Shown: positions 1 to 34,190 of the stretch, one piece after another
Layout: every line of letters starts with the position of its first letter
Position numbering within the stretch: the first letter of the stretch is position 1
Assembly: GCA_902779865.1 (NCBI GenBank)
Contig: CACZDG010000067.1
Span: 1-34,190, forward strand
Source: an uncultured bacterium
GTDB lineage: Bacteria; Verrucomicrobiota; Kiritimatiellia; RFP12; UBA1067
Direction: 5' to 3'
Length of the DNA: 34,190 bases
Notes under the pieces: model-generated
The model's input: the letters and a program-made list of their open reading frames with translations, nothing else
Database searches by the model: none
What the model was told of the DNA's origin: nothing
Made by a program: the position numbers and the translations under genes

Positions 1-15
1 TTTCGAGGAAGGACT

Positions 16-73
16 TCGGACTTCTGACATCGGACTTCGCAAATCGTCCGTTGTCAGAAGTCCGATGTCTTTT
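16..73 (+). terminator. Terminator-like long hairpin at window start
   Basis: Arms 16-35 and 46-65 pair over about 20 bp with one T-T mismatch around a 10-nt loop. A short T-rich tail (TCTTTT, 68-73) follows. It would end a plus-strand gene lying before the window. The T-run starts three bases after the stem, so it may instead be a dispersed inverted repeat. Confidence 0.4.
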
Positions 74-86
74 GCCACACCTTAAA

Positions 87-119
87 CAAACCGCCCGCAA
101 GGGCAACTACAAAAAGGAG
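87..119 (+). promoter_or_regulatory. Conserved hairpin leader, copy 1, with ribosome binding site
   Basis: A GCCC-GCAA-GGGC hairpin with a GNRA-type loop (93-104) is followed by an A-rich spacer and AAGGAG (114-119), eight bases before the ATG at 128. Nearly the same leader precedes the genes starting at 410 (plus) and 5017 (minus). All three encode proteins with hydrophobic N termini. Confidence 0.55.
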
Positions 120-127
120 ACCCAACA

Positions 128-280
128 ATGAACATGAGAAAACAAACATGGAAAGCCGCCGTCTCAGCGGCGGCAATCGCGGCAAGTGCGGCAGTCGGCG
201 TGGTCGAGCAGTACAAGCGCATTGCCGCCCAGCCCACGAAGCACAAGAAGGAAGACCCGGAGCCGGCGCCCGAGGCGTAA
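128..280 (+). CDS. Small secreted-type or membrane peptide, 50 aa
   Basis: The 50-codon frame has a strong ribosome binding site (AAGGAG, 114-119). The product starts MNMRKQTWKAAVSAAAIAAS and has a basic N terminus, an Ala-rich hydrophobic stretch at about residues 10-26, and a charged tail rich in Lys, Glu and Pro. It may be an inner-membrane-anchored peptide or an uncleaved signal-like peptide. The RKxTWxAAxSxA start recurs in the minus-strand frame starting at 5017, under the same leader, so this is probably a real small-protein family. I do not recognise a named family and propose no function. The beta-helix gene follows 129 bp downstream on the same strand and may share its transcript. 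Confidence 0.55.
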   Translation: MNMRKQTWKAAVSAAAIAASAAVGVVEQYKRIAAQPTKHKKEDPEPAPEA

Positions 281-283
281 AAC

Positions 284-347
284 GGGAGGGAAGCGCTCCG
301 TCGCGTCCATAAAGCGGGAGGGACGCGCCCCGTCGCGTCCCCTCCCG
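284..347. repeat. GGGAGGG/CGCG palindromic intergenic repeat, two copies
   Basis: Two adjacent copies of a GGGAGGGnnGCGCnCCGTCGCG-type motif lie at about 285-308 and 316-340. The second forms a 13-bp hairpin (315-327 with 334-347, one bulged C, loop CCCCGT). A third copy lies at 22490-22514. This looks like a dispersed REP-type element. There is no T-tract, so it is not a classical terminator, though it could protect mRNA ends between the two flanking genes. Confidence 0.5.
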
Positions 348-374
348 TCAAACAAACTTCAACAAACCAAACAC

Positions 375-400
375 CCGCCCGCAAGGGCAACAACAAAGGA
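375..400 (+). promoter_or_regulatory. Conserved hairpin leader, copy 2, with ribosome binding site
   Basis: The same GCCC-GCAA-GGGC hairpin (377-388) precedes AAAGGAAAA, ahead of the ATG at 410. Spacing and flanking A/C-rich sequence match copy 1, although the genes downstream are unrelated. The leader itself is therefore what is conserved. Confidence 0.5.
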
Positions 401-409
401 AAACCGAAA

Positions 410-2854
410 ATGAGCATGAACAAAATGATTACCTGCGCCGCAGTTGCGGCAAGCGTAATGATGTCCTCGTCGGCGTTGGCAGAGAGCATAACGTGGACGG
501 GCGTGGAGGACTCCAATCCGCTAAACGCGAACAACTGGACGAATGGCGCCGCAGAGGCCGTCGCTCCCGGAACTGCGGACACTGCGAACATCGGCGACGC
601 GCCGGAGGCCGTGTTGGGCGGCTCCGCCGCATGGACGCAGTTGAAACTCGGCACCGAGGCGGGAAAGACCGGCAAGATGACCGTGAAGAACGGCGGCGCT
701 CTCACCTTGTCGTCCACCCTGACTTTCGGCAATGTAGGCGGTTCGGCAGGCGTCCTGACCATTGACGGCGGATCGATTACAATTGAATCCCTCAACACCC
801 CCAACTATGCGGCGACATCGACCGTGAACTTGACCAACGGGACGTTCACGATAAACAACTGGGCGGACTGGGGCAGGAATGCCAGCGGCAAGGCGGAGTT
901 CAACCAGTTGGGCGGCACCGTCACCATGAAGAAGGGCTTCCAGATGGGCCGCGACAACAACGGCACGGGCATCTACAACATGAGCGGCGGCGTCCTGAAC
1001 GCCTCGTCGGGAGACTATTTCATGCTGGGAAGAACGGGCGCGGGCACGGGCATATTCAACCTCACGGACGGCACGGTCAACTTCGGGGCGAAGGATGTTT
1101 GGGTAGGCGGTTGCGACAACAATACATCTACAACCAAGGGATATTTTACCCAGTCCGGCGGTACGGTGACTGCAAACGGGAATATTCAGATCGGGCGTTA
1201 TGGCCCAGGCGTTTACACGCAAACCGGCGGCAGTTTGACATGCAAGAACTATTTCTCGATTGCGCGCTTCGCCGGTTCTTCTGGAACATACACTATCACG
1301 GGTGGATCGTTTTTGGCTACAAAGCATGGAATCATCCTCGGCGAGGAGGGAACGGGAACGCTGACCGTCGGCGGAACCGCCGTCGTCTCCACCCCTGTCG
1401 ATGGAATCTGGATCGGCGGGAATGTCAGCGGGGCGAAGGGATCGCTGTATCTGAACGGCGGCAGAATCATTACGAAGAACATTGCGAAAGGCAGCGGCAC
1501 GGTGGCCGTCGCGTTCAACGGCGGAACGCTCGAGGCCGTGGCGGACAACGCCTCGTTCCTCAAGGACCTCGGCTCGATCCTGCTGGATGCGGGCGGGGTG
1601 GAGATCGACAGCGCGGGGCACGACATCGGCGTCGGCAACAGCGATTTCGACGAAGTCGCCGGATGCTCGCTCGTCAAGAAGGGTGCGGGGACGCTCACCC
1701 TCGCCGCCCTGCCGTCCGCTGGATCGGTGGCGGTGAACGGCGGGACGTTCGCGCTCTCCGCAAGCTGCGACAACTCGGTCGCAAGCCTTGCGCACCGCTG
1801 GAGCTTCACGAGCAACCTGCTGGATTCCGTGACGGGGAAGTACGGTTCCAAAGTCGGCAGCGGCGCCGTTTCGTGGATCACCGACGCCGGTACGTCATTG
1901 CGGCTGCCCGGCGGCAACAAAGGCTATTGCCACATCAACCTCGGCAACAAGAAGCTTCCGTCCGACAGCGCGACGATCGAGGCGTGGGTGAAGTTGCGCG
2001 AACTCAGGAACTGGACGAGAATATTACGCATCGGCGGTCAGGACGATGGCACGGGCAATCCCACGACTTTCATTTCCAGGAACGGGAACGGCAAGCTCAG
2101 CTTCGACACCATTGCCACTACCCAGACGTCCGACAAGACGCTTGAACAAGACGCTTGGTATTACATCGCCATCACATACCTGCCCGACGGGAACGGCGGT
2201 GTGACGACCAAGAAATATGTCAAGAAGGCCGGGAGCGACGGTTTTCTTTGGACCAATACCGCAACGAAAGCCGGCTGGTCGGTCTCCGGTAATTCTGCAC
2301 GCGGCGCTTTCTGGCTTGGATACAGCGACTACAGCGACCGCGACGCGATGGCGGATTACGACGAGGTTCGCGTGTGGAACGGCGCGTTGTCCGACGAGGC
2401 GATTGCGCTCAGCGCGGCGAAGGGGCCTGACGCCACCACAGAGGACATCGCGGAGATCGCCGCGTCCGGCACGTCGGTATCGAGGACGCTCGCCATCGCC
2501 CCCGGGGCATCGTTCGACGTTGGCGCGGGCAACACGCTCCGGCAGACCGTCCTCAACGCGGGCGGAACGCTTGCGGGCGGTTCGCTCGTCGTGACGGAGC
2601 GCGTCAATGTTACGGTCGGCGAGACGATGACGGTCGCGAGCGGCGCGACGCTTGACCTGACAGGCGCGGAAGTCGCGCTCGCCAATCCCGAAGCCTTGAC
2701 GCAAGGCGGTTTCGTGTTGGCCATGTCGCCTTCCGGAGGTATCGTTCCCGCTGCGCCGCGCAAACTCGCCGGGACGTTGACGGGCTACAGGCTCTTCCTT
2801 ACCCCGACAAAGGCGCGCATCGGCAAGGCCGGCCTCATGCTCATCGTCAAGTAG
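410..2854 (+). CDS. Secreted beta-helix (autotransporter-type repeat) protein with LamG domain
   Basis: The 814-aa product has a signal peptide ending near residue 24 (SSALA-ES). Residues 25 to about 450 are Gly/Thr/Asn-rich repeats of the form GxYxxxGGxLxxxxxxxxG, typical of right-handed beta-helices. A passenger-type signature, LVKKGAGTLTLA, lies near residues 421-433. Residues of about 460-670 resemble a LamG/concanavalin-like domain (AHRWSFTSNLLDS, IEAWVKL, YDEVRVWNGALSDE), usually a carbohydrate-binding or adhesion module. The C terminus is more beta-repeat ending in GLMLIVK. No outer-membrane barrel is present, so export would be by another route. The start at 410 is supported by AAAGGA; Met3 and Met6 are alternatives. 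It probably acts outside the cell, in surface attachment or glycan binding, but no substrate can be named. Confidence 0.8.
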   Translation: MSMNKMITCAAVAASVMMSSSALAESITWTGVEDSNPLNANNWTNGAAEAVAPGTADTANIGDAPEAVLGGSAAWTQLKLGTEAGKTGKMTVKNGGALTLSSTLTFGNVGGSAGVLTIDGGSITIESLNTPNYAATSTVNLTNGTFTINNWADWGRNASGKAEFNQLGGTVTMKKGFQMGRDNNGTGIYNMSGGVLNASSGDYFMLGRTGAGTGIFNLTDGTVNFGAKDVWVGGCDNNTSTTKGYFTQSGGTVTANGNIQIGRYGPGVYTQTGGSLTCKNYFSIARFAGSSGTYTITGGSFLATKHGIILGEEGTGTLTVGGTAVVSTPVDGIWIGGNVSGAKGSLYLNGGRIITKNIAKGSGTVAVAFNGGTLEAVADNASFLKDLGSILLDAGGVEIDSAGHDIGVGNSDFDEVAGCSLVKKGAGTLTLAALPSAGSVAVNGGTFALSASCDNSVASLAHRWSFTSNLLDSVTGKYGSKVGSGAVSWITDAGTSLRLPGGNKGYCHINLGNKKLPSDSATIEAWVKLRELRNWTRILRIGGQDDGTGNPTTFISRNGNGKLSFDTIATTQTSDKTLEQDAWYYIAITYLPDGNGGVTTKKYVKKAGSDGFLWTNTATKAGWSVSGNSARGAFWLGYSDYSDRDAMADYDEVRVWNGALSDEAIALSAAKGPDATTEDIAEIAASGTSVSRTLAIAPGASFDVGAGNTLRQTVLNAGGTLAGGSLVVTERVNVTVGETMTVASGATLDLTGAEVALANPEALTQGGFVLAMSPSGGIVPAAPRKLAGTLTGYRLFLTPTKARIGKAGLMLIVK

Positions 2855-2934
2855 TCCGCGCGCAACAACACGTTCTACATGTTCTACACGGACAATAAAT
2901 CCTGCAAGCCATAAACAACCCAAAAACCAAACCA

Positions 2935-3010
2935 AAAAGGAGACAGCAAATGTCAGAGAGAAACCAAATGGAGCGGCGGAGACGTCGCTCACGTCGGTGG
3001 TGTCTCACTA
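2935..3010 (+). pseudogene. Possible decayed copy of the small-peptide gene start
   Basis: AAAAAGGAGAC followed closely by ATG (2950) matches the ribosome-binding region of the gene at 128. The next bases (GAGAGAAACCAAATGGAGCG) resemble its MRKQTW codons, with small indels that break the frame. The frame from 2950 stays open to 3300 only by running into the 41-bp repeats, and it reads as Arg-rich nonsense. Similarity is judged by eye and is weak. Confidence 0.25.
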
Positions 3011-3141
3011 CAGGAATGTCGCCTCGCAGGGCGGAAAACGTCACGAAGAGCCGGAACCAGTTCCGCCAAATAACGCTTAAAACCGCCAAAATAGGTAGTT
3101 TTAAAAATTGGTCGGCTCTTCCTGCGTCCCGGGAGGAGCCG

Positions 3142-3302
3142 CTGAAATTTTGGTGGGACTTCCTGCGCCGCAAGAACCTTCTCCAAAATTTTGGCGGGAC
3201 TTCTTGCGCCGCAGGAACCTTCCCCAAAATTTTGGCGGGACTTCCTGCGCCGCAGAAACCTTCCCCAAAATTTTGGTGGGACTTCCTGCGCCGGAAATAA
3301 TC
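3142..3302. repeat. 41-bp tandem repeat with CCAAAATTTTGG core, about four copies
   Basis: The palindrome CCAAAATTTTGG occurs at 3183-3194, 3224-3235 and 3265-3276, exactly 41 bp apart. A degenerate copy lies at 3142-3153 and a CCACCAAAA fragment near 3302. Between them lies a conserved CGGGACTTCCTGCGCCGCAG-type segment. Because 41 is not a multiple of 3, successive units are read in different frames, which argues against coding. The palindromes could be protein-binding sites; no function is assigned. Confidence 0.8.
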
Positions 3303-3480
3303 CCACCAAAACTTGTGTAGCGGCTGTTCTGGAAGCGGAGTTTCCGCCGGTGTGGTGGGCGGCTCGCCGGGACGGCTCGCCCTACCATCTACATGTTCTG
3401 CACGGCTAAAAACGAAAGCGAAAGCGAAATCTTAAGCAAAGACAGCTTCGGCAACGCGCTGGCAGCGCGTTGTACTAGTG

Positions 3481-3660
3481 GGGCGGGCCGCCCGGTGGTC
3501 GGCCCCTACCGGCGGTAGGGCGCGATCACCGAGCGCGCCGAAATTGCGGGCGGGCCGCCCGGTGGTCGGCCCCTACCGGCGGTAGGGAAATTGCGGGCGG
3601 GCCGCCCGGTGGTCGGCCCCTACCGGCGGTAGGGCGCGATCACCGAGCGCGCCGAAATTG
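3481..3660. repeat. Cluster of three 40-bp hairpin repeats with a 26-bp companion
   Basis: Unit A (40 bp) is present at 3481-3520, 3548-3587 and 3595-3634. Unit B (26 bp) follows the first and third copies (3521-3546, 3635-3660). Unit A contains GGGCGG-G-CCGCCC and CCCTACC-GGC-GGTAGGG, both perfect inverted repeats. Unit B contains GGCGCG and CGCGCC arms around a 9-nt loop. Copies look identical, so they are recent or homogenised. This is a REP/BIME-like intergenic mosaic. Confidence 0.85.
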
Positions 3661-3845
3661 GGGGGAGTTCGAGTGGCATCTGCGAAATTCACCGCCGAGC
3701 CTTCTGATGATTGGAAACAACCAGAACAACTGGTAAAAACAACATTGAGAGAGGTGCGCGGGCTAACTCGCCCGCGCTTATCACTACCTCATTAGAAATT
3801 GATATGATTGTATCGTTTTAGATTAACCCTAAAATCGTCAGTTGA

Positions 3846-3866
3846 ACCTCAGTTGAGGTGTTTTTT
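3846..3866 (+). terminator. Weak intrinsic-terminator-like hairpin
   Basis: ACCTC-AGTT-GAGGT is followed by one G and six T residues (3861-3866). The stem is only 5 bp and no gene lies directly upstream on this strand, so this may be chance. Confidence 0.3.
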
Positions 3867-3955
3867 CGCGGCGTGACAATGCCGCCCACCCGGCTTCGCT
3901 TGCAAGGCCGGGTTTCATCCAATCGAAATGCGTCCGACGCGCTACTTGAGCGCGT

Positions 3956-3979
3956 TTCCATGCGGTTCTGTGGAGGGTG
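3956..3979. repeat. 24-bp direct repeat, left copy, flanking the PIN module
   Basis: A 24-bp sequence beginning TTCCATGCGGTTCTG is identical to 4791-4814. Similarity continues imperfectly on both sides. The copies bracket the PIN module and its promoter, as expected for recombination or insertion ends, although they could equally be copies of a dispersed repeat. Confidence 0.6.
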
Positions 3980-4043
3980 GCGGTCATGGTGTGGTATGCG
4001 ATTTCTGGTTTGTCAAATTGTGTTCCGTTTGTACATCAGGTTG

Positions 4044-4268
4044 TCATACGGATTGTCCACGAAACTCCGTCTCGGGCTGGAAACCCCTGACCTTTTCAAA
4101 CAAGGTATCAAGCGTCTCGCCTTCAAAAAGATTCTTCTGCCAATCGGTGTAGTCGAAGGCGGCATTCGTGACTATGCTTATGAAACGTTCCGCGTCAACC
4201 GGGCCAACGGAGTTCATCAACACGTTCATGCACTTTACGGACAGTTCATTGTCTGTTGTCTGGTTCAT
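4044..4268 (-). CDS. Partner (putative antitoxin) of PIN toxin, 74 aa
   Basis: The 74-aa product starts MNQTTDNELSVKCMNVLMNS and contains VDAERFISIVTNAAFDYTDWQ, a pattern I associate with small proteins encoded beside PIN-domain toxins. It probably binds and neutralises the PIN nuclease, acting in the cytoplasm. The chosen ATG (4268) has GGAGG five bases upstream, and its first four bases overlap the PIN stop codon (ATGA), so translation is coupled. The order toxin then antitoxin is less common among type II systems. The frame could extend upstream to 4370 but would then overlap PIN coding sequence extensively. No DNA-binding fold is evident by eye. The family role is recalled rather than searched. 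Confidence 0.65.
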   Translation of the reverse strand: MNQTTDNELSVKCMNVLMNSVGPVDAERFISIVTNAAFDYTDWQKNLFEGETLDTLFEKVRGFQPETEFRGQSV

Positions 4269-4705
4269 CTTGCCTCCATTATGAAACTCACTGGATTCAT
4301 TACCTTCATTTTGCCGACAAACGATACTTTTTTGAGGATGCCGTCGTCTGTCGTAAGAAACAAATCGCATGACGCCGCTTCAGCAGAAGCAAGATGCAAT
4401 GCGTCTTTGGGTTTGAGCCCAAGCAACTCAAACTCCTTACTACGGGGTTTCAGAGAATCCGTGGCATCGACGTATTCCGCCGCCCTTGAACGCCAATATA
4501 GGATTGCAGACCGACGCTTTGGATCGGGATTGAAGGAAATCTCATAGTCAAGAATCTTCGACCAGGCGAAATCAACCTTGCGCATGTACATCATCAACTG
4601 CACAGTAAGTTTCGCGAGCGCTTCAAGTTTAACGCGCATCTGCCGCCAGTCGTCGAACGGGCGGTTGTAGCAGCAGTTGTCAAGATACACTCTCATCTTA
4701 TCCAT
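4265..4705 (-). CDS. PIN-domain ribonuclease, putative toxin
   Basis: The 146-aa product begins MDKMRVYLDNCCYNRPFDD; Asp9 in the VYLDNC strand is the typical first metal ligand of PIN nucleases. KDALHLASAEAASCDLFLTTDD near residues 100-122 is the usual C-terminal half, with acidic ligands at KDA and TTDD. Such proteins are Mg-dependent RNases that act as toxins in VapBC-like pairs. Start: ATG at 4705 is very close to AGGA; ATG at 4696 (MRVYLDN) lies about 13 bases from it and is an alternative. The module has lower GC than its surroundings and is flanked by direct repeats, consistent with transfer. A sigma-70 promoter lies just upstream. Confidence 0.85.
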   Translation of the reverse strand: MDKMRVYLDNCCYNRPFDDWRQMRVKLEALAKLTVQLMMYMRKVDFAWSKILDYEISFNPDPKRRSAILYWRSRAAEYVDATDSLKPRSKEFELLGLKPKDALHLASAEAASCDLFLTTDDGILKKVSFVGKMKVMNPVSFIMEAR

Positions 4706-4723
4706 TTTTCCTGTTTGGCGGAT

Positions 4724-4752
4724 ATTATACTAAAATCCCTCAGCGTTTTCAA
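4724..4752 (-). promoter_or_regulatory. Sigma-70 promoter of the PIN operon
   Basis: On the minus strand, TTGAAA (4752-4747) and TATAAT (4729-4724) are separated by exactly 17 bp. Transcription would start near 4717, about 12 nt before the first ATG. The promoter overlaps the 3' end of the upstream small frame. Confidence 0.75.
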
Positions 4753-5017
4753 GGGGCGCAAACGTGCCCGCACACGGCGTTTTAGCGCGGTTCCATGCGG
4801 TTCTGTGGAGGGTGTCAGTCATTGTATGGCGTTCAAGACCTTCACGGTCGCGCTGTCTGATCGTCTCGCCATTATCGCATATACGATGACGTTTGTGTCT
4901 ATGACAGCATAGATCACGCCTTCGCCCCCGTTTGCATGCGTTCACGCCGATTGTAATCGCCGTCGCCATGCATATTACCGCCACCGAGATTGCGGCTCTC
5001 CAAGTGTGTTTTCTCAC
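4730..5017 (-). CDS. Small protein with the RKxTWxAAxS start, 95 aa
   Basis: With GTG (5017) as start, the product begins (M)RKHTWRAAISVAVICMATAI, closely matching the start of the 50-aa peptide encoded at 128. A basic N terminus and one hydrophobic segment (residues of about 7-25) are followed by a Cys/Arg-rich tail with no recognisable fold. AAAGGAAAAC (5033-5024) is a good ribosome binding site, and the conserved hairpin leader lies directly upstream. An in-frame ATG at 5047 falls inside that hairpin, so GTG is preferred. The last third runs through the 24-bp direct repeat and the PIN promoter, so the true C terminus may have been replaced when that module arrived. Function unknown. Confidence 0.45.
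   Translation of the reverse strand: MRKHTWRAAISVAVICMATAITIGVNACKRGRRRDLCCHRHKRHRICDNGETIRQRDREGLERHTMTDTLHRTAWNRAKTPCAGTFAPLENAEGF
4791..4814. repeat. 24-bp direct repeat, right copy, flanking the PIN module
   Basis: Identical to 3956-3979. Read on the minus strand, both copies encode TLHRTAW followed by a basic residue in an open frame, so a short coding segment may be what was duplicated. Confidence 0.6.
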
Positions 5018-5023
5018 GCTATT

Positions 5024-5056
5024 GTTTTCCTTTCTGGTGTTACCCATGCGGGCGGT
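5024..5056 (-). promoter_or_regulatory. Conserved hairpin leader, copy 3
   Basis: On the minus strand, GCCC-GCAT-GGGT (5053-5042) precedes AAAGGAAAAC and the GTG at 5017. Relative to copies 1 and 2, the last stem base changes from C to T, turning a G-C pair into G-U, so pairing is kept. The same AAACCGCCCGCA approach sequence is present. Confidence 0.5.
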
Positions 5057-5105
5057 TTTACAATATTCCCCGTTTGATTGTCAACGGCGACGCGAAAACT
5101 AAAGG

Positions 5106-8100
5106 CTATTCTCTTTCAAGCTGAACTGGTCCGAAGAGGCCCGACCTGCGAAGTGGCTCCGTTGGATTGTATGGATTCACAGTCGTGCGCGTGAGGCGCT
5201 TCTCGGGCGGAAGCGACGCGTCGCCGATGAGCCTGTTGAGCCAGAGGTTTGCCACCTCGATTTCAAGAAGGTTCTCACCGTCCTTCCACACGCCCGCCGG
5301 CACCGCCACACGCCACGGCCAACACCACACCGAGCCGAGGTCCTTCCCGTTCAGTTTCACCCGAGCAAGGTTTGCCACGTCGCCAAGGCTGATGCTCGTG
5401 GGCGCCTCCTTGCTCGTAACCATCTTGCGATACGTCGCAATGCCCGAGTAGTGCTGGATTACCCATTCCGGACGCTTCGTCCAGTCTTCAAGCGTCTTGA
5501 ACTCCACTTCGCCCTCAGGTCCGCCCCACGCCGGATCGAACGAAACCTTCCACTTGTCTGGCAACTCAGCAAGGACACCGTAAGAGCGGAAATTACTTTT
5601 CTTCGTCGTGAAGATGGATGAGAACATTGACTTGAACATGCCTGTAGACCCATGGGAAAATACGACGAATCCACTTTCATTGGGTCCTAGCTCAAGTTCT
5701 ACTTCAACAGTACCGTCGTGTGCATATTTCCACCTCGGCAGCTCTCTACGCTCGCCCGTAAGCGGATCCCACCATTCCACGGACTTTACGTCAGCCACCC
5801 TAAAATGATGAGTCCCCATGACATGACAATAATCATCACGATGGCTTAAGAAGTAGATGTCCTTATCGTCAAGCCTGCGATGGATGTAACGCACATTGCC
5901 TCCTCCCATGTGATCTGGACGCATTCCTACGCAAGAAGCGACATAACTAAATGAAGGATAGAGTTCCTTCTGCATGCTACGCAGACGCCACGGTCCCATG
6001 TTGAACGCACCAAACTCCTGCACGAGGCCAAAACCCTTGCTCTTGTCCGTCGCACACGTCCAAGAAGAGTCCGACTTCAATGTGACGATGCGGCCGTCTT
6101 TGTATTCAATCGCACATGCTACGATAAGCGCGGCTGGATTTGGCGTATCGCCCCAATTGTCGGCAAGCACCTCTATCACATTCTCGCCAGGTTTCAAGTC
6201 CTTCATCAAAACTCGATAAGTGCCAACATCATGAAAATCAACCCCACCACCTATGAACGTTCCATTCACATACAGGCGGTAGGCGTTGTCGGCTGTGACT
6301 TTTACCATCATTTCACTTACATTGCAGCTAAGTGTGCCTTTACGAAAACGTCTCACAAGCTCGTCATAAGTTAAAAAATCCATTCTGGGGTTAGCATTGT
6401 CAAGTTCATTCCTTAAATCTTCATTTGAGGGTGTTTCAAGTCTGAACGTCTTTCTGAACCAGCGCGAACCGTGCGGCTGCTTCATCACATCCTTTTCGCC
6501 CGCGCTCCATATCCATTTCGCCTCATTCTCTATCACGTCCTTCGCCATCTCAAGAACTGCGTTCTTATCGGGAATATGGTCAAGGCGAGGTACTATGCGA
6601 TCAACAAGCGCGGCGACCTCCTCGTCGCACTTCGGATAACCGGAAAGGCTGGGCGACTTGCGCGGCACTCCGCCGACAATCTTCACTCCCGCCTCCGCAC
6701 ATTCGAGAATCTTCTTCATCAGCGCGGGCGTCATCGCATCGACCTTCGGCAGCACGAGCACGCTGTACGTCGCGCCGCCCTCGAAGTCGATCTTCTTGTC
6801 GATAAACTTGGCCCGCGACATGAACACCTCGGGCGAACAGCCGTCGAAGGAATAACCCTTCCGATCCGGGAAGTCGCCGTCCATGAAGGCGTCCTTCGGC
6901 GGCTGGAACACCATCGGCGCGCCTTCGGGCAGGAGGTAGAGGATGTCCGCGACGGGACGCCCCTGCCGGAGCAACCACTGGCAGCGTGTGAGGTAGCGGT
7001 GGTAGGAATCGACCATCGGCCACCATGTCTGGTTGCGGTGCCAGTTGACGCCGTAGTACCCGCACATCGTCATGCCGGGCTTGTCCGTCATGCTCGGCTG
7101 GTGCTGGTACGTGTGGAACTTGAAGCAGTTGATGCCGAAGGCGAGCGCCCAGTCGCCCTGCGCCTTCATCGATCCGGGGTACTGCTTCCAGTACTCCGCG
7201 CTTGCGGTGAACGCCTCCGCGCCCACGACGGGACGCCCCATCGTGTGCGCGATGGAGACCGCCTCCACGCAGCTGTACTCCGCCGGACATCCCATGCCCT
7301 TCGACCAGAACTCGCACATCGGCACGTCCGCCACCGCGCCGGACGTGATGTCGCAGCACGGGTTCATGTCGTAGGGTTCGCTCGACATCACGAGCCCCTT
7401 GCTGTGCGCAAACTCCTTGATGGGGAGAAGCTGGTTTTCGATCACGAGCTCCTGCGCCGTCTGCCGCCAGTCGAAGAGGAAGCGTTCGGTGATTTCCGTC
7501 GATTTCACCACGCGTCCGTTGATCGCGGGGATGTACGGAAGCGGCGAATAGCCGCGCCGGCGCTCGAACTCCTTGAAGAACTCGGCGGAACCGTTCTGCG
7601 CGCTCATCTCCCAGCTGTCGAAGTGGAGCGTGGTGAGACCGCGTCCGGGACGGCGCGGACCGGCAGCAGCGAGGATTTTGTCCGCGTAGTCGTGCAGGTG
7701 GCGCTCGATCGCGCCACGGTCGAATTTGCTCGTCTCGAATCCGAGACCCGGCCTCGGCGCGGGACGCGTGGTCTGTCCAGTGAGGCGACGCCCCACACGT
7801 AGAATCGTCCAACGTCCCTCGGGCACGCGCCAGGTGAGGCGTCCGGAGGCGTCCATTTTCGCCGTGAGGTCAACGACCTTCGCGGGATCGACGCACTTCT
7901 CCGACGGCACAGCCTTGTGCGACGGCGTGAGGTACGGCTTCACGCCGCGCCGGGACGAAAACGGTGCGCGCTGGTAGATGGCCTTTTCGTCCGCATCGGG
8001 AAGACGTTCCGCGCCCTCCGGCTCAGGGAACGCCAGTACGGCGACGTCGCGGTAGTAGCTCTCCCATTCCTTCTTCATCTCGGACGTGAGCGTGCGGATG

Positions 8101-8612
8101 CCGAAAAACGGCGCGCGCGGCGCGGGGATGGGCAGAACGGAGGAATAGTCCAGCGGCCCCGTCACCGTCATCTCGCTCGCGACGGTGTGCTGCATCGCGT
8201 CGTCTGGCTTGACAGACTTCCCACCCGCGCCGCACCAGCCGGGGCCTGTCCCAACCGCCACCTCGATGCCGAGTCGATCGGCCTCGGCGATGGCGTAGCC
8301 AAAAAGCTCCAGCCATTTCGGACTCAGGAACTCCACGGGGCCGCGCGGCGGACGCCCCGCGCCAATTTCGAGAATCAGCACGCCGCCGATGCCGGCCTTC
8401 TTCATCGCGTCGAGGTCCGCCTTCATCCCCTCGCGCGTGGTGTTGCCGTCCATGAAGTACCAATACACCCACGGGCGAGCGGAGTCCGGCGGATTCTCAA
8501 ACGCCTGTTCAAGCGGAAGCGCCAATTCGGTAGGGCGAGGCGTCCCCGCCGAGCCGTTAAATGCAGCCAGAACAAAAGCGGCCGCGAGAATGTGTGAGGT
8601 TATCGTTTTCAT
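5106..8612 (-). CDS. GH106 family alpha-L-rhamnosidase, secreted
   Basis: The 1168-aa product has a signal peptide (about residues 1-23) and then the GH106 start, RPWVYWYFMDGNTTREGM, with GGVLILEIGAG. HFDSWEMSAQNGS (near residue 330) and the stretch through GRPVVGAEAFT and INCFKFHTYQHQP (about 440-500) are typical of the catalytic core of this retaining/inverting-type glycosidase family, which removes terminal L-rhamnose, for example from rhamnogalacturonan. A galactose-binding-like beta-sandwich lies at about 690-870, and another closes the protein (about 1020-1168, ending SGLFGPVQLERE). Length fits the family. Codons for residues of about 680-1010 are much poorer in GC than the rest, suggesting a replaced central segment. 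The ATG overlaps the stop of the upstream esterase gene, and AAGGA lies about ten bases upstream. Confidence 0.88.
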   Translation of the reverse strand: MKTITSHILAAAFVLAAFNGSAGTPRPTELALPLEQAFENPPDSARPWVYWYFMDGNTTREGMKADLDAMKKAGIGGVLILEIGAGRPPRGPVEFLSPKWLELFGYAIAEADRLGIEVAVGTGPGWCGAGGKSVKPDDAMQHTVASEMTVTGPLDYSSVLPIPAPRAPFFGIRTLTSEMKKEWESYYRDVAVLAFPEPEGAERLPDADEKAIYQRAPFSSRRGVKPYLTPSHKAVPSEKCVDPAKVVDLTAKMDASGRLTWRVPEGRWTILRVGRRLTGQTTRPAPRPGLGFETSKFDRGAIERHLHDYADKILAAAGPRRPGRGLTTLHFDSWEMSAQNGSAEFFKEFERRRGYSPLPYIPAINGRVVKSTEITERFLFDWRQTAQELVIENQLLPIKEFAHSKGLVMSSEPYDMNPCCDITSGAVADVPMCEFWSKGMGCPAEYSCVEAVSIAHTMGRPVVGAEAFTASAEYWKQYPGSMKAQGDWALAFGINCFKFHTYQHQPSMTDKPGMTMCGYYGVNWHRNQTWWPMVDSYHRYLTRCQWLLRQGRPVADILYLLPEGAPMVFQPPKDAFMDGDFPDRKGYSFDGCSPEVFMSRAKFIDKKIDFEGGATYSVLVLPKVDAMTPALMKKILECAEAGVKIVGGVPRKSPSLSGYPKCDEEVAALVDRIVPRLDHIPDKNAVLEMAKDVIENEAKWIWSAGEKDVMKQPHGSRWFRKTFRLETPSNEDLRNELDNANPRMDFLTYDELVRRFRKGTLSCNVSEMMVKVTADNAYRLYVNGTFIGGGVDFHDVGTYRVLMKDLKPGENVIEVLADNWGDTPNPAALIVACAIEYKDGRIVTLKSDSSWTCATDKSKGFGLVQEFGAFNMGPWRLRSMQKELYPSFSYVASCVGMRPDHMGGGNVRYIHRRLDDKDIYFLSHRDDYCHVMGTHHFRVADVKSVEWWDPLTGERRELPRWKYAHDGTVEVELELGPNESGFVVFSHGSTGMFKSMFSSIFTTKKSNFRSYGVLAELPDKWKVSFDPAWGGPEGEVEFKTLEDWTKRPEWVIQHYSGIATYRKMVTSKEAPTSISLGDVANLARVKLNGKDLGSVWCWPWRVAVPAGVWKDGENLLEIEVANLWLNRLIGDASLPPEKRLTRTTVNPYNPTEPLRRSGLFGPVQLERE

Positions 8613-9217
8613 ATCATTATTTTCCTTATGTAGGGTAAAAGTACGTGCGTGACCACATGCGCATTCATACGGTGTCCGCCTGGAAACACATGCGCCATGC
8701 CGGGGTAGTGCTGTTCGAAGATCGGACGCACCTCCGGCATCATTTCGTCCTCATCGCCGAAAAGGCCGTGGCACAGCATGCGGTCGGCGTCGTCAATGCC
8801 GTCGAACTGCCGTGCCTCAAGTTCCTGAAAGTGCGCAATCGTCTCCTTCGTGACGTGGAACTCCGTTTCGCCGTCCTCGCGCCGGTTGAGCCACTTGTGC
8901 TTGCCCACGTAAAGCACGTTGTATTTCTTCGAGATGGTGAAGGACGGGTTTACGCAGATTCGCGTAAAACCGTGCAGCATCTGGGCGTACATGCCGCCCA
9001 TCGACGTGCCTATCACGAGGTCCGGCATCACGTCGTACGCCAGCGCTTCAAGCATCGGCATAGCGACCGCTGGATCGACGGGTATGTCCGGCGCCGTCAC
9101 GGTGGCGCGGTGCGCGGCGTCCGTGTTCCAGAACTCCTTGCGCAGCAGTTCCACCGTCCCGCTTGCGCCGGACGATCCGAAACCGTGCAGATATAGAATA
9201 CACTTCATTCCTTTCAA
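8609..9217 (-). CDS. YqiA-like alpha/beta-hydrolase (esterase)
   Basis: The 202-aa product starts ILYLHGFGSSGASGT and has the nucleophile elbow GTSMGG (Ser72), a probable acid at GDEDE (Asp155) and a base at GGHRMN (His182), giving a complete Ser-Asp-His triad. Size and layout match the YqiA/UPF0227 esterases, cytoplasmic enzymes of uncertain natural substrate. Start: a TTG at 9217 has AGGA six bases upstream, whereas the ATG at 9208 lies immediately after AAAGGA, too close for normal initiation. I prefer TTG, with little effect on the fold. The stop overlaps the GH106 ATG, so the two are coupled. Confidence 0.8.
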   Translation of the reverse strand: MKGMKCILYLHGFGSSGASGTVELLRKEFWNTDAAHRATVTAPDIPVDPAVAMPMLEALAYDVMPDLVIGTSMGGMYAQMLHGFTRICVNPSFTISKKYNVLYVGKHKWLNRREDGETEFHVTKETIAHFQELEARQFDGIDDADRMLCHGLFGDEDEMMPEVRPIFEQHYPGMAHVFPGGHRMNAHVVTHVLLPYIRKIMI

Positions 9218-9265
9218 CCAATTTCCTGTTTCATCTCAACATTGCCATGAACTATCCCATCTCTC

Positions 9266-10033
9266 CTACAAGGCGAGCAGGAGCCGACAGAGCCAAGTTG
9301 GCAACTTTAGGTTGCGGTCGGTCATCTCGGTGATATACGATTTGAAGTCGAACGGCAAACGCCTAATCGCAACCCGTTGCGCTTCCGTGTCGAAGATTCC
9401 ATACGCGCTGCAGAGGTCATTCCGCGGATAGCCGACGCTTCCGACGTTGACGATGTAGCGGCTTGTCGGATTCAACTTGAAGGAAATCGACGCCGCCTTT
9501 GCCACTGGCTGCCTGAAACGCTTCTCCATTTTCAGGCGACACAGGCCCTTCTCCGTCCGTTCCCAGATCGACGCATGGTGAGTATGTCCGCAGAACATAA
9601 GGCTCTCTGCGCGAGCCTGGAAATTCTGCGACGCGGCGTCGCTAAACAAGATGTAGTTCCATATGTTCGGCTGCGTGAAATCGCCATGCGTGCAGACAAA
9701 GCCATCCTCCTCGTACAGGTACTCGCGTCCGCGCAGCCATGCGCGCTCTTCCTCTGACAACTGCTCGCGCGCCATCCGGTCGAAGTCGTAGTTGTGGTTC
9801 ATCACCACTTCCAACTCCGGCTCAAGCCCCACGCAAGCCGAGTCGTGGTTGCCCATCAGAACGATGTCGAAATTCCTGCGAACTATCTCCAGCGTCCTCT
9901 TCGGATCGTATCCATATCCCGTGACGTCCCCAAGCAGGATGAACTTGCCGCATCCTACGGCACGCGCATCCGCCAGCGCCGTTTCCAGCGCTACCGGATT
10001 CGCATGCACGTCGCTCATGATGGCATACTTCAT
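9266..10033 (-). CDS. Calcineurin-like metallophosphoesterase
   Basis: The roughly 255-aa product carries the full dimetal set: DVHAN (Asp8, His10), GDVTGYG, GNHD and GHTH, followed by VNVGSVGYPRND. This is the compact YfcE/MJ0936-type arrangement, usually cytoplasmic phosphodiesterases or nucleotide phosphatases; the substrate cannot be told from sequence. ATG at 10033 has GGAGG about ten bases upstream. A TTG at 10039 overlaps the pncC stop (TTGA) and is an alternative. A gap of 48 bp separates it from the esterase gene that follows. Confidence 0.85.
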   Translation of the reverse strand: MKYAIMSDVHANPVALETALADARAVGCGKFILLGDVTGYGYDPKRTLEIVRRNFDIVLMGNHDSACVGLEPELEVVMNHNYDFDRMAREQLSEEERAWLRGREYLYEEDGFVCTHGDFTQPNIWNYILFSDAASQNFQARAESLMFCGHTHHASIWERTEKGLCRLKMEKRFRQPVAKAASISFKLNPTSRYIVNVGSVGYPRNDLCSAYGIFDTEAQRVAIRRLPFDFKSYITEMTDRNLKLPTWLCRLLLAL

Positions 10034-10035
10034 CC

Positions 10036-10515
10036 TCAATTTCCCTCCCGCCTCGCCGAATTAAGCAAAAGATTCAACGCATACTCAATTGCCGCCGTGC
10101 GGACAGCCTCGCGGTCACCGGGAAATATCTTATTTTCGGTGACGACGCCCGACGGCGAGGAAAGGCCAAACCAAACGAGTCCAACCGGCTTCTCGGCACT
10201 ACCGCCGCCAGGTCCGGCGACACCTGTGAGAGACACCGCAAAATCCGTTTTCAAGAGCCGACGCGCTCCTTCCGCCATCGCCGCCGCACATTCAGGCGAC
10301 ACCGCACCCTTTGTCAACAGCACCTCCTCCGGCACGCCCAGAAGATCGCGCTTGACAGAGTTGTCGTAGCTAATCACGCCGCCCCAGAAGACGGCGCTCG
10401 CCCCTGATACACCCGTGATGGTATAACCCACACCACCACCCGTACATGACTCCGCCGTAGCGCACGTCATATTCTTTTCCTTCAGTACCTGAACGAGTAT
10501 TTCAGCTGTCGTCAT
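10036..10515 (-). CDS. pncC: Nicotinamide-nucleotide amidase (CinA C-terminal domain protein)
   Basis: The 159-aa product is a stand-alone CinA C-terminal domain. It shows AESCTGGGVGYTITGVSGAS near the start, the VISYDNSVKRDLLGV segment, GAVSPE, and VSLTGVAGPGGGSAEKPVG. The family deamidates NMN to nicotinate mononucleotide in pyridine-nucleotide salvage. The N-terminal MoCF-like domain of full CinA is absent, as in E. coli PncC. AAGGAG lies seven bases before the ATG. It is the first gene of a minus-strand series ending in the GH106 gene. Confidence 0.9.
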   Translation of the reverse strand: MTTAEILVQVLKEKNMTCATAESCTGGGVGYTITGVSGASAVFWGGVISYDNSVKRDLLGVPEEVLLTKGAVSPECAAAMAEGARRLLKTDFAVSLTGVAGPGGGSAEKPVGLVWFGLSSPSGVVTENKIFPGDREAVRTAAIEYALNLLLNSARREGN

Positions 10516-10614
10516 TTAAGTTCTCCTTGTAGGCGTTCATCGTATTTTATGGCGAGTCGTGGCGAAAACCCTTCACGAGAAATGCCCGGACCCCCGCCTT
10601 CGTCGCGATGCCTG

Positions 10615-10848
10615 TCACTTGAAAATCTTGGGGAGTTCATCGCGGGTTAATAAGGACGGGCAGTAGAGTTCATTGACGGCCTTTGCGATGTCGCCTCCGA
10701 TGTGCTTTTCCTTCCCGTCGCTTTTCTGGACGGTCACCTCGTCGGTCTGGAGGGGCGCCTGCGGCGCATTCTTCGGCTGCGCGGCCTCGACGCCGCGAAG
10801 GAAGTAGTCCATAGACACATTGTTAATATTCACGCTTTGCACCGGCAT
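10615..10848 (-). CDS. Hypothetical protein, 77 aa
   Basis: The product begins MPVQSVNINNVSMDYFLRGV, is hydrophilic and has no signal peptide or membrane segment. The middle is rich in Gln, Asp and Lys; the C-terminal third (GGDIAKAVNELYCPSLLTRD) could be helical. AAAGGAG sits seven bases before the ATG, an excellent ribosome binding site, so the gene is likely real. Roughly 90-100 bp gaps on each side suggest it stands alone. I do not recognise the family. Confidence 0.6.
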   Translation of the reverse strand: MPVQSVNINNVSMDYFLRGVEAAQPKNAPQAPLQTDEVTVQKSDGKEKHIGGDIAKAVNELYCPSLLTRDELPKIFK

Positions 10849-10937
10849 GGATTATCTCCTTTTAACTTTTCATCTTGTTTACACTCTAATCGATCAAAGG
10901 TTACAGCGCTGTCAAGCCACACGAAAAGTCCAATCCG

Positions 10938-12320
10938 TCAGAAGGCCGCGTTGGGCATGTCTGGCTGGTGCGCAATGATGTCCGGCCTGAGAAAATCTAT
11001 CCAATAGTCAATGCCGAAGTCGTTTGCTGGGAACTCAAATTGCGTTCCCGGGGGCAAGGTCGCATACTTCTCCATCACTCGTGCCCGGACATCTCTGTAA
11101 CTACCGTACCACGGATCGGACGGCAGATGCATGATTCTACGAATTCCGCGTTCCATGGGCAGCATATTGAAAGCCGGCACGGCCGCCAAGACCAGGAAAG
11201 CCAATATCCTGCGCATGGGAACGGCGTTGATTGCAACAGCCCAATCCACACCCAAGCGCGAACGAATCTCAAGAACCAGTCCCAGCACAAGCAGTGTCGT
11301 ACCCGGACACAAAAGGCGGAAGCCAAGTGGATCGAATGGCATGAGAAAGCGCAAGACGACAACCGTGCCGTTGCACAAAAGCCCAAACAGGACGAACACC
11401 ATCCCGTTGGGCGCACCTTCTTCTTTTACCTCGCCAGACCCTCTTCTCAACATTCCGGAACCTGCCGCAGCAAATAGGATGCCTACCCAAAATGCTGCAA
11501 AGAAAACCGCCTGCGTCTCATTCAGCAGCGCTACGAACGTCCGTCTTGCCAGCGCGAGAAACGATTCCTGAACCCCAGTAGGGTGTCCACCTGTAAACGC
11601 CCCGCACATGATGTGATTCAGGAAAAGATACCCGCCAGCGAATGCGGCGACGGCTATTGCGGCACACGCGGCGGCGCGCGCCATGTCCAGATTCCGTCTT
11701 TGAAGTTTTGCCGCAAGGAACGATGCCGCAATAGCCCAAAAAACCGCAAACACCCCTACATACCGAAACAGGAATGTCGCGATACACAATCCGGCGATGG
11801 CGAGAGTTGCGATTTTGCGATTGCCGTCTTTCCCAGACAGGACGAAACAAAGCGCCAAAAGGGCGAGAACATACGGCTGCTCACTATACGCCACCCTGAA
11901 CACACCGCAAAATGACAGGTTGAGAAGCGAAAGGGCCAAAACAGGAAATGCGGAGCGCGCACAGCGAGCAAGCACTAGGAGAATTCCACCAGCAATCAAC
12001 GTCGCCACGATCCGTGCCGAGGTGAACGCGTCCAGCGACGTGAGCTTGATGACAAGCGCGATGCACCAGGGATAGCCAAGCGGCCAGACCGCAAACCAAC
12101 CATTATGCCCGGCCACACCGTTCGGATTGAAGAGATGCCCCCGGGCAGCCGCCTCCGCCATGCGCAGATAGCTGACACCATCAGGGGAAAGCCAGCACGA
12201 GCAGAAATACCCTTCTCCCCATATACACCAGGACATGGCCATAAATACGACCATGCCTATCAAACAACAGTTGGATACTCTTGTCTTCATTCCTACACGT
12301 TTCCTGAAACGACCTGACAT
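10938..12320 (-). CDS. Polytopic membrane protein, possible GT-C-type glycosyltransferase
   Basis: The 460-aa product has about ten hydrophobic segments, starting with a signal anchor near residues 15-33. The first loop contains LSPDGVSYLRMAE, reminiscent of the acidic first loop (DG/DExxY) of GT-C glycosyltransferases and PMT/ArnT-like mannosyltransferases, which transfer sugars from lipid-phosphate donors in the membrane. The C-terminal 80 residues are soluble (RDVRARVMEKYATLPPGTQF) and probably outside the membrane. No closer family is recognised, so the enzyme call is tentative. Start: ATG 12320 lies 14 nt from the predicted transcription start; ATG 12290 (MKTRVSNCC) is an alternative. 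A clear extended -10 promoter lies directly upstream. Confidence 0.7.
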   Translation of the reverse strand: MSGRFRKRVGMKTRVSNCCLIGMVVFMAMSWCIWGEGYFCSCWLSPDGVSYLRMAEAAARGHLFNPNGVAGHNGWFAVWPLGYPWCIALVIKLTSLDAFTSARIVATLIAGGILLVLARCARSAFPVLALSLLNLSFCGVFRVAYSEQPYVLALLALCFVLSGKDGNRKIATLAIAGLCIATFLFRYVGVFAVFWAIAASFLAAKLQRRNLDMARAAACAAIAVAAFAGGYLFLNHIMCGAFTGGHPTGVQESFLALARRTFVALLNETQAVFFAAFWVGILFAAAGSGMLRRGSGEVKEEGAPNGMVFVLFGLLCNGTVVVLRFLMPFDPLGFRLLCPGTTLLVLGLVLEIRSRLGVDWAVAINAVPMRRILAFLVLAAVPAFNMLPMERGIRRIMHLPSDPWYGSYRDVRARVMEKYATLPPGTQFEFPANDFGIDYWIDFLRPDIIAHQPDMPNAAF

Positions 12321-12340
12321 TCTCTCTAACCGATTGCCAC

Positions 12341-12369
12341 ATTATAGCATACTTTTACGTTAGCAGCAA
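12341..12369 (-). promoter_or_regulatory. Extended -10 promoter of the membrane-protein gene
   Basis: On the minus strand, TTGCTG (12369-12364), a 17-bp spacer, then TGC-TATAAT (-10 at 12346-12341). The TGn extension compensates for the weak -35. Transcription would start near 12334. Confidence 0.65.
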
Positions 12370-12417
12370 TGTGCAACGACAGCCTAAACCAATACTTCTT
12401 CCGTTTCCCGCTGTGTC

Positions 12418-12466
12418 CCGAACCATTTCAGCATGGGGAAAATGCATGCCTCTTGCAATGGTTCGG
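12418..12466. repeat. Inverted repeat between queA and the membrane-protein gene
   Basis: CCGAACCATT (12418-12427) is perfectly complementary to AATGGTTCGG (12457-12466), with a 29-nt loop. No T-run follows in either direction, so it is not a standard terminator. It may be an operator or an mRNA 3'-end structure for queA. Confidence 0.4.
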
Positions 12467-12488
12467 ACCGCCCTATTTCGCCATCCCG

Positions 12489-13589
12489 CTAAACGATGAG
12501 CATGCAGTCGCCATAGGAGAAGAACTTGTATTCCGAACGCACGGCCATCGCGTAGGCGGCGAGGATGCGCTCGCGCCCGGCAAGCGCGCTAACCATCATC
12601 AGCAAGGTGGATTGCGGCAGGTGGAAGTTCGTTAGCATCGCGTCGCACACCTTGAACTCGTACGGCGGGTAGATGAAAATGTTAGACGCGCCACTCCCAG
12701 CCACCACTTCGCCACCATGAGCGGCGGCAACGGTCTCAAGCGTGCGCACCGTCGTCGATCCCACGCACACCACGCGTCCGCCGCGCGCACGGCACTCGCG
12801 TATGGCATCGGCCGTCTCCGGCGGAACCGTGAACGCCTCGTAGTCCATGTGGTGGTCTTCAATCATCTCGGTCTTGACGGGACGGAATGTGCCGGGGCCG
12901 ACGTGCAGCGTTACGGACGCCCTCCGCACGCCCTTTGCGTCGAGCGCGGCGAATATCTCCGGCGTGAAGTGGAGTCCGGCAGTGGGCGCGGCCACGCTTC
13001 CTACGTGTTTTGCGTAAATGGTCTGGTATCGCTCGCGATCCGCGCGTTCCTCGTCCTCCGTGCCCTCGCGGCGCACGTAGGGCGGAACCGGAGTGCGCCC
13101 GAACTCGTCGAGGAGCTGCGCGAGCGGACGTTCCGACTTGAATGCGACGCGCCAGAGTCCGCCGTCGAGGCGCTTCACGAGCGTTGCGGTGAGTTCACGG
13201 TTCGGGCCGAACACCGCGACCTGTCCTTCGCGGCTTGGACGCCCCGATCCGATCATGACGTTCCACTCAAGCGAGTCGAACACGTCAAAACTTGAAAGGT
13301 CGCGGCAGGCGTCCGTCTCCGCGCTGGGCGCGGGGCTCACCATCAGCACCTCCACCGCGCCCGGTGAATCGTTCCACGTGCCGATGAGGCGCGCGGGGAA
13401 GACCTTCGTGTCGTTTACGACCAGCAGGTCCTTGGCGTCCAGGTAATCCACGATGTCGGCAATGTGCCGGTGCTCCAGCACGCACGTGTCGCGGTGCAGC
13501 ACCATCATGCGCTCGGTGCCGCGCCGTTCGGCGGGGTGCTGTGCGATGAGCCTTTCGGGGAGAGGATACCAGAATTGCCTCGTCTTCAT
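12489..13589 (-). CDS. queA: S-adenosylmethionine:tRNA ribosyltransferase-isomerase
   Basis: The product, 366 aa from ATG 13589, begins MKTRQFWYPLPERLIAQHPA and contains LLVVNDTKVFPARLIG, GSVAAPTAGLHFT, LHVGPGTFRPVK and MLTNFHLPQSTLLMMVSALAG, all typical of QueA. It transfers the ribosyl moiety of SAM to preQ1-tRNA to form epoxyqueuosine in queuosine biosynthesis, in the cytoplasm. A GTG at 13598 is an alternative start but lies too close to GGAAA. It follows mlaE by 15 bp and is probably co-transcribed. No other queuosine gene is in the window. Confidence 0.95.
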   Translation of the reverse strand: MKTRQFWYPLPERLIAQHPAERRGTERMMVLHRDTCVLEHRHIADIVDYLDAKDLLVVNDTKVFPARLIGTWNDSPGAVEVLMVSPAPSAETDACRDLSSFDVFDSLEWNVMIGSGRPSREGQVAVFGPNRELTATLVKRLDGGLWRVAFKSERPLAQLLDEFGRTPVPPYVRREGTEDEERADRERYQTIYAKHVGSVAAPTAGLHFTPEIFAALDAKGVRRASVTLHVGPGTFRPVKTEMIEDHHMDYEAFTVPPETADAIRECRARGGRVVCVGSTTVRTLETVAAAHGGEVVAGSGASNIFIYPPYEFKVCDAMLTNFHLPQSTLLMMVSALAGRERILAAYAMAVRSEYKFFSYGDCMLIV

Positions 13590-13604
13590 GCCGCGCACTT
13601 TCCG

Positions 13605-14429
13605 TCAGAACTCGAGGTAGAACATCCTCGTGACCATGTAGCCGAACATGAGGATCAACAGGAACGATATGATCACGCTGCGCTGTGTAGCGCGTCCAAC
13701 GCCCACGGCGCCGAGGCGCGTGACGAAGCCCTGGTGGCACGAAACGGTGCATATCACCACGCCGAATATCGCGGCCTTGAGGAGCCCCACGAACAAATCC
13801 TTGAGTTCGGCCATGGACATCGCACTCGACATATACTGCGTGAACGCCACGTTGAATTGCGTGTATCCCACTACGCCGCCGCCGACCACGCCCAGCACGC
13901 AGGCGTAGAACGCGAGAAGCGGGGACATCACGAGCAACGCCCCCATGCGAGGCGCTGCGAGGAAGCGTACGGGCGGTATCGACATGATCTCCAGCGCAGC
14001 GACCTCGTCGTTTACCGTCATCGTGCCAAGCTCTGCCGCCATCGCGCTGCCTACGCACGCGGAAAGGCAGATGCCAGTCACGAAGGGACCCATCTCGCGA
14101 ATGAGCGAAAGCATCACCGCCGCGCCGAGGTACACCTCCTGGTTGAACCGCCGGAGCGCCAAGCCCACCTGAAGGCCGAGGATCATCCCGGCAAACAAGC
14201 CGACCACGGTGATTACGGGCAACGTGCGGATGCCCGTGGAGTAGAACTGCTTCATCAGCTCCGCGCGTCCGCGCCGACGCAGGAACACGCCAGGCAGGTA
14301 GCCGAACGACTCCACCATAAGGCGTACGGCACGCCCGATGCTCGCAAGCAAGGCGACCGTGTGCCGACAAAGTGAAGTTATCCGCCCGCCCGGGGCGTCG
14401 TCGTACAATGGTTCTCGCGTTATAGTCAT
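13605..14429 (-). CDS. mlaE: MlaE-type ABC transporter permease
   Basis: The 274-aa product matches MlaE/YrbE permeases: a short amphipathic N terminus, VITVVGLFAGMILGLQVGLALRR, LIREMGPFVTGICLSACVGSAMAAELGTM, DEVAALEIMSIPPVRFLAAPR, and several membrane segments to the C terminus. In Mla systems the permease works with MlaF ATPase and MlaD to move phospholipids between envelope membranes. Neither partner lies in the window; queA follows instead. There is no Shine-Dalgarno. A TGA-TATACT element ends nine bases before the ATG, so the message may be leaderless. The roughly 40-aa N-terminal extension before the first permease motif is normal for the family. Confidence 0.9.
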   Translation of the reverse strand: MTITREPLYDDAPGGRITSLCRHTVALLASIGRAVRLMVESFGYLPGVFLRRRGRAELMKQFYSTGIRTLPVITVVGLFAGMILGLQVGLALRRFNQEVYLGAAVMLSLIREMGPFVTGICLSACVGSAMAAELGTMTVNDEVAALEIMSIPPVRFLAAPRMGALLVMSPLLAFYACVLGVVGGGVVGYTQFNVAFTQYMSSAMSMAELKDLFVGLLKAAIFGVVICTVSCHQGFVTRLGAVGVGRATQRSVIISFLLILMFGYMVTRMFYLEF

Positions 14430-14438
14430 GGCGCAGTT

Positions 14439-14447
14439 AGTATATCA
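14439..14447 (-). promoter_or_regulatory. Extended -10 element of mlaE-queA
   Basis: TGA-TATACT on the minus strand (14447-14439), with no good -35 at 17 bp (TTTCGC). Predicted start near 14432, about 3 nt before the mlaE ATG at 14429. Confidence 0.45.
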
Positions 14448-14530
14448 TAATTCCGGGCGCAGCGAAACCTGATGCTTCCAAATACGCAACCAGCGCAGTT
14501 CGATTGATACGGTACGCAAGTCGTGCTCGT

Positions 14531-15388
14531 TCAGGGAAGGACGGCGAAGGCGTAACGGTCGTGGCCGGCGTAGTCATTTTCGATGCGGATGTCATCGAAA
14601 CCAGCGTCGAAGAACAGCTTGCGCAAAGCCTCGCCCTGTCCGTCGCCGATCTCGAAGAACGCGCCGCCACCGGGCTTCAGGATGTTGATGGCGTCGCTCA
14701 CGAGCCGTTCGTAGAAGTCAAGCCCGGCGGGACCACCATCGAGCGCGGACATCGGTTCCCAGTTACGTATGCGAGGATCGAGCGCGGCGCAGTCGGCCGT
14801 CGCTATATACGGCGGGTTGGAGACGAGAATGTCCACCGACTGCGGCTCGTCGAATTCGTCAAGCCCGTCGGCCACTGCGAACTTCACCCTGTCGCCCAGG
14901 CCGCAGCGCACGGCGTTCTCCTGCGCGAGCGACACCGCGTCTGGTGAAATGTCGATGCCGAGGAATACGCCATCTGGCATTTCCTTGGCTAGTGAAAGGA
15001 TGATGCAACCACTGCCCGTGCCCACATCCACGACGAACGGACGCTCAACGTCGTATGCCTTTGCAAACTTGAGGACTCGCGTGACGAGCTCCTCCGTTTC
15101 CGGGCGCGGGATGAGCGCACGGCGGTCGCACGAGAGCGTGAGCGAGCGGAAGTCCCACTCGCCGAGCACATACTGGACCGGCTCGCCGGCGGCAAGGCGC
15201 GAGACGCCGCGGCGCATGGCCTCGACGTACTTCGCGTCGGGCGTTTCGTCAAGGCGCGGAGAAAGAAAGCCGCGGCCGCATTTAAGCAGCCGCGCCACTA
15301 GCAGTTCCGCCGCAACCTGAGCGTCGGGGACGCCCTTCTGGATCAGATACTCCGCGCTGAGGCGGAGGATGTCCCTCCAAGAATGCAT
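14531..15388 (-). CDS. prmC: Release factor glutamine methyltransferase PrmC/HemK
   Basis: The 285-aa product has an N-terminal helical domain (about 1-75) with PVQYVLGEWDF, followed by a Rossmann methyltransferase domain. That domain carries IPRPETEELV, the SAM-binding VDVGTGSGCI (121-129) and the catalytic NPPY motif (191-194). It N5-methylates the GGQ glutamine of release factors RF1/RF2 in the cytoplasm. Its usual neighbour prfA is not adjacent. Instead its ATG shares one base with the stop of the DUF3127 gene (TGATG), so the two are translationally coupled. Confidence 0.95.
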   Translation of the reverse strand: MHSWRDILRLSAEYLIQKGVPDAQVAAELLVARLLKCGRGFLSPRLDETPDAKYVEAMRRGVSRLAAGEPVQYVLGEWDFRSLTLSCDRRALIPRPETEELVTRVLKFAKAYDVERPFVVDVGTGSGCIILSLAKEMPDGVFLGIDISPDAVSLAQENAVRCGLGDRVKFAVADGLDEFDEPQSVDILVSNPPYIATADCAALDPRIRNWEPMSALDGGPAGLDFYERLVSDAINILKPGGGAFFEIGDGQGEALRKLFFDAGFDDIRIENDYAGHDRYAFAVLP

Positions 15389-15774
15389 CAGAACGGCAGG
15401 TTCTCCGGATCCTCGCCAACGGGGATGTCGGCAGGGACTTCCGGCGCTTCAGGCACTGGTTCAGTTGACGTGCCGTCGCCGCCGAGCACCTCGATCTTCC
15501 AGCCCGTGAGGTCCGTGAAGTAGCGGACTCCGTTGGGGCCGTCCCACTTGCGTCCGTCAATCGTAAACTGAATCTTCACCGCATCGCCCACGTTGATGGG
15601 ATCGAGCAAGGCGCAGCGGTCCTTCTTGAACGTGAACAGCACGGGGTTGGGATACATGCTCGGCGAATCGGGGGGATTGCCCACAACGAGATCGCGCTTC
15701 GTGAAGCCGTTCTGCCCGAACGCCTTCGTATCGCCCTTCATTTCGACGACGCCTTTGTATTCGAATGTTACCAT
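15388..15774 (-). CDS. DUF3127 domain protein
   Basis: From ATG 15774 the product is 128 aa, starting MVTFEYKGVVEMKGDTKAFG. The pattern of a first beta strand, PNPVLFTFKKDRCALLD, VGDAVKIQFTIDGRKW and a final YFTDLTGWKIEVL is that of DUF3127 proteins, small OB-like beta barrels of unknown role found mainly in Bacteroidetes and relatives. A Pro/Glu-rich acidic tail follows from about residue 100. AAAGGAG lies ten bases before this ATG. The frame extends upstream to 15816, but that extension has no binding site. Coupling to prmC is seen; a shared function is not implied. Confidence 0.75.
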   Translation of the reverse strand: MVTFEYKGVVEMKGDTKAFGQNGFTKRDLVVGNPPDSPSMYPNPVLFTFKKDRCALLDPINVGDAVKIQFTIDGRKWDGPNGVRYFTDLTGWKIEVLGGDGTSTEPVPEAPEVPADIPVGEDPENLPF

Positions 15775-15852
15775 TTCTGACTGACTCCTTTGTCCTGACG
15801 CGGAAGATTGTACCAAATCCCCGCGCCAGGCGCAATTAAGAAAAGCGGCTGA

Positions 15853-18090
15853 TCACGAAACGTGAAGGACGCGCTCCTTGATTTCCTGCGTGCGGCCCTG
15901 GTTCCAGTACTGGGAACCGATGTAGCCGCAGGTGCGGCGGGCGACGTTCATCTTGTTCTGGTCGGTGTTGCCGCATTTCGGGCAGCGCCAGATGAGCTTG
16001 CCGTTCTCGTCCTTGACGATCTGGATCTCGCCGTCCCATCCGCACACCTGGCAGTAGTCACTCTTCGTGTTCAGCTCCGCGTACATGATGTGGTCGTAGA
16101 TGTACTGCATGATCGAGAGCACTGCGGGAATGTTGTCCTGCATGTTGGGCACCTCCACGTAGGAGATCGCGCCGCCGGGCGAGAGCTTCTGGAACTTCGC
16201 CTCCAGCTCAAGCTTCGCAAACGCGTCGATCGGCTCCGTCACGTGTACGTGGTAGGAGTTCGTGATGTAGTTGCGGTCAGTGATGTTGGGGACGATGCCG
16301 AAACGCTCCTGAAGGCACTTCGCGAAGCGGTAGGTGGTGGACTCCAGCGGCGTGCCGTAGAGCGAGTAGTCGATGTTCTCCGCCTTCTTCCACTTCGCGG
16401 TGTACTCGTTGAGCTTCTTCATGATGTCGAGGCCGAGCGCCTCGCCCTCGAACTCGGTGAGCTTCTTGCCGTTGAGCGCGTACACGCACTCCCAGAGACC
16501 GGCGTAGCCGAGCGAGATGGTGGAGTAGCCGTTGTAGAGCAGCGCGTCGATCTTCTCGCCCTTCTCGAGGCGCGCGAGCGCGCCGTACTGCCAGAGGATC
16601 GGGGCCGCGTCCGAAAGCGTGCCGAGGAGGCGTTCGTGGCGGCAGCGGAGCGCACGGTGGCACAGCTCCATGCGCGTGTCGAAGATTTCCCAGAACTTCG
16701 CGAGGCGCGCGTCGATGTCCACCGCGCCCGTGCCGGCGGCCTTGACCGCGCTGAGCGCGATATCGACCAGGTTCACCGTAACGACGCCCTGGTTGAAGCG
16801 GCCGTAGTAGCGGTGCTTGCCGGGCACGTAGTTCTTGGCCTTGGAGACGTTGCCGATGCCGGCGTCCGTGAAGCGGTCCGGAGTGAGGAAGCTGCGGCAG
16901 CCCATGCACGTATAGACGTCGCCCTTCAACTCAAGCATCATCTTCTCGCTGATGTAGTCGGGCACCATGCGCTTCGCGGTGCACCTGGCGGCTAGCTCCG
17001 TGAGATACCAGTAGGGAGTGCCCTCCTTGACGTTGTCCTCCTCCAGCACGTAGATGAGCTTCGGGAAAGCGGGCGTCACATAGACGCCGACTTCGTTCTT
17101 CACGCCCTGGATGCGCTGCCTCAGCATCTCCTCGATGATCACCGCGAGATCCTTCTTCTCCTGTTCGTTGCGGGCCTCGTTGAGATACATATAGACGGTG
17201 ATGAACGGCGCCTGGCCGTTGGTGGTCATGAGCGTGACCACCTGGTACTGGATCGTCTGAACGCCGCGCACGATCTCGTCGCGCACGCGCTTCTCCACTA
17301 TCTCCGCCTTTTTCGCCGCGTCGATGGACGCGCCCACGAGCGCGAGTTCCTCGTCAACCTCCTGCGTGATCTTGTCGCGGCTGACCTGCACGAACGGCGC
17401 GAGGTGCGTGAGCGAGATCGACTGCCCACCGTACTGGTTGGACGCCACCTGCGCGATGATCTGCGTTGCGATGTTGCAGGCGGTGGAGAACGAGTGCGGG
17501 CGGTCGATCGCAGTGCCGCTGATCACAGTGCCGTTCTGCAGCATGTCCTCGAGATTCACGAGGTCGCAGTTGTGCATGCGCTGCGCGTAGTAGTCCATGT
17601 CGTGGAAATGGATGATGCCCGCCTCGTGCGCCTGCACGATGTCCTCCGGAAGGAGCAGACGCTTAGTCACGTCCTTCGAGACGGCGCCGGCCATGTAGTC
17701 GCGCTGGACGGAGTTGATGGTCGGGTTCTTGTTGGCGTTCTCCTGCTTCGCCTCTTCGTTCGTGCAGTTGATGAGCGTGAGGATTTCGCCGTCAGTCGTG
17801 TTCTTGCGGCGCTTGAGGTCCTGCACGAAACGGTACTTGATGTACTTCTTCGCCACGGCGTGTGCGCCGGCTTCCTGGATCTTAGTTTCGACAAGATCCT
17901 GAATCTCTTCCACGCTCAACGCGCGGTCATGCGCCGCAGCAAATTCCTCGATCTGCTCGGCGATGCGCTCAATACGGGCCTCCGTAAGCTTGTCGGCGTC
18001 GTCAACCGTTACGTTGGCCTTGCGTATGGCCGCCGCGATTTTCGCACGCTCAAACGGAGTTTCCTCGCCGCTGCGCTTTATGATATTCAT
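15853..18090 (-). CDS. nrdD: Anaerobic ribonucleoside-triphosphate reductase
   Basis: The 745-aa product has an N-terminal ATP-cone (about 3-92, starting IIKRSGEETPFERAKI) for allosteric control, then the glycyl-radical catalytic domain with HDMDYYAQRMHNCDLVNL and SYHVHVTEPIDAF. A zinc site is formed by CQVC and CPKC near the C terminus, and the radical-bearing glycine is in RTCGYIGSQ (about Gly722). It reduces NTPs to dNTPs without oxygen and needs the radical SAM activase NrdG, which is not encoded in the window. AAGGA lies six bases before the ATG. Upstream are an extended -10 promoter and two NrdR-like boxes. Confidence 0.97.
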   Translation of the reverse strand: MNIIKRSGEETPFERAKIAAAIRKANVTVDDADKLTEARIERIAEQIEEFAAAHDRALSVEEIQDLVETKIQEAGAHAVAKKYIKYRFVQDLKRRKNTTDGEILTLINCTNEEAKQENANKNPTINSVQRDYMAGAVSKDVTKRLLLPEDIVQAHEAGIIHFHDMDYYAQRMHNCDLVNLEDMLQNGTVISGTAIDRPHSFSTACNIATQIIAQVASNQYGGQSISLTHLAPFVQVSRDKITQEVDEELALVGASIDAAKKAEIVEKRVRDEIVRGVQTIQYQVVTLMTTNGQAPFITVYMYLNEARNEQEKKDLAVIIEEMLRQRIQGVKNEVGVYVTPAFPKLIYVLEEDNVKEGTPYWYLTELAARCTAKRMVPDYISEKMMLELKGDVYTCMGCRSFLTPDRFTDAGIGNVSKAKNYVPGKHRYYGRFNQGVVTVNLVDIALSAVKAAGTGAVDIDARLAKFWEIFDTRMELCHRALRCRHERLLGTLSDAAPILWQYGALARLEKGEKIDALLYNGYSTISLGYAGLWECVYALNGKKLTEFEGEALGLDIMKKLNEYTAKWKKAENIDYSLYGTPLESTTYRFAKCLQERFGIVPNITDRNYITNSYHVHVTEPIDAFAKLELEAKFQKLSPGGAISYVEVPNMQDNIPAVLSIMQYIYDHIMYAELNTKSDYCQVCGWDGEIQIVKDENGKLIWRCPKCGNTDQNKMNVARRTCGYIGSQYWNQGRTQEIKERVLHVS

Positions 18091-18143
18091 TCGTTTTCCT
18101 TCTTGGCTAAGTTGTTTCTAAAGTGGTGAAATCGATGACGTAA

Positions 18144-18172
18144 AGTGTATCATAACCGCATAAGGCGTGCAA
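18144..18172 (-). promoter_or_regulatory. Probable nrdD promoter
   Basis: On the minus strand, TTGCAC (18172-18167), a 17-bp spacer ending in TGA, then TACACT (18149-18144). The hexamers are moderate but the TGn extension and spacing fit. Transcription would start near 18137, giving a leader of about 47 nt with a good ribosome binding site. Confidence 0.5.
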
Positions 18173-18179
18173 GAGGAAA

Positions 18180-18227
18180 AATCAAGATATTGTGTATTTT
18201 CAAAAATGGAAACACTACATATAGACA
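18180..18227. promoter_or_regulatory. Tandem NrdR-like boxes upstream of nrdD
   Basis: Box 1 is AATCAAGATATTGTGT (18180-18195). Box 2, read on the minus strand, is TGTCTATATGTAGTGT (18227-18212). They match the known NrdR consensus acaCwAtATaTwGtgt at about 13 and 12 of 16 positions. Their centres are 32 bp apart, about three helical turns, as is usual for paired NrdR sites. They lie just upstream of the nrdD -35, so NrdR repression of nrdD is likely. The nrdR gene itself is not in the window. Confidence 0.65.
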
Positions 18228-18298
18228 ATTCCACCTATTTTGAAATAAAAGCCCACCTTTTCAAGTTTGGCGGGAATTAGGTCCAAGTCAGGAAGGAA

Positions 18299-19756
18299 TT
18301 AGGCCTTGCGGAAGTCAAGGAGATGGCCTAGGAGAGACCGGATTCCGCGGTAGTAGAACCCGAAATCGAAGAGGTTGCGAGTAGTCAGGAGGCGATGCAG
18401 AATCGCACGGGGCTGGAGGAATCCGCGATAGACTTCGCGGACGGCGCACTTGATTTCGTCTTCCGAGACGAGCGGCGTCTTCGTGATTGCCCGGCGCATG
18501 TCGTATTCATCCCAGTCACGCGTGGTGAGGCCGTCGTTCGCATCGAGTTCGCGGAAGAGCGGCGTACCGGGATACGGAATCGTCATCGTACACTGCAAGG
18601 TGGAGGCGTGTCCGTTCGCGAGCAGTTTCCGCGCGAGAGCCACGGTGTTGGCGATTTCCTTCGGGCCCTCCCATGCGTGGCCGAACATGAACGTGAGATG
18701 AACATCCAGCCCCGCCTTCGTGGCCCATGCAGCGCCCTTCTCGATGTCCTCGAGCTTGAGCGCCTTGCAGAAACGGTCGAGGGTTTCCTGGTTAGCGGAC
18801 TCCACCCCGAACAGCACGAGACGGAAACCGGCCTTGCGCATTAGCTTATAGTCATCGAACGTGAGGCGTCCGAAACGCATGTTGCAGTCAATGCGCACAC
18901 GCTTCGGAAGACCGCGACGAATGATCTCGTTGCAGAACGTCGTGAGCCACGAGCCGACTGGAAGCGAGCCGGAGTCGTCCATGATCTCCTTCACGCCGTA
19001 GCGGTTCACGAGGTCTTCTATTTCGTTGACTACGTCAATTGGATCGCGTGTGCGGTAGGTCGGGTAGAGCGTGGTCCAGCTGCAGAAGGTACACTTCGCG
19101 TGCCAACAGTCGCGGCCGGACATGATATAAGTGCCGGGTGTGCGGCGGAAGTTGCCGTTCTTAACAGCGTAAAGTTTCCAGTGGCAGAGGTCACGGTCGA
19201 TCCAAGGCGCGTCGTTGAGGTCGTGGTCGAGCTTGAAACGGCCGGTGTTCTTCACTTCGCCGTCTTCGCGGTACCAGATTCCCGGCTCGAACTGGGCGGA
19301 GTCGAAACCCGAACGCACCAGGTTCATCAACAGGAAGTCCCAGTCGCCACCAGTGAGGATGTAGTCAACCGGACATGCCCCCATCGACTCGTCCGGCAAC
19401 GCCGTAACGTGGTCGCCCACGAGAACCACCTTTGCGTGCGCCCCCTCCGGCGTACACTTGAATACCTCGATCCATTTCCAGTGGCGCTTGACGACGGGCG
19501 TCTTCGTCTCCACCACCACCACGTCCGGCTTCGCGTCCGCCAACCGCCGCTCGAACTCTTCTGGCGTCCACTCCTCCGCGATGCCATCAAGCCAAACAGC
19601 ATCGTGCCCCGCCTTCTTCGCCATCGTGGCCGCAGTTGCGGGCACGACGGGAAAGATGTAGGTGGGGCGCGAGAACCACTGGAACTGCCTGTTCTGGGAG
19701 AGGAGCGGAACGCCCCTCTCCGAGGGCAGCGGCGGGTATGCGAACGCTATTACCAC
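18299..19756 (-). CDS. B12-binding-domain radical SAM protein
   Basis: From GTG 19756 the product is 485 aa, beginning VVIAFAYPPLPSERGVPLLS. An N-terminal cobalamin-binding-like Rossmann domain (about 1-150) includes AKKAGHDAVWLDG and VVLVGDHVTALPDE. The radical SAM barrel follows, with a cluster motif at Cys217, Cys222 and Cys225 (spacing CX4CX2C rather than CX3CX2C) next to CSWTTLYPTYRTRDP, and with FGVESANQETLDRF and FMFGHAWEG later. Such enzymes catalyse methylation or C-C chemistry, but the substrate is unknown. The GTG overlaps the stop of the DUF481 gene, so expression is probably coupled. The longer frame to 19855 would overlap DUF481 by over 100 bp and adds nonconserved residues, so it was rejected. 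Confidence 0.85.
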   Translation of the reverse strand: MVIAFAYPPLPSERGVPLLSQNRQFQWFSRPTYIFPVVPATAATMAKKAGHDAVWLDGIAEEWTPEEFERRLADAKPDVVVVETKTPVVKRHWKWIEVFKCTPEGAHAKVVLVGDHVTALPDESMGACPVDYILTGGDWDFLLMNLVRSGFDSAQFEPGIWYREDGEVKNTGRFKLDHDLNDAPWIDRDLCHWKLYAVKNGNFRRTPGTYIMSGRDCWHAKCTFCSWTTLYPTYRTRDPIDVVNEIEDLVNRYGVKEIMDDSGSLPVGSWLTTFCNEIIRRGLPKRVRIDCNMRFGRLTFDDYKLMRKAGFRLVLFGVESANQETLDRFCKALKLEDIEKGAAWATKAGLDVHLTFMFGHAWEGPKEIANTVALARKLLANGHASTLQCTMTIPYPGTPLFRELDANDGLTTRDWDEYDMRRAITKTPLVSEDEIKCAVREVYRGFLQPRAILHRLLTTRNLFDFGFYYRGIRSLLGHLLDFRKA

Positions 19757-20766
19757 TTGTAGCCGAGGCCGAGTGTATAGCGGAAGTCGCTGTGCTTCGT
19801 GTGGGGGCCGGGTTCCGAGTTGTAGTCCCACTCGATTTTGCCGAGCAGCGTCCAAGCGGAGTCAAGCGCGTATTCACAGCCAACGTCCGCGTCGATCAGG
19901 TAGGAATCCGCCCAGTCGCTAACGTCGGGGAGATACTCGAGGTTGTGCGTGAAGGAGAGCTTGTCAACCCAGCGGGGCGTCCACGCGAGGTGGTGGGCGT
20001 AGCGGAACGCGCAGCGGTCGTCGTCAGAGGCGTGCTCGTACTTCTCCTTGATGTAGGTGAGGCCGACTTCCTGGTTGAAGGACCACTTGCCGGTGCTCTC
20101 GAAGTTCTGTCCGTCAAGCCACTGGTAGCCCATACCCACGCCGAGGCGGTAACGGTACTGCAAGTCGTTGATGCCGTCGCGCTCGTATTTGCCGTTGATG
20201 TAGGAATAAACCTTCGTTGCCCAGAAGTAGTCGTCCTGCGCCGAGAGCTCGATGCGGTCTTCGGTCTTCTCCTTGTTGTCGCGGTCAGTGCCGTTCTGCG
20301 CGAAGTAGTAGCCGAAATTGCCAGTCAAACGGTTTTTCTCCCAGCGGCGGTTCACGTCGGCGAGGACGGTGGCCTTCTCGCTCACCGTGTTGCCGCGCGC
20401 GGCGGTTCCGCTGGCGGCTACGCTTCCGTGCCACGCCTCCTCTTCGGGGTTGATGGCCTTGACGTCGCCCATGTCAAGCTCTTCCTTGTTGAGCGTGTAC
20501 TTGCCGTCCTTCATCGCCACCACGCCATCGGCGCGGGAACGGTCGTTGTACTGGACGGTTGCAGGCTTCTTCGTATCGATGGATACGAGCTTGTCCGTGC
20601 TAACCTTCACTTCGCCGACGTCATCGGACTTGAAGGTGACTTCGCTGCCTACGATGCGCACCACTTCGCCTTCGAGGCGGGAGCCACTCTTGAATACTAG
20701 CGTATCAGCCGTAGCGGCCAACGCGCACGTTGCGGCAAAGGCCGCGATCATTGCTTTGTTCGACAT
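19750..20766 (-). CDS. DUF481 outer-membrane beta-barrel protein
   Basis: The 338-aa product has a signal peptide (cleavage near ATADT, about residue 21). A small beta domain at about 22-100 (TLVFKSGSRLEGEVV, VSTDKLVSIDT) is followed by a DUF481 (YdiY-like) barrel of alternating Tyr/Trp-rich strands ending in LGLGYKW. The terminal aromatic residue is typical of outer-membrane proteins. The family is called salt-stress-induced in some bacteria; the role here is unknown. AAAGG lies about eleven bases before the ATG. Its stop overlaps the GTG of the radical SAM gene. Confidence 0.88.
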   Translation of the reverse strand: MSNKAMIAAFAATCALAATADTLVFKSGSRLEGEVVRIVGSEVTFKSDDVGEVKVSTDKLVSIDTKKPATVQYNDRSRADGVVAMKDGKYTLNKEELDMGDVKAINPEEEAWHGSVAASGTAARGNTVSEKATVLADVNRRWEKNRLTGNFGYYFAQNGTDRDNKEKTEDRIELSAQDDYFWATKVYSYINGKYERDGINDLQYRYRLGVGMGYQWLDGQNFESTGKWSFNQEVGLTYIKEKYEHASDDDRCAFRYAHHLAWTPRWVDKLSFTHNLEYLPDVSDWADSYLIDADVGCEYALDSAWTLLGKIEWDYNSEPGPHTKHSDFRYTLGLGYKW

Positions 20767-20861
20767 GTAACTTTTGACCTTTTAAGGGTTGGAAATGTGA
20801 TAATTATACCAAATCCATGCCGCAATGTGAATCAGAAAAACCAAAATCTGCATTTCCCGCA

Positions 20862-20890
20862 TTGACGCTGTGCAGCCATGGTGATATAAT
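20862..20890 (+). promoter_or_regulatory. Strong extended -10 promoter upstream of the PARG gene
   Basis: TTGACG (20862-20867), a 17-bp spacer ending TGA, then TATAAT (20885-20890). This is the best promoter in the window. Transcription would begin near 20897, which is also an ATG. Confidence 0.8.
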
Positions 20891-20896
20891 GTCATT

Positions 20897-21010
20897 ATGA
20901 AATTTTTTTACGTTCACAGTGCCTCATTGCAGTCCCTCAATACGGACTCGGCAAAGTCGATAACGTCTTCGCCCTTGGATTTTACGTTTGGTACGGGCGC
21001 TGGGATGTGA
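20897..21010 (+). CDS. Possible leaderless 37-aa upstream ORF
   Basis: The ATG coincides with the predicted transcription start. The frame reads MKFFYVHSASLQSLNTDSAK and ends with GTGAGM, 27 bp before the PARG ATG. It has no recognisable domain. It could be a leaderless leader peptide that affects PARG translation, or simply an untranslated leader. Minus-strand frames across the same stretch have no better support. Confidence 0.3.
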   Translation: MKFFYVHSASLQSLNTDSAKSITSSPLDFTFGTGAGM

Positions 21011-21037
21011 AATGGAAGAAATAATGGAGCCATGATT

Positions 21038-21874
21038 ATGGGAAGAGAAGAAAATGCCGCGATATTCCGCGATACGGAAACGATGTGCCGGACGCACCCG
21101 CGCCTGATGGAATCCATAGCCCGTTCGCACGCTGGCCAGCGGCTGATCCTAGAGGGCGAAGATGTAAATGTGCCTCAGTGCGGCGATGCCACCGAAGGAC
21201 GACTAATCGTTTCGACGAAACGCTCGTTTGAGGCGGCGTCCGCCTACGCGCGAACGATGAAGACATGCGTGCTCAATTTCGCGTCCGCCAGCAATCCCGG
21301 CGGAGGGGTTGTCAACGGGTCGAGCGCACAGGAGGAGGCGCTGTGCCGCTGTTCAACGCTCTACTTCAACCTGAATACGAACGAAATGTGGAGCGGGTTC
21401 TATTCGCCGCATCGCGCCGCACGCGACCCCATCCACAACGATGACGCCATCTACACGCCGCACGTGATGGTGTTCAAAGGCGACACCACGTTCCCGACGA
21501 CACTTCCCGAATCCGACTGGTACGAAGTGGACGTCATCTCCTGCGCGGCACCGAACCTCCGCGAACATCCCAGCAACCTGATGAACAGCGGCGACGGCGA
21601 CAGGCGTATCGTACTGCCCCCGGACAGACTCCGCGCAATCCACGAACGCCGCCTCACGCGCATTCTTGACATCGCGGCGGCGAACGGGGAAGAGGCGATA
21701 ATACTCGGCGCGTTCGGCTGCGGAGCGTTTCGCAACGATCCAAACGTCGTGGCCGCCGCTGCGGCCGCCGTCGTGCCACGCTACCGCATCGACTTCAAGG
21801 TCATCGAGTTCGCCGTCTTCTGCCGTACCGGTGACACACGAAACTACGATGCTTTCAAGCGTACCCTCGGTTAA
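21038..21874 (+). CDS. Bacterial-type poly(ADP-ribose) glycohydrolase (TIGR02452/DUF2263)
   Basis: The 278-aa product begins MGREENAAIFRDTETMCRTH and contains NFASASNPGGG (80-90) and QEE (98-100), the GGG-X7-QEE signature of PARG macrodomain proteins. The two Glu residues cleave the ribose-ribose bond of poly(ADP-ribose). The C-terminal half has ILGAFGCGAFRNDP, which shapes the ADP-ribose pocket. The enzyme would act in the cytoplasm, on ADP-ribosylation of unknown origin, since no transferase lies nearby. Start: ATG 21038 has GGAG eight bases upstream; ATG 21032 lies only two bases from it. The gene stands alone on the plus strand between minus-strand genes. Confidence 0.9.
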   Translation: MGREENAAIFRDTETMCRTHPRLMESIARSHAGQRLILEGEDVNVPQCGDATEGRLIVSTKRSFEAASAYARTMKTCVLNFASASNPGGGVVNGSSAQEEALCRCSTLYFNLNTNEMWSGFYSPHRAARDPIHNDDAIYTPHVMVFKGDTTFPTTLPESDWYEVDVISCAAPNLREHPSNLMNSGDGDRRIVLPPDRLRAIHERRLTRILDIAAANGEEAIILGAFGCGAFRNDPNVVAAAAAAVVPRYRIDFKVIEFAVFCRTGDTRNYDAFKRTLG

Positions 21875-21898
21875 GAATACCGCGCGCCACCGAGCGCA

Positions 21899-22033
21899 TC
21901 ATTCGACCACTTTTGCGCCATCCACAAGCGTACGCATCACCGTTGATGCAAATTTCGGTTGCCTCGTGATCACGTCATTGAACATGTCGTCAAAATCAAC
22001 CCGCAGCTTTCCATGCACTCCGTTATATATCAC
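21899..22033 (-). pseudogene. Coding-like remnant, C-terminal fragment of 44 aa
   Basis: The minus-strand frame reads (M)IYNGVHGKLRVDFDDMFNDV and ends RTLVDGAKVVE-stop. Composition and the final VDGxxVxE resemble the C-terminal strands of amidohydrolase-like or related proteins, but this is a weak guess. Upstream, the frame enters the CGCAGAG repeat, which appears to have replaced the rest of the gene. It may be a decayed gene tail or a chance frame. Confidence 0.35.
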
Positions 22034-22055
22034 GCAGAGGCGCAGAGAGGCAGAG
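22031..22055. repeat. CGCAGAG-type short repeat
   Basis: Three imperfect units of (g)CGCAGAGG lie in a row. Similar cGCAGAGnCGCAGAG strings occur in intergenic DNA of many environmental bacteria. Here it abuts a truncated coding-like frame. Confidence 0.5.
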
Positions 22056-22293
22056 TTTTAAGAGATTACGTCGCTTAATTGGCGTCGTAGTTGTTTTCAC
22101 CAATTGTCTCTGCGTGAGACATTCAACTGACGAGTATAGGATTAATCCATAGGGAACAACAAGCGTACAACAACAAGAGTCGGCGCGTCTTGTCGTCGTA
22201 CGCTTACCGTCGCCTAGCCGCACGATGGTGCCCCAGGTGCAAGAGCTACTTGGACTGGGGTATCGATGGCGATTGGACTGGGGTATGCTTTCA

Positions 22294-22381
22294 ACAAATA
22301 GCACTACTTGTTGGAACAAATAGGGCTACTTGTTGCAACAAATAGTACTACTTGTTGCGACAAGTAGGGCTATTTGTTGTT
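22294..22381. repeat. Array of four 22-bp palindromic units
   Basis: Units at 22294-22315, 22316-22337, 22338-22359 and 22360-22381 keep an exact 22-bp period. Each has the form ACAAaTAG-nn-CTAcTTGT followed by two or three variable bases, an imperfect inverted repeat of two 8-bp half-sites. Half-site bases are conserved while the central and linker dinucleotides vary, as expected for a dimeric protein's binding sites. The regular spacing of about two helical turns would place bound dimers on one face of the DNA. Confidence 0.8.
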
Positions 22382-22382
22382 T

Positions 22383-22398
22383 CCATACTATAGTATGG
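22383..22398. repeat. Perfect 16-bp palindrome beside the 22-bp array
   Basis: CCATACTATAGTATGG is a perfect inverted repeat two bases after the fourth array unit. It contains CTATAG and could be another binding site. No neighbouring promoter was identified. Confidence 0.5.
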
Positions 22399-22489
22399 CT
22401 ACTTCATGGTGGGGGTGTATGAGCGTAGTGGTGTTGCACCAGCTTCCATGCATATCCCCCCGGTACCTTATACGCGAGAGGAGTATTTT

Positions 22490-22514
22490 GGGAGGGGCGC
22501 GCTCCGTCGCGCCC
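22490..22514. repeat. GGGAGGG/CGCG dispersed repeat, distant copy
   Basis: GGGAGGGGCGCGCTCCGTCG continuing CGCCC matches the repeats at 284-347 with a few substitutions, showing the element is dispersed. Confidence 0.45.
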
Positions 22515-22719
22515 GCAAGCGCCCGCAATCGCAGAGGTTTTGCAACTGCCTAATTTTTGAGCAACGACTAACGTAGCGAACGGACATCAACGACTTACCA
22601 CAATCAATACGTGTACAAATTGTTGTTCCGCTGTGTCCAAATACGGCGCATTGCGTGAACAAACTGCCTCACACCGTGGACACCCACGAGAAATGGCGGC
22701 ATTCACAAAAGAAATTCCG

Positions 22720-25020
22720 CTATTTGGCGAACCCTTGGACAGGGCGAACAGTACGCCCACCGTGGCGTTCATTGGCGTCCATGACGTGGACGCGCGAATT
22801 GAAGCCGAGGTTCCACGAGTTGTAGCTGCCGTTCGAGCCCGGAACGGACGACCAGTAGCCGCCGTACGAACCGGAAATGTTGAGCGAAGTCCCGTTGCCG
22901 AAGCCGGCGCAGGGGAGGAAGATGCTGTTAGAGGCGTAGTCGCCCCTACCATGCACGACATAACCTTTTACACCGTTCTGCGTCGTCCACGTCCAGTCGC
23001 ATTTATTATGAAGGTCAGACAGCTCCTGTTTCGTCGGCATACGCCATCCCCCGCCCCACTGCACATGCGCGGCGTCATGTTGTGGCGTGAGAACGCCATC
23101 CGCCGTAGTCCATCCCTCATTCTGTAACAATTGTTGATTTTTCCCCAAAGTAGGCGTGTTCTTCTTTTCAAAAGAGAAATTTGACGAAGAACCGTCACTC
23201 GCCACCCAAGCACCGTTCTCGCGTTTGTAACCTACGGTATCGCCCCACCAGAAATAATAGCCATAGCCTTCGGGCTTCTTCGCGCCGATGTTCATCTCTG
23301 CCCAGTACGGCCCACCTTCCCATAGCTGAACCTTGCCGAGGGCGGACGACTTGATGCCACGTTCCTTCAGGAGATCGGGGACTATGACGAGGCGGAAGCC
23401 GACGGCGTACTTCACATACACCGGAATGGCGTGGTTCCGGGTGGACGAGGTGCAGCCGCCCACGCTGTTATCAAAGCAACCGCCGCGCATCACCCGAAAC
23501 ACCCCAGAGGAAGGGCCAACGGGATCCGTCACCCCGCTCGAAAAGTGGTCGGTCTTGTTGCTCCAATCCAGACACCACTCCCAGACGTTCTCGTGCATAT
23601 CGTAGAGTCCCCATGCGTTCGGCCTATACGAGCCAACAACCATCGGATAACCGCGTTTCCCATCTGGTTTGTTCTTTGCGATATTGTCATCATTAGTCGT
23701 CCCCGCCCAGCAGGCGTACTCCCATTGCGCCTCAGTGGGCAAGTCGATGTTGAGGCTTGTGCGCGCCTGGATTTTTCCAATGAACGTCGACGGATCGACG
23801 TTCACGGAACTCGGCCAGTTATAGGTGGCGGAATTGCCGCGAATTGCGTTCCACGAGACATGTCTGACGGGACACATGTCGCTCATGTCGCCCTTGGTGG
23901 ACGAGGAATTAGCTCTCATCACCAGCTCGTACTGTTTCTTCGTCACCTCAAAGACGCCGCAGTAGAACGGCTTCGTGAGCGTCACTTCGTATTTGCCTAA
24001 CATCATGAACTTCCCCGGCTCGATGCGGCGCAAAACAAGCTTCGTGGTCTTGTACTCGTCCGTCCAGCCACCTTTGGGCTCGGCAGCAAGGTACGATACA
24101 GGGTAGTTTGTCGCGTTCGGCCCTGCGGAAAGATCAACTACGCAATACAGGTTTCCTGCGGAAGGATGGCTATTTCCAGCCACTTCACCGGCTGGACTAG
24201 TGATCACGCCTGCAAGCATGTCATCGCCGTATCCCTTAACCTCGTCGATGTGCCTCTGTGCCTTCACCTTCACAAGCCCGCTGGCGTCGCCGGACGCGAT
24301 CGACTCGGCGTAGATTGCGGCTGCGTGGCGCTTGAACTTCTGCTGCCGCTCCTCTTCGCCGTTGGCTGGATAGGACCACCAGAAGTCTGCGATGGCACTC
24401 TTCGGCATCTTCCCCTCGCCCTTCTCCGCCTTGGCGGCTTCGGCGGCCTTGGGGTTGTCGCCCTTCGCGAACTCGTCAAGAGCCTTGTCCCAGTCGCCTA
24501 AGCTAACGTAAAGTTCCGCAATCCTCAGGTGGAGCGTTTTGTCGCTTGGATGCTTCCTCGACTTCGCGAGCGCATTCTTCAGCTCATCCTGATGGCGTAC
24601 GTAGGACTTCGTGTCGTCAAGGAGACGGTAGATCAGGCCTCCTTTGTTCTTCGGCACGTTGAGAAGCGCGGATTCGATCATGTTCGCCATGTACTCGGGC
24701 GGAATGTCGGGGATTGTGGTCTTTAGCGTCTTCAGGACGCCTATCGCCTCGTCGAACGCGCCATGTCCAACGTAGAAGGTGAACGAGCCTTTTAGCAGCA
24801 GCATCTTCGCCGCGTCGGACTCCGCCTTCTCCGCAAGCGAGATGGCCGACTTGGCGACACCCTCGCGAGTTTTCTTCCCCGCCTTGAACGCATCCAGTTC
24901 CGGACGCATGAGTTCCTGGACAAGTCCTTCGACTTGCTTGAGTTCCTGTTTTGTTGGCATTGCCGTCAGCGACGTCGCAATCGCCGCCAGCGAGAACATT
25001 ACTATCGATTTGATTTTCAT
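22720..25020 (-). CDS. Secreted TPR/FGE-sulfatase-like protein with Fib_succ_major domain
   Basis: The 766-aa product has a signal peptide (about 1-20), TPR-like helices (about 60-190, for example LHLRIAELYVSLGDWDKALDEF) and an FGE/SUMF1-type domain at about 320-555. That domain contains FEVTKKQYELVM, LPTEAQWEYACWAG, GLYDMHENVWEWCLDW, RVMRGGCFDN and GFRLV. The C-terminal about 190 residues (MNIGAKKPEGYGYYFWWGDT, GGGWRMPTKQELSDL, RTVRPV) match the Fibrobacter succinogenes major paralogous domain. True FGE oxidises a sulfatase Cys and needs two active-site cysteines; whether the Cys here fill that role is unclear and no sulfatase is nearby, so a structural or binding role is also possible. AAAGGAG lies seven bases before the ATG. 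Confidence 0.85.
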   Translation of the reverse strand: MKIKSIVMFSLAAIATSLTAMPTKQELKQVEGLVQELMRPELDAFKAGKKTREGVAKSAISLAEKAESDAAKMLLLKGSFTFYVGHGAFDEAIGVLKTLKTTIPDIPPEYMANMIESALLNVPKNKGGLIYRLLDDTKSYVRHQDELKNALAKSRKHPSDKTLHLRIAELYVSLGDWDKALDEFAKGDNPKAAEAAKAEKGEGKMPKSAIADFWWSYPANGEEERQQKFKRHAAAIYAESIASGDASGLVKVKAQRHIDEVKGYGDDMLAGVITSPAGEVAGNSHPSAGNLYCVVDLSAGPNATNYPVSYLAAEPKGGWTDEYKTTKLVLRRIEPGKFMMLGKYEVTLTKPFYCGVFEVTKKQYELVMRANSSSTKGDMSDMCPVRHVSWNAIRGNSATYNWPSSVNVDPSTFIGKIQARTSLNIDLPTEAQWEYACWAGTTNDDNIAKNKPDGKRGYPMVVGSYRPNAWGLYDMHENVWEWCLDWSNKTDHFSSGVTDPVGPSSGVFRVMRGGCFDNSVGGCTSSTRNHAIPVYVKYAVGFRLVIVPDLLKERGIKSSALGKVQLWEGGPYWAEMNIGAKKPEGYGYYFWWGDTVGYKRENGAWVASDGSSSNFSFEKKNTPTLGKNQQLLQNEGWTTADGVLTPQHDAAHVQWGGGWRMPTKQELSDLHNKCDWTWTTQNGVKGYVVHGRGDYASNSIFLPCAGFGNGTSLNISGSYGGYWSSVPGSNGSYNSWNLGFNSRVHVMDANERHGGRTVRPVQGFAK

Positions 25021-25046
25021 TTTTTGTCTCCTTTGACTTTACCATA

Positions 25047-25075
25047 CTATTAGCAAATGAGACACTCCCGTTACA
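25047..25075 (-). promoter_or_regulatory. Candidate ECF-type promoter before the FGE-like gene
   Basis: TGTAAC (25075-25070), a 17-bp spacer, then TAATAG (25052-25047) on the minus strand, in the 77-bp gap after the sigma gene. An AAC-containing -35 is common for ECF sigma factors, so autogenous use is possible. This is speculative, since no second copy was found in the window. Confidence 0.25.
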
Positions 25076-25097
25076 CCTGCAACGAAAAAAGTTTTGA

Positions 25098-25700
25098 TTA
25101 TTCGTCGGCAAGCTCCGCCTCGACAATGGCTATCGCCTTCTCGACGCGAAACTTGATCTGGCGGAGATAGTTGTTGTCGATGCCGAACTCCCCGCACACC
25201 TCTTCCGCTGATTTTCCCTCCAGAACGTGTGCGCGATAGACCGCCTTGGTCTTGGCAGAAAGCGCGGTCTTTGTAAGAACGTGCTCCACCGCCACCTCAT
25301 GCCTCGCCTTGTCCCACGCAAGATCGAGCGCAGCACCCTGTTCCGGCTGAACGGAAGGTTCGTCCGTCAACTCGTCCATCGGAACGGTTTCACCCGCGCC
25401 ATGGGCCCGTTCATATCGGTATATCCCGATAAGCTGCCGCCGTATGAGCATCTTCAGGAACGTACGGAACTGCGCCTTCTCCGCCTTGTACTTCCGCTCC
25501 TCCAGAATCTTCACCAGATGGATGTACACTTCCTGAACCACGTCATCAGGATCGTGGTTATGGTCGATCAGTTGGACGAAACGCTTCATCGCCGGCGTGT
25601 AAAGGTCGAAGAAGCGAACCCACGCCGCATCGTTTCCGCCAGTTGCCTCGACGGCCAGTTTCTGGATAAGCGTATATGATGTGGTAGGGAATACGCTCAT
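25098..25700 (-). CDS. ECF-type RNA polymerase sigma factor
   Basis: From ATG 25700 the product is 200 aa. Region 2 is visible in WVRFFDLYTPAMKRFVQLID, DPDDVVQEVYIHLVKIL and AQFRTFLKMLIRRQLIGIYR (about 25-100). Region 4 is visible in LSAKTKAVYRAHVLEGKSAE plus VCGEFGIDNNYLRQIKFRVEKAI (about 150-195). It directs RNA polymerase to a specific promoter set. The ATG overlaps the kinase stop by four bases (ATGA), so control by that kinase is likely, as in known kinase-linked ECF groups. The frame runs upstream to 25856 inside kinase coding sequence, and that extension was rejected. No anti-sigma gene is present. Confidence 0.85.
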   Translation of the reverse strand: MSVFPTTSYTLIQKLAVEATGGNDAAWVRFFDLYTPAMKRFVQLIDHNHDPDDVVQEVYIHLVKILEERKYKAEKAQFRTFLKMLIRRQLIGIYRYERAHGAGETVPMDELTDEPSVQPEQGAALDLAWDKARHEVAVEHVLTKTALSAKTKAVYRAHVLEGKSAEEVCGEFGIDNNYLRQIKFRVEKAIAIVEAELADE

Positions 25701-26770
25701 TTCATTACCTCGAATATGCCCTCTGCGCCAAAGGCTGCGGCAAACTCTTCCTCCGGCGACTGAGGTTGAGTGGGTTTGCGGAGAGCAAACCATACCGACA
25801 CGAAAACGGCGGCGGTCGCGGCGAAGACTCCACCAAAAATGACGGTAGCATTCCACGGCAACTTCCTCCTCTTCGGCGTTGCACCGCTTTGCGCATTTGG
25901 TGACTGGCCCTCACTGGGCTGGATAACTGCTTTCGCTTCGGAGGCGGGTACTTCCAGGAGTTTCGCCAACGCGCATAGATCGACTGGGCGTTCCGCAGGG
26001 GCTTCTGCAAGCATCTGCGGCAACACATTCACCCATGGCAGCTCAAGCGTCTCAAGGAGTTCAAGCGCCCGTGAACCGGGCTCATACCAAATGCCGGTAA
26101 GAAGATAGACGATCATCACGGCGAACGAATACACGTCGGCAGCCGGAGTAGCCTCCTCGCCGCGTTCCACCTCCGGCGCCATGTAGCCATGGGTGCCCAT
26201 TATTAGGCGCGAGTTCCTCGCCTCCGTAACCATTGTGGTGGAGGCCCTGACCTCGTTGCGAAGCCTGTCGGAGAAAAAACGCAACACGCCGAAGTCGGAA
26301 AGTATGACGTGCTTATCCGCGGAGAGCAGCACGTTGCTCAGCTTGATGTCACGGTGGACGATTCCCTCGGCGTGGATGTAGTCGAGGGCGGACGCAAGTT
26401 CCGTAAACCACCCGAACACGAACTCCTCGTCAAGGTCGGACACTTCGACATCGGCGAGAGTGTGCGGGGAACCGTCCTTGTAGGCTACGAGATCCATTAC
26501 AAAGTACGGCGTCTGGGTCGCCTCGTCAAAGTTGAGGTCGAACACGCGTACGACATTTGGATGGTGGAGCCGAGCAAGAACCCTGCCCTCGGCAAGGAAC
26601 TTGTCCTTCAGAATATCGGTGTGACCGTCTTCGAGCGTGAACGACTTCAGCGCATAGTGGACGCCGAGCTGCGTATGCACAACCTCGTACACCGCCCCCA
26701 TCGCACCTTTGCCAAGGAGTCGGACGATGCGGTACACGCCGATCGTGTCATCTGGATTGAATTCTGCCAT
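25697..26770 (-). CDS. Membrane-anchored Ser/Thr protein kinase (Hanks type)
   Basis: The 357-aa product has a complete kinase domain: glycine loop LGKGAMGAVYEV (19-30), Lys42 in YALK, catalytic Asp141 in HRDIKLSN, DFG at 159-161 and MAPE near 197-200. A single membrane segment lies at about 306-330, and a short acidic C-terminal tail follows outside. All catalytic residues are present, so it should be active. The extracytoplasmic part is only about 25 residues, so it is unlikely to be a classical sensor. Its ATG shares a base with the stop of the FAD gene (TAATG), and its stop overlaps the sigma ATG. It probably phosphorylates the sigma factor or a regulator of it. Confidence 0.9.
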   Translation of the reverse strand: MAEFNPDDTIGVYRIVRLLGKGAMGAVYEVVHTQLGVHYALKSFTLEDGHTDILKDKFLAEGRVLARLHHPNVVRVFDLNFDEATQTPYFVMDLVAYKDGSPHTLADVEVSDLDEEFVFGWFTELASALDYIHAEGIVHRDIKLSNVLLSADKHVILSDFGVLRFFSDRLRNEVRASTTMVTEARNSRLIMGTHGYMAPEVERGEEATPAADVYSFAVMIVYLLTGIWYEPGSRALELLETLELPWVNVLPQMLAEAPAERPVDLCALAKLLEVPASEAKAVIQPSEGQSPNAQSGATPKRRKLPWNATVIFGGVFAATAAVFVSVWFALRKPTQPQSPEEEFAAAFGAEGIFEVMK

Positions 26771-29394
26771 TAGTTCCCGTAGGCACGGATTTCAAAGATG
26801 CGCGCGGAGGGATCGCCCCAGGTCTCGTTCACGGTCACACGCAAGGCGTCGAGACTGATGGGCAGGAAGTGATGCACGCGGTGACGGAGCTGGTTTGCCG
26901 AGTCCCCGCCAAGGCGCACCCACTTGCCATCCACGAGCCCTTCCACGATGTATGACTTCACGAGCGAACGCGGACGCGGCGAGGCACGGACGGTCGCGAA
27001 GTCGGGATCGAACGCAATGCGCACCTCGCTCACGGAAACGGTCGAGGGGAAGTCGAGCCGCACCCACTGTGGAAGCCCCTTCGACGCGTCGGAAATCCAT
27101 CCGTGGTAAACGCCATCCTCGTTACGCGCCACGCCGTCGATGACGGCGACCGCGCTGGAGCCGATGTCGCGCTCAAGCGCGGGTTCCGTGACGAAGGAAT
27201 ACTCTTCGCCGCCAACCGGAGTCCACTTCCCGTTGTCCACGCCGCAGTAGGCCCGAAGGTCGGAATGCCCCGTCGTCCCCTCGCGCAGGTACCAGGCAAT
27301 TCCCGGCGCAGGCACAAGTTCCACCCAGACGAACCGCGCGTTCAGCGCAATCGGCTTCGTCGGGTTGAAGAACCGGACGAGTCCGTCGCGACCGTCGGGG
27401 ACGATCGCCTTCAGGACGGCGGCAGGCTCGCCCTTCGGACGCCACGCCGCATCGTCCGTCAGATAGACCTTCGCCGTCAGCTCCACCGGCTTCTTTCCCG
27501 TGTTCTGGAGATTCAGCAAGACCGTGTCGAGCCGCCGCGAATCGCCGCGCTCGAACCGCACCGCCCGGCGGAAGCCCGCGCACTTGTGCGCAAGCTTGTC
27601 CGCGCGGCGAAGCCCGGGACTGGACGCGTCGAACCGGACATGGCGCGGCTCGCAGTCGGCGGACGTCACCTTCGCCGTCCGCGCGAGGTCAAGCGGATCC
27701 TCGTTCGCGAGATGCGGGATGTACTGGTCGTCCTTCAGGAGCTGCTGCTGAAGTTCCTTGATGTGGCGCTCGCCGCACGCGCGCGGCGTGATGCCGTGCT
27801 TGGCGGCGATGGCCGCCGCCGTGCCGGCGGCCTGCCCGAGCTGGAAGAGCGTCGACTGCACGCGGATCGTGCCGAGCGCGATGTGCGTGGCGCTGATGGA
27901 ACGTCCGCAGAGGAAGAGGTTCGAGATGTTCTTCGAGTAGATGCAGCGGTAGGGGATCGAATAGATCGGCACGTGCGGATGGTTGCGCCAGTAACCGTTG
28001 CCGGTCGGATTCTCCATGCCGAGCGGGTCGTGCGTGTCGAGGCTCCAGCCGCCGTACGAGATGCGGTCGGGGAACATCGTCCCCTTCAGCGCGTCGTTCG
28101 CCGTCATCACGTAGTCGCCCACGAGGCGGAACCCCTCGCGCCGCGCGTTCTTCCACGCGATCTCTGCCATATAGGCGTTCGTCGCCTTGTCTTTGACGGG
28201 CGATTCGTTCTTGATCCATCCCCAATACGCGAAGGAAATGCGAACAAGCTGATCGCGCGCGCGCTCCGGGTCCTCAAGGTCGTTGAAGCGTCCGTTGTTC
28301 TCCATCCACCAGGCGCCCCTGAGCCCGTGTACGCGCCGCGTGAAACCCTTCGGCAGCACGTCGGCCCACGCGGGCGTCTCGTATTTCACGGGATGGTCGG
28401 CGTAGGCATGGCGGTAGCCCACGAGGCCGTCCTTCATCACGCAGCCGCTCATGGTGATCTCGTCGCGCTTGTCCGGCGCGGGCGCCTCGTTGTATTCGTC
28501 CCGTGCCTCGCGTCCGTGCATGTACTCCGCGCCCGCGAAGATGCCGAGCCAGCCGTCGCCCGTGCCGTCCGCGAAATAGCGCCCGCTGAAACGCGTCTGC
28601 GCGCCCGTGAGCGTGTTGCGCGAGACGACAGCGGCGATGGCGTTGCCGTTCTTCTCCGCCGACACCACGCGCTCGTTAGGGAACTCGAAGAGCCAGCCCT
28701 TCAACTCGTCCGCCATCTGCCGGTAGGCGTCGCTGTACGTCCATCCCGCGCGAATGAAGCGGCGCATCTTCGCCTCGCAGACGAGCCCCGATTCGCGTCC
28801 CTTGCGTCCGGCCCCGTTCAGCGACACCTGCATCTCGCAGCTGGAGTTGCCGCCGAGCACGGGACGGTCATGGACGAGCGCGACGCGCAGGCCGTTCCGC
28901 GCCGCCGCAAGCGCCGTGCCGAGCCCGCCCGGACCCGCCCCCACCACGACGAGGTCAAACGCCCCGCCGTCTGCGATCTTGTCGCCGTCGCCCGTGAGGC
29001 GCTGACGCTCCGCCGCAAGCGCCTTGGGTTCCTCCGGCGGCACGTACGAAAGGTCGGTCGTGAAGAGGAGCGCGTCACAGCGCGTCATCGCGCCAGTGAG
29101 ATCGACGAGCTTGACATCGCACGCGCCGGCGTTGAGCGTGAACTCGCCCGCCTTCTCCCACATCCATCCCTCGCGGCGCGACGCGCCGAGCGTGCCGCTG
29201 CGCTTGCCGGCGACCTCGACCGCGAACTTGCCGGGCGAGAACTCCGGCAACCAGTCCTTCGTGCGCGCCCACACGCGCCACGTTCCCGCACGCGGGATCG
29301 TGACTTTCGCGGATGCCGGGGCGACGGGCTTCAGCACGCCCGGCGCGAGCAGGTACGCGCTCCCCATCTTGTGCGTGAACTGCGTATCGACCAC
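26770..29394 (-). CDS. FAD-dependent oxidoreductase (PF12831-like) with discoidin-like tail
   Basis: From GTG 29394 the product is 874 aa. An N-terminal beta domain (about 1-115, VDTQFTHKMGSAYLLAPG, WRVWARTKDW) precedes the FAD domain with VVVGAGPGGLGTALAAARNG (150-169) and VLGGNSSCEMQV. Later come LFLCGRSISATHIALGTIRV and a C-terminal F5/8-type domain (about 730-874). Such proteins accompany glycan-degradation genes; the substrate is unknown. The family's N-terminal GGWVVDTQF begins before this GTG. The codons upstream read E-A-amber-NFANYGGW in the same frame as the GH78 gene, so the true gene is probably the second half of a fused protein. On its own it has no signal peptide and only a weak ribosome binding site. 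Confidence 0.85.
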   Translation of the reverse strand: MVDTQFTHKMGSAYLLAPGVLKPVAPASAKVTIPRAGTWRVWARTKDWLPEFSPGKFAVEVAGKRSGTLGASRREGWMWEKAGEFTLNAGACDVKLVDLTGAMTRCDALLFTTDLSYVPPEEPKALAAERQRLTGDGDKIADGGAFDLVVVGAGPGGLGTALAAARNGLRVALVHDRPVLGGNSSCEMQVSLNGAGRKGRESGLVCEAKMRRFIRAGWTYSDAYRQMADELKGWLFEFPNERVVSAEKNGNAIAAVVSRNTLTGAQTRFSGRYFADGTGDGWLGIFAGAEYMHGREARDEYNEAPAPDKRDEITMSGCVMKDGLVGYRHAYADHPVKYETPAWADVLPKGFTRRVHGLRGAWWMENNGRFNDLEDPERARDQLVRISFAYWGWIKNESPVKDKATNAYMAEIAWKNARREGFRLVGDYVMTANDALKGTMFPDRISYGGWSLDTHDPLGMENPTGNGYWRNHPHVPIYSIPYRCIYSKNISNLFLCGRSISATHIALGTIRVQSTLFQLGQAAGTAAAIAAKHGITPRACGERHIKELQQQLLKDDQYIPHLANEDPLDLARTAKVTSADCEPRHVRFDASSPGLRRADKLAHKCAGFRRAVRFERGDSRRLDTVLLNLQNTGKKPVELTAKVYLTDDAAWRPKGEPAAVLKAIVPDGRDGLVRFFNPTKPIALNARFVWVELVPAPGIAWYLREGTTGHSDLRAYCGVDNGKWTPVGGEEYSFVTEPALERDIGSSAVAVIDGVARNEDGVYHGWISDASKGLPQWVRLDFPSTVSVSEVRIAFDPDFATVRASPRPRSLVKSYIVEGLVDGKWVRLGGDSANQLRHRVHHFLPISLDALRVTVNETWGDPSARIFEIRAYGN

Positions 29395-29418
29395 CCAGCC
29401 GCCGTAGTTCGCGAAGTT

Positions 29419-29421
29419 CTA
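29419..29421 (-). other. In-frame amber codon joining GH78 and FAD coding regions
   Basis: Minus-strand codons read GTG TGG CTG GAG GCG TAG AAC TTC, followed by GCG AAC TAC GGC GGC TGG, with no other stop in the same frame before 26770. The TAG stands where Glu (GAG) is expected in the EAEnF...GGWVVDTQF motif. A single base change would restore one continuous 1673-codon gene. Confidence 0.75.
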
Positions 29422-31791
29422 CGCCTCCAGCCACACGAATCCCGGCACCTTCTCCTTCGCCTCCTCCGCTGGCGCGCGGAACAGGTCGTTCACGCATACG
29501 CGGCTTGGCGATTCGCCCTTGATCATGCCTCCGCAGGTGACGAAATACGTCTCCTCGCCGGATTCCTGCAGCGCGTCGGGAAGATCAGGCAGACGCACGG
29601 TCGCGGTCGTCCCCTTCGGCACGGACACCTTGACCTCGATCCCGCCGTCCACGCGCCGCCATGCGACGCGGATGTCGCCGCCCGGGACGGCGTGGCTCAC
29701 CTTCACCCAGTCGAGTCCCGGCAGGAACTCCGGCGCGACGGTGAACGTCTTGAATCCCGGTGCCGTGCGCTTGATGCCGCCGAGCGAGCCGTAGAACCAG
29801 TTCACGATGTCCGCCATCATGAAGTGGTTGAAGGACGATCCCTCGCGGCAGTCCCACGCCTCGTGGCAGGTCGTGTTGCCCTTCGCGACCATGTACCCGT
29901 AGCCGGGCTTCGTCGTGTCCGCCGTCATCTCGAAGATCACGTCGCTGCAGCCGTTCTCGGCAAGCACCTGGAGAAGATACGGATAACCGATCTCGCCCGT
30001 GCCCACCGCGCCGCGCCCGCGCACGTCCTCCACGATGTTGGAGACAATCGCCGCCGTCTCGGCCGGGTCGGCGAGCCCGAACGCGAGCGCCATCGCGTTC
30101 GCGGTCTGCGAATTGTTTTCGTAACAGTGCCCCTGCGGATTCCACCACTTCGCGTTGAACGCCTTCTTGATGTTCGCGGCCTCCGCGCGGAACGCGGCCG
30201 CCTCGTCCTTCTTGCCAAGGATGTCGGCGCACTTCGCGAGCGTCGCGGCGTTGAGGTAGTAGAAGGCCGTGGCGGTGAAGTCGATGGATGTCTTGCGGAG
30301 CGGGCGCTTCTCGGTGGAGACGGTCTGCTGGTACCAGTCGCCGAGTCCGCCGGGCGTGATGAACCTCCCGCGCTTCTCGTTCTGCGACTGCGAGCGGATG
30401 TACTTGTGGTAGGCGACCATGTTCTTCCAGTAATCGCGGATGAGCGACGTGTCGCCGGTCCATTCGTACTGCTGCCAGGGAATCTGGATGATCGACGAAC
30501 CCCATTCGATCGAATGGCGGAATCCGCCGCGGAACACAGTGTACTCCGGCGCAATGTCCGGCACCATCCCGTCCGCGAGCTGTGAATCGGCAAGGTCCAT
30601 GCACGTCTTCGCGAACATCGCGTCCGCATTCCAACCCCAGCGGATCTGGTCGGCGTGGATATGGTCCTGCTCCTGCCAGCCGAGCTTCTCGCGGTGCGGA
30701 CAGTCCGTAAACACGCTCTGCATGTTGGAGCGCTGCGCCCACCAGCAGATGTCGTGAATCTGGTTCAAAAGCTTGATCGAGCACTCGAACGTGCCCGCAC
30801 GCGGCGCGTCCGCCATCACCACGCGCGCCTCAGACGAAACGAGCGTCGGCAACTTCCCGCCCTTCTCCGCCGCAAAGAGGCGCACCTTCATGTAGCGGAA
30901 ACCGTAGTAGAAGAACGGCGGCGTAAACGACTCGTCGCCCGTGCCCGCGAGCGTGAACGCGCAGCGCGCGGCCGTGCCGTGGTACTCGCCCGGCTTCTTC
31001 GTAATGCGCGTCTCACCCGGTCGGAGCGGAATCTCGGAGAACTCAATCTCCACGCGGCTCCCGCGCGGGCCTTTCGCGACAACCGTCGGCACGTACGCGG
31101 CGTTCTGCCCGAAATCGACCGTCAGCTCGTCGTCCGACACGCGCATCGTCCGCACGGGCTTATGCACCTCCTGCAACCGACACACAAACGGGGCCTCCCT
31201 CAACTCGCCCTTCGGCGCCTCCGCCACTTCGGGGTGGCGGGCTTCCATGCCCGCGTCCGCCACCACCCGATGATCAATATCATCCCCGCTGTACACGTGC
31301 GTGCGCACAACCTCGCTCGGCGACACCTTCCACCCCTCCACCGACGACTTCACCACGCCGCCGACGATGAGCTTCTTCTCGCCCTCGCTGCCGACGAACT
31401 TCGTGTAGAGTCCCTTGCCAGGCTTCGGTACGTTGTACATCCCGTTACCGAGCGTGATGGCAAGCGTGTTCTCCACGCCCGCCTTGAGCGCGGGCGTGAA
31501 AACATTGTAGAAGCACGTCTTCGTCGAGCGCGTCCAGCCGGGGAGGTTGAACTCGTCGCCGCGCCCGAGGGGCTTGCCGTTCAGCGTGGCGACGTACTGC
31601 CCGAGACCGCAGATCGCGATCTCCACAGGGCCATCCCTCTCCACCTTGAACGTCGTCGTGAACCGCGGCGCCGCCGCGTTCAGCTCCTTCGGCTGCTCGA
31701 TCCACCGCGCGCCCTTGAAGAGCTCACCAGCGTCCTTTGCACTTGCCAACGCGGCGACCGCCGCCACCGCAACCATCATCATTTTTTTCAT
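29419..31791 (-). CDS. GH78 family alpha-L-rhamnosidase, secreted
   Basis: The 790-aa product has a signal peptide (about 1-18). N-terminal beta-sandwich domains follow, with GLGQYVATLNGKPLGRGDEF at about 62-81. The (alpha/alpha)6 catalytic barrel carries FTDCPHREKLGWQEQ (361-375), whose Asp363 and Glu368 fit GH78 catalytic positions, GGLGDWYQQ, and GNTTCHEAWDCREGSSFNH with Glu644 as the likely second catalytic residue. A C-terminal beta domain ends near residue 760. It hydrolyses alpha-L-rhamnosides in the periplasm or outside the cell. AGGAG lies six bases before the ATG. The last residues, VPGFVWLEA, are not typical of GH78 but are the usual start of the FAD family encoded next, and the amber stop here is in frame with that gene. 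Confidence 0.9.
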   Translation of the reverse strand: MKKMMMVAVAAVAALASAKDAGELFKGARWIEQPKELNAAAPRFTTTFKVERDGPVEIAICGLGQYVATLNGKPLGRGDEFNLPGWTRSTKTCFYNVFTPALKAGVENTLAITLGNGMYNVPKPGKGLYTKFVGSEGEKKLIVGGVVKSSVEGWKVSPSEVVRTHVYSGDDIDHRVVADAGMEARHPEVAEAPKGELREAPFVCRLQEVHKPVRTMRVSDDELTVDFGQNAAYVPTVVAKGPRGSRVEIEFSEIPLRPGETRITKKPGEYHGTAARCAFTLAGTGDESFTPPFFYYGFRYMKVRLFAAEKGGKLPTLVSSEARVVMADAPRAGTFECSIKLLNQIHDICWWAQRSNMQSVFTDCPHREKLGWQEQDHIHADQIRWGWNADAMFAKTCMDLADSQLADGMVPDIAPEYTVFRGGFRHSIEWGSSIIQIPWQQYEWTGDTSLIRDYWKNMVAYHKYIRSQSQNEKRGRFITPGGLGDWYQQTVSTEKRPLRKTSIDFTATAFYYLNAATLAKCADILGKKDEAAAFRAEAANIKKAFNAKWWNPQGHCYENNSQTANAMALAFGLADPAETAAIVSNIVEDVRGRGAVGTGEIGYPYLLQVLAENGCSDVIFEMTADTTKPGYGYMVAKGNTTCHEAWDCREGSSFNHFMMADIVNWFYGSLGGIKRTAPGFKTFTVAPEFLPGLDWVKVSHAVPGGDIRVAWRRVDGGIEVKVSVPKGTTATVRLPDLPDALQESGEETYFVTCGGMIKGESPSRVCVNDLFRAPAEEAKEKVPGFVWLEA

Positions 31792-31807
31792 TTGTTTCTC
31801 CTGTGAC

Positions 31808-31821
31808 AGAAAACGTTTGCA
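31808..31821. promoter_or_regulatory. Candidate LacI-family operator upstream of GH78
   Basis: AGAAAACGTTTGCA (TGCAAACGTTTTCT on the minus strand) contains the AAACGTTT palindrome typical of LacI/CcpA-type operators. It lies 17-30 nt before the GH78 ATG, where a repressor would block transcription. No LacI-type regulator is encoded in the window. Confidence 0.35.
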
Positions 31822-31905
31822 CCTTCAATTACACAATTCTTCGTGGCGTCAAGTTTATCATTTTCTCCTTTCGACGGCAATGGTTTTCCGGCAAGCGAAA
31901 AATAT

Positions 31906-31913
31906 GGTAAAAT
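31906..31913 (+). promoter_or_regulatory. Extended -10 element of the plus-strand phosphoesterase gene
   Basis: TG-G-TAAAAT: the TG lies at 31905-31906 and TAAAAT at 31908-31913. Seven bases separate it from the ATG at 31921, which is where transcription would start. There is no Shine-Dalgarno and no good -35 (TTTCCG). Confidence 0.4.
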
Positions 31914-31920
31914 ATGGGTC

Positions 31921-33084
31921 ATGCATTTCTTCCAGATATTTTTTCTTCTGCTGGGGCCGCTCTGCGCGGTTCTGGCGTACGCGACGCTCGTGGGGCCGCT
32001 CGGCCTCTCGCTCGGATGGCGGCGGGGGTTGCTCTATTCTCTGCTTGCGTTCTCGCTGAAGTTCACTTGGTACGCCCTGTTTGGGCGTAATATGTTTCTT
32101 CCCGAACTGCCAGAATGCGTAATCCACATACTTTCCGTCCTCTACGATTTCGTCCTCTTATCCGCAGTTGTCGGACTTCTCCGTGCCGTAATATCGGGAA
32201 CGGTGCGCCTTTTCGCACGTTTACGGACAGGATCGCCCGCACGAAAATACGGCGCGGAACAACCTCCAGTAAAAACTTGCTCGCGGAGGCGGTTCGTTTC
32301 CGGTGCGCTCGCGCTCGGAGCGGCAGGCGTGGCGGTCAAGGGCGTACACGACGGGATGCGCCTGCCAGACGTGAAGGAAGTATCGATAGACTTTCCCGAC
32401 CTTCCCAAGGCCTTCGACGGCTACCGCATCGTGCAGCTCTCCGACATCCACGCAAGTGCCGCCGCGCGCGCGAACCGCACCGCCGGTATCGTCCGACAGG
32501 TCAACGCCCTAAACCCCGACCTCGTCGCGATCACCGGCGATTTCGTGGACGGACCCGTCCACCTACGCGCCGCAGACGTGCTTCCGCTTGCAAAGCTCCG
32601 CGCCGCAGACGGCGTCGTCGGCTGTACCGGCAACCACGAATACTACTCCGGTTATGGGTACTGGCGGACTGTATTTCAGCGCTGCGGCATCAAGATGCTT
32701 GAAAACGACCGGCGCACCGTCAGACGCGGCGAAGACGCAATCGCAGTGATAGGGCAAAACGACCCAGTGAGCTTCGATACCGACATCACCGCCGCATGCT
32801 CCGGCGCTCCATCCTTCCGCGTCCTGCTCGCACACCGTCCCACGCACCTTGCGGAACACGCCACGTTCGGCATCCGCCTCCAGCTTTCAGGGCACACGCA
32901 CGGCGGCGCGATCCTGGGCTTCGACAGGTTAGTGGCGCGGGCGAACGAGGGTCACGTCCGCGGACTCTACCGCGAGAATGGGATAGCGCTCTACGTCAAT
33001 GCAGGCACCGGACAATGGGCCGGCTTCCCTACCCGCCTTGGCGTATCGCCTGAAATCACGTGCCTCACCCTGCGCCGACAGTAA
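31921..33084 (+). CDS. Membrane-anchored metallophosphoesterase (YkuE/YaeI-like)
   Basis: From ATG 31921 the product is 387 aa. Three or more hydrophobic segments occupy the first 100 residues. CSRRRFVSGALALGAAGVAV (about 120) resembles a twin-arginine-like start but lies internally. The phosphoesterase domain has LSDIHAS, VAITGDFVDG, GNHEYYSGYG, LLAHRP and SGHTHGG, with all metal ligands present, and ends YVNAGTGQWAGFPTRLG. Related YaeI proteins hydrolyse UDP-diacylglucosamine or other lipid phosphates at the membrane, so an envelope-lipid role is plausible but unproven. The frame extends upstream to 31843 without conserved residues and was rejected. Translation is probably leaderless. Confidence 0.88.
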   Translation: MHFFQIFFLLLGPLCAVLAYATLVGPLGLSLGWRRGLLYSLLAFSLKFTWYALFGRNMFLPELPECVIHILSVLYDFVLLSAVVGLLRAVISGTVRLFARLRTGSPARKYGAEQPPVKTCSRRRFVSGALALGAAGVAVKGVHDGMRLPDVKEVSIDFPDLPKAFDGYRIVQLSDIHASAAARANRTAGIVRQVNALNPDLVAITGDFVDGPVHLRAADVLPLAKLRAADGVVGCTGNHEYYSGYGYWRTVFQRCGIKMLENDRRTVRRGEDAIAVIGQNDPVSFDTDITAACSGAPSFRVLLAHRPTHLAEHATFGIRLQLSGHTHGGAILGFDRLVARANEGHVRGLYRENGIALYVNAGTGQWAGFPTRLGVSPEITCLTLRRQ

Positions 33085-33385
33085 CCTTTCGCCATTACTC
33101 GGCCTTGCCTAGCCGATTACCTGCTGCAGCTGCATGATGCGGAACTACTCGGCAAGTTTCTTGCCGTCCACGGCTTTCGCCGCGTAAACCAGCTCCTTGA
33201 CGTCGACTGCGACCACGGTCCTAAGTGCCATCCGCTTCTTCTCGACCCGGTCTATAACCGCCGCCTCGACGAGTTTTGCGGACATGCCACGTATGCCCTG
33301 CGTCAACGGAACGCCGCTATTGGAATGTCTGGTGTACCTCGGAAACTCGCTCGGCACGAGCCGTACGGACTCCGTCAGTCTTGAC
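33085..33385. other. Intergenic stretch between convergent genes
   Basis: A minus-strand frame at 33145-33357 from GTG (70 aa) ends VAVDVKELVYAAKAVDGKKLAE and has coding-like composition. It has only a weak GGAG twelve bases upstream and no recognised family. It may be a small gene or a remnant. A CGGC/GCCG inverted repeat near 33098-33116 is too weak to call a terminator. Confidence 0.4.
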
Positions 33386-34190
33386 TTACTTCACGCCATA
33401 GACGTACAGTCTCAGCGAATCTGGGCGAATCTGTCCGTTTGTGGATTCGTTTCCGGGGGCAAATATGCCTGTCGGATTGCCTAATCCGTTGATCACGACA
33501 TCGACAGGCTTGTTCGAAATGTTCCACACGCACACGGCGCTCGTGCCGTCATCGGCGATGAAGCGCTTGGCGATGATTCCGCCAGTAGAACGGGCAGCTT
33601 GCCCGTTCTGAACGGGCTGGCAGCCCGTTCTACTAGCGAAACCTTCATCGTCCACGAACCTGCCGCGCAAGAGGTACTTCGCGTGCGTACGCTGGAAGTC
33701 GGCCACGGCCTTCATGTAGGCGCTCGCGACGGCGGGCGGTTCGGCGTGCATCGCCTCGAGCGACGGCAGGTTCTTCACTTCGCCGTAGTCCTTCTTCGTC
33801 GGCACCTTGCCGTCGAGCGCGTACGTGCGGTCGGGCATGTAGCGGATCTCGATCTCGTGCCGGAGCCCGAACACGGCGGCGTAGTTCACGAAGGAGCGGA
33901 GCGTCATCGGCGTGGGGTTGCGCGTGGTGGTGACGAGTTCCGGGAACGTGTAGCGGAAGAGCTCGGGGAACGGCTCGGCATTCGCGCGCGACGTGGCGCG
34001 GCTCGCCTTCAGCACGTTGACGTCCCACATGAACGAGCCGGGCTGGCACGCGTGGAACATGCCGATGGTGTCGAGAAGCCCGTCGTGGAGTCCCTCGGTG
34101 AAGACGGCGAAGTCCTTGTCGGTTGCGTGCATTTCGTCCGCGATGCGCCGGACGAATCTGGGACGCTCCTCGCAGTGGCTGCGCCACGGG
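33386..34190 (-). CDS. DUF6259-like protein, C-terminal part (gene continues past window end)
   Basis: The minus-strand frame is open from the window edge to the stop at 33386, giving about 268 residues of the C terminus. Read from the edge it begins WRSHCEERPRFVRRIADEMH, then DKDFAVFTEGLHDGLLDTIG, FRYTFPELVTTTRNPTPM, FGLRHEIEIRYMPDRTYALDG, and a final beta domain (CVWNISNKPVDVVINGLG). I associate this pattern with DUF6259 glycoside-hydrolase-like proteins of Verrucomicrobia and relatives; function unknown, probably glycan-related. The Met at 34132 is internal. A 49-bp palindromic repeat (33585-33633) lies in frame and adds about 17 residues (RTGCQPVQNGQAARST). Confidence 0.75.
   Translation of the reverse strand, partial: PWRSHCEERPRFVRRIADEMHATDKDFAVFTEGLHDGLLDTIGMFHACQPGSFMWDVNVLKASRATSRANAEPFPELFRYTFPELVTTTRNPTPMTLRSFVNYAAVFGLRHEIEIRYMPDRTYALDGKVPTKKDYGEVKNLPSLEAMHAEPPAVASAYMKAVADFQRTHAKYLLRGRFVDDEGFASRTGCQPVQNGQAARSTGGIIAKRFIADDGTSAVCVWNISNKPVDVVINGLGNPTGIFAPGNESTNGQIRPDSLRLYVYGVK
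33585..33633. repeat. Palindromic repeat inserted in frame in the DUF6259-like gene
   Basis: Terminal arms GTAGAACGGGC and GCCCGTTCTAC are perfect inverted repeats. Inside are two hairpins, AGAACGGGCA-GCT-TGCCCGTTCT and GAACGGGCT-GGC-AGCCCGTTC. Such elements are normally intergenic; here the unit is read through without a stop, between the charged loop GRFVDDEGF and IIAKRF. Confidence 0.75.

Follow-up and report, generated by a model that had tools for sequence, protein, structure and literature searches.

A premature amber codon in a GH78 rhamnosidase-FAD_oxidored fusion gene of an uncultured Kiritimatiellia bacterium

Introduction

GH78 alpha-L-rhamnosidases are characterised by the Pfam rhamnosidase domains N, concanavalin-like, 6H and C, and their members related to the enzyme analysed here include PDB 6i60, 3w5m and 6gsz. 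The protein described below shares these domains, but differs in carrying a C-terminal FAD_oxidored module, an arrangement found in four genomes of one genus among the loci that were read. Our literature search found nothing on a GH78-FAD or GH-FAD_oxidored fusion.

In one of these genomes the fused frame is interrupted by an amber codon. Bacterial genes carrying a single nonsense mutation are alike in having one in-frame stop, intact relatives and an open downstream frame with past constraint, whereas the stop described here breaks a two-enzyme fusion near the junction and probably leaves the upstream enzyme whole. Artefactual pseudogenes in public assemblies, the subject of Cooley and Wright 2024 (PMC11017572), are alike as well: the assembly is a draft, it shows one stop inside the gene, and the gene is intact in relatives. 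Assembly errors are reported there to inflate internal-stop counts in public genomes, but the sampled portion of the present genome has no excess of such stops. Among the papers listed by a literature search on amber readthrough, most concern engineered suppression.

One reading frame with two enzyme modules

The window, by which we mean the whole stretch of 34,190 nucleotides that was analysed (contig CACZDG010000067.1), belongs to a 4.3-Mb draft genome of 272 contigs that is 92% complete and 3.19% contaminated. Some relatives of this bacterium come from rumen and gut samples. On the reverse strand, positions 31791-26770 form a continuous reading frame that ends in a TAA at 26772-26770 and is broken just once, by the TAG at 29421-29419 (residue 791 of the frame). 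An earlier note on this DNA had described the TAG as the sole break in the combined frame, and indeed no other stop occurs before the TAA. Around the amber codon the frame reads VWLEA*NFANYGGWVVDTQF. A Pfam scan divides it into a GH78 part (Bac_rhamnosid_N, Bac_rhamnosid, 6H and C) and a FAD_oxidored part.

The GH78 module occupies 29512..31791 (reverse strand; its 3' limit is approximate). The six-hairpin catalytic domain (Bac_rhamnosid6H, 1.3e-95) is accompanied by the N, concanavalin-like and C domains, all above their cut-offs, and these companion domains together with the catalytic one place the protein in GH78. Its start ATG has an upstream pairing score of -7.4 kcal/mol and is followed by a hydrophobic leader that we read by eye as a signal peptide. 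Downstream of the stop, the orphaned FAD_oxidored frame (26770..29418, reverse strand) runs for 882 codons plus the terminal TAA without any other stop. It holds a full-length match to FAD_oxidored (PF12831; 235.9 bits against a cut-off of 27, positions 1-416 of 416) at 28956-27739, and a weak Golvesin_C-like match at about 29415-29089 that falls under its curated cut-off. Among solved structures no close relative of the FAD part was found, only matches to short nucleotide-binding stretches.

A predicted Ser/Thr protein kinase gene follows the FAD frame on the same strand (25697..26770). Because its ATG overlaps the FAD stop (TAATG), the kinase is possibly translationally coupled to the FAD frame. 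In relative G012 the kinase start is kept, about 58 residues are missing and the frame changes near the contig end (L087:1-400), while the sequence 3' of the FAD frame differs from the kinase of the window in G014 and also in G010, whose contig has 272 bases there.

The fusion is intact in three relatives

GH78 protein matches at 1e-60 or better were found in at least 58 of 144 related genomes, with at most seven candidates scored per genome. The junction DNA was matched over its whole length in four of the 17 genomes searched in the genus, the window genome included. The other three, G010, G012 and G014 (contigs CACWIW010000075.1, CADCOC010000141.1 and CAMKJU010000106.1; 92-93% identity), encode GH78 and FAD in one open frame of 1,691-1,701 codons. 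At the amber position all three have GAG (Glu), with flanking residues identical to those of the window, and the fused protein reads VWLEAENFANYGGWVVDTQF. The earlier note had suggested looking for GH78-FAD fusions with Glu at this site and had put the TAG one base away from the expected GAG. These three relatives bear out both points, and they also give what identifies a nonsense allele, as the gene is unbroken in them and an amino acid is encoded where the window has its stop (GAG in 3/3). Since three genomes of the same genus are continuous here, with identical flanks and GAG for TAG, the continuity of the frame is not due to chance. We also considered whether GH78 and FAD had been brought together in a chimeric contig, and ruled this out, as the same join occurs in three other assemblies. 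On the evidence of these alignments, the gene descends from a GH78-FAD_oxidored fusion common to four genomes of one genus; the fusion is inherited and the TAG was seen in the window genome only.

Outside these genomes, the flanks of GH78 in ten others with close orthologues (68-88% identity) contained no FAD match at 1e-10 within the stretch read around GH78; in G011, GH78 itself is in two contig-end pieces. A relative in which GH78 and FAD are separate genes and the TAG is shared, which the earlier note had named as a refutation, was absent among the loci read, a set that excludes the long GH78 frames of G022, G102 and G012 (C30).

A gene caller would report this locus as a GH78 gene and a FAD gene lacking a true start, a warning against the two-gene reading. 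Within this lineage, the locus is to be taken as one fused protein and not as two genes.

The stop lies inside FAD-derived sequence

Stand-alone orthologues of the FAD part were found in G038 (75%) and G002 (77%, with the contig ending at query residue 828). Their N-termini consist of a hydrophobic leader, again read by eye as a signal peptide, followed by VSPCREYVN or VSPCREFVN, then FRAPA and WLEAE. After the leader, the G038 protein continues as VSPCREYVNHAFRAPA, a segment that is present in the fused proteins and is similar to 30 residues of the window immediately 5' of the stop (SPSRVCVNDLFRAPAEEAKEKVPGFVWLEA; 29422..29511, reverse strand), which we recognised as the N-terminal segment of the FAD module by this likeness to the G038 and G002 orthologues. 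The presence of this segment inside the fused proteins indicates that the FAD module was joined without its leader, and that the TAG lies 30 residues inside FAD-derived sequence. The earlier note had placed the stop at the boundary of the two enzymes, which does not hold, as FAD-derived sequence starts about 30 residues upstream. The C-termini of three stand-alone GH78 proteins were also compared: that of G038 stops just before the FAD-type segment, and those of G085 and G033 continue into unrelated tails. A FAD protein with its own signal peptide had been named as evidence against a fusion. Proteins with such a putative signal peptide do exist in G038 and G002, yet they leave the fusion unrefuted because no FAD gene lies in the stretch read around the GH78 genes of these two genomes.

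Glu is also the usual residue at the amber position in the wider FAD family, as the earlier note had expected. Among 25 distinct N-termini, picked by motif from the loci analysed and including paralogues, 22 have Glu, two have Pro and the window has TAG. An amber stop at this position was found in none of the three fused relatives and in none of the 24 other distinct N-termini.

Selection on the two modules

To date the stop, we used a codon alignment of the four fused genomes and assigned changes to a branch at sites where the sister has the same state as G010 and G012. Between the window and G014, dN/dS is 0.15 both in GH78 and in FAD. On the window branch, the FAD part has 20 synonymous changes against 9 non-synonymous ones (24.3 and 15.7 on the G014 branch). 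Neutral evolution would give 2.4-3.0 non-synonymous changes per synonymous one, and the probability of nine or fewer out of 29 is then 9e-7 to 1e-5. As the observed ratio is far under neutral, the FAD body was under selection for most of the window branch. A model with dN/dS otherwise fixed at 0.15 disfavours constraint having been absent over more than about 0.2-0.3 of the branch, the limit varying with the assumed transition rate. The relaxation downstream of the stop that would mark an old nonsense allele is thus absent, which fits only a very recent stop. Because the FAD frame is both free of stops and was under purifying selection on this branch, the stop should either have arisen very recently or be a base error, unless it is bypassed in some way.

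In GH78, the window branch has 54 synonymous and 25 non-synonymous changes and the G014 branch 29 and 5. This relative excess of non-synonymous change on the window branch is unexplained by a recent stop. In the stretch of about 45 codons that leads up to the TAG, five synonymous and seven non-synonymous changes are private to the window (Fisher test against the 25 non-synonymous and 54 synonymous changes of GH78, p = 0.10). Compared with G014, this stretch (29422-29553) has a dS of 0.48 and a dN of 0.16, denser than both flanks. Its unusual divergence does not sit well with a recent stop, and could mean that the split is older or that these codons evolve freely.

Synonymous divergence between the window and G014 falls from 0.27 in GH78 (29512-31791) to 0.12 in FAD (26770-29418), where G010 and G012 remain at 0.28-0.29. 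Such a pattern suggests that recombination has occurred, with one breakpoint close to the junction.

TAG is used as an ordinary stop codon

The use of TAG in the genome was assessed in a 434-kb sample that covers roughly one tenth of it and is made up of the window plus 20 pieces of large contigs, each 20 kb long. TAG ends 32 of the 179 gene-like frames in this sample. A gene-like frame follows in phase after the stop in 13 of the 179, and in 12 of these an ATG lies within 12 codons, as is usual for adjacent genes, the window TAG being the exception. The earlier note had proposed looking for internal in-frame TAG codons elsewhere in the genome; the sample contained no second split frame of the window type, in a search that misses frameshifts and stops fewer than 80 codons from the gene end. 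Genome-wide recoding of TAG was rejected, since TAG is neither a rare terminator nor frequent in frame in this sample. The fused gene of G014 itself terminates in TAG, and another gene follows.

No tRNA with a CUA anticodon was present among 42 tRNA hits, a set that is incomplete (for example, it has no isoleucine tRNA). Release factor RF1 is present, just above the cut-off (455 bits versus 423). The RNA after the stop folds like its shuffles (z of 0.07 and 0.83), and GAG relatives, cut one base later, gave 0.45, 0.40 and -0.61. Our searches for a suppressor tRNA, TAG recoding and a readthrough stem-loop therefore found none, and the TAG is best read as a normal terminator.

In-frame TGA codons were flagged in the FAD relatives G035, G001 and G007, and in G035 and G001 the first stop seen is the natural protein end. 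Internal stops were also flagged in more distant matches, namely the FAD loci of G022 and G026 and the GH78 loci of G051 and G059; the reading of stops covered G035 and G001. One distant GH78 match (G059:C215:4505-6670) has two TGA and one TAG inside, and is probably a decayed gene or poorly assembled.

Explanations for the amber codon

We consider a recent nonsense mutation, private to this genome and affecting a genus-specific fusion, to be the probable explanation, if only by a modest degree. The earlier note had offered this reading, in which a nonsense mutation has recently divided a secreted fusion of two enzymes, beside readthrough and a sequencing error; the fusion and the Glu codon in three relatives agree with it, and the selection analysis fits either a recent stop or an error. 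The main rival, that the TAG is a sequencing, assembly or strain-mixed consensus error and that the organism has an intact fusion, seems to us doubtful but deserves serious weight. The window is one base off its three relatives, the downstream frame is open and constrained, and since the TAG occurs in one genome only, a base error would look the same. The draft state of the assembly, with its 272 contigs and its levels of completeness and contamination, and the internal stops that assembly errors are reported to add to public genomes (PMC11017572), also speak for an error. Against it, the absence of another split frame in the sample, drawn from the largest contigs, indicates that the assembly does not look rich in such errors, and it is mainly on this ground, as a matter of judgement, that we prefer a mutation.

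A further explanation is that the split is functional, with GH78 ending at the TAG and a still-selected FAD protein made separately. The first possible restart codon is a GTG (29392..29394, reverse strand) right after the conserved GGW, as the earlier note had observed, and the first in-frame ATG 3' of the stop is at 29365..29367 (reverse strand). That note had seen no good ribosome binding site, which is true of the ATG at 29367 (no upstream pairing, +0.3 kcal/mol) but not of the GTG at 29394, where a weak GGCGG lies upstream and the pairing of -5.0 kcal/mol is near the median of -5.3 for 70 long-ORF starts. This pairing, the constraint on the FAD frame and the overlap of the kinase start with the FAD stop would suit a functional split. 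However, a quarter of random positions reach -4.8 kcal/mol, nearly as good as the GTG. Products of either restart would be without the conserved beginning: the GTG loses eight conserved residues including GGW, and the ATG 17. They would also have no leader, in keeping with the lack of a downstream signal peptide in the earlier note, whereas the stand-alone orthologues of G038 and G002 have hydrophobic ones. No promoter-like site was found in 29000-30000, where the scan expects about none by chance too. We regard a functional split as improbable. Readthrough of the TAG at some frequency, yielding both GH78 and GH78-FAD, is in our view very improbable. Here too the constrained frame after the stop is in favour, and as the tRNA set is incomplete a suppressor tRNA could sit in the missing part; but no CUA anticodon was detected, RF1 is present, TAG serves as an ordinary stop, the RNA after it has no unusual fold, and the three fused relatives have no TAG here. 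The amber readthrough that the earlier note had listed as an option accordingly found no support. A leaky amber switch, in which most ribosomes would stop to give free secreted rhamnosidase and a minority would produce a secreted rhamnosidase-FAD fusion, has the slimmest chance; if true, it would provide two enzyme forms from one gene despite ordinary TAG termination.

In the ancestral fusion, as the comparison shows, a FAD oxidoreductase lacking its own leader was joined in frame to the C-terminus of a rhamnosidase whose export is suggested by leaders read by eye. In the window gene a GAG has changed to TAG, 30 residues into the FAD-derived part, and under the preferred reading this is a very recent real mutation. 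The GH78 enzyme would now be secreted with 30 extra residues at its end and would probably have kept its activity, and the FAD part would be unmade, or made in small amounts as a leaderless cytoplasmic protein by restart at GTG 29394. The best reading is that FAD is lost or crippled and GH78 is left with a short tail. The whole looks like an ordinary recent mutation or base error, with no new decoding trick.

FAD_oxidored is joined to other glycan-active enzymes

The loss of one part of a gene is ordinary. What is more interesting is that the same bacterial family joins FAD_oxidored to other glycan-active enzymes too. Apart from the window genome itself, 14 more FAD loci had long frames, and five of these were covered by a Pfam scan, one of the five (G063) by way of an earlier locus. 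In G042 (L190:1500-6332), GH28, AXE1 and FAD_oxidored are in one frame; FAD_oxidored is C-terminal of its partners as in the window, but the partner enzymes differ. G071 (L201:598-4428) and G063 (L149:1012-4701) carry, N-terminal to the FAD module, some 500 residues that match no Pfam family at 1e-3 and that may be agarase-like. These cases suggest repeated joining of the FAD class to glycan-active enzymes. The intact GH78 fusions, together with the GH28-acetyl xylan esterase-FAD protein of G042, hint that this class of FAD oxidoreductases acts on glycans, perhaps on rhamnose- and galacturonate-containing pectin. Such a role can be tested, and as a lead it is of more use than the amber codon. 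In G003 (L191:1574-5503), an AzlD membrane-protein match precedes FAD_oxidored in the frame and a Glyco_hydro_2 match follows it; the AzlD-FAD arrangement may be a genuine fusion, or else an open frame that happens to run through two genes.
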